From positions 1-44,179 of the forward strand of contig NZ_CABHXX010000065.1 of NCBI RefSeq assembly GCF_902170565.1: a stretch of 44,179 bases of DNA, written 5' to 3'. Both the position numbers and the translations under genes were made by a program. Under the pieces are notes generated by a model. It worked only from the letters and a program-made list of their open reading frames with translations. It had not been told where the DNA came from and searched no databases. Shown piece by piece: positions 1 through 44,179 of the stretch. The stretch's first letter is position 1. Every line of letters begins with the position of its first letter. The DNA is from Yersinia thracica (GTDB lineage Bacteria > Pseudomonadota > Gammaproteobacteria > Enterobacterales > Enterobacteriaceae).

Positions 1-50
1 GAATGTAGATAAAGTTAATGAAAGCGATAATATCACATTGTTAAATATAT

Positions 51-103
51 TAAATTAAGCTATATGTGTTAAATTAAACTATATGTATTGAATTAAAATG
101 TAA
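51..103. repeat. AT-rich 19-bp tandem repeat, about 2.7 copies
   Basis: Units begin at 51, 70 and 89. The first two differ at only a few positions (taaattaagctatatgtgt and taaattaaactatatgtat); the third is degenerate. The repeat lies downstream of the speG stop codon. No gene is seen in 1-109. Confidence 0.7.
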
Positions 104-109
104 GTCTAT

Positions 110-130
110 GTTGGGGCCATTGGCCCCAAC
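110..130 (-). terminator. Hairpin downstream of speG, probable terminator
   Basis: This is a perfect palindrome with a GTTGGGGCC/GGCCCCAAC stem of 9 bp around a 3-nt loop, just after the speG stop on the minus strand. The following minus-strand sequence is only moderately U-rich, so termination may be weak or protein-assisted. Confidence 0.6.
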
Positions 131-133
131 AAG

Positions 134-679
134 TTAAGCACTCTTTATCGAAGGCGTTTTATATTTAGCCAAATATTGTGGTTGGAAAATACACATACGA
201 ATTGCAGTGCGATATTCACCATTGATAAAGAACTCTTGTTTTAACTCGCCTTCCAATTCAAAGCCTAATTTGCTGTAGATATGAATCGCTTTCTCATTTT
301 CTTTATCCACAATCAAATACAGTTTATAGAGGTTCAGTACGGAAAAACCGTATTCCATTGCTAACTTTGCTGCTGAACCTGCATAACCTTTGCCTTGATG
401 GGCTGGGTCGATAATAATCTGAAACTCAGCACGGCGATGAATGTGATTAATTTCAACTAACTCAACCAGACCGACTTTTGTCCCCTGGCTTTCAATAATA
501 AAGCGGCGTTCGCTTTGATCATGAATATGTTTATCATACAGATCAGACAGCTCGACGAAAGCCTCATAAGGCTCTTCAAACCAATAGCGCATAACGCTGG
601 CATTGTTATCTAACTGATGTACAAACGGCAGATCATCCCGTTCCAATGGACGTAACCGGACGCTGCTAGTGGTAGACAT
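134..679 (-). CDS. speG: Spermidine N(1)-acetyltransferase SpeG
   Basis: SpeG transfers acetyl from acetyl-CoA to spermidine or spermine in the cytoplasm and so limits polyamine excess under stress. The 181-residue protein is one GNAT domain. The acetyl-CoA loop is HQGKGYAG near residues 94-101, and the catalytic tyrosine is Tyr135 in KAIHIY. The stretch [20 protein letters not shown] (31-50) is essentially the E. coli SpeG sequence. The gene stands alone, ends in a palindromic hairpin and is followed upstream by an ordinary intergenic gap. Length and ends match the family, so the start is not in doubt. Confidence 0.96.
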
Positions 680-820
680 GCTGATTCCTCATATGACGAC
701 AGCGGCTGCTGCCAGAGGAATTATAACCTGAGCGCCTGTTTTGAGCGATAATAGACAGGTAAAAATGCGAATATTATATCAATCGCTTTTAGTTAATGCC
801 CATTCCCAAAATTATTGGAG

Positions 821-1459
821 TTATTCAGCCGCATAACCCTGTGGTGGCAAAGGCTTATCATCCAACCAAGCTGCATTATCGCGCATTGCTAAACGGCCAT
901 CAGTAAACCAACCGACCACTAACGGATAAATATTGTGTTCTTGAGTTTGGACTCTCTCGACCACATCCTCTTCAGTATCATCACTGAAAATCGGGACTTT
1001 GGCTTGCAGGATGACCGGGCCGCCATCCAGTTCTTCCGTCACAAAATGGACTGAAGTACCGTGCTCCAGATCGCCGTTTTCCAATGCTTGACGATGGGTA
1101 TGCAAGCCGGGATACTTCGGTAAGAGTGAGGGGTGAATATTCAACATCCGGCCAGCATAATGCTGAACAAACTCAGGACTGAGAATACGCATATAACCCG
1201 CCAGTACCACTAAATCGGGCTGATATTCATCAATGGCTTGCGCTAATGCCAGGTCGAAACTGGCACGCGAGGCATAGGATTTGGCATCTATTGCATGGTG
1301 TGCAATGCCCGCCAATTCAGCACGCTCTAACCCATAAGCTTGCGGATTATTACTAAAAACAGCACTAATCTCGCCTGGAATACGCCCTTGCTGCTGGGCG
1401 TCTATCAGTGCTTGTAAGTTACTGCCCTGGCCTGAAACCAATACCACGATTTTTTTCAT
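821..1459 (-). CDS. purN: Phosphoribosylglycinamide formyltransferase 1 (PurN)
   Basis: PurN moves a formyl group from 10-formyl-THF to GAR, the third step of de novo purine synthesis. At 212 residues it has the usual length. Visible motifs are the phosphate-binding SGQGSNLQAL (9-18), the catalytic Asn107/His109 in NIHPSLLPKYPG, and Asp145 in EELDGGP. It is the second gene of a purM-purN operon. In E. coli the two genes are adjacent; here a remnant ERIC palindrome of about 105 bp separates them. The ERIC edge touches the ATG, so the only Shine-Dalgarno-like sequence (AAGGG, about 4 nt before ATG) is part of the repeat. Confidence 0.97.
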   Translation of the reverse strand: MKKIVVLVSGQGSNLQALIDAQQQGRIPGEISAVFSNNPQAYGLERAELAGIAHHAIDAKSYASRASFDLALAQAIDEYQPDLVVLAGYMRILSPEFVQHYAGRMLNIHPSLLPKYPGLHTHRQALENGDLEHGTSVHFVTEELDGGPVILQAKVPIFSDDTEEDVVERVQTQEHNIYPLVVGWFTDGRLAMRDNAAWLDDKPLPPQGYAAE

Positions 1460-1558
1460 ATACCCTTCGGACTTGAAGTTGCAGGGGTGTTGTCTTGTAG
1501 CCTGGCTGCAACTTCAATGACTTTGGGTAATACCCTTAGTCCTTGAAATTGCAGGGGC
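1458..1558. repeat. ERIC-type remnant inside the purM-purN operon
   Basis: The two ends (tacccttcggacttgaagtt near 1461 and its near complement ending ...ctttgggtaat near 1532) form a long inverted repeat typical of ERIC termini. A third half-copy (ataccctta...ttgcagggg) follows in direct orientation. The internal ERIC core is missing, so this is a deletion derivative. It lies in the transcribed spacer and can fold in the mRNA. Confidence 0.75.
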
Positions 1559-1565
1559 AGCAATA

Positions 1566-2609
1566 TTATGGATTGATAATAACTTGCTCTGCACCCTCGG
1601 CCGCCGCAGCAATGACACCAATTTTCCAGGCTTTTTCGCCGGAGGCGGTCAGCAACTCAACCGCTTTATCTGCCAGTTCCGCAGGTAAGGCAACAACCAT
1701 GCCGACGCCACAGTTAAATGTGCGGTACATTTCGTGGCGGCTAACATTACCGGTTTCTTGCAACCAGCTAAATACTGCGGGCCACTGCCAGCTTTTTTCA
1801 TTAATAACTGCTTGAGTTCCTTGTGGTAATACGCGTGGGATATTTTCCCAGAAGCCGCCACCGGTCAAGTGAGCAATAGCATGGATATCAAGTTGCTCAA
1901 TCAAGCTAAGAATGGATTTTACATAGATTTTGGTCGGTTCCAGCAAATGGTCGGCCAGAGATTTACCCTCTAATTGGGTCTGTTCTGGAGAGGTATTGCT
2001 GACTTCCAGAATTTTACGCACCAGTGAATAGCCATTGGAATGCGGGCCGCTGGCACCTAAAGCCACCAGAGCATCGCCCGGCGCGACTTTGCTGCCGTCG
2101 ATGATTTCAGATTTTTCGACCACGCCGACACAGAAGCCTGCAACGTCATAATCTTCGCCGTGGTACATCCCCGGCATTTCGGCGGTTTCGCCCCCAACCA
2201 GCGCACAACCTGACTGTTTGCACCCTTCGGCAATCCCGGTAATCACACTGGCGGCAGTATCCACATCCAGTTTACCGGTCGCAAAGTAGTCAAGGAAAAA
2301 CAGTGGCTCAGCACCCTGGACCACCAAGTCGTTGACACACATGGCGACCAAATCGATACCGATGGTATCGTGGCGTTTCAGATCCATCGCCAGACGCAGC
2401 TTAGTGCCGACGCCGTCAGTGCCTGAAACCAGAATAGGTTCACGGTATTTTTGTGGCAAAGCGCACAGGGCACCGAACCCGCCCAATCCCCCCATCACTT
2501 CTGGGCGACGAGTTTGTTTAACCACACCTTTTATGCGATCAACAAGGTTATTGCCGGCATCAATATCTACACCTGCGTCTTTATAGCTGAGAGAGGTTTT
2601 GTTGGTCAC
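1566..2609 (-). CDS. purM: Phosphoribosylformylglycinamidine cyclo-ligase (AIR synthetase, PurM)
   Basis: PurM closes the imidazole ring of AIR from FGAM using ATP, the fifth step of purine synthesis. The 347-residue product opens with [14 protein letters not shown] and contains the signature [34 protein letters not shown] and [12 protein letters not shown], all diagnostic of this family. It is the first gene of purM-purN. A PurR-like operator lies about 57-73 bp upstream of its start, as expected for a member of the purine regulon. It is divergent from upp, as in E. coli. Confidence 0.98.
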
Positions 2610-2666
2610 TGCGAGGTCCCCACGGCGGTTGGCGGTTTAAAGAAAACGCGACAATTCTAACAGCGC

Positions 2667-2682
2667 AGGCAAACGTTTGCGA
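2667..2682 (-). promoter_or_regulatory. Probable PurR operator of purM
   Basis: AGGCAAACGTTTGCGA fits the 16-bp PurR palindrome (aCGcAAACGTTTtCGt) at nearly all positions and lies upstream of purM in the purM-upp divergent gap. Hypoxanthine- or guanine-loaded PurR would repress purMN here. Confidence 0.8.
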
Positions 2683-2785
2683 GTGGCTTGTGATATCACG
2701 CTGATTTTTAGCTTGCTTGACTTAATAATGATTTTCTATTGATCTGAATCAGGCTATTCATTGTGGTGTTCAAAAAAAAAGGCGG

Positions 2786-2791
2786 TATAAT
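2786..2791 (+). promoter_or_regulatory. Probable -10 box of the upp promoter
   Basis: A consensus TATAAT lies 45 bp before the upp start, after an A-rich tract. No clear -35 hexamer is seen at normal spacing. A run of seven T residues in the early leader (about 2799-2805) is the kind of tract at which UTP-sensitive start-site switching or slippage occurs in other pyrimidine genes; that role is inference here. Confidence 0.5.
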
Positions 2792-2836
2792 CTCGCGATT
2801 TTTTTGGCCGCCAGTCGCCTAACCAGGAGAAAAATA

Positions 2837-3463
2837 ATGAAGATCGTTGAGGTGAAACACCCGCTAGTAAAACATAAACTTGGTTTGATGCGTGAGAATG
2901 ATATCAGTACAAAGCGTTTTCGCGAGTTAGCGTCTGAAGTGGGAAGTTTACTGACTTATGTAGCAACCGCCGATCTAGAAACTGAAAAAGTCACCATCGA
3001 AGGGTGGAATGGGCCGGTTGAGATTGAACAGATTAAAGGTAAGAAAATCACGGTAGTGCCTATTTTACGTGCCGGTTTGGGCATGATGGAAGGGGTCTTG
3101 GAGAATGTCCCTAGCGCGCGTATTAGTGTGGTAGGGGTCTATCGTGATGAAGAAACTCTGAAGCCAGTACCTTACTTCCAGAAGCTGGTGTCAAATATCG
3201 ATGAACGCATGGCGCTGGTGGTTGACCCGATGCTGGCAACCGGTGGTTCGATGATTGCGACCATTGATTTACTTAAGAATGCTGGCTGTAAGAGCATCAA
3301 AGTGTTGGTGTTGGTTGCTGCACCTGAAGGTATTAAAGCACTGGAAGCCGCTCATCCAGATGTCGAGCTGTACACTGCTTCTATCGATCAAGGCCTAAAT
3401 GAACACGGCTACATTATCCCAGGATTGGGTGATGCCGGTGATAAGATTTTCGGAACCAAATAA
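2837..3463 (+). CDS. upp: Uracil phosphoribosyltransferase
   Basis: Upp makes UMP from uracil and PRPP, the main uracil salvage step. An ATG at 2837 with AGGAG upstream gives 208 residues starting [18 protein letters not shown], exactly the family start; the open frame extends a further 11 codons upstream without support. The PRPP-binding motif is [11 protein letters not shown] and the uracil site lies near [12 protein letters not shown] at the C-terminus. The permease gene uraA follows after 239 bp, with a palindromic element and a terminator between. Confidence 0.97.
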
Positions 3464-3496
3464 AAGGTCACACCATTATGCTATTCGTTTGCCATT

Positions 3497-3592
3497 TTGA
3501 ACCTGGGCAGTGCTCGAAATCCTCACGTACTTATGATTTACAAGGTCATGGTGTACGCTCTTGGTTTCTGTGCGCTGTCCGTGTCCAAACTG
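3497..3592. repeat. Imperfect palindromic element between upp and uraA
   Basis: The left arm (about 3497-3530, ending ...cctcacgtac) pairs imperfectly with the right arm (about 3552-3592, beginning gtacgctcttggtttctgtg). It contains no gene. It resembles a dispersed intergenic palindrome but does not match ERIC. Confidence 0.55.
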
Positions 3593-3630
3593 CCTGCGCT
3601 CATTACCGCATACTGGAATAACCTTTAGAT

Positions 3631-3657
3631 AGCCGACTCGATAGTCGGCTTTTTTTT
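3631..3657 (+). terminator. Rho-independent terminator before uraA
   Basis: The stem AGCCGACT/AGTCGGCT with loop CGAT is followed by seven T residues. It would end upp transcription 46 bp before the uraA start, or act as an attenuator if uraA is read from the upp promoter. Confidence 0.85.
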
Positions 3658-3702
3658 GAATAATTTTTAGCATAAATCACACCATTGAAGAGGATAGAGA
3701 AA

Positions 3703-4992
3703 ATGAGCCGTCGCACCATTGGCGTCAGCGAGCGTCCACCGTTGCTCCAGACAATCCCCCTGAGTTTCCAACATTTGTTTGCGATGTTTGGTGCCACTGT
3801 TTTAGTTCCTATTCTGTTTAAAATTAATCCGGCGACAGTACTGCTGTTTAACGGTATCGGGACCTTGCTTTACTTATTCATTTGTAAGGGAAAAATCCCC
3901 GCTTATCTGGGTTCCAGTTTTGCCTTTATTTCACCGGTATTACTGTTGTTGCCATTGGGATACGAAGTCGCCCTGGGCGGTTTTATCATGTGCGGCGTGC
4001 TGTTCTGCCTGGTGGCGCTGATTGTGAAAAAAGCCGGTACCGGTTGGTTGAATGTGCTCTTCCCGCCCGCGGCGATGGGGGCGATTGTTGCGGTTATCGG
4101 CCTTGAATTGGCTGGCGTGGCTGCGGGAATGGCGGGGTTGCTGCCTGCCGAAGGAGTGACCGTCGATTCCACCACCATCATCATTTCAATGGTGACCTTG
4201 GGGGTGACCATTCTTGGCTCGGTGCTATTCCGCGGTTTCTTCGCCATTATCCCTATTCTGATTGGTGTGTTGGTGGGCTATGCTTTGTCATTTGTGATGG
4301 GCGTGGTTGATTTGACCCCTATTCGTGACGCCCATTGGCTTGCTTTACCGACATTCTATACCCCGCGTTTTGAGTGGTTTGCCATTTTGACCATCTTGCC
4401 CGCCGCATTGGTGGTGATTGCCGAGCATATTGGGCATTTGGTGGTAACGGCGAATATTGTGAAAAAGGATTTAATTCGTGATCCCGGCCTGCACCGTTCA
4501 ATGTTTGCCAATGGTATTTCGACCGTGATTTCCGGCTTCTTCGGTTCCACACCGAATACTACTTATGGTGAAAATATCGGGGTTATGGCGATTACCCGTG
4601 TTTACAGCACTTGGGTGATTGGTGGTGCTGCGATTCTGGCGATTATGCTCTCTTGTGTTGGCAAGTTGGCGGCGGCAATTCAAGCTGTTCCGGTGCCAGT
4701 TATGGGCGGTGTTTCACTGCTGTTATACGGTGTTATTGCGGCGTCAGGTATCCGGGTGTTGATCGAGTCAAAAGTTGACTACAACAAAGCACAAAACCTG
4801 ATCTTAACCTCCGTCATCCTGATCATTGGGGTGAGTGGCGCGAAAGTGAATATTGGTGCAACTGAACTGAAAGGCATGGCGCTGGCAACAGTGGTCGGTA
4901 TCGGCCTGAGTCTGCTGTTCAAGGTGATCAGTTTGATCCGCACTGAAGAAGAGATTATTGAGGCCACGGAAGAAGAGCCGACACTCAAATAA
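3703..4992 (+). CDS. uraA: Uracil:proton symporter UraA
   Basis: UraA imports uracil with protons across the inner membrane and feeds Upp. The chosen ATG at 3703 (GAGGA 8 nt upstream) gives 429 residues starting MSRRTIGVSERPPLLQTIPL, as in E. coli; an ATG 18 bp earlier is less likely. The protein is an NCS2 family member with about 14 membrane segments. ALVVIAEHIGHLVVTANI carries the substrate-binding glutamate and histidine, and FGSTPNTTYGENIGVMAITR is the family signature. The acidic C-terminal tail is cytoplasmic. Confidence 0.97.
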   Translation: MSRRTIGVSERPPLLQTIPLSFQHLFAMFGATVLVPILFKINPATVLLFNGIGTLLYLFICKGKIPAYLGSSFAFISPVLLLLPLGYEVALGGFIMCGVLFCLVALIVKKAGTGWLNVLFPPAAMGAIVAVIGLELAGVAAGMAGLLPAEGVTVDSTTIIISMVTLGVTILGSVLFRGFFAIIPILIGVLVGYALSFVMGVVDLTPIRDAHWLALPTFYTPRFEWFAILTILPAALVVIAEHIGHLVVTANIVKKDLIRDPGLHRSMFANGISTVISGFFGSTPNTTYGENIGVMAITRVYSTWVIGGAAILAIMLSCVGKLAAAIQAVPVPVMGGVSLLLYGVIAASGIRVLIESKVDYNKAQNLILTSVILIIGVSGAKVNIGATELKGMALATVVGIGLSLLFKVISLIRTEEEIIEATEEEPTLK

Positions 4993-5122
4993 AGTGATAG
5001 CTGGTCGAGCCGCGCTTGTTGGTTCGGCCAGTTTTTCGCCGCAGATCAGGTTTTTATGCTGTAGCCAGTTTTTGTGGTAAACTTGCCATGTTTTCCCGCC
5101 CGTTTTGTTGGTTGAGGTGCTT

Positions 5123-5824
5123 CTGAATACGCCGGCACAGCTTTCACTGCCACTCTATCTTCCCGATGATGAAACTTTTGCTAGTTTTTATCCGGGGGAG
5201 AACCCATCCCTATTAGCGGCGATCCAGTCTGCTGTTCACCAGTCTCATGGCAGTTATATCTATTTCTGGTCGCGCGAAGGCGGTGGCCGCAGTCATTTGT
5301 TGCATGCGGCTTGTGCTGAGTTATCGCAAAAAGGTGAGGCGGTAGGTTATGTCCCGCTGGATAAACGCGCTTATTTTGTGCCGGAAGTGTTGGATGGCAT
5401 GGAGCAATTGGCTCTGATTTGTATTGATAATATTGAGTGCATTGCTGGTGATGAACAGTGGGAAATGGCGATATTTAATCTCTATAACCGCATTGTAGAA
5501 ACAGGGCGCACCCGCTTATTGATTACCGGCGATCGCCCACCGCGGCAGTTGAATCTCGGTTTACCTGATTTGGCTTCCCGACTTGATTGGGGGCAAATCT
5601 ACAAATTGCAGCCCTTGTCAGATGATGAAAAATTGCAAGCTTTGCAATTGCGCGCCAAATTGCGGGGCTTTGAATTACCGGAAGATGTTGGCCGTTTTCT
5701 GCTAAAGCGCCTGGACAGGGAAATGCGCACGCTGTTTATGACGTTGGATCAGCTTGATCGCGCCTCTATTACTGCGCAGCGCAAACTGACCATCCCCTTT
5801 GTGAAAGAGATCCTCGGATTATAG
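5123..5824 (+). CDS. hda: DnaA regulatory inactivator Hda, probable CTG start
   Basis: Hda joins the beta clamp and DnaA-ATP after initiation and stimulates ATP hydrolysis (RIDA), preventing over-initiation. Starting at CTG 5123, with GAGG 5 nt upstream, gives 233 residues beginning (M)[18 protein letters not shown], the same length and start I know for E. coli Hda. A longer frame from 5105 lacks a better ribosome site. QLSLPL (5-10) is the clamp-binding motif. The AAA+ core follows, with a degenerate Walker A ([13 protein letters not shown]) and Walker B region [14 protein letters not shown]; the arginine finger would be in the DLASRLDW region. Confidence 0.93.
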
Positions 5825-5826
5825 AT

Positions 5827-5860
5827 ATTGAACGAATAAGCAGCCTCGCATTCGTTCAAT
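5827..5860. terminator. Hairpin between convergent hda and yfgD
   Basis: ATTGAACGAAT and ATTCGTTCAAT form an 11-bp stem with a 12-nt loop just after the hda stop. There is no clean T tract. Next to it is an 18-bp near-duplication (ACTAttGATTAAATCA) that ends in the yfgD stop codon. Confidence 0.5.
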
Positions 5861-5903
5861 CATTATCTTTTAACTATTGATTAAATCATAACTACTGATT
5901 AAA

Positions 5904-6260
5904 TCACTTCAAGATTTCCAATACTTGCTCTGGTGGGCGGCCAATACGCGCTTTGCCGTGATAAACCACAATTGGGCGCTCGATAAGCTTCGGGTTATCA
6001 CTCATGGCTTGCAGCAATTGCTCTTGTGTCAGCGTGTTATCTGTCAGATTCAACTCCTTATAGCGTTCCTCCTTGGTGCGCATCAATTGGCGGGCGTCAC
6101 TGAAGCCCAACTGTTGCAGTAATTCTTTTAACGTCGACACCGAGGGCGGGGTATCTAAATACAATACCACTTGCGGTTGAATGCCCTGTTGCTCGACTAA
6201 TGCGAGTGTTTCCCGGCTTTTGGAGCAACGCGGATTGTGGTAAATCGTGACGTCTTTCAT
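5904..6260 (-). CDS. yfgD: ArsC/YfgD-family thioredoxin-fold reductase
   Basis: The 118-residue protein belongs to the ArsC/Spx thioredoxin-fold family and is closest to E. coli YfgD. The single catalytic cysteine is Cys12 in YHNPRCSKSRETL, and the C-terminal RPIVVYHGKARIGRPPE is the family signature. Whether it reduces arsenate is not shown: there is no arsR or arsB nearby, so glutathione/glutaredoxin-coupled housekeeping reduction is as likely. It starts 11 bp after bepA on the same strand and probably shares its transcript. Confidence 0.88.
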   Translation of the reverse strand: MKDVTIYHNPRCSKSRETLALVEQQGIQPQVVLYLDTPPSVSTLKELLQQLGFSDARQLMRTKEERYKELNLTDNTLTQEQLLQAMSDNPKLIERPIVVYHGKARIGRPPEQVLEILK

Positions 6261-6271
6261 AGTAACTTTCC

Positions 6272-7801
6272 TTAGGACTTCTGGTATTTACGGAAGCGCT
6301 CATTCAATTGGCGCAACTGATCAATGCGGGCATCATAGCGAGCCTGTTCTAAACTCCCTAACTTCATCCGAGCACTGGCATCACTGAGCAAGCCAATGGC
6401 TTGAGTCAATTTACCACTCAATGCCAGGCTTTCTGCACGCGCAGCCAGTTCTTGATCGCGCAGGCCCAGTGCCGCCGCCGCTTGTGCCAATAAATCCCAG
6501 CCGTTAGGGTCATTTGGATAACTGAAAGTATAACGGCGCAAGATTTTGATGGCCTCTGCCGGTTTTCCGCCCTCAACATAAGCATTAGCCAGATTCAGCT
6601 GTAATACCGGCTGCTCATCTTTCAGATTGGCTGTTGCGGCTTGCAGGCGGCTAATGGCGCTAGCGGCTTTATTTTGCCCCAAATCGATATCAGTCATTAA
6701 ATCGAGGAACCAAATGTTGCCCGGCTGTTGGGTTAACAGCGGTTGTAACTGATTACGGGCTTCATCGTATTTTTTGGCCTGGTACCATAAAATGGCCTGG
6801 CCGTATTTAGCGGCCAATTGCTCGCGCGTCGTCCCTTTACTCAGGGTTTCCAATAGATCGGGCGTCAGGCTATTTTCGGTCGAACCATACATGCCCAAAA
6901 TACGAACTTTGGCGAACAAATAATCTTGCGACGAGGCAATCGGGTGCGGTTTCATCTGATTAGCCCGGTTACGCGCATCAGATAATCGGCTGTCGGGTAA
7001 TGGGTGAGTCAAGAGCATTTCCGGTGGTTTGGATGCATATCGCGACTGATCGGCTAATTTTTGCAGGAAGTTCGGCATCGCTTGTGGATCAAACCCTGAA
7101 CGTTGTAGCACTTGAATGCCAATTCGATCGGCTTCCTGTTCATTGCCTTGGGTAAAGCTGATAATCCCTTGCTGAGCACCGGCTAATGTACCGCTCAAGC
7201 CCGCCATGCCCGCCTGTGGGCTGGCCATTGTTAGCAGAATAGACCCTAGCACACCCACCCACGTCAGGGGGGCCATGCGCTGCTGTTCTTCCATTGCTCG
7301 CGCCAGATGGCGCTGAGTGACATGCGATATTTCATGGGCTAATACCGAGGCCAGTTCGCTTTCATTATCGGTATAGCGGAACAGGGCCGAGTGCAGCACC
7401 ACATTGCCGCCAAAGAATGCAAAGGCGTTTATTTGATCGTTATTCACCAAGTAGAAATGAAATGGTGTACGCACCGAATAAGCATTGGCGACTAAGCGGT
7501 TACCCAGCGAATTGATATATTGTGTTAATAATGGGTCATAAATCAGTGGCGCGCTGGCGCGCATCTGGCGGACATAAAAGTCCCCCATGGCTTTTTCCTG
7601 ATCAATACTTAATGTTGCACCCGCTGAAGTACCGATGTCGGGCAGCAGGTCTTGGGTCTGTGTCTCAGCATTGACAGCTATAGGGCCGGTAAGCAGTAAG
7701 CTACTGAGCAGCGTAGCAATCACCGTCTTACTGACCCGGCCAGTTTTATTTAACCGACCTGTTTTGTTTAACTGATCTGTTTTACTTAGCTGATATGTCA
7801 T
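6272..7801 (-). CDS. bepA: Outer-membrane biogenesis metalloprotease/chaperone BepA
   Basis: BepA is a periplasmic M48 zinc protease with a C-terminal TPR domain that assists LptD assembly and degrades stalled outer-membrane proteins at the BAM complex. The HEISH zinc motif is in [16 protein letters not shown], and the third ligand is in [11 protein letters not shown]. The C-terminal half contains TPR helices ([19 protein letters not shown]). ATG 7801 is preferred (509 residues); the frame stays open for 31 more codons to 7894. The signal peptide is unusually long because a six-residue repeat of the type NKTGRL precedes the hydrophobic stretch. Confidence 0.92.
7740..7799 (-). repeat. 18-bp tandem repeat coding the BepA signal-peptide n-region
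   Basis: About three imperfect 18-bp units (ccgacctgttttgtttaa and ctgatctgttttacttag on the plus strand) encode [12 protein letters not shown] and NKTGRV, followed by SKTVIA. They add a positively charged extension before the hydrophobic core. Confidence 0.75.
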
Positions 7802-7907
7802 AAACGAGGTTGCCCCTACTGATGTAATGACAATTAGACTCCGAGATGTGTAAGAGTTCTTCTTCCTTGCAGTGCTCTCCAGTACAATCATCACGGAAGC
7901 GAACTAG

Positions 7908-7935
7908 ATCACAAAAATAGTCTTAAATAGGTCAA
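7908..7935 (-). promoter_or_regulatory. Candidate sigma-70 promoter of bepA
   Basis: On the minus strand TTGACC and TGTGAT are spaced by 16 bp, about 107 bp before the preferred ATG. No convincing sigma-E promoter, expected from E. coli bepA, was spotted. Confidence 0.4.
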
Positions 7936-8153
7936 AGGTTAAGCTCATCATCCCTAACTGAGACTCGCAACTATCTTAGTCAGCCTATAGGTATAAAGAA
8001 ATAGTTATATAAAGGAATGGCGGCTAAGGCAATGGCGATAAAGAAACGGCTGGCGCGTAAAACTGACCTTCGGGTTATGCCTCTGTATGATGGGGCTGTT
8101 TAAGGAATTCCCCAATCTGCGGGTTCCTCATGGTACTTAAGGAGCAATTTCGG

Positions 8154-9218
8154 ATGCTAGAGCTGTTGTTACAATGGTATCGCCGTCGTTTTACCGACCC
8201 ACAGGTTATCGCGTTGCTGGTTATTCTGTTGGCTGGGTTCTGTATTCTCTACTTCTTTAGCGGTATTTTAGCTCCGCTATTGGCGGCGATTGTTCTGGCG
8301 TATCTGTTAGAGTGGCCGACGGCTCGGTTACAGCGTATTGGTTGTTCGCGCCCGTGGGCGGCCAGTATTGTGTTGGTGGTGTTCGGCGGTATTGCGTTGT
8401 TGGCGGTGTTTGTTGTTGCTCCCACCGTCTGGCAACAGGGCAATAATCTGATGTCAGACATGCCGAAAATGCTGAATAAATTCAATGCGTTTGCTCAAAC
8501 ATTACCCTCGCGCTACCCCGCATTGGTGGATGCCGGTATTGTCGATATGATGGCGGAGAATCTGCGCAGCAAGCTCTCTGGTATGGGCGAGTCAGTGGTA
8601 AAAATCTCGCTAGCTTCATTAATCGGTTTACTGACATTGGCTATCTATTTGATTTTAGTGCCGCTGATGCTGTTTTTCCTGCTCAAAGATAAAGAACAAA
8701 TGCTGAATGCCGTGCGCCGTATTTTACCGCGTAACCGGGGTTTGGCGGGTCAGGTTTGGCTGGAAATGAACCAACAGATTACCAACTATATTCGCGGAAA
8801 AGTGCTGGAAATGGTGGTGGTTGGCATCGCCACGTATTTGGTGTTCTTCGTGCTGGGGATGAATTACGCCCTGTTGCTGGCGGTGTTGGTCGGTTTTTCT
8901 GTTCTGATTCCATATATTGGCGCGGTGATTGTGACCATTCCGGTGGTGTTAGTGGCGTTATTCCAATGGGGGATTGGTGCAGATTTCTGGACGCTTTTTG
9001 TCGCCTATTTGGTGGTGCAGGGGCTGGATGGCAACTTGCTGGTGCCGGTGTTATTCTCGGAAGCCGTGAATTTGCATCCACTGGTTATTATCTTGTCAGT
9101 GATCATTTTTGGTGGGATGTGGGGTTTCTGGGGGGTATTTTTTGCCATCCCGTTGGCGACTTTGGTCAAAGCCGTTATTCATGCCTGGCCGGAAGAGTTT
9201 ATTCCTGAAGCCGATTGA
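8154..9218 (+). CDS. perM: PerM/AI-2E transporter-family membrane protein
   Basis: This polytopic inner-membrane protein of the AI-2 exporter/PerM family has 354 residues from ATG 8154 (GGAG 9 nt upstream); upstream codons from 8130 are not needed. It starts MLELLLQWYRRRFTDPQVIA like E. coli PerM. About seven to eight hydrophobic segments are seen, including the conserved VPLMLFFLLKDKEQML and the C-terminal GGMWGFWGVFFAIPLATL. Function in E. coli is unsettled (putative permease), so transport substrate cannot be assigned. It is divergent from bepA and convergent with bcp. Confidence 0.93.
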   Translation: MLELLLQWYRRRFTDPQVIALLVILLAGFCILYFFSGILAPLLAAIVLAYLLEWPTARLQRIGCSRPWAASIVLVVFGGIALLAVFVVAPTVWQQGNNLMSDMPKMLNKFNAFAQTLPSRYPALVDAGIVDMMAENLRSKLSGMGESVVKISLASLIGLLTLAIYLILVPLMLFFLLKDKEQMLNAVRRILPRNRGLAGQVWLEMNQQITNYIRGKVLEMVVVGIATYLVFFVLGMNYALLLAVLVGFSVLIPYIGAVIVTIPVVLVALFQWGIGADFWTLFVAYLVVQGLDGNLLVPVLFSEAVNLHPLVIILSVIIFGGMWGFWGVFFAIPLATLVKAVIHAWPEEFIPEAD

Positions 9219-9229
9219 TCTTGGGTCAA

Positions 9230-9254
9230 TAAAAAGAGCGCCTTGGCGCTCTTT
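9230..9254. terminator. perM terminator, first copy of a duplicated hairpin
   Basis: AAAAGAGCGCC-TT-GGCGCTCTTTT is a near-perfect hairpin ending in T residues. The same sequence occurs again at 9421-9447. Confidence 0.85.
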
Positions 9255-9257
9255 TCA

Positions 9258-9420
9258 GACTGCTGACAAACCTCGACGACTCGATATCGGGTGGTGAGGA
9301 CGGGCAGAAGAGTAAAGCGTCCGCGCCAGGGATGGCGCGGCTCGAGCCATCAGGGACGATTTTACGGCGTCTTTACGATCTGCCGGTTTTCACCGCTGCG
9401 AGCACTTTGTCAATAACCTC
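9258..9420. repeat. Long palindromic module between two identical terminators
   Basis: A left arm near 9289-9322 (ggtggtgaggacgggcagaa and onward) pairs with a right arm near 9366-9396 (ctgccggttttcaccgc region). A compact inner hairpin (ccgcgccagggatggcgcgg, 9322-9341) lies between. Outer ends TGACAAA and TTTGTCA are also inverted. The layout suggests a structured RNA or a miniature dispersed element. No open frame is credible. Confidence 0.6.
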
Positions 9421-9447
9421 AAAAGAGCGCCTTGGCGCTCTTTTTTT
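9421..9447. terminator. bcp-side terminator, second copy of the duplicated hairpin
   Basis: AAAAGAGCGCC-TT-GGCGCTC is followed by seven T residues on the plus strand and by several U residues on the minus strand, so it can serve both perM and bcp. Confidence 0.85.
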
Positions 9448-9469
9448 GCTCTTCTGGCTAACTAATCAC

Positions 9470-9940
9470 TCAAGCACTTTGGCGTAAATAGTCCAAAACG
9501 ATATCGTGGTGATTGGTGGTTTTGAAATTATCAAACACATGTTCCACCTTGCCATCAGTACCAATTAAGAAGCTGATGCGATGGATGCCGTCGTAGGTTT
9601 TCCCCATAAAGCTTTTCTCGCCCCAGACACCAAATTGCTCTGCAACTTCATGATTTTCATCAGACAGCAAAGTGAAATTCAGCAGCTCTTTTTCGGCGAA
9701 ACGTGACAGCTTTTCAGGTTTATCGGTGCTAATACCCAGCACTTCAACGCCTGCATTTTTCAATTCATCCATATTGTCGCGCAGACCGCAGGCCTGAACA
9801 GTACAGCCAGGTGTCATGGCTTTCGGATAAAAATAGACCAAGACACGTTGTCCCTGGAAGTCGGCCAAACTAATTTGCTCGCCGTCTTGGTCGGGCAAAC
9901 TAAACTTTGGCGCAATATCACCGGCTTTCAATGGGCTCAT
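9470..9940 (-). CDS. bcp: Thioredoxin-dependent thiol peroxidase Bcp (PrxQ type)
   Basis: Bcp is a cytoplasmic peroxiredoxin reducing H2O2 and organic peroxides with thioredoxin as donor. The 156-residue protein has the peroxidatic cysteine in KAMTPGCTVQACGLRD (Cys46) and the resolving cysteine five residues later (Cys51), the alpha-2 PrxQ pattern. It follows gcvR by 2 bp on the same strand, as in E. coli, so the two are likely co-transcribed. Confidence 0.96.
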   Translation of the reverse strand: MSPLKAGDIAPKFSLPDQDGEQISLADFQGQRVLVYFYPKAMTPGCTVQACGLRDNMDELKNAGVEVLGISTDKPEKLSRFAEKELLNFTLLSDENHEVAEQFGVWGEKSFMGKTYDGIHRISFLIGTDGKVEHVFDNFKTTNHHDIVLDYLRQSA

Positions 9941-9942
9941 TA

Positions 9943-10527
9943 CTAACTCTCCATTCGTGAGTCATGCTGTGGATAGTTCACAACGCTAATACTGCCTTGT
10001 GCATTGAGTTCTGTACATAGCTGATAAAAAGCGTGTTCGATTATTGAACTGTCTTGGCTAGCGGGACTGTGGGCACTCATCTGGATATGTAATCGAGGAG
10101 GAATGTCACCTTCAGCCGGTTGAGTCTTGGAAACCAACTCCGCAATATTCATATTGTGACAATGGAACAGATTGGTAAACCGTTCAATAATATGGGGGGA
10201 ATCATTAACTTCAACTTTAACCCATACGGTATCAGGCATTGCTTTCTGATTTTGCGCATTGGTGCGTTTCATCACAATCAGCAAATCAAGCTCTGCGCCT
10301 TTTTGCGGCAAGGTTGATTCCAGTTGGGTGATGGCGTTCCAACTGCCTGAAAGCAGCATAATAAAGGTGAATTCTTCACCGAACATGGCCAGCCGGCTAT
10401 CTTCAATATTACAACCGCAGCTACTGACATGGCGGGTGATGGTGTTCACTATTCCAGGGCGGTCAGCACCGAGTGCGGTAATGACCAGATAATGTTCAAG
10501 CTGCGGCAAAATCGCTCTTCCTGTCAT
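9943..10527 (-). CDS. gcvR: Glycine cleavage system transcriptional repressor GcvR
   Basis: GcvR holds GcvA in repressor form when glycine is low. It consists of two ACT domains, the first beginning HYLVITALGADRPGIVNTIT and the second near TVWVKVEVNDSPHIIERFT. ATG 10527 gives 194 residues and matches the E. coli length; the frame is open to 10656, but that extension overlaps the dapA leader and has no similarity I recognise. Ribosome-site evidence for 10527 is weak. The gene is divergent from dapA. Confidence 0.9.
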   Translation of the reverse strand: MTGRAILPQLEHYLVITALGADRPGIVNTITRHVSSCGCNIEDSRLAMFGEEFTFIMLLSGSWNAITQLESTLPQKGAELDLLIVMKRTNAQNQKAMPDTVWVKVEVNDSPHIIERFTNLFHCHNMNIAELVSKTQPAEGDIPPRLHIQMSAHSPASQDSSIIEHAFYQLCTELNAQGSISVVNYPQHDSRMES

Positions 10528-10691
10528 GCTCTTTGGGGTTACCATGGTAAACATAAAAAAAACCTGCTGCCAAGCGCTTACAACACAGTTGTTTACTTGC
10601 TTTTGGGTAGAGGTCAAAAGTACCATGAGGAACTTGTTTAAGGAGTGGGTGGGCAATGTTTATGGGAAGTCCAGAATTTACAGAAAATCGA

Positions 10692-11573
10692 ATGTTTACC
10701 GGAAGCATAGTTGCACTGATAACGCCGATGGACAACAAAGGTGCTGTCGATCGCGCGAGCCTTAAAAAACTTATCGATTATCATGTGACCAGTGGTACTG
10801 CGGCGATTGTTTCCGTCGGCACGACCGGCGAGTCAGCAACACTAAATCATGATGAGCATGTCGATGTGGTTTTGCAAACCCTCGAACTGGCCGATGGCCG
10901 CATTCCAATCATTGCCGGAACTGGCGCTAATGCCACCTCCGAAGCGATTTCTCTCACACAGCGGTTCAATGATACCGGTGTGGTGGGTTGCTTGACGGTA
11001 ACGCCGTATTATAACCGCCCGATGCAGGAAGGGTTATACCAGCACTTCAAAGCGATTGCTGAAAGTACCGATTTGCCACAAATTCTCTATAATGTGCCAT
11101 CGCGTACCGGTTGCGATATGTTACCGCCGACCATTGCCCGTTTAGCTAAGATTAAAAATATTGTTGCTGTTAAAGAAGCAACAGGGAACTTAAGTCGTGT
11201 AAGTCAGATCCAAGTGCTGGTTGATGATGAAGATTTCATCCTGCTCAGTGGTGACGATGCGAGCGGTTTAGACTTTATGCAACTGGGTGGCAAAGGGGTT
11301 ATTTCGGTGACAGCAAACATTGCTGCGCGTGAAATGGTTGAACTTTGCGCATTGGCTGCACAGGGTAACTTTGCAGAGGCACGCCGTTTGAATCAGCGCT
11401 TGATGCCGTTGCATCAGCATTTATTTGTAGAAGCAAACCCAATTCCGGTGAAATGGGCCGCGAAGAAGCTGGGATTAATGGCGAATGACACTCTGCGTCT
11501 GCCAATGACCCCACTGACTGACCCGGCTCAACGGGTTGTGGAAGACGCGCTGAAAAGCGCAGGTTTGCTGTAA
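10692..11573 (+). CDS. dapA: 4-hydroxy-tetrahydrodipicolinate synthase
   Basis: DapA condenses pyruvate and aspartate semialdehyde, the first committed step to lysine and meso-diaminopimelate. From ATG 10692 the protein has 293 residues beginning [14 protein letters not shown]. The Schiff-base lysine is Lys161 (AVKEATGN) and the catalytic Tyr133 is in LYNVPSRTG. An in-frame ATG at 10656 has a better ribosome site (GGAG, 10 nt upstream) and starts MFMGSPEF, looking like a partial duplication of the true start; both forms may be made. bamC follows after 16 bp. Confidence 0.96.
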
Positions 11574-11589
11574 CTCTTAGGGAAATTTG

Positions 11590-12648
11590 ATGGCAATAAC
11601 ATTGCAAAAGTCGACGGTGGTAACGGTTGTGGGGGTTTCGCTGGCGATGTTGCTGGCAGGCTGTACCACCGACCAACGCTATAAACGCCAGGTTAGTGGT
11701 GACGAGTCTTATCTTGAAGCTCCGGCGCTGAAGCCGCTGAACTCACCAGCCGGGATGATTTTGCCGGTACAAAATGGTGATTTTGATATCCGTTCCGTCA
11801 ACACTCAGGGCGCGGTGGGCAAACAGTTGGACATTCGTCCTCCGGTACAACCATTAGCATTGTTAAGCGGCTCTCGCGCTGAAAATGCTAACGATACCAG
11901 CAAGCTATTGTTAGAAAATAGCCCGCAAAATCGTAATCTGTGGGTGCAGGTTACTCGTGTTCTACAGGATAAAAACTGGGCGATCGCCAGCCGTCAGGAT
12001 GCCAGCCAAACCTTGACAACTGATTGGATTAAATGGAATCGCGCAGATGAAGACGTCCAGTTTGAAGGCCGTTATCAGATAAGTGTGCAGGAGCAAGGTT
12101 ATCAGTTAGCTCTGGTGGTGAAATCCCTTGAATTACAACAAGGTGGCAAACCGGTTACCAGCTATACCGAAATCCAGCGCTACAATGGCGCAATGCTGAA
12201 TGCCATTATCGAAGGTTTGGATAAGGTGCGTTCTGATAGCGAAAGCAGTCAGGCGGCACGTAAAGTCGGTACTTTGGATGTTCAAAGTGGTAGCGATGAT
12301 ACTGGCTTACCGCAACTGATTGTTCGCGCCCCTTATGCTGTGCTGTGGGAACGCCTACCAGCCGCGCTTGAGAAAGTCGGCATGAAGGTTACTGACCGTA
12401 GCCGTCCACTGGGTACAATTAACGTGACCAGTAAATCCATGAGCAGCAGTAGCTGGGATGCGTTGGGTGCTAAAGACCCAGAATTGCCAACCGGTGATTA
12501 TAAGCTACAAGTCGGTGATCTTGATAACCGCAGTAGCTTACAGTTCATCGGCCCTAAAGGGCAGCCTCTGACTCAGTCGCAGAATGATGCGCTGGTCGCA
12601 GTGTTCCAGGCGGCGCTTAGCCAGACCAGTGCGACAAGTACCAACTAA
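11590..12648 (+). CDS. bamC: Outer-membrane protein assembly factor BamC (lipoprotein)
   Basis: BamC is an accessory lipoprotein of the BAM complex that inserts beta-barrel proteins. The 352-residue precursor has a signal peptide ending in the lipobox LLAG/C, with lipidated Cys25, followed by the unstructured BamD-binding segment ([15 protein letters not shown]) and two helix-grip domains. It lies 16 bp after dapA, the same operon as in E. coli, and ends in a small hairpin terminator. A TTG just before the ATG is not needed. Confidence 0.96.
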
Positions 12649-12652
12649 AACC

Positions 12653-12672
12653 AAAGGGGCTTCGGCCCCTTT
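12653..12672 (+). terminator. Terminator of dapA-bamC
   Basis: AAAGGGGC-TTCG-GCCCCTTT is a stable UUCG tetraloop hairpin right after the bamC stop, with a short T run. Confidence 0.75.
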
Positions 12673-12676
12673 AAAC

Positions 12677-12885
12677 CCGTCATACTTCAAGCTGCATATG
12701 CGTTGGCTACGTTCATTACTCGGCCCATCCGTGGGCCTCGCCTCGTGGAGGCCGCTGCAAGCAGCGTTCAAATCTGCTCCCGGCGCTAAGTATTAATAGA
12801 AGCTGTCACCCGAATCATTGGCTCACGTCAACTCATCGGGATTTACTCAGTTGCCGCCTTCCTGCAGCTCGAATTATTTAGGGTT
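12677..12885. repeat. ERIC element, long form with internal insertion
   Basis: The left end is CCCGTCATACTTCAAGCTGC and the right end, ctgcagctcgaattatttag, is its imperfect complement. The ERIC core CACCCGAATCA...CTCATCGGGATT is present near 12809-12843. The span of about 209 bp exceeds the usual 127 bp because roughly 80 bp, including its own hairpins (gcccatccgtgggc, gctgcaagcagc), is inserted. It fills most of the bamC-purC gap and leaves about 47 bp before purC; no PurR box was seen there. Confidence 0.8.
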
Positions 12886-12932
12886 TAGTTATTTTATGGC
12901 AAGTTACATTCTCACATTACTGGAGTAATAAG

Positions 12933-13646
12933 ATGCAAAAGCTAGCTGAGTTGTATCGTGGCAAGGCGAAGACCGTCTATACCACCGAAAACCCTGACCT
13001 GTTGGTATTGGAGTTCCGTAATGATACGTCAGCACTGGATGGTCAGCGCATTGAGCAGTTCGATCGTAAAGGCATGGTAAACAACAAATTTAACCATTTC
13101 ATTATGGCTAAATTGGAACAAGCCGGTATTCCAACCCAGATGGAAAGCTTGCTGTCAGACACCGAAGTGCTGGTGAAAAAGCTGGAAATGATCCCGGTTG
13201 AGTGTGTTATCCGTAACCGTGCCGCCGGTTCTTTGGTTAAGCGTTTGGGTATCGAAGAAGGTCTGGAACTGAATCCACCGCTGTTTGACTTGTTCTTGAA
13301 AAATGACGCCATGCATGACCCGATGGTCAATGAGTCTTACTGCAAAACATTTGGGTGGGCGACAGAAGCACAATTAGCGCGGATGAAAGAACTGAGCTAT
13401 TTGGCCAATGACGTGCTGAGCAAGCTGTTTGATGATGCGGGTTTAATCCTGGTGGACTTCAAATTAGAATTCGGCCTGTTCAATGGTGAAGTGGTGTTGG
13501 GGGATGAGTTTTCTCCTGATGGCAGCCGTTTGTGGGATAAGAAAACCCTGAACAAAATGGATAAAGACCGCTATCGCCAAAGTTTGGGTGGTTTGATTGA
13601 AGCCTATGAAGAAGTTGCGCACCGTATCGGCGTAAAATTAGACTAA
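12933..13646 (+). CDS. purC: SAICAR synthetase (PurC)
   Basis: PurC joins aspartate to CAIR using ATP, the eighth step of purine synthesis. The 237-residue protein has the usual length and begins [20 protein letters not shown]. Signatures are [18 protein letters not shown] and [21 protein letters not shown] good GGAG lies 8 nt upstream of the ATG. An ERIC element sits close upstream, so the promoter is either in the last 47 bp or within the repeat. Confidence 0.97.
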
Positions 13647-13687
13647 CTGCGCAATCGATTACGTTTTCTCTGACGTAATCATTTTAA

Positions 13688-13710
13688 GGGGAGATAACCT
13701 CTATCTCCCC
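13688..13710 (+). terminator. Hairpin downstream of purC
   Basis: GGGGAGATA-ACCTC-TATCTCCCC forms a 9-bp stem, preceded at 13657-13680 by a second small hairpin (GATTACGT/ACGTAATC). A direct repeat tatctccccctat follows. The T content downstream is moderate. Confidence 0.6.
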
Positions 13711-13830
13711 CTATTATCTCCCCCTATTCTTCTTATTCTCCCCGCAGCATTAATCATTTATGCTTTTAATGGTATTTGCCTTGCAGATTTCCTAGGATAA
13801 TACATAAGGAATATATCTGGAGGCAAAGCT

Positions 13831-14700
13831 ATGCGTTGGCAAGGTCGTCGCGAAAGTGACAATGTAGAAGACAAACGGGGTGATTCTTCTGGCGGTGGTG
13901 GCGGTTTTCGGCCACCCATTGGCGGCAAAGGCGGCCTTGTCATCCTCATCGTGGTGCTGGTGGCGGGTTACTATGGCGTTGATTTGACGCCGTTGCTAAA
14001 TGGCAGTGACCCTATGTCTCAAACCCAGACTCAACCTCGCTCGCAAAGCGCTGTCAGCGCCAAAGATGACCAATATGCCAAATTTACCTCCGTGGTACTG
14101 GCTGATACCGAAGATACCTGGAAACCTATTTTTCAAAAGATGGGGCGCAACTACCAGGAGCCTAAACTGGTGATGTATCGTGGTGCAACCCGTACCGGCT
14201 GTGGCACCGGTCAGTCGGTGATGGGGCCATTTTATTGCCCGGCGGACAGCACGGTTTATATCGATTTATCTTTCTATGAAGATATGAAAAACAAACTGGG
14301 TGCGGACGGTGACTTTGCCCAAGCCTATGTGATTGCTCATGAAGTTGGGCATCATGTGCAACATTTGTTGGGCATTGACACCAAAGTGCGGCAACAGCAG
14401 CAGGGTGTCTCTGAAGCAGAAGCTAATCGCCTGTCAGTCAAAATGGAATTACAGGCCGACTGCTTTGCTGGTGTGTGGGGCAAAGCGATGGAAAAGCAAA
14501 ATGTGTTGGAAGTCGGTGACTTACAAGAAGCGTTGAATGCCGCGCAGGCCATTGGTGATGACCGATTACAGCAACAACGCCAAGGGCGGGTGGTGCCAGA
14601 TAGCTTCACTCATGGTACTTCAGCACAACGTTATACTTGGTTTAAACGGGGGTTCGACAGTGGCGACCCTAATAACTGCAACACTTTTGCCACCCGCTAA
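13831..14700 (+). CDS. ypfJ: Membrane-anchored neutral zinc metallopeptidase-like protein YpfJ
   Basis: The 289-residue protein has a glycine-rich cytoplasmic N-terminus, one membrane segment (about 35-55) and a large periplasmic domain with the zinc motif HEVGHHVQ (170-177). The pattern, including [16 protein letters not shown] and the acidic/glutamine region [11 protein letters not shown], is that of the YpfJ/zinc metallopeptidase family. Proteolysis has not been shown by sequence alone. It stands between purC and tmcA as in E. coli. A short GC hairpin (gccggcg/cgccggt, about 14749-14769) lies downstream. Confidence 0.92.
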
Positions 14701-14804
14701 TAGCGCTAGAACCTCACGTAAGCAGAGACTATTATAAGAAAACTTTTTGCCGGCGCATTCATCGCCGGTATTTCATTGCAAGGCAGGGATAACTATTATG
14801 GTAA

Positions 14805-15269
<465 letters not shown>

Positions 15270-15270
15270 G

Positions 15271-17343
15271 GTGACCAACGGCATTATCGCCAGCCAGGCG
15301 CTGATGGCGCAGCAGGGGCATCGGCGTTTACTGGTGCTCAGTGGCAGTGCTGATTGGGCGCGGCAGCAGGCGATAAATCTGTCCGATCAATTACCCGGAG
15401 ATTGGTGGTGGGTTGGTGAATCTCTGCCGCCCAATATTAATGGCATCCGGCCTGGTGCGGCCAAAACTTTGTTGGGGCTGGAGGGGCTACACGGCGTATT
15501 TGATGCCAGCGATGGCCTGAATACCGAAGCGCTGGCGGTATTGGCCGGGGCATTGCGGGCTGGCAGTTGGTTGGTGATGTTGGTGCCCAAGTGGGGCAGT
15601 TGGCCACTTTTACCCGATGCCGACAGCTTGCGTTGGAGTGAGCAGAGTGCCCCAATCACCACACCGAATTTTATCCGCCATCTACAGCGCCAACTTCTGG
15701 CCTCTCCCGATGTCGTTTTGTGGCAGCAGGGGCAGTTGCCACCAGAAATGCAGTTTGATATTCGCCCAAATTGGCGGCAACCTGACGGCACGCCCACCGC
15801 AGAACAGCAGAATATTCTTCAGCGCTTGATGCAGGCCAGGCAAGGTGTGTGGGTGCTGACGGCGGCACGTGGGCGCGGTAAGTCGACACTGGCGGGTATG
15901 CTGGTGGCGCAGTGGTCGGGCAAGTGCTGGGTCACCGGGCCGGGCAAGGCAGCAACTCAAGTATTAAGCCAGCAAGCCGGAGAGCGCGCGCGTTTTTGGG
16001 CACCAGATGCGCTGCTAGATTTCTGTCAGCGCAATGATGTCAGTGATGTCGACTGGCTATTGATTGATGAAGCCGCCGCCATCCCAACCGCGCTACTGTC
16101 GGCGCTTTTGGCCTACTTCCCACGGGCATTATTAACCACCACGGTGCAAGGCTATGAAGGCACCGGGCGCGGATTTTTATTAAAGTTTTGCGCGACTCTA
16201 AGTGATTGGCATCATTTAACATTGACCAACCCGATCCGCTGGGCCAGCCATGACCCACTGGAGCAGATTATCGACGACATCATGTTGTTTAATGATGACT
16301 GGGTGAATGATGACTTACCGCCGACCGCTTCCGCCAATGCACAGGTCGAGATCTCTGCTTGTAAACAGTCTGATTGGTTGAATAATCCCGAGCTATTGCG
16401 CCGTTTTTACGGTTTGCTTTCCAGCGCCCATTACCGCACCACCCCGCTGGATTTACGGCGTTTGATGGATGCGCCGGGCATGCATTTTTCTGCCGCAAAG
16501 ATGGCGGATTCAGTAATAGGCGCTTTGTGGCTGGTGGATGAGGGCGGGCTGGATAGCCGATTAGCGCACGATGTTTGGGCGGGCAGGCGGCGGCCAAAGG
16601 GCAGTTTGGTGGCGCAATCGCTGGCCGCTCACAGCGGGCAATGGCAAGCACCGATCTTATTATCCAGACGAATTAGTCGCGTTGCGGTAGCGCCATCCTG
16701 GCGACAACAAGGGATTGCCCGGCAGATGATTGCTGCCGAACAAGCTCATGCGCAGCGAGAAGAGCTGGATTTTCTTTCGGTCAGTTTTGGCTATACCGCA
16801 GAATTAGCGTGCTTTTGGCGCGCCTGCGGTTTTCAACTGGTGCGCATGGGCAGCCATAAAGAAGCCAGTAGCGGCTGTTACGCGGCAATGGCTATGCTGC
16901 CCCTCAGTCCGGCAGGGGAAATGCTTTGTGAGGCCGCACGGAAGCAATTAGAGCGCGATTGGTATTGGTTGCAGCAATGGATTGGTCTGGAAACGCCAGT
17001 ATCCTTACTCCCGCCAGAACAACCTGATATCACCTTAAATAATGATGATTGGCGGGAGTTGGCCGGTTTTGCTTTTGCTTTGCGCCCGTTAGAGGCGAGT
17101 TTGCCCGCGTTACAGCGGCTGTTGTTGCAAAAAAAGCTGTTGCAGACAGAATTACCGCTTCCCGCCTTGCGGCAATATTTGCAGCAGGGGCGTGCAGCCG
17201 CGGAAATTGTTCATCAGTTGGGTCTTTCCGGACGCAAAGCATTGGTGGCTAAGTGGCGGCAGGAGGCCGCCGAGGGGATGGCGGCGATTGATGTTGATAA
17301 AAAATACCACTCTTTCAATTCTCTGCACCAACTCCATCAATAA
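15271..17343 (+). CDS. tmcA: tRNA(Met) cytidine acetyltransferase TmcA
   Basis: TmcA makes N4-acetylcytidine at the wobble position of elongator tRNA-Met, using acetyl-CoA and ATP or GTP, so that AUA is not misread. The GTG at 15271 is chosen (690 residues) because the protein then aligns from the start with E. coli TmcA (...RRLLVLSG near 18-25); the frame is open 14 codons earlier inside yeaL. Walker A is ARGRGKST, Walker [11 protein letters not shown], followed by [14 protein letters not shown] and a GNAT domain with [20 protein letters not shown]. The C-terminal tail binds tRNA. Confidence 0.95.
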
Positions 17344-17415
17344 AACCCAATATCCTTTTCAAACCAGCCGCCTATAGTTAACCGTATAAATTATTTTGAT
17401 ACTAAAGGCTGCGAA

Positions 17416-18051
17416 ATGAGTAAGAAATATATTGTGGTGCAACAACCGACACAACCCGAACAATTAATTTTGTTATTTCATGGTGTTGGCGACAGTGCTG
17501 CCGGGATGGCACCGGTCGGCAGCCATTTTGCTCAAGCTTTTCCGCAGGCGCTGGTGGTCAGTATTGATGGGCCGTTTGCCAGCGGAATGGGCAGTGGGCG
17601 GCAGTGGTTTTCCGTGCAGGGGATAACCGAACAGGGGCGGCAAGGGCGTATCGATGAAGTGATGCCCGAATTTATTGCCACGGTGCGCCATTGGCAGCAA
17701 CAAAGTGGGCTTGGCGCACAACAGACTACATTGGTGGGTTTTTCACAGGGCACCATAATGTCATTGGAAGGGGTAAAAGTTCAGCCACAATTAGCCGGGC
17801 AGGTCATCGGGTTCAGTGGGCGTTTTGCCTCTTTGCCACAGCAACCTATCACCGACGTGGCCGTCCATCTGATTCATGGGGAACAGGATGGCGTTATTCC
17901 GGTAGAACAGGCCAAAGCCGCAGCGCGGTGCTTAACGGCATTGGGGGCTGCTGTGACATTGGATCTGGATGCCAATACTGGGCATGGTATTAATCAGCCG
18001 ATGCTGGCGCGGGCTATTGCCCATTTGCGCCAGGATTTTGCGGGGAATTAA
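17416..18051 (+). CDS. ypfH: YpfH-family serine esterase
   Basis: The 211-residue cytoplasmic alpha/beta hydrolase is of the phospholipase/carboxylesterase type. The nucleophile is in LVGFSQGTIM, the acid in HGEQDGVIP, and the histidine in NTGHGINQP. The oxyanion region is LLFHGVGDSAAGM. E. coli YpfH has esterase activity in vitro; the natural substrate is unknown. A candidate promoter (TATAAA near 17384) lies in the 72-bp gap after tmcA. The gene is convergent with ypfN. Confidence 0.9.
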   Translation: MSKKYIVVQQPTQPEQLILLFHGVGDSAAGMAPVGSHFAQAFPQALVVSIDGPFASGMGSGRQWFSVQGITEQGRQGRIDEVMPEFIATVRHWQQQSGLGAQQTTLVGFSQGTIMSLEGVKVQPQLAGQVIGFSGRFASLPQQPITDVAVHLIHGEQDGVIPVEQAKAAARCLTALGAAVTLDLDANTGHGINQPMLARAIAHLRQDFAGN

Positions 18052-18077
18052 CTCAGGGTAAGCCGCGCTCCGGCCAT

Positions 18078-18272
18078 TTACTTTTTCTTGTCTTTGTCCG
18101 GCCAGTCGTCGTCATCATCCCACTGCGCATTATTGTCGCGGTGGGGGGGGATCTCCGGCTTATTGCTCAAAAATCTCTTATGATCAAGACGACGTAACTC
18201 TTTGATGCCATTTAAGATCATGCCGACAAGTATGATAAGAATGACCCACCAGTAATCCGCTAGCCAATGCAT
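18078..18272 (-). CDS. ypfN: Small membrane protein YpfN (UPF0370)
   Basis: This 64-residue protein has one N-terminal membrane helix ([18 protein letters not shown]) and a charged cytoplasmic tail ending in a run of Asp and then Lys. It matches the UPF0370/YpfN family. It is the last gene of the yffB-dapE-M15-ypfN strand. Function is unknown. Confidence 0.92.
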
Positions 18273-18284
18273 GTTAAATTCCTT

Positions 18285-18332
18285 TACCCGTCATATTTCA
18301 AGAGGTTGTGTCTTGAAACCCATTGGGTATAG
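18285..18332. repeat. Short ERIC-terminus derivative overlapping the M15 gene end
   Basis: The sequence is two ERIC ends with almost no interior: cccgtcatatttcaag, then a few bases, then cttgaaacccattgggtata. It forms a hairpin. It encodes the last residues and stop codon of the upstream peptidase. Confidence 0.65.
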
Positions 18333-18999
18333 TTATAAATCGTGAAAAAATCATGGGTAAATGGCTGGAAAGCCACTCACTACCCGCCACATCCTGTGAG
18401 TGCCAGGCTTCCAGTAGGATGGCTGGTGTCAGTAAATGCTGCGCCGCTGCCGCCAGAGGGTGGTAACTCAGGTGCCAAGGTTCTGCGGCAACACCGCCGG
18501 TATCTTTGCTAAAGGGCTGGTAAAAACCAAATTCAGCCATGTGCGCATCAAGCCATTGAGTTAGTGGATAAAAATACCCCCCCGCTTGATACTCCCACGG
18601 CTCCAGTTGCAGTTTTTCCCCCATGGGTAACAGTGATGGATCGTAAATATCTAAATCACTGCCCCAATGGTGGCGGCTGGCCCCCGGCAGGGCAGACCAG
18701 CGCAAGATAGCTTCGCAACGGGCGGCGGCATCAAGCTGAGAAATGTCTATCGGTTGGCTATCTTTATCTAATACTGGCCGCTCGCCGCGAAATTTACCAT
18801 TCCAGATAGCCAATTGGCGGTCAAAATCACGAAAAGTGCTGGCCGGCTGTAAATCAAAACCCGCCACTTTGGCCGCTTGTTGCATGGCCCGAAAGGCATC
18901 AACCGCCGCTGGCTGCATGCGGTGGTTGCCGGTTAACATCACTAAATGCTCCGTTGAGCGCCCGGTAAGCATCTGTGGTGTCAATGTATTGGCTGTCAT
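18298..18999 (-). CDS. M15 (LdcB/VanY-type) D,D- or L,D-carboxypeptidase-like protein
   Basis: The 233-residue protein carries the M15B zinc-site pattern: [13 protein letters not shown] (His and Asp ligands) and EPWHLSYHP (catalytic Glu and His). These enzymes trim the terminal D-amino acid from peptidoglycan stem peptides. There is no evident signal peptide, so it may act on recycled muropeptides in the cytoplasm; that is inference. Its ATG overlaps the dapE stop by 4 bp (ATGA), implying coupled translation. The gene is absent from this place in E. coli, and its C-terminus (about 10 residues) is coded by an ERIC fragment. Confidence 0.85.
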
Positions 19000-20138
19000 G
19001 CGATGAGTTGCTCCATGATTCTCTGATACATCCGGCTGAGCAGTTGTAAATCAGCGGCGTGAACGCATTCATTCACTTTATGGATTGTGGCATTAACCGG
19101 CCCCAGCTCCACCACCTGCGCGCCCATTAAAGCAATAAAACGGCCATCGGAGGTGCCACCGGTGGTCAACAATTGTGGCGTAATTTCAGCATAATGTTCG
19201 ACGGCGTTGACCACGGCATCCACCAAAGCGCCACGGGCGGTCAGGAATGGCTGGCCGGATAATACCCATTCGAGGGTGTAATTGAGTTGATGGCGGTCTA
19301 GCAAAGCTTCAACCCGCTGCTTAATCATGCTGTCAGTCAGTTCAGTGCTGAAGCGGAAGTTAAACTGCACATAGAACTCACCGGGGATCACGTTATTGCT
19401 GCCCGTTCCGGCATGTAAATTGGCGATTTGCATGCTGGTGGCGGGGAAAAACTCATTGCCTTCATCCCATTGGGTGGCAACCAACTCATTCAGGGCGGGC
19501 ATCGCGCGGTGAACCGGGTTGTCAGCCAAATGAGGATAAGCCACGTGCCCTTGAACACCGTGGATATGCAAGTTGGCGGTGATTGAACCGCGGCGGCCAT
19601 TTTTCACCACATCACCGACGCGGTCGGTGCTGGATGGCTCACCCACCAGACAATAATCCAGCCGCTCATGGCGCGCCATCAGGGCATTAACCACTTTAAC
19701 TGTGCCATTAATGGCTTTGGCTTCTTCATCGGAGGTAATCATAAAAGCCAACCGGCTTTGATGATTCGGATGTGCGGCAACAAAGCGCTCAGCCGCAACC
19801 ACCATGGCTGCCAGCGAGCCTTTCATGTCGGCGGCACCCCGGCCATACAGCATGCCATCGCGAATGGTCGGTTCAAAGGGCGGGCTGCTCCAGTGGTTTT
19901 CATCACCGGTAGGAACCACATCGGTATGACCGGCAAACGCCAGTGTTTTACCTTCGCCACGCCATGCCCAGAAATTAAGGGTATCACCAAAATTCATTGG
20001 CTCGACAGTAAAGCCGATGGCCTCTAAGCGCTGAATCATGATCTCCTGGCAGCCCGCATCATTTGGGCTGAGCGACGGGCGTTTAATCAATTGTTGGGCC
20101 AGGTCGATTACCGGACAGATCATGTTATTGCACCTCAA
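18996..20138 (-). CDS. dapE: N-succinyl-L,L-diaminopimelate desuccinylase
   Basis: DapE hydrolyses N-succinyl-LL-DAP to LL-DAP in lysine and peptidoglycan precursor synthesis. The 380-residue M20 dinuclear zinc enzyme has [13 protein letters not shown] (zinc histidine), [10 protein letters not shown] (bridging Asp), [12 protein letters not shown] (catalytic and metal Glu), and VGEPSSTD. The start overlaps yffB by 14 bp. Together with the M15 enzyme downstream, the operon groups steps around DAP and peptidoglycan. Confidence 0.97.
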
Positions 20139-20553
20139 TAGCGTTTTGGTTATGGGTCATATTTTGTTGCGCCAGATATTGCTGAATAAATAGTGGGTAA
20201 CTTTCTATTTTGAAGCCCAATAGCATCTCGCCATTGGCGGCTTCCAGCAGCGGGCGTTTGATGATAGCGGGCTGCTCCAGCATCAGTAATTTGGCTGATT
20301 GCGCATCAGTGATTGTATCGCGCTGGGTCTGCGGCAGTTTGCGCCAAGTGGTACCGCGGGTGTTCAGCAACGGCTCCCAACCCAGTTTATCGATAAAACC
20401 TTGCAACTGCCCGTCACTCAATCCATCCACGCGATAATCGTGAAACTGATAGGTAATACCTTGATCTTCCAGCCAGCGACGGGCCTTTTTTATGGTGTCA
20501 CAATTTTTAATGCCATAAAGGCGCAATAATGGAGCTGCTGGGTTCTCTGACAT
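20125..20553 (-). CDS. yffB: ArsC/Spx-family protein YffB
   Basis: The 142-residue protein has a thioredoxin fold with the single-cysteine motif [15 protein letters not shown] and the C-terminal [15 protein letters not shown] typical of YffB. E. coli YffB is about 118 residues; the extra length is mostly a C-terminal tail that overlaps the start of dapE. A glutathione-dependent thiol role has been proposed for the family, but the substrate is unknown. The gene starts next to a recombinase remnant, so its upstream region is not the ancestral one. Confidence 0.88.
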
Positions 20554-20563
20554 GGGAAAATAA

Positions 20564-20719
20564 TACCTATATGTGCGTGTTAGTTCAAAACAACAACTCT
20601 CTGGCGCTGGTTTAGATCGCCACGAATCAATGTTGATTAGATACTTCGATGATAACGCAAGTTGCTACGACTTTGATCCCAATTATGAATTAATCGTGGA
20701 TCGCGGGGTAAGTGCTGAA
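20564..20719 (+). pseudogene. N-terminal remnant of a large serine recombinase
   Basis: The translation begins [19 protein letters not shown] and continues through DFDPNYELIVDRGVSA, which is the catalytic-domain start of serine recombinases (the nucleophile serine is in RVSS). Resemblance stops at about codon 48 of the frame from GTG 20573, and the rest of the frame to 20818 runs antisense into the TPR gene. The fragment lies 11 bp from the yffB start, at the edge of an insertion, so it looks like scar tissue of a lost mobile element. Confidence 0.7.
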
Positions 20720-20759
20720 AATTCAGATGGTTATGGGGATTTAAATGCAGCCGAGAGTT

Positions 20760-21263
20760 TTAGCCAATCTGGTCAAGGTCTGCGGCATATTGGCGAATGG
20801 CTTTTTGGTAGAGACTGATATCCTGATGATTTGAAGTTTCAGCCAGCAATATCAATAAGGCGGCGACCGCTTCTTTGGTTTCACCCAGATTGTACAGTGT
20901 CATCGTCCGGAGCAAGGTTATTTCTTTAGCCTGTGGGAAACTCACCAGCGCGCGATCAAAAGTATCCAATGATGCTTGATATAACCCCAAAGCCCGATAA
21001 GTGCTACCCAATCCCAGATAAGCTTCCTGCAACTCTTGACCCGCCAGATTATGCTCGATAGCAGCACGATAGAAGGGGATCGCTTGCAACTCTAACCCTT
21101 GCACATCATACAGCGAGGCAATTTTATACAGCAGACTGGCGTTATGGGGATCACTGCGCAGTAAATTTTGCGCCATTGTCACCGCATCATCATAACGGCC
21201 CAACTCTTTCAGCGAATCAATAGAATGCTTCATGGTTTTGCTCTGTGGTTGACCCATAAACAA
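20760..21263 (-). CDS. Tetratricopeptide-repeat protein
   Basis: The 167-residue soluble protein is almost entirely TPR helices: GRYDDAVTMAQNLLRSDP, ASLYDVQGLELQAIPFYRAA, AYLGLGSTYRALGLYQASLD and TMTLYNLGETKEAVAALL. It has no signal peptide or catalytic domain, so a scaffolding role is all that can be said. The start is uncertain: ATGs at 21263 and 21233 both lack a strong ribosome site. It lies upstream of yffB on the same strand and is divergent from the ABC importer. Confidence 0.8.
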   Translation of the reverse strand: MFMGQPQSKTMKHSIDSLKELGRYDDAVTMAQNLLRSDPHNASLLYKIASLYDVQGLELQAIPFYRAAIEHNLAGQELQEAYLGLGSTYRALGLYQASLDTFDRALVSFPQAKEITLLRTMTLYNLGETKEAVAALLILLAETSNHQDISLYQKAIRQYAADLDQIG

Positions 21264-21377
21264 AGTATATCAATGAGCACGCTACTCCGGAATCACCTAA
21301 CAGGCAAGCAAAGTGGCGGTTTACTCACTAATCGGCCCATTTTGTATTCCACTTTGAATCTTTGTAGATAATTTTAT

Positions 21378-21396
21378 TGAGTGATAATCACACTCA
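21378..21396 (+). promoter_or_regulatory. Palindrome upstream of the ABC importer, possible Fur-type operator
   Basis: TGAGTGATAATCACACTCA contains a perfect 11-bp palindrome (GTGATAATCAC) inside broken outer arms. The GATAATCA core recalls a Fur box, but the match to the 19-bp consensus is partial. It lies 125 bp before the binding-protein gene. Confidence 0.4.
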
Positions 21397-21520
21397 GTCA
21401 AGGTTAAAAAATGAGCACTATCACAAAATAGGAAGACAAAGAATTAACTTCATTGCTAATTAATGGATATTGAATATATGTTCGTGATTGGTTTCATAAA
21501 TGTAAATTGGAGTTAATTCT

Positions 21521-22621
21521 ATGTTATGGAAGATTAAGGTGTTTATGATCAAAGCAGTGGCACTGACAGCTTTCTCTGTGTCCGCTCAATCCGCAGCGCA
21601 ACCCCCAGTTTATTACCCCGCTGATTATCAAAAAATTGTAGAAGGCGCCCGAAAGGAGGGCAAGGTGGTGGTGTATGCCTCCACGGATATCAAAGCTGCC
21701 GCCCCGCTGATTAAGGGGTTTGAAGCCACCTATCCGGGGATTAAAGTTGAATATAACGACATGAATAGCACCGAGTTATACAACCGTTATATCAGTGAAC
21801 AAGCATCGGGCAGTGGCAGTGGTGACGTGGTGTGGAGTTCCTCTATGGATACCGCCCTGAAATTGGCGATTGATTATGCGCAGGAATATCTCTCACCAGA
21901 ACAGAAAGAATTACCCGCATGGGCGGTATGGAAAAATAGAGCCTATGGCACCACTTACGAACCGGTGGTGTTTATTTATAACAAACGGCTGATACCGCCA
22001 GCCGATTTCCCAACCACCCACGCCGCCCTGGCAAAATTCATCGCCAGCCAGCCGGATAAATTCAAAAAGAAAGTTACCACCTATGATATTGAAAAATCAG
22101 GTTTAGGATTCATGCTATCAGTACAAGATTTCAAAGCTGATCCTAACTATTTCGCGACCTTGGCGGAGATGGCCAAAGGGGGGCTGACGGTGCAGTCTTC
22201 CACCGGCACGATGATGGAAAGAGTGTCATCCGGCGAAAATCTGATTGGTTTCAATCTCCTCGGCTCTTACGCGGAAGCTCGAGCCAAAACGGATCCTTCT
22301 CTTGGGATTGCCTACCCGCAGGACTACACCTTGGTGCTGTCGCGCGTCATTTTCATCAGTAAAAATGCAGCCAATAATAATGCGGCCAAACTGTGGCTTA
22401 ACTATGTGCTATCGGAAAAAGGCCAAAATATTTTGGCTAATCAATCGGATATTCCTTCCATCCGCAATGATATCGAGGGTAGCAATGATATCGACGGCAT
22501 GACCAAAAAACTGGGGGCGGCACTCAAGCCTATCCCGGTTGATGAAAGTCTCTTGGAATATATGGAGCAGGCTAAGCGTCTGGATTATATCAAGCAATGG
22601 CGTCTTGCTGCGGCGAAATAA
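21521..22621 (+). CDS. ABC importer periplasmic binding protein (ferric-iron/hexose-phosphate class)
   Basis: The 366-residue protein has a signal peptide (cleavage near SAQSAAQ) and then the class-II binding fold: GKVVVYASTDIKAAAPLIKG, GIKVEYNDMNSTELYNRYI, GDVVWSSSMDTALK. GGAG lies 8 nt before the ATG. This group includes FbpA/AfuA/YfuA proteins; some 'ferric' members turned out to bind sugar phosphates. The YY ferric ligand pair of FbpA is not evident, so a phosphorylated sugar or other anion is at least as likely as iron. It is the first gene of a three-gene importer. Confidence 0.85.
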   Translation: MLWKIKVFMIKAVALTAFSVSAQSAAQPPVYYPADYQKIVEGARKEGKVVVYASTDIKAAAPLIKGFEATYPGIKVEYNDMNSTELYNRYISEQASGSGSGDVVWSSSMDTALKLAIDYAQEYLSPEQKELPAWAVWKNRAYGTTYEPVVFIYNKRLIPPADFPTTHAALAKFIASQPDKFKKKVTTYDIEKSGLGFMLSVQDFKADPNYFATLAEMAKGGLTVQSSTGTMMERVSSGENLIGFNLLGSYAEARAKTDPSLGIAYPQDYTLVLSRVIFISKNAANNNAAKLWLNYVLSEKGQNILANQSDIPSIRNDIEGSNDIDGMTKKLGAALKPIPVDESLLEYMEQAKRLDYIKQWRLAAAK

Positions 22622-22710
22622 AGGCATCCTCTGGTGTGTATTGCCGATGGCGGTGCGCACCCCTGACTTACCCTTTGTTATTCATGGATATCTAACCCAC
22701 AGGACTCATT

Positions 22711-24480
22711 ATGAAAGCATTGCGCAGAAAGTGGCAGGGCTTGCCGCGCGGCTTGGTCGTGTTGATAACAACATTGGTTATTTACATACCGCTGTCATTT
22801 ATTGTTATTCAAAGTTTCCTTTCAGCGCCTTTCTTCTCACCCGCCAAAGTGCTCAGCTTCGAAGCATTCCGCTTTATTTTTGCTGATCCTGATTTTTATA
22901 AGGCGCTGAAAAGCGGATTTATTCTGGCTTTCGGGCTGGTGGTTATTGCTATTCCGCTCGGGGGAATTCTGGCCTTTCTGATGGTCAGGACGGATTTACC
23001 GGGGCGGCGGATCATAGAACCCTTAATTCTGGTGCCTATTTTTGTTTCCCCGATGGTGCTGGCGTTTGGTTATGTGGTGGCGGTCGGGCCGGTGGGCTTT
23101 ATGTCCCTGTGGGCCGAAGCTCTGCTGGGCGTGGTGCCGTGGAATATTTATGCCATGTCCAGCATTGTGGTGATTGCTGGCTTAACGCATGTTCCCCATG
23201 CTTATTTGTATATCTCATCGGCATTACGCAGTGTGGGTTCTGATGTTGAAGAAGCCGCGCGCACGGCGGGGGCTTCCCCTCTACAGGTTATGAGTTCAGT
23301 GAGTTTGCCGATGGTGCGCCCGTCAATCCTCTATGCCACGGTATTGCTGTTCTTCCTCGGGCTGGAAGTGTTTGGGCTGATGTTGGTATTGGGTGATCCT
23401 GAGGGCAACCTGGTATTGGCAACTTATCTCTATCAGTTGACCAATAAACTGGGTACCCCGTCCTACCATCTGATGGCCGCGGTTGCTGTGGTGCTTATTT
23501 GCATCACTATCCCGTTAGTGATGTTACAGCGCGTATTGATGCGCACAGCTAATCGTTTCGTGACAGTCAAAGGCAAAGCTTCTCAGGCGCGGCTGTTGCC
23601 ATTGGGTAAATGGCGTTGGGTGGCGGGGGGCGTGGTGGCCTTTTGGCTAACCGTCACTATTGGCGTCCCGCTGCTGGGAGTGGTGCTGCGCGCTTTTGTG
23701 TCCAACTGGGGGGTGGGGATATCCCTCTGGGATGAGTTATCCCTCGAGACTTTCCGCACTATTTGGCAGCAACCTAATCTGTTGCGCGCTATCGTCAACT
23801 CAATGGCCATCGGGGTGTTCGGCGGTGCGCTGGCGGTTATCTGTTATCTGTTTATCGGCATTGCCATGCACCGCAAACCGGATGGCGTCACGCGCTTTCT
23901 CGACTACAGCGTGCTGGTGCCGCGTGCGGTTCCGGGCTTGCTGGCGGGGCTGGCATTTCTCTGGGTGTTCCTGTTTTTGCCAATGTGGCTGGATAATTCA
24001 TTGAAAGAGGGCTGGTTATCCGTCTTGCCGATAGCTGAATGGTTGCGGGAACATCTGGTGGTGTGGCTCCGTTCTTTGCGCAGCACCATCTTCAGTGTTT
24101 GGTTGGCCTACACCGTGGTGTGGATGGCCTATGGCCTGCGGCTGATTTCCTCGACATTGCTACAAGTGGGGCCAGAGCTGGAAGAAGCGGCGCGCAGCAA
24201 TGGTGCCAGCCGGGGCCAGGTCACTCGCCATGTCACCATTCCGTTAGCCCGCTATGGTCTGATTGGCTCGTGGTTGCTGATGTTCCTGATTTTTGAGCGC
24301 GAATATTCCACTGGGGTTTATCTACTTTCTCCGGGGACGGAAACTATCGGCTCGATGTTGGTCTCGCTGTGGGCGGCGGGTGCGATTGATATCGTCGCCG
24401 CACTCTCTTTTATTAATATCCTGCTGGTGGTGTTGGGGCTGGGTGTTGCGCTGCGCTTTGGAGTTAAATTAAATGATTGA
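22711..24480 (+). CDS. ABC importer permease, fused two-domain (FbpB/AfuB type)
   Basis: The 589-residue protein has about 12 membrane segments in two homologous halves. Each half carries an EAA loop that contacts the ATPase: EEAARTAGASPLQVMSSVSL and EEAARSNGASRGQVTRHVTI. A fused permease is typical of ferric-iron and related importers. It follows the binding protein by 89 bp and overlaps the ATPase start by 8 bp, consistent with one operon. Confidence 0.92.
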   Translation: MKALRRKWQGLPRGLVVLITTLVIYIPLSFIVIQSFLSAPFFSPAKVLSFEAFRFIFADPDFYKALKSGFILAFGLVVIAIPLGGILAFLMVRTDLPGRRIIEPLILVPIFVSPMVLAFGYVVAVGPVGFMSLWAEALLGVVPWNIYAMSSIVVIAGLTHVPHAYLYISSALRSVGSDVEEAARTAGASPLQVMSSVSLPMVRPSILYATVLLFFLGLEVFGLMLVLGDPEGNLVLATYLYQLTNKLGTPSYHLMAAVAVVLICITIPLVMLQRVLMRTANRFVTVKGKASQARLLPLGKWRWVAGGVVAFWLTVTIGVPLLGVVLRAFVSNWGVGISLWDELSLETFRTIWQQPNLLRAIVNSMAIGVFGGALAVICYLFIGIAMHRKPDGVTRFLDYSVLVPRAVPGLLAGLAFLWVFLFLPMWLDNSLKEGWLSVLPIAEWLREHLVVWLRSLRSTIFSVWLAYTVVWMAYGLRLISSTLLQVGPELEEAARSNGASRGQVTRHVTIPLARYGLIGSWLLMFLIFEREYSTGVYLLSPGTETIGSMLVSLWAAGAIDIVAALSFINILLVVLGLGVALRFGVKLND

Positions 24481-25543
24481 ACTTTCAGTAGATAACTTGC
24501 ATTTAACTTATGGCGATAATCCCGTATTGAAAGGGGTTTCGATGCAATTAAAACGCGGTGAGGTCGTCTCATTGCTGGGGCCATCGGGGAGTGGCAAAAC
24601 CACGTTATTGCGGGCAGTTGCCGGGCTGGAGAAGCCGGTGCAAGGGCGCATTATCATTGGCGAAAATACGGTTTATGACGGTATGTCGCGCCATGAAATC
24701 CCAGCCGAACAACGCAATCTGGGCTTGGTGTTCCAGTCTTATGCTTTGTGGCCACATAAAACGGTGTTTGAGAATATTGCTTACCCGTTGAAATTACGCA
24801 AAATCTCGGCGGTGGAAATCACCCGGCGGGTACAAAATGTACTGGATCAACTGGGGCTGGGGGAATTGGGCCATCGTCATCCTCACCAACTTTCCGGTGG
24901 TCAGCAGCAACGTGTGGCTATTGGTCGAGCACTGATTTACAACCCGCCGGTGATTTTGCTGGATGAGCCGCTGTCGAATCTGGACGCCAAACTGCGCGAA
25001 GAAGCGCGGGTATTCTTGCGCGAATTGATCATTAAACTCGGCTTGTCCGCACTCATGGTCACCCACGACCAAAACGAGGCTATGGCAATATCGGATCGTA
25101 TCTTATTGCTTAATAATGGGCAAATTGAGCAGCAAGGCACGCCACAGGAAATGTACGGCTCGCCATCGACGTTATTCACGGCTGAGTTTATGGGCAGCAA
25201 TAACCGCTTACACGGTAAGGTTACGCAGGTGCACGAGGGTAAGGCGCGAATCGAGGGTAAAGATTGGGCCTTGTGGGGATGGGCTGGTGAGGGGGTGATT
25301 GCCGGTCAGGAGGGGACGGCGGTGATCCGCGTGGAGCGCGTCTGTCTGGGGGATGACCCGAATGGCAACCAACTGACTTTACCTCTGCTAACCAGCATGT
25401 ATCTGGGAGACCGCTGGGAATACCTGTTCCGCACGGCGGCTGAGGATTTTGTCATCCGTGCTTATGGCGCGAAAGTGGGGCAGGAGGAACTCTGCCAGCT
25501 CTCTTTGCCGGTTGAGCATTTATGGGTCTTCCCTAAAGTATAA
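24473..25543 (+). CDS. ABC importer ATPase with C-terminal TOBE domain (FbpC/AfuC/PotA type)
   Basis: The 356-residue ATPase has Walker A GPSGSGKTT, Q-loop VFQSYALWPH, signature LSGGQQQR, Walker B VILLDEPLSNLD and switch histidine MVTHDQNEA. Residues after about 240 form the regulatory TOBE domain. It powers the permease coded just upstream. With the other two genes it forms an importer absent from this location in E. coli. Confidence 0.94.
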   Translation: MIELSVDNLHLTYGDNPVLKGVSMQLKRGEVVSLLGPSGSGKTTLLRAVAGLEKPVQGRIIIGENTVYDGMSRHEIPAEQRNLGLVFQSYALWPHKTVFENIAYPLKLRKISAVEITRRVQNVLDQLGLGELGHRHPHQLSGGQQQRVAIGRALIYNPPVILLDEPLSNLDAKLREEARVFLRELIIKLGLSALMVTHDQNEAMAISDRILLLNNGQIEQQGTPQEMYGSPSTLFTAEFMGSNNRLHGKVTQVHEGKARIEGKDWALWGWAGEGVIAGQEGTAVIRVERVCLGDDPNGNQLTLPLLTSMYLGDRWEYLFRTAAEDFVIRAYGAKVGQEELCQLSLPVEHLWVFPKV

Positions 25544-25563
25544 ATCTGCCTTACAACCATATT

Positions 25564-25588
25564 AAGCTGGATGACCCCCGGCCAGCTT
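25564..25588 (+). terminator. Hairpin after the ABC operon
   Basis: AAGCTGG and CCAGCTT pair around an 11-nt loop, 20 bp after the ATPase stop. The T tract is short, so termination is tentative. Confidence 0.45.
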
Positions 25589-25650
25589 CCCCCAAAGCAG
25601 GCCGGGTTTGCCGCCCCTTTGCGGGTCTTCTCATTCGCCGGCTTTCAATT

Positions 25651-25678
25651 TTGACTGTTCAAAAAATAGGCGTATAAT
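25651..25678 (+). promoter_or_regulatory. Sigma-70 promoter of ypfM
   Basis: TTGACT and a perfect TATAAT are spaced 16 bp. The expected start site is near 25685, about 20 nt before the ypfM ATG. Confidence 0.8.
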
Positions 25679-25704
25679 CAGCCGCGATAATTAGAGAGGA
25701 AGTT

Positions 25705-25767
25705 ATGGTCGATTTTGAGTTAAGTACGTGGAAAGAGTTTATCGAGGCTATGCTGCACAAAGCCTAG
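25705..25767 (+). CDS. ypfM: Tiny protein YpfM (20 residues)
   Basis: The coding sequence MVDFELSTWKEFIEAMLHKA follows a good ribosome site (GAGAGGAAG). It keeps the pattern ELxxWKxFIExMLxK of E. coli YpfM, a 19-residue protein coded at the same place (between yffB and acrD), as I recall it. It would form one amphipathic helix. Function is unknown. A strong promoter and terminator enclose it in a transcript of about 190 nt, most of it 3' UTR. Confidence 0.85.
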   Translation: MVDFELSTWKEFIEAMLHKA

Positions 25768-25848
25768 GCGAATAAACCGGCAGTAAGAATTGATATCTTT
25801 TGTTGTTTTATCGATACACACCAAGGGGCGAGGATTCGCTCGCAGGAA

Positions 25849-25878
25849 GGCAGAAACGCTATAGTTTCTGCCTTTTTT
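25849..25878 (+). terminator. Rho-independent terminator of the ypfM transcript
   Basis: GGCAGAAAC-gctata-GTTTCTGCC is a 9-bp perfect stem followed by six T residues. Confidence 0.9.
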
Positions 25879-25923
25879 ATTGGCCATTTATCACTCTTAT
25901 TTATCACTCTCAGTCGATTGTCA

Positions 25924-27138
25924 CTAACGGTTTTGATATTGATAGCCCATCCAGGGAACAACGATGTTGCCACTGTTAATAAGAAAGAAACGCTCAAAGC
26001 CGGGGATCAACACATTGACGACAGTACAACCGGAAGCGCTTTGATAGAGAATATTAACCAGCAGTTGATATCCGCGCTTATTTAACTCCCGCTCCACCCG
26101 CAATAATTGCTCAATCACTGGTTTGATGGGGGCGTCTTCTGGAATATCGATACTATGCAAGGTTCTATCCGTTAATAATCCGGGCAAATAGGCTTCACAA
26201 CTGCGGCGCAGTTTTGGCCAGCGTGATAAACGACGTAAAGAATGATGCTGCGTATTAACAAGATAAGGATAGCGATTTACGATGGAATGAAACTGAATGA
26301 GTTCTGTTATCGCTCTGGATATGGCGTAATAAGGCGAGAGGGAGGTTCCTGCACCAAATAAATGTACCGCCTGACAGGGTTTATGGCCGAAAGCGATAAA
26401 AGTTCGACAGATGGAAGATTGGCTGATTTCGAGAACTGTAATGTTATCTGCTATTTCCGCCTCAGCATTTCGCCATAAGGTGTGAAGTTGTTCTTGTATC
26501 GAATCAGGGTTAACCAGCCGTAACGCTTTGTTGCTATCTTGATAAAAATAATTAATCAAAAACTGTGATAAATCTTCGCGCTCAATGCTTTCGTTCGCGG
26601 CATGCAGCGTGGCTTCCTGAAAAGAGGAGCCAATGGCTGTGCCACTGTTACTGGAATAACGGCGTAATACCTGATAATCGAAGTTGTCTCCTTCGAGGGG
26701 CGAATCTGCGTAATCTGGGGTTGAAAAAACGACGGGGTAAAAAATCGAAATATCTCCGGAGATATTACTGTAATGGCGACAAGCAATTCTTGTATTGGGT
26801 TGAGTTTGTAGCTGATCTCTGACGAAATCAGTACAACCCAATGTATGTTGTAGTGTATTGGTTTTACATAATGTCATTTCGCCGAATTTTTGGTGATTGG
26901 TTGAAACATAATGTTCAAATGCTTCATAAAAAGCACCGGTTAGAGCCGCACCATCAATACCTTTACCTACACCTTTACTGAGTAAATTATTATTATGATC
27001 ATAAATATCACATGTGGTTGTAATGATATTTTGACCCAAATTTTCTATATGGGGAGTGATGGCATCATCTTGAAATTCAGCCAGAATTCGTTTTTTTGCT
27101 TCGGCTAATGTGATTTCACGCTCATAAGGTAATTCCAT
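25924..27138 (-). CDS. Stand-alone YcaO-domain enzyme, probable RiPP cyclodehydratase/amidine synthase
   Basis: The 404-residue protein has the full YcaO ATP-binding pattern. GKGIDGAALTGAFYEAFEHY (58-77) supplies Glu72 and Glu75; GTAIGSSFQEATLHAANESI (166-185) plus ERED supplies Glu175, Glu183 and Glu186; GAGTS...ELIQ (262-282) supplies Gln282. The C-terminal part has the usual VVNVLIPGFERF strand. YcaO enzymes use ATP to activate peptide amide bonds, giving azolines, thioamides or macroamidines. No E1-like, TfuA or dehydrogenase partner is nearby. ATG 27138 has AGGAGA 7 nt upstream. It is read after the 37-codon peptide gene, across a hairpin. It is the only such gene at this otherwise conserved ypfM-acrD site and looks acquired; it is A+T-richer than its neighbours. 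Confidence 0.88.
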   Translation of the reverse strand: MELPYEREITLAEAKKRILAEFQDDAITPHIENLGQNIITTTCDIYDHNNNLLSKGVGKGIDGAALTGAFYEAFEHYVSTNHQKFGEMTLCKTNTLQHTLGCTDFVRDQLQTQPNTRIACRHYSNISGDISIFYPVVFSTPDYADSPLEGDNFDYQVLRRYSSNSGTAIGSSFQEATLHAANESIEREDLSQFLINYFYQDSNKALRLVNPDSIQEQLHTLWRNAEAEIADNITVLEISQSSICRTFIAFGHKPCQAVHLFGAGTSLSPYYAISRAITELIQFHSIVNRYPYLVNTQHHSLRRLSRWPKLRRSCEAYLPGLLTDRTLHSIDIPEDAPIKPVIEQLLRVERELNKRGYQLLVNILYQSASGCTVVNVLIPGFERFFLINSGNIVVPWMGYQYQNR

Positions 27139-27159
27139 TCATTTATCTCCTGTTAACAA

Positions 27160-27190
27160 TTAATTAAGGAGGCCAAAGCCCCCTTAATTA
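27160..27190 (-). promoter_or_regulatory. Hairpin between the peptide gene and ycaO, possible attenuator
   Basis: On the minus strand AATTAAGGGGG and CCTCCTTAATT pair around CTTTGG, giving about 11 bp with one mismatch. It starts soon after the peptide stop codon and ends just before the ycaO ribosome site. It may stabilise the peptide mRNA and lower read-through into ycaO. The trailing U run is short. Confidence 0.6.
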
Positions 27191-27195
27191 TGATG

Positions 27196-27309
27196 CTATT
27201 CATTTTCCAGTTCAGCTAACTCCTTTTCTGTTAGACAAGTAAGATGTTCATTGTTTTCAATAGACTCATCTTCATCGACTTTATTTGGTAATAAACCGAG
27301 AATACCCAT
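27196..27309 (-). CDS. Candidate RiPP precursor peptide (37 residues)
   Basis: A minus-strand ORF too short for usual calling begins at ATG 27309, with AGGAGA 6 nt upstream, and ends at TAG 27196. Its first ten residues are MGILGLLPNK: hydrophobic, with Gly after Met so that methionine aminopeptidase would expose a free glycine. The middle is acidic (VDEDESIENNEH) and the end is LTCLTEKELAELENE, a likely amphipathic helix with the only Cys. This layout resembles bottromycin precursors, in which the core is N-terminal and an acidic follower peptide is C-terminal. It precedes ycaO by 57 bp on the same strand. Function is inferred from layout only. Confidence 0.75.
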   Translation of the reverse strand: MGILGLLPNKVDEDESIENNEHLTCLTEKELAELENE

Positions 27310-27338
27310 GGTTATATCTCCTGAGTTTCTTGAGGTTA

Positions 27339-27374
27339 ATGTTGTGTTTTTATTCCCGAAGTATAACGGGAGAA
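27339..27374 (-). promoter_or_regulatory. 5' UTR hairpin of the peptide mRNA
   Basis: On the minus strand TTCTCCCG and CGGGAA pair around TTATACTT, about 45 nt before the peptide ATG. A stable 5' hairpin could protect the transcript. Confidence 0.4.
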
Positions 27375-27377
27375 ATA

Positions 27378-27406
27378 AATATGGATGATGAATTTAAATT
27401 GGTCAA
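27378..27406 (-). promoter_or_regulatory. Candidate sigma-70 promoter of the peptide-ycaO operon
   Basis: On the minus strand TTGACC and CATATT are spaced 17 bp, about 70 bp before the peptide ATG. The -10 matches 4 of 6. The surrounding DNA is strongly A+T-rich (27360-27510), which would suit H-NS silencing. Confidence 0.5.
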
Positions 27407-27508
27407 GACATAACTAAAATATATGGTCGCTATTTTTTATTTTATTTTTAATTAGTTATTAGAATATAATTAATATATTTGCTTATTGTTCTTTGTTTCA
27501 CTTTAAAT

Positions 27509-27545
27509 AAAAAAGGTGACACTAATTACTCGTGTCACCTTTTAC
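27509..27545 (-). terminator. Rho-independent terminator of acrD
   Basis: AAAAGGTGACAC and GTGTCACCTTTT form a 12-bp stem around about 9 nt, with T-rich sequence on the minus strand after it. It separates acrD from the peptide promoter. Confidence 0.88.
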
Positions 27546-27558
27546 CTATCGCCAGTAT

Positions 27559-30500
27559 TTACTGAGTGTCACTATTTTTCGCGCGCGGTGGCCTGCCAGG
27601 GAAGCGGCGGCGTACCAAGACAAAGAACAATGGCACGAAGAAAATAGCCAGCACAGTCGCAGAAATCATCCCGCCCATCACGCCAGTACCCACCGCATGC
27701 TGGCTACCTGAGCCAGCGCCTTGACTGATAGCCATCGGCAATACACCAAAGATAAATGCCAGAGAAGTCATCAGAATGGGCCGCAACCGCAGGCGGGAAG
27801 CTTCAAGCGTCGCCTCCACCAAATCCTTGCCTTTATTGTTTAACTCACTGGCAAACTCGACAATCAATATGGCATTTTTGGCGGATAGCCCAATAATGGT
27901 CAGCAATCCGACCTGGAAATAGACATCATTTTCCAAGCCCCGCATCCAGGTGGCAGCCACCGCCCCAATCACCCCGAGCGGCACCACTAACATCACCGAG
28001 AAGGGTATCGACCAACTTTCATATAACGCCGCCAGACACAAAAACACCACTAACAGCGAGATAGCATACAGCGCCGGAGCTTGTGAGCCGGATAGCCGCT
28101 CCTGATAGGACATTCCCGTCCATTCCAGACCGAATCCATTGGGCAGTTGTTTAACCAACCCTTCCATCACATTCATGGCGGTGCCGGTACTGACGCCTGG
28201 AGCGGCTTCGCCGACAATTTCTAATGCCGAATAGCCGTTATAGCGCTCCAGCCGTGGCGAGCCATATTCCCAGCGGGTGGTAGAAAATGCCGAGAAAGGC
28301 ACCATGCCGCCACTTTTATTGCGCACAAACCATTTGTTGACGTCTTCCGGCAGCATCCGCGCCGTGGCTTCAGATTGGACATACACTTTCTTCACCCGGC
28401 CGCGGTCAACAAAGTCATTAACGTAAGTCGAGCCCCACGCAGTTTTTAGCGTGTTATTAATATCATCCAATGACACGCCCAGTGCTTGTGCTTTGCGCTG
28501 ATCAATATCTATCTGCAATTGCGGGCTGTCATCCAACCCGTTATGGCGCACGCGAGTCAGCGCGGGGTCTTGGGCGGCCATTTGCAGTAATTGGTCACGG
28601 GCGGCCATCAGTTTATCGTGGCCTAAGCCGCGGTGATCTTGTAATTCCATATCAAAACCTGATGAGCCACCTAAACCTGAAATGGCCGGTGGGCTGCTGA
28701 CAGAGACTCTGGCCTCGACGATTTTATTAAACACTTTGGTGGCGCGTTCAATAATGGCAAAAGATGAGTCATTGCTGTCTTTGCGCTGTTCCCAGTCGGT
28801 CAGCCGGATGAACAAGCGCGCAACGTTTTGGCCATTACCGCCGGGGCCAGACCCCACGGTGGCGAATACCGACAGCACGTTATTTTTCTCTGCCGTCAGG
28901 AAGTAATTCTCGACTTTCTGCACCACTTTGAGTGTTTGTTGCTGAGTAGAACCAACAGGAAGTTGCACCTGCGCCATAAACACGCCACGGTCTTCCAGCG
29001 GCAAGAATGAAGTAGGTAACTTGATAAACAGCAGTGCCAGCCCACCTAACAGCAATAAATACAACAGCATATAACGCGCACTATGGTGCAAGACACGCGC
29101 TACGCCCCGCTCGTAGCGGTGTGTATTGCGGTCAAACATGCGGTTAAACCAGCCAAAAAAACCGCGTTTGGCATGATGATGCCCCGGTTTGATGGGCTTG
29201 AGCATGGTGGCGCAAAGTGCAGGGGTCAGAATCAAGGCGACCAGTACCGAAAGCACCATGGCGGAAACGATAGTAATGGAGAACTGGCGGTAAATGGCCC
29301 CAGTGGTGCCACCGAAGAAAGCCATCGGGATAAACACCGCCGACAGCACCAGCGCAATTCCCACCAGTGCGCCCTGAATTTGCCCCATAGATTTACGGGT
29401 GGCTTCGCGCGGATCAAGCCCTTCCTCGCTCATCACGCGCTCCACGTTTTCCACCACCACGATGGCATCATCGACTAACAGGCCGATGGCTAACACAATG
29501 GCAAACATGGTTAAGGTATTGATACTGAAACCAAATGCCGACAGTATCGCGAAAGTGCCCAATAACACCACCGGCACGGCGATAGTCGGGATGAGTGTGG
29601 CGCGGAAGTTTTGTAAGAATAAATACATCACCAGGAAAACCAGCAAAATGGCTTCCAGCAAGGTTTTTACCACGTCCTTAATAGACGCTTTCACAAAGGG
29701 GGTGGTTTCGTAAGCAACTTTCGCCTCAAGGCCCTGCGGGAAGAAAGGTGCCAGTTCGGCGATGCGCGCTTTCACCAGAGCATCGGTTTGCAATTCATTG
29801 GCACCGGAAGCCAGCTGAATACTCATCCCCGATGCGGCTTGACCATTATAGCGGCTCAGATAATTGTAATTCTCTGCACCCAATTCAACTTTTGCGACAT
29901 CCCCTAAGGTGACCAACGAACCGTCCTGATTGACTCGCAGCGTAATCCCCCTGAATTGTTCGGGAGTTTGCAATTGAGATTGTGCATTAATAGTGGCATT
30001 CAAAGATTGGCTGTCTACCGCGGGCGTTCCCCCAAGCTGGCCCACCGCAATTTGGCTATTTTGTGATTGGATGGCGGTGACAATATCTTGGGTCGTCAGT
30101 TGATAATTATTGAGTTTATTGGGGTCGAGCCAAATTCGCATCGCATATTGAGAACCAAAGGCATTGATACTGCCAACCCCTTCAATTCGGCTCAGTGGAT
30201 CTTGCAAATTACTGGCCACATAGTCGGCAATATCTTGTTTATCCATGCTGCCATCGGTGGACACAAAAGCTAGCATCATCAAGGTGCTATCACCGGATTT
30301 GGAGACTGAAACACCCTGTTGCTGGACATCCTGCGGCAGTTTTTTGGTCGCCGATTGCAGCTGGTTTTGCACCTGCTGCATAGCTTCATTGGGGTTAGTG
30401 CCCGCCAGGAAGGTCAAAGTGACGGTGGCCGTACCCGCACTACTGCTCTGTGATGACATATACAGCAAGTTATCCAGCCCGGTCATACTTTGTTCGATGA

Positions 30501-30690
30501 CCTGCGTGACAGTATTTTCCAGTGTTTGTGCCGAGGCTCCGGGATAGGAGGCACTGATGCGCACATTTGGCGGTGCGAGGTTGGGATATTGCTCAACCGG
30601 GAGGGTGGAGATTGCCAATGCGCCAGTAAGACACAAAATTATCGCCAATACCCAAGCAAAGATTGGGCGGTCGATGAAAAAATTTGCCAT
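27559..30690 (-). CDS. acrD: RND multidrug efflux transporter AcrD
   Basis: AcrD is the inner-membrane proton-driven pump that, with AcrA and TolC, exports aminoglycosides and other hydrophilic or anionic drugs. ATG 30690 gives 1043 residues beginning [20 protein letters not shown]; six earlier codons are not needed. The proton-relay Asp-Asp is in [20 protein letters not shown]. It resembles E. coli AcrD more than AcrB (YKVAYET-type stretch, GTGVMGG, short C-terminus) and has the same neighbour ypfM. No periplasmic adaptor gene is present, which is normal for acrD. Confidence 0.94.
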
Positions 30691-30855
30691 GCAGTGCCAG
30701 CCTCTCAAGTTAAATGCAGCAGAATCTACGCTGCACTTTACGCGGGAATACTGAATAAAACGTGAAGAAAATAAGGAGAAGCTGTAAAAGATGTCATTAA
30801 ATTCGAGTTAATTCACCTTGATGGCGGTAATAATGATAAACAGGTGTTTTTTTCT

Positions 30856-30879
30856 GCTATCAAGTAGACTATTGATAGC
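30856..30879 (+). promoter_or_regulatory. Perfect inverted-repeat operator before the small winged-helix gene
   Basis: GCTATCAA-gtagacta-TTGATAGC has two perfect 8-bp arms with an 8-bp spacer, centred about 33 bp before the ATG. It is a natural candidate for self-regulation by the downstream DNA-binding protein and could also touch divergent acrD. Confidence 0.6.
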
Positions 30880-30900
30880 TATCCAACCCAGGAAGGTATT

Positions 30901-31179
30901 ATGGAACTTAATCCGGTGTTTGCTCGTCGTCTCTACCTTTGCTGGCTTATCAGCCGAGGGGAATCATTGAATGTGCCGCGCTTAATGGAATTGACGGGGT
31001 GGCCGCGGCGCACATTGCAGGATGTCTTGAAAGCACTGCCAGGATTGGGCATCACAATGACATTTGTGCAGGATGGGGTGCGCAATAATGCCGGATATTA
31101 CCGGTTAGATAGCTGGGGGCCACTGAATAAAAAATGGATAGACGAGAATCATGTGTTTATTTTAGCAGCCATTGAGTAA
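30901..31179 (+). CDS. Small winged-helix DNA-binding protein
   Basis: The 92-residue protein is basic in its middle and has a helix-turn-helix pattern: SLNVPRLMELTGWPRRTLQDVLKALPGLG. A beta-wing follows (ITMTFVQDGVRNNAGYYRL). AGGAAGG precedes the ATG. I do not recognise a named family member. It is divergent from acrD, with a perfect inverted repeat between them, so it may control itself and possibly acrD. Confidence 0.7.
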   Translation: MELNPVFARRLYLCWLISRGESLNVPRLMELTGWPRRTLQDVLKALPGLGITMTFVQDGVRNNAGYYRLDSWGPLNKKWIDENHVFILAAIE

Positions 31180-31217
31180 CCTAATAATTTGGCTGCCATT
31201 AAATAACAGGGTGGTTA

Positions 31218-31847
31218 TTAGTATTTTTTATTTTCTAAAAATAGGATAGTTGCCGCAACACGCGAGCGAACATTCAGTTTCCGTAATAAATTACGAATAT
31301 GCACTTTTACCGTCTCTTCGGAAATGTGTAACTCAAACGCGACCTGTTTATTGGACATTCCGCGCGCGACTTCTTGCAAAACATCTAATTCCCGCTCGGT
31401 TAATTCAGAGAATGGATTAACTTGTTCGTGTCGGGAAGATAAATACTGTGTGACCTCATCACTGAATACTTTCCCCCCCTTTGCGGCAAGGCGGATATTT
31501 TCTAGCAATATTTCAGGTTCGCTGTCTTTGAGCAGATAGCCATCCGCACCAGCATCTATCATTGCATACACATCACTGCGCGCATCAGAGACAGTCAAAA
31601 CAATAATTCGCGCATCTATGCCCTCATTGCGTAATGCTTTCAATGTATCCAGCCCAGACATTCCTTTCATGTTCAGATCGAGCAGAATGACATCCGGCTG
31701 ATACGCGGCCGCTGCGGTAATAGCATCGCTACCGCAGTTGGCTTCAGCAATCACATTAAAATTGCTATCCAGTTCAAGTAACTGTTTTATCCCACGGCGC
31801 ATGAGGGGATGATCATCAACGATCATAATGGTGTGATTTTGGGTCAT
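31218..31847 (-). CDS. narP: Nitrate/nitrite response regulator NarP
   Basis: NarP is a NarL/FixJ-family regulator phosphorylated by NarQ in response to nitrate and nitrite. The receiver domain begins IMIVDDHPLMRRG (acidic pocket Asp-Asp) and has the phospho-acceptor Asp in DVILLDLNMKGMSG and the Lys in LLKDSEPE. The C-terminal HTH contains LTERELDVLQEVARGMSNKQ and KVHIRNLLRKLNVRSR. ATG 31847 gives 209 residues; an earlier ATG at 31877 is possible, and neither has a clear ribosome site. Placement next to nap genes fits NarP activation of nap. NarQ is not in the window. Confidence 0.9.
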   Translation of the reverse strand: MTQNHTIMIVDDHPLMRRGIKQLLELDSNFNVIAEANCGSDAITAAAAYQPDVILLDLNMKGMSGLDTLKALRNEGIDARIIVLTVSDARSDVYAMIDAGADGYLLKDSEPEILLENIRLAAKGGKVFSDEVTQYLSSRHEQVNPFSELTERELDVLQEVARGMSNKQVAFELHISEETVKVHIRNLLRKLNVRSRVAATILFLENKKY

Positions 31848-32352
31848 GATAAGTAAGGTCCCTGTAACCAATGGCATTAAATGATTGGCTATTGATCGTG
31901 GATTATTTGGGGTCGTTAATTTGGCCGACCATGTTATCCATCATAGTTAGTTTAACCACGCTTTAAGTGTACCTTAAAACTCCGGCCAAATTCATTTAAC
32001 AGCGGCAATTTATCTAAAGAATAATGACTAAATAGCATTTCTTTTTGATAGCTATTCTCATCAAATGAATCGTTATATAAAAAAGATAATAACGCAAATA
32101 GATTTAACAGTGAGAAACCGCGCAAATAACCACTAAATTAATTGATCTTGCTCAATATCTACTGACGATTAACCCTAAAGAGTAATTATTTTAATACTCA
32201 TTATTCTGTATCTAATACCCCAACACTGGGGAATCTCCTTTAATACAAATAAGAATTATTATCATCAGCTTGGAGGGAAAACTCGCCGAGCTTTAAATGA
32301 ACACTTTGCTAACCTATACGCACGCGCGCCAGTAGATGTTAAGGATATCAGC
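31848..32352. other. Regulatory gap between narP and napF
   Basis: No gene is seen here. On the plus strand it holds an FNR-like site (32142-32155), an A+T-rich stretch suitable for a -10 box about 35-40 bp later, and a CCCCA-acac-TGGGG palindrome near 32218-32231 that could be a NarP/NarL heptamer pair, although it matches the 7-2-7 consensus poorly. It is divergently flanked by narP and napF. Confidence 0.6.
32142..32155 (+). promoter_or_regulatory. FNR-like site upstream of napF
   Basis: TTGATCTTGCTCAA matches TTGAT-N4-ATCAA at 9 of 10 positions. With the centre at 32148.5, an FNR-activated start would fall near 32190, about 160 nt before the napF ATG, and FNR would act at -41.5. Confidence 0.65.
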
Positions 32353-32845
32353 ATGACTGATTTATCACGGCGTAAATTGTTGACGGGTTTTTGGCAAGCA
32401 GGCAAGCAGCAAACCTCGGCGACCCGTCCACCGTGGTCAGTCATCGAAAGCGACTTTATTGCTGGCTGTACCCGTTGCCATGACTGTGTAGCCGCTTGTG
32501 AAACTGGCGTGTTGATTGCCGGTAGTGGTGGGTTCCCCGAAATAGATTTTCAGCGTGCCGAGTGCAGTTTCTGTCAAGCCTGTGTGCAGGCCTGTGAAGC
32601 GGGTGTGTTCACCGCTACGGCGCTGCCCGCCTGGTCGCTGAAAATCAATATATCAGACCGCTGTTTACCTTTTCACAATATTGAATGCCGCAGTTGTCAG
32701 GACAGTTGTGAAACGCGGGCGATTAAATTCCGTCCACGGCTAAATGGCATTGCTCAACCCGAATTAGACCTTCCTGCTTGTACCGGCTGTGGTGCCTGTG
32801 TACCCAGTTGCCCAGTCCAGGCAGTAACCCTCACCCGGAGTGAAG

Positions 32846-32856
<11 letters not shown>
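32353..32856 (+). CDS. napF: NapF ferredoxin-type iron-sulfur protein
   Basis: NapF is a cytoplasmic protein that helps mature NapA. The 167-residue product has iron-sulfur motifs CTRCHDCVAAC, CSFCQACVQAC, CRSCQDSC (irregular) and CTGCGACVPSC, the usual NapF set. The N-terminal SRRKLLTGF is a Tat-like twin-arginine motif that is not cleaved in NapF. It is the first gene of napFDABC and overlaps napD. Confidence 0.95.
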
Positions 32857-35604
<2,748 letters not shown>

Positions 35605-35638
35605 TTGTGCAAAAGACGCGGTCTTTCAGGAGAAAATA

Positions 35639-36106
35639 ATGAATAACACGAAGTTTCATGCATTCAGCCGCCGGGTCATATCGGTGATATCGCTACTGGC
35701 GGTGTTGGTAGTGGCCGGTGTGGTTAATGCTGCCAGCAATGTCGAGATGGATTTAAGCCAATCGCCCGAAGTCTCCGGCACGGCGGAGGGGGCGGTGAAA
35801 ATGCCCAAACAGCAACAGCGGATGGCACTGAACTACGTTAACCAGCCGCCGATGGTGCCACACAGTGTCGATGGCTATCAGATCAGTAAAAACACCAACC
35901 GCTGCCTGCAATGCCACGGCGTTGAACATTACCGGGCTACGGGCGCGCCGCGTGTTAGCCCAACCCACTTTATTGACCGCGACGGCAAGGTATCGAGTGA
36001 AGTTTCGCCGCGCCGCTACTTCTGCTTGCAATGCCATGTGCCGCAAACTGATGCCGCACCCATTGTCGGTAATAGCTTCCAGCCAGCACCTGGTTTTGGT
36101 CAATAA
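35639..36106 (+). CDS. napB: Diheme cytochrome NapB, electron-transfer subunit
   Basis: NapB passes electrons from NapC to NapA. ATG 35639, with AGGAG 8 nt upstream, gives 155 residues; a longer frame from 35594 overlaps napA and is not needed. There is a signal peptide (cleavage near VVNAAS) and two heme sites, both CLQCH (RCLQCHGVEHY and FCLQCHVPQTD). Confidence 0.96.
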   Translation: MNNTKFHAFSRRVISVISLLAVLVVAGVVNAASNVEMDLSQSPEVSGTAEGAVKMPKQQQRMALNYVNQPPMVPHSVDGYQISKNTNRCLQCHGVEHYRATGAPRVSPTHFIDRDGKVSSEVSPRRYFCLQCHVPQTDAAPIVGNSFQPAPGFGQ

Positions 36107-36133
36107 GTGAGATGGTTATTGTGAGAATAAACA

Positions 36134-36733
36134 ATGAATGAGACTAAAAAACCCGGGATTATCAAACGATTATGGCAGTGGTGGCGCAGGCCTAGCCGGC
36201 TGGCACTCGGGACGTTACTGCTGATTGGCTTTGTCAGTGGCATCATTTTCTGGGGCGGTTTTAATACCGGCATGGAAATGGCGAATACTGAGAAATTCTG
36301 TATTAGCTGCCATGAAATGAAAGACAACGTTTATCAGGAATACATGGGAACCATCCACTACAGCAACCGCAGTGGTGTGAAGGCGACCTGCCCGGATTGC
36401 CATGTCCCCCATGAGTGGGGGCCGAAAATGGTGCGTAAAATCAAGGCCAGCAAGGAATTGTATGCCAAAACCTTTGGTTTGATTGATACGCCGCAGAAAT
36501 TTGAGGCTCACCGCCTGACCATGGCTGAAAATGAATGGGCGCGAATGAAAGCCAATGGCTCGCAAGAGTGCCGCAACTGCCATAATTTCGACAATATGGA
36601 CTTCACAGCACAGAAAACGGTGGCGGCGAAAATGCACAGTAAAGCCATTGAAGCAGGTAAAACCTGTATCGATTGCCATAAAGGTATTGCCCATAAGTTG
36701 CCGGATATGAAGGATGTGCCGACCGGTTTCTAA
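36134..36733 (+). CDS. napC: Tetraheme quinol dehydrogenase NapC
   Basis: NapC oxidises menaquinol or ubiquinol and reduces NapB. The 199-residue protein has one N-terminal membrane helix (LGTLLLIGFVSGIIFWGGFN) and four heme sites: CISCHE, CPDCHV, CRNCHN and CIDCHK. The operon stops here, so this is napFDABC without napGH; quinol electrons must enter by NapC alone. Confidence 0.97.
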   Translation: MNETKKPGIIKRLWQWWRRPSRLALGTLLLIGFVSGIIFWGGFNTGMEMANTEKFCISCHEMKDNVYQEYMGTIHYSNRSGVKATCPDCHVPHEWGPKMVRKIKASKELYAKTFGLIDTPQKFEAHRLTMAENEWARMKANGSQECRNCHNFDNMDFTAQKTVAAKMHSKAIEAGKTCIDCHKGIAHKLPDMKDVPTGF

Positions 36734-36804
36734 TACCCTGCAATTTCAATGACTTTGGGTATCTCTTTGATACTTGAAGCCGCAGGGGGGTGGCTGCGCT
36801 CGTG
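36733..36804. repeat. ERIC-type remnant downstream of napC
   Basis: cctgcaatttcaatgacttt...gggtat and atacttgaagccgcagg are inverted ERIC ends joined almost directly, followed by an aacccgaatca core fragment. The internal region is mostly lost. Confidence 0.65.
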
Positions 36805-36814
36805 AACCCGAATC

Positions 36815-36852
36815 AAATGCTCTGTGGACTGCGTGTCGACAGGGCATTTTTT
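36815..36852 (+). terminator. Rho-independent terminator of the nap operon
   Basis: AAATGCTCTGT pairs with ACAGGGCATT (one bulge) around about 13 nt, followed by a T run. Confidence 0.75.
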
Positions 36853-36853
36853 A

Positions 36854-36882
36854 TTGCTATATTAGGTATTCTTTTGCATGAT
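36854..36882 (+). promoter_or_regulatory. Candidate promoter of the toxin-antitoxin pair
   Basis: TTGCTA and CATGAT are spaced 17 bp. The -10 runs into the left arm of the inverted repeat at 36881. Confidence 0.4.
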
Positions 36883-36904
36883 AAGACCTGTTAACTGGTC
36901 TTAT
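36881..36904 (+). promoter_or_regulatory. Inverted-repeat operator of the toxin-antitoxin pair
   Basis: ATAAGACC-tgttaact-GGTCTTAT has perfect 8-bp arms and sits between the candidate -10 and the ribosome site. Binding by antitoxin or antitoxin-toxin complex would repress the operon. Confidence 0.6.
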
Positions 36905-36914
36905 TGAGGTGCTT

Positions 36915-37166
36915 ATGCCAAGTATAATTTTGTCAGACACTAGCGCGAGTGTCAGTGAACTGAAGAAAAATCCCATGGCAACAGTGAATGCCGGAGCGGG
37001 TTTCCCTGTTGCTATCCTGAACCGTAATCAACCGGCATTTTATTGTGTGCCTGCTGAACTTTATGAACAAATAATGGAAGCGCTTGACGATCATGAATTG
37101 GCTAAGTTGGTTAATGACCGTCGTAACCAACCACTTCATGATATTGATTTGGAAAACTATTTATGA
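36915..37166 (+). CDS. Phd/YefM (StbD)-family antitoxin
   Basis: The 83-residue protein has the Phd/YefM pattern: SVSELKKNPMATVNAGAGFP followed by VAILNRNQPAFYCVPAELYE. The N-terminal part would bind the operator and the C-terminal part (LAKLVNDRRNQP onward) would wrap the toxin. ATG 36915 is preferred because GAGG lies 5 nt upstream. Its stop overlaps the toxin start (ATGA). Confidence 0.88.
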   Translation: MPSIILSDTSASVSELKKNPMATVNAGAGFPVAILNRNQPAFYCVPAELYEQIMEALDDHELAKLVNDRRNQPLHDIDLENYL

Positions 37167-37450
37167 TCTATATCGTTAAGTTCAGAGAAGAAGCGCTAAA
37201 GGAATGGCACAAACTGGATAAGACGATACAACAGCAGTTCGCCAAAAAATTAAAAAAGTGCAGCGGTAATCCACATATTGAAAGTGCTAAACTCCGTGGG
37301 ATGAAAGACTGTTACAAAATTAAATTACGTTCATCAGGTTTCCGGCTATTGTATGAAGTTATTGATGATATTTTGATAGTGGCTGTGGTTGCAGTAGGAA
37401 AAAGAGAGCGTAGTGAGGTTTATAAACTGGCCAGTGAAAGATTACGCTAA
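37163..37450 (+). CDS. RelE/StbE-family mRNA interferase toxin
   Basis: The 95-residue basic protein matches the RelE/ParE fold: MIYIVKFREEALKEWHKLDK, KLRGMKDCYKIKLRSSGFRL and VVAVGKRERSEVYK. RelE toxins cut mRNA in the ribosomal A site. The conserved Arg/Lys patch is intact, so it is probably functional. It is translationally coupled to the antitoxin. Confidence 0.88.
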   Translation: MIYIVKFREEALKEWHKLDKTIQQQFAKKLKKCSGNPHIESAKLRGMKDCYKIKLRSSGFRLLYEVIDDILIVAVVAVGKRERSEVYKLASERLR

Positions 37451-37478
37451 TTATTGTTAGTCCGCTAAAGAAGGTGCT

Positions 37479-38054
37479 ATGTCAGTCAAAATTGAAAATA
37501 TCCAAAAAGAGCTGTTATCAAAAAACTGGTTCAAACTATATAAATATACCTTTGATTTAATAACCAATAATGGAACTCCCGTACAACAGACTCGTGAAGT
37601 GTATGACCGGGGGAATGGCGCGACTATTCTGTTATATAACCGCTCCAATGGCTCTGTAGTGCTGACTAACCAATTTCGCATGCCAACCTATGTAAACGGT
37701 AATTCCGACGGTATGTTGCTGGAAACCTGTGCCGGTTTGCTGGATAACGACTCACCGGAAGAATGTATTCGCCGTGAAGCGGTTGAAGAGACCGGTTATC
37801 AGGTCGATAAAGTACAAAAACTGTTTGAGGCTTATATGTCGCCGGGTGGAGTGACTGAAATTATTCATTTCTTTGCCGCTGAATATCATCCGGATCAGAA
37901 AATCACCGATGATGTCGGTGTGGAAGACGAGGTCATTGAGGTGGTGGAGTTGCCGTTCACTGAAGCCATTGCCATGATGGCGGATGGCCGAATTAAAGAC
38001 GGCAAAACCATTATGCTGTTGCAGTATGCACAACTCCACGGCTTATTAAATTAA
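37479..38054 (+). CDS. nudK: GDP-mannose pyrophosphatase NudK (Nudix)
   Basis: NudK hydrolyses GDP-mannose to GMP and mannose-1-phosphate. The 191-residue protein has the Nudix box [20 protein letters not shown], giving the REAVEETGY metal-binding helix. [16 protein letters not shown] follows as in E. coli NudK/YffH. It stands alone after the toxin-antitoxin pair. Confidence 0.93.
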
Positions 38055-38267
38055 TAATCTTCTTATGTAGATTACAGCGCTATGTTGTTGCCGTGATTTC
38101 GCGGCACTTTATCCCTGATTGTTGATTATCCCCCCTGATTGATAAGTAAATTCTTCTGTTGATGCAAAAATGTTATGCAGAGTATGGCCTGCTTCATAGA
38201 TTGTGATAATTCACTCACTATACTGGTTCTCTACCACCTCAAAGCATAAAAGCAAAGGGAACCTACG

Positions 38268-40547
38268 ATGGACGAACAATTGAAACAGAGTGCGCTTGAT
38301 TTTCACCAATATCCTACTCCAGGGAAAATTCAGGTGTCGCCAACCAAACCGCTAGCCACCCAACGGGATTTGGCGCTAGCTTATTCTCCGGGTGTTGCTG
38401 CCCCCTGTCTGGAAATTGCTGCCGACCCACTGGCCGCCTATAAATATACTGCGCGCGGGAACTTGGTCGCGGTTATTTCGAACGGTACCGCGGTGCTGGG
38501 GCTGGGTAATATTGGCGCATTAGCGGGTAAACCGGTGATGGAGGGGAAAGGGGTTCTGTTCAAGAAGTTCTCCGGTATTGATGTGTTTGATATTGAAATA
38601 GATGAACTCGATCCTGACAAACTGATCGACATTATTGCTTCGCTGGAACCCACCTTTGGCGGTATCAATCTGGAAGATATCAAAGCACCGGAATGCTTTT
38701 ATATTGAGAAGAAACTGCGCGAGCGCATGAAAATCCCAGTGTTCCATGATGACCAACATGGCACGGCGATTATCTGTACCGCGGCGGTGCTCAACGGCTT
38801 GCGGGTGGTGAAGAAAGATATTAGTGATGTGAAATTGGTGGTCTCTGGGGCTGGGGCGGCATCCATTGCTTGCTTGAACTTGCTGGTCGCTCTGGGATTA
38901 AAGCCACACAACATCACAGCATGTGATTCCAAGGGCGTGATTTATAAAGGCCGTGAAGCCAATATGGCGGAAACTAAAGCGGCTTACGCGATTGAAGATA
39001 ATGGCCAGCGCACACTGGGCGATGCTATGCCGGGTGCGGATATATTCCTCGGCTGCTCCGGCCCCGGTGTGCTTACGCAAGACATGGTCAAAACCATGGC
39101 ACCTAGCCCGCTGATTCTGGCGCTGGCGAACCCGGAACCTGAAATTTTACCGCCATTAGCCAAAGCGGTGCGCCCAGATGCGATTATCTGCACTGGCCGC
39201 TCGGATTATCCGAATCAGGTCAACAACGTACTCTGCTTCCCGTTTATCTTCCGTGGTGCATTGGATGTGGGCGCGACCACCATTAACGAAGAGATGAAAC
39301 TGGCTTGTGTGCATGCTATTGCCGATCTGGCGCTGGCTGAGCAGAGTGACGTGGTGGCATCCGCCTATGGTGAACAAGATCTTTCCTTTGGCCCTGAATA
39401 CATCATTCCTAAACCATTCGACCCGCGCTTGATTGTGAAAATTGCACCGGCGGTGGCGAAAGCGGCTATGGAATCTGGTGTGGCCACTCGTCCAATCACT
39501 GACTTTAGCGCTTACATCGAAAAACTGTCGGAATTTGTCTATAAAACCAACCTGTTTATGAAGCCGATTTTCTCGCAGGCGAAAAAAGAGATGAAGCGAG
39601 TGGTGTTGGCTGAAGGGGAAGAAGAGCGCGTATTACATGCTACTCAAGAGCTGATTTCTCAAGGGTTGGCGTATCCCATCTTGATTGGTCGCCCGAGTGT
39701 GATTGAGACCCGGTTGAAGAAATTGGGCCTGCAAATGACTGCTGGGAAAGACTTCGAAGTGGTCAATAATGAATCTGATCCGCGCTTTAAAGATTATTGG
39801 CATGAATACTATCAAATCATGAAGCGCCGTGGCGTTTCACAGGAACAGGCGCGCCGCGCCGTGATTGGCAACCCAACACTGATTGGCTCCATCATGGTTC
39901 ATCGGGGCGAAGCCGATGCGATGATTTGCGGCACCATTGGCACTTATCATGAGCATTATGATGTGGTCGAGAAAGTCTTCGGTTTCCGCGCGGGTGCGCA
40001 TGTGGCGGGCGCAATGAATGCGCTGCTGTTACCCACCGGTAACACGTTTATCGCTGACACTTACGTCAATGATGACCCTACGCCAGAGCAGTTAGCCGAA
40101 ATCACCTTGATGGCGGCTGAAACTGTGCGCCGTTTTGGTATTGAGCCAAAAGTGGCGTTATTGTCTCATTCAAGTTTTGGTACCTCGAATTGCCCGGCAG
40201 CCCGTAAAATGCGCCGTACTCTGGAGTTGGTGAATCAGATGGCACCTGAACTGGAGATTGACGGTGAAATGCACGGTGACGCGGCGCTGGTGGAGAGTAT
40301 CCGTCATAACCTGATGCCGGACAGCCCACTGAAAGGGGCGGCTAACGTGCTGATTATGCCTAATATGGAAGCGGCGCGAATCAGTTATAACTTGCTGCGC
40401 GTCACTTCTTCAGAGGGCGTAACAGTAGGGCCAGTGCTGATGGGGGTAGCAAAACCGGTGCATATTCTGACGCCGATTGCTTCGGTGCGCCGAATTGTGA
40501 ATATGGTGGCGTTGGCGGTGGTAGAGGCAATTGCTCTTCGTCCTTGA
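38268..40547 (+). CDS. maeB: NADP-dependent malic enzyme MaeB with phosphotransacetylase-like domain
   Basis: MaeB decarboxylates malate to pyruvate, producing NADPH. The 759-residue protein has a malic-enzyme half: [33 protein letters not shown] and [16 protein letters not shown] (NADP fold). Its C-terminal half, from about 430 on, resembles phosphotransacetylase ([33 protein letters not shown]) and is regulatory, binding acetyl-CoA, rather than catalytic. A TATACT box lies at 38219-38224. An ERIC element follows the stop codon. Confidence 0.96.
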
Positions 40548-40548
40548 C

Positions 40549-40662
40549 GCCGCAGCTGTGTTAGCAGCGCTCGCTCACCCGAATCACTTACCTGTGTAAG
40601 CTCATCGGGATGAGTTTGCTTGCTGTCTTGCTGCAACGCCAATGACTTTGAGTAATGCTCTT
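40549..40662. repeat. ERIC element downstream of maeB
   Basis: The core CTCACCCGAATCACTTACCT...TGTAAGCTCATCGGGAT closely matches the ERIC centre I know (CTCACCCCAGTCACTTACT...TGTAAGCTCCTGGGGAT). The ends pair imperfectly (ccgcagctg and ttgctgcaacgccaatgactt). It is close to full length and separates convergent maeB and yaiI. Confidence 0.85.
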
Positions 40663-40696
40663 TTTCTTGGTGTTGCAGTATCCATCACTCTCGTGC

Positions 40697-41154
40697 TTAT
40701 TTTTCTTGGTTGCGTGCCTGCTGTAACCACTTATCCAGCTCATTGGCAAATTGCTGGCGATCCCGCTGATTTAAGGTATTGGGGCCGCCGGTTTGAATAC
40801 CACTGGCGCGCATGGTGTCCATAAAGTCGCGCATATTCAACCGCTCACGAATGGTATCCGGGGTATAACGCTCACCGCGAGGGTTTAGCGCAATTCCCCC
40901 TTTTTCAATCACTTCTGCCGCCAGCGGAATATCGGCGGTGATCACTAAGTCGTTTTTTTCGACGCGCTGCACGATTTCGTTATCGGCCACATCAAAGCCG
41001 GAAGCCACCTGTAAGGTGCGGATAAACTTCGAGGGCGGTGTTTTGAGTGGCTGATTCGCCACCAGTGTGACCATCATGCCGGTTCTGTCTGCGGCACGAA
41101 ATAACACGTCCTTAATGACATTCGGACAGGCGTCCGCATCAACCCAAATTTGCA

Positions 41155-41155
<1 letters not shown>
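40697..41155 (-). CDS. yaiI: UPF0178 (DUF188) family protein YaiI
   Basis: This 152-residue protein of the PIN-like DUF188 family has [16 protein letters not shown] at the N-terminus and [18 protein letters not shown] in the middle, with conserved Asp residues as in nucleases. Activity is not established. Its ATG overlaps the hemF stop by one base (TGATG pattern), indicating translational coupling. In E. coli yaiI is elsewhere. Confidence 0.92.
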
Positions 41156-42132
<977 letters not shown>

Positions 42133-42261
42133 TTACCGCCATTGTTGTACTCTCGGTGCGGATGAGTGCTGAATGGTAGGATTTCGGCGAGATTTATCCG
42201 GATCTTCTCAAATATCATTACAGACTATCACTATGGGAAATATCACTTTATTATTGCGTGA

Positions 42262-42267
42262 TATAAT
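42262..42267 (+). promoter_or_regulatory. -10 box candidate before ypeA
   Basis: A consensus TATAAT lies 49 bp before the ypeA ATG. No good -35 is seen at standard spacing. Confidence 0.4.
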
Positions 42268-42315
42268 AAGGCGTAATAATCAGCATATTCATTTTACTCA
42301 AGGGTGCGAATATCC

Positions 42316-42741
42316 ATGGAAATCCGCGTATTTCAGCAAGGCGATTTTGAAGAAGTGATTCTGCTGTGGGAGCATTGCGACTTATTGCGGCCATGGAACG
42401 ATCCAGAAATGGATATTGAGCGTAAGCTGAATCATGACCCCGAATTGTTCCTGGTAGCGGAAGTCAGCGGCGCGATTGTTGGCTCGGTGATGGGCGGCTA
42501 TGACGGTCACCGAGGTTCTGCTTATTATCTGGGTGTTCATCCTGATTTTCGTGGTCGTGGCTTTGCCAATGCGCTGATCAGCCGCCTTGAGAAGAAACTC
42601 ATTGCCCGCGGCTGCCCGAAGCTCAATATCATGGTGCGCGAAGACAATGATGCAGTGATCGGCATGTATGAAAAGCTGGATTACGAAACCCAAGACAGCA
42701 TCATGCTGGGCAAACGGTTGATTGTGGATCAGGAGTATTGA
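42316..42741 (+). CDS. ypeA: GNAT-family N-acetyltransferase YpeA
   Basis: ATG 42316 gives 141 residues beginning [15 protein letters not shown], as in E. coli YpeA; four earlier codons are not needed. The acetyl-CoA motif is [18 protein letters not shown], and [17 protein letters not shown] closes the domain. The substrate is unknown. The gene order hemF-ypeA is conserved with E. coli. Confidence 0.93.
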
Positions 42742-42915
42742 GGGGTTAGTGGGTTGAATTTAAAGAGTATTAATTTTAAATTCACTTTTAATTCGATAGC
42801 GCCACTGGCCGAAATGACCGAGCAATAGATAAGGTGATTTTGGCCTTTGTCTCAAAGTTTTTAGCCGCCAACTTTTCTATTTTCTGCTGTTTTTCTCTCC
42901 TCAAATCGACCTTAT

Positions 42916-42944
42916 TTGCCATAACTTATCCATGCGCATAGATA
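42916..42944 (+). promoter_or_regulatory. Candidate promoter of the integrase gene
   Basis: TTGCCA and TAGATA are spaced 17 bp, about 55 bp before the integrase ATG. A CACTCTT/AAGAGTG inverted repeat (42964-42994) lies between promoter and gene and could be an operator or arm-binding site. The rest of 42742-42998 shows no gene and no tRNA. Confidence 0.5.
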
Positions 42945-42998
42945 AATAAAATCTTTTTTGCCACACTCTTGCCACAATTAGAAATAAAAGAGTGCAGA

Positions 42999-44117
42999 AT
43001 GGCGACGATCCGCAAGCGTGGTGCCTATCAATGGGAAACTCAAATCCGTAAACGTGGCTTCCCGTCACAAACTAAAACGTTTAATACCAAAGCCGAGGCT
43101 GATGCCTGGGCAAAAATGGTTGAGTCGGAAATGGCTCGCGGCGTGTGGCTTAGTCGTAGCGAATCGGAATCGACAACGCTATATGACTCGTTAGTGCGTT
43201 ATGAGAATGAAATTGTCACCAACAAAAAGGGAGCGGTGCAAGATAGGTCTATTATCCGCATCTTTAAGCGGCAACCATTAGCCAGATGTTATATGGCCAG
43301 TATTCGTAGTGCCGATGTTGCCAAATTAAGAGACGAATGGTTAAAAGACTATGCGCCGGCCACGGTGCTACGCCGCCTATCTCTGCTTTCTCACTTATTT
43401 AATATTTCCCGCAAAGAGTGGGGAATGGAAAGCCTGATTAATCCTGTTGATCTGATCCGCAAACCCCAGCCCGATAATGCCCGTACACGGCGTATAGCTG
43501 TTGAGGCCGTTTCAGCCGTAGATGAATTGGGTAATGAGGTTAAAACGCCAAGAAACACCGCTCAGGACGAAATCGAGCGGATTGTTACCAATACTCAATC
43601 TCCGATATTGCCATCAGCGGTTTGCCTGGCGTTGGAAACGGCTATGCGACGTGGTGAAATTGTTGGGTTACGCTGGAAATATGTCGATTTAAAGCTGCGT
43701 GTCGCTCACTTGCCTAAGACAAAAAATGGCGATTCGCGTGATGTGCCGCTTTCTTCAAAAGCGGTAGCAGTATTAGAAAAGTTAAAGATTATCGCGGAGG
43801 CCAGGGAAGAGGACGAGAATTCAACTGATGATCGGGTATTTAAAGCTCGAGTTGACGCAATAAGCTGTGCATTCGATAGAGCCAGAAAGCGCGCTCGTAA
43901 ACTGTATGAGCAAGAATGTGCTGCTTCAGGAAAGAAAGCCAACTCAGATTATTTACTGGATTTGCGATTCCACGATTTACGCCATGAAGCCACCTCACGC
44001 CTGGCTGAAATCTTTCCTATGCACGAACTCACAAAAATAACTGGCCACAAAGACCCTAGAATGCTGATGAGATACTATCATCCTAGGGCAGAGGATTTGG
44101 CGAAGAAGTTGGTTTAA
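42999..44117 (+). CDS. Tyrosine site-specific integrase
   Basis: The 372-residue recombinase has an N-terminal arm-type domain (MATIRKRGAYQWETQIRKRG), a core-binding domain, and the catalytic residues: Arg in ETAMRRGEIVGLRW, Lys in LPKTKNGDSRDVPL, HDLRHEATSRL, and GHKDPRMLMRYYH with the nucleophile Tyr. It is intact. ATG 42999 is chosen over a TTG 30 bp earlier. It is next to core genes and near the window edge, so it likely belongs to an integrated element that continues to the right. Confidence 0.92.
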   Translation: MATIRKRGAYQWETQIRKRGFPSQTKTFNTKAEADAWAKMVESEMARGVWLSRSESESTTLYDSLVRYENEIVTNKKGAVQDRSIIRIFKRQPLARCYMASIRSADVAKLRDEWLKDYAPATVLRRLSLLSHLFNISRKEWGMESLINPVDLIRKPQPDNARTRRIAVEAVSAVDELGNEVKTPRNTAQDEIERIVTNTQSPILPSAVCLALETAMRRGEIVGLRWKYVDLKLRVAHLPKTKNGDSRDVPLSSKAVAVLEKLKIIAEAREEDENSTDDRVFKARVDAISCAFDRARKRARKLYEQECAASGKKANSDYLLDLRFHDLRHEATSRLAEIFPMHELTKITGHKDPRMLMRYYHPRAEDLAKKLV

Positions 44118-44179
44118 CTATATATTTTAGCTTTATTAATTGGAGGTTTTATTAGTTACTTACTGTCATTATATAAATG
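44118..44179. other. Window end after the integrase, no gene assigned
   Basis: The last 62 bp are A+T-rich and contain a GGAGG at about 44142-44146 and an ATG as the final codon. The next gene, if any, lies outside the window. Confidence 0.4.

What the first reader, a model, noticed from the sequence alone, without database searches (positions are those of the whole stretch)
25924..27309. Minimal RiPP-like locus: 37-residue peptide gene plus stand-alone YcaO enzyme
Seen: a minus-strand ORF of 37 codons (27196-27309) with an excellent ribosome site, then 57 bp later a complete YcaO-domain protein with all ATP-binding glutamates, also with an excellent ribosome site. No E1-like protein, TfuA, dehydrogenase, protease or dedicated exporter is adjacent. 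Known: YcaO enzymes activate peptide amides in azoline, thioamide and macroamidine RiPPs, and need a small precursor. Inference: the peptide is the substrate. A two-gene YcaO system at a conserved enterobacterial site (ypfM-acrD) is not something I recognise.
Basis: partly seen in the sequence, partly recalled or inferred. Interest (0 to 1): 0.92.

Follow-up and report, generated by a model that had tools for sequence, protein, structure and literature searches.

The report
Two-gene bottromycin-type peptide macrocyclization cassette
A small, patchily distributed pair of genes in a Yersinia bacterium encodes a 37-residue peptide and one enzyme that probably ties the peptide's front end into a ring, as in the antibiotic bottromycin, and the same pairing recurs in many distant bacteria.

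Summary
In detail: a 37-codon ORF (27309-27196, -) lies 57 bp before a complete stand-alone YcaO gene (27138-25924, -). The peptide is a real gene: in six Yersinia species its changes are mostly silent. The pair is a patchy 1.7-kb, low-GC cassette beside acrD, absent from the same site in relatives. It belongs to a wide family without a name that I could find: 52 of 60 related ycaO loci (Pseudomonas, Vibrio, Pantoea, Lysobacter, many actinomycetes) have an upstream ORF of 37-59 codons starting Met-Gly, most with a C-terminal acidic 'LTxxE' stretch. A strict scan finds such ORFs in 43 of 60 loci against 27 of 5638 control windows. The YcaO falls in one well-supported clade with the second YcaO of bottromycin clusters, the one that deletion work ties to the macroamidine, away from 16 other YcaOs. 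I infer an N-terminal core (GILGLLPNK...) with a C-terminal follower, Met removal by the host, and attack of Gly1 on a nearby backbone amide: a macrolactamidine pathway of two genes. The chemistry is inferred, not shown. New variant of a known kind.

The parts
27196..27309 (-). Precursor peptide gene, 37 codons: MGILGLLPNKVDEDESIENNEHLTCLTEKELAELENE. Proposed core GILGLLPNK (after loss of Met), proposed follower from about residue 11 on
   Evidence: conserved in six Yersinia species mostly through silent change; related MG peptides before most related ycaO genes
25924..27138 (-). Stand-alone YcaO, 404 aa, in the clade of the bottromycin macroamidine YcaO; proposed macrolactamidine synthetase
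27139..27195 (-). 57-bp spacer with a 13-bp hairpin (27190-27161) between precursor and enzyme genes, perhaps limiting read-through so that precursor exceeds enzyme; ycaO ribosome site after it
   Evidence: -18.7 kcal/mol, z -3.9, 0 of 200 shuffles; all 78 cells paired, one compensatory pair in six sequences; 70 of 500 shuffles reach this, so weak as covariation
27378..27406 (-). Promoter-like site TTGACC-17-CATATT before the precursor gene (9 of 12; the region has no more such sites than its shuffles)
25880..27577 (.). Approximate limits of the cassette: stretch missing from five aligned sites of other Yersinia; GC 31-45% against 49-57% in the flanks

Best explanation
The two genes are a self-contained RiPP pathway of the bottromycin macroamidine type. 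Shown: the peptide is a real, conserved gene; MG peptides accompany this YcaO clade across phyla; the enzyme keeps the ATP-site residues and groups with the bottromycin YcaO that deletion work ties to the macroamidine. Inferred: the ribosome makes the peptide, the host methionine aminopeptidase removes Met1 (residue 2 is Gly, residue 3 is not Pro), the C-terminal stretch 'LTEKELAEL' docks on the YcaO as follower, and the YcaO uses ATP to activate a backbone amide near residue 4 so that the free amine of Gly1 closes a macrolactamidine ring (loss of one water, -18.011 Da). Host peptidases then remove the follower. The released peptide (by analogy to the four-residue ring of bottromycin, a Gly-Ile-Leu-Gly ring with a Leu-Leu-Pro-Asn-Lys tail) would be an antibiotic-like or signalling peptide; that role is unknown.
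For: Purifying selection on the peptide. Strict MG-ORF with ribosome site upstream of ycaO in 43 of 60 loci against 27 of 5638 random windows of the same loci; with the follower motif 39 of 60 against 7 of 5638. Looser reading by eye: 52 of 60. In later samples 30 of 38 loci not seen before have an MG ORF. The family profile scores the second bottromycin YcaO at 239 and 236 bits over its full length, the first at 49 and 60; other YcaOs of the same genomes score at most 84 (the 120-bit line for 'family' was mine, drawn after seeing the gap). Tree: 41 family rows plus 2 BotF against 16 other YcaOs, support 100/99. S266 in 53 of 56 family rows, 2 of 2 BotF, 1 of 24 others; H76 in 56 of 56, 2 of 2, 0 of 24 (5 of the 24 gapped). 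The pattern asked for that His, so I recounted in the 38 later loci: H76 38 of 38 (32 of them lack the pattern), S266 38 of 38. Crone et al. 2016 (PMC5103208, passages): loss of btmF removes the macrocycle but not the thiazoline; Gly1 is proposed to attack the Val4-Val5 amide; host aminopeptidases do poorly with MGP. Pro3 in 0 of 62 precursors. The window core has no Cys, Ser or Thr in residues 2-15, so an azoline there is not possible. No TfuA in the genome.
Against: No product mass is known. Identity to the bottromycin enzyme is only 24%, and profile comparison of the precursors with the bottromycin precursor is not significant (probability 1.6%). Clade membership does not prove the nucleophile. 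Crone et al. found that an amidohydrolase, BtmI, aids closure, and none is here, though later work cited in PMC8442711 and PMC7136475 says that the bottromycin YcaOs act without a partner. Of the 60 loci, 8 lack an MG peptide (L026 a 25-codon Ser2 remnant, L058 and L064 a follower-like peptide with Ile2 or Val2, L063, L066, L069, L070, L073 none found); 8 of 38 later loci lack it too (L148, L188-L191, L193, L194, L197), as does a second Lysobacter copy (L125). Three later loci have Gln for E75. The Gly2 count in the alignment is partly circular, since the scan asked for Met-Gly.
Confidence: 0.62

Rival explanations
1. The pair is a true precursor-enzyme pair, but the YcaO installs another change on the core: a thioamide, a small amidine ring as in klebsazolicin or streptamidine, or a backbone cleavage as in MusD.
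For: All are known YcaO outcomes (PMC13063428 introduction; PMC10885120 passages; PMC8442711 sections). The enzyme is only 24% identical to the bottromycin one.
Against: No TfuA in the genome; no E1-like partner among the window ORFs scanned; the clade and the residues H76 and S266 go with the macroamidine enzyme; Met-Gly starts fit a free Gly amine at the first residue.
Confidence: 0.25
2. The small ORF is not a modified substrate but a regulatory or leader ORF, and the YcaO acts on a protein, as E. coli YcaO does on ribosomal protein uL16.
For: E. coli YcaO modifies uL16 (PMC13063428); the peptide sits in front of a hairpin.
Against: All 25 Yersinia genomes already have a 590-600-aa YcaO of the E. 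coli length, which lies in another clade than the window enzyme; the amino-acid sequence of the peptide is conserved, and its follower motif recurs in distant phyla.
Confidence: 0.08
3. The ORF is chance and the YcaO is a decaying orphan.
For: Patchy distribution; one P. putida relative does look decayed (L026).
Against: Low dN/dS in peptide and ycaO, intact frames in six species; about 150-fold enrichment of such ORFs over random windows.
Confidence: 0.02

Closest known systems
Bottromycin pathway (BtmD precursor, BtmF/BotCD/PurCD macroamidine YcaO)
   Same: Met-Gly start, N-terminal core, acidic C-terminal follower (ELSALEMEELES against HLTCLTEKELAELE, a resemblance that profile comparison does not support statistically), stand-alone YcaO of the same clade
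   Different: No second (thiazoline) YcaO, methyltransferases, aminopeptidase, amidohydrolase, P450 or exporter in the cassette; no MGP start; no Cys in the core; phylum Pseudomonadota
Streptamidine (ami) family
   Same: Stand-alone YcaO, small precursor, amidine product
   Different: ami clusters have amiB (RRE/E1-like), a hydrolase, usually a dehydrogenase, iron and ABC transporters, and precursors with leader, core and follower (PMC8442711); the cassette has none of these. AmiD itself was not in my tree
Klebsazolicin
   Same: N-terminal amidine by a YcaO in an enterobacterium
   Different: Acts with partner proteins and also makes azoles (PMC7136475 passages; PMC8442711)
E. coli YcaO (uL16 thioamidation)
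   Same: Superfamily, ATP site
   Different: Longer, with a TPR domain (PMC13063428), protein substrate; a gene of that length is present besides the window gene in all 25 Yersinia and falls in a different clade

Membership tests
Bottromycin macroamidine YcaO clade (BtmF type) | Clusters with the BtmF-type YcaO rather than with other YcaOs | tested here: met
   100/99 for family + BotF against 16 other YcaOs; BotF lies within it next to Lysobacter (83/82), and the family without BotF is one side of a branch in 18% of bootstrap trees. Which bottromycin YcaO is BtmF is inferred from gene order and btm letter names
Bottromycin macroamidine YcaO clade (BtmF type) | ATP/Mg-binding residues | tested here: met
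Bottromycin macroamidine YcaO clade (BtmF type) | Forms a macrolactamidine | not testable with these tools
   needs mass spectrometry or NMR
Bottromycin RiPP (NF033414) | Precursor matches the NCBIfam model | tested here: not met
   NF033414 is not among the three families matched by any of 62 peptides at E up to 10; the model does find its own precursors in 2 of 392 Streptomyces genomes
Bottromycin RiPP (NF033414) | Radical SAM methyltransferases, two YcaOs, P450, BotP, BotAH in the cluster | tested here: not met
   nothing else in the cassette; none among 35 other window ORFs scanned
Streptamidine family | amiB/amiC/amiE and transporters; precursor with leader-core-follower | tested here: not met
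   against PMC8442711; gene content only, AmiD not compared
TfuA-YcaO thioamide systems | TfuA partner | tested here: not met
   no TfuA in the genome
Azoline-forming TOMM/LAP | E1-like/RRE partner and Cys/Ser/Thr core | tested here: not met
   no such partner among the window ORFs scanned (the rest of the genome was not searched for one); no C/S/T in residues 2-15
RiPP in general | Ribosomal precursor conserved beside its modifying enzyme | tested here: met
RiPP in general | Modified, released product | not testable with these tools
   no mass data

The most novel reading that the evidence does not exclude
A cross-phylum RiPP class in which one gene for a Met-Gly peptide and one stand-alone YcaO, with only housekeeping peptidases, suffice to make N-terminal macrolactamidine peptides; bottromycin would be one heavily decorated branch of it, and the Yersinia cassette its minimal, horizontally moving form.
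Probability: 0.45. Interest if true: 0.85.

Novelty: new variant of a known kind. Interest (0 to 1): 0.72.

Why it matters
In the papers I could read, the macrolactamidine (macroamidine) ring is known from bottromycins, whose clusters hold many further genes. A family with the ring-forming enzyme and precursor alone, in culturable Gram-negative bacteria, would give a simple two-gene system for making N-terminal ring peptides, tell which bottromycin genes are decoration, and open many undescribed precursors to direct test. NCBIfam and Pfam have no family for these precursors, and nine searches of the held papers showed no description of them.

Tried and rejected

Bottromycin thiazoline YcaO: a branch of 3.36 put it inside the family in the quick tree, so I left it out of the careful tree, with other near-duplicate or long rows: 84 rows, 59. 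The 84 were 82 of the 102 domain sequences (near-copies left out) plus the two L039 domains.

Ordinary readings rejected: chance ORF or decaying orphan, E. coli-type ycaO, TfuA thioamidation, azoline formation in the core. PxPxP tails could not be judged, as rows were trimmed. Covariation in the spacer hairpin is weak. The promoter-like site is no more than chance. AmiD of streptamidine was not sought by sequence. Alignment A5 (62 rows) leaves out L015, L045 and the Pantoea copies' duplicate L002, and holds two precursors each from L052 and L060. Gene neighbourhoods (70 stretches) rest on a rough gene finder that recovered ycaO itself in 56 of 70, so shared genes in GC-rich loci may be missed. 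The first upstream scan of the later loci found 20 of 38; one search looked again at 13 of the 18 misses and found 8; one search looked at the last 10 with proper frames and found 2 more.

Papers: PMC8442711 abstract, section 5 (part 1 of 3) and section 11; PMC13063428 introduction and passages; PMC4603692 section 16 and passages; PMC5103208, PMC7136475, PMC10885120, PMC6511847 and PMC9125672 passages only. Franz 2017 and Schwalen 2017 are recalled and were seen only as references; PMC11912545 and PMC5915351 are not held. That the enzyme names BotCD and PurCD stand for the BtmF type is recalled.

Full report
WHAT IS THERE. The window carries, on the minus strand, a 37-codon ORF (27309-27196) and 57 bp later a 404-codon YcaO gene (27138-25924), both with good ribosome sites. 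The YcaO matches PF02624 over the whole model and no NCBIfam family above its cut-off. The peptide matches no Pfam or NCBIfam family.

IT IS A PATCHY CASSETTE. Of 25 Yersinia genomes, 8 hold a homologue: 6 are orthologues (79-100% identical), 2 are 37% identical and lie elsewhere. All 25 have the neighbouring acrD. Of the 25 acrD loci, 5 have peptide and ycaO next to it, 1 ends with its contig, 6 have the ABC importer gene close to acrD with no cassette, and 13 showed neither within the 1.5-2 kb fetched. Five of the empty sites were aligned: similarity to the window stops at about 27577-27584 and resumes at about 25854-25892; two of the five have only some 55 bp in between, the other three 190-500 bp of other sequence. 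The cassette has GC 31-45% against 49-57% around it. In wider samples it is rare: a match in 1 of 295 genomes of the order and 2 of 369 of the class, the window's own included in both.

THE PEPTIDE IS A GENE. In six species the peptide changes mostly at silent sites: in 15 pairs dN is 0 to 0.062 and dS 0.049 to 0.872; of 19 variable codons among 35, 13 are silent and 6 are not. The first ten residues, MGILGLLPNK, are the same in all six. A 13-bp hairpin separates the two genes (-18.7 kcal/mol, 0 of 200 shuffles as stable).

THE FAMILY. A scan of named genomes with an alignment of eight homologues gave 60 loci in Pseudomonas, Yersinia, Pantoea, Vibrio, Lysobacter, many actinomycetes, one Atopobacter and one Cyanobium bin. 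Reading upstream, 52 of 60 have a Met-Gly ORF of 37-59 codons; 8 do not, though two of these have a follower-like peptide with Ile2 or Val2. A strict automatic scan (ATG-GGN, ribosome site, 35-60 codons) finds 43 of 60, against 27 of 5638 random windows from the same loci, both strands; adding the follower motif, 39 of 60 against 7 of 5638. One search asked for Met-Gly, so Gly2 in 60 of 62 aligned precursors is partly circular; it did not ask for the follower, whose columns L26, E30 and L31 are nearly invariant. Later samples gave matches in 26 of 298 Pseudomonas genomes and 23 of 120 of the family of Nonomuraea (genomes already known to be positive included). Of 38 loci that I had not seen before, 30 have an MG ORF and 8 do not.

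WHAT ELSE IS IN THE CLUSTERS. By a rough gene finder over 70 stretches, the next most common gene families beside ycaO are in 12 stretches each: a SAM methyltransferase and a prolyl-aminopeptidase-like hydrolase, in Pseudomonas, in the Y. nurmii type, and in Pantoea (methyltransferase only). Vibrio has an ABC transporter. The window cassette has nothing more; among 35 other window ORFs scanned there are housekeeping peptidases and an esterase but no known YcaO partner.

THE ENZYME'S PLACE. Two of 392 Streptomyces genomes hold the bottromycin precursor. Of their two YcaOs, the one next to the precursor scores 49 and 60 bits with the family profile and the other 239 and 236 over its full length. 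By gene order and the btm letter names the latter is BtmF (inference). Crone et al. 2016 (PMC5103208, passages) report that loss of btmF removes the macrocycle while the thiazoline stays, and that btmE is the likely thiazoline enzyme. In the careful tree, 41 family rows and 2 BotF stand against 16 other YcaOs with support 100/99. Ser266 is found in 53 of 56 family rows, 2 of 2 BotF and 1 of 24 others, His76 in 56 of 56, 2 of 2 and 0 of 24. Since the search pattern asked for that His, I recounted in the 38 later loci, 32 of which lack the pattern: His76 and Ser266 in 38 of 38 each. These two residues are candidates for what marks the macroamidine chemistry; that is inference.

MECHANISM. By analogy to bottromycin, the N-terminal part is the core and the C-terminal part the follower. 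Crone et al. note that removal of Met usually falls to host aminopeptidases but that these do poorly with MGP, hence a dedicated peptidase in bottromycin. None of 62 family precursors has Pro3, which fits a pathway that needs no peptidase of its own. The core in the window has no Cys, Ser or Thr before residue 16, so an 18-Da loss there would point to an amidine or a similar backbone ring. I expect the Gly1 amine to attack the carbonyl of about residue 4. How the follower is removed, whether the product is exported (AcrD is the neighbour but is in all 25 Yersinia) and what it does are not known.

KNOWN OR NEW. The enzyme clade and layout are bottromycin-like; the precursor fails the bottromycin family model, and the cassette lacks the other bottromycin genes. 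It differs from streptamidine by gene content. In nine searches of the held papers I found no description of this family; most subscription papers and all supplements were out of reach, and the peptide networks in the streptamidine paper's supplement may well contain actinomycete members. I call it a new variant of a known kind.

Noticed in passing
L039 4707-7349: Kibdelosporangium philippinense has two family YcaO domains in one 881-aa frame (406 and 381 bits), behind one MG precursor.
   Followed up: partly
L052 4545-4809 and L060 4373-4657: Two different MG precursors in tandem before one ycaO in two Actinomadura loci.
   Followed up: no
L002 7226-8047: Downstream of the Pantoea plasmid copy lies a FeeM-type N-acyl amino acid synthase (PF21926, E 2.9e-26), which might acylate a peptide or its release product.
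   Followed up: no
L026 upstream of ycaO: P. putida 31800 keeps the ycaO but only a 25-codon MSYMLSWLANA... ORF with Ser2, perhaps a decaying precursor.
   Followed up: no
L168-L171: A Pseudomonas subgroup has precursors such as MGKYCCMYINEF... and MGMWCCMYINEF..., with two Cys near the front of the core.
   Followed up: no
L013, L014, L024: Two of the 25 Yersinia genomes (one matches Y. nurmii) carry a second type of the pair, MGYMVSFNANPV..., elsewhere, with a methyltransferase and a hydrolase.
   Followed up: partly
L007 4689-6158: A 138-kb plasmid of Mycobacteroides chelonae holds a distant relative (124 bits) with an MG ORF upstream.
   Followed up: no
L195-L197: Three relatives have Gln in place of the otherwise conserved Glu75 next to His76.
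   Followed up: no
window 42969-44114: A phage-integrase-family gene at the right end of the window (PF00589, E 7.9e-27), some 15 kb from the cassette.
   Followed up: no
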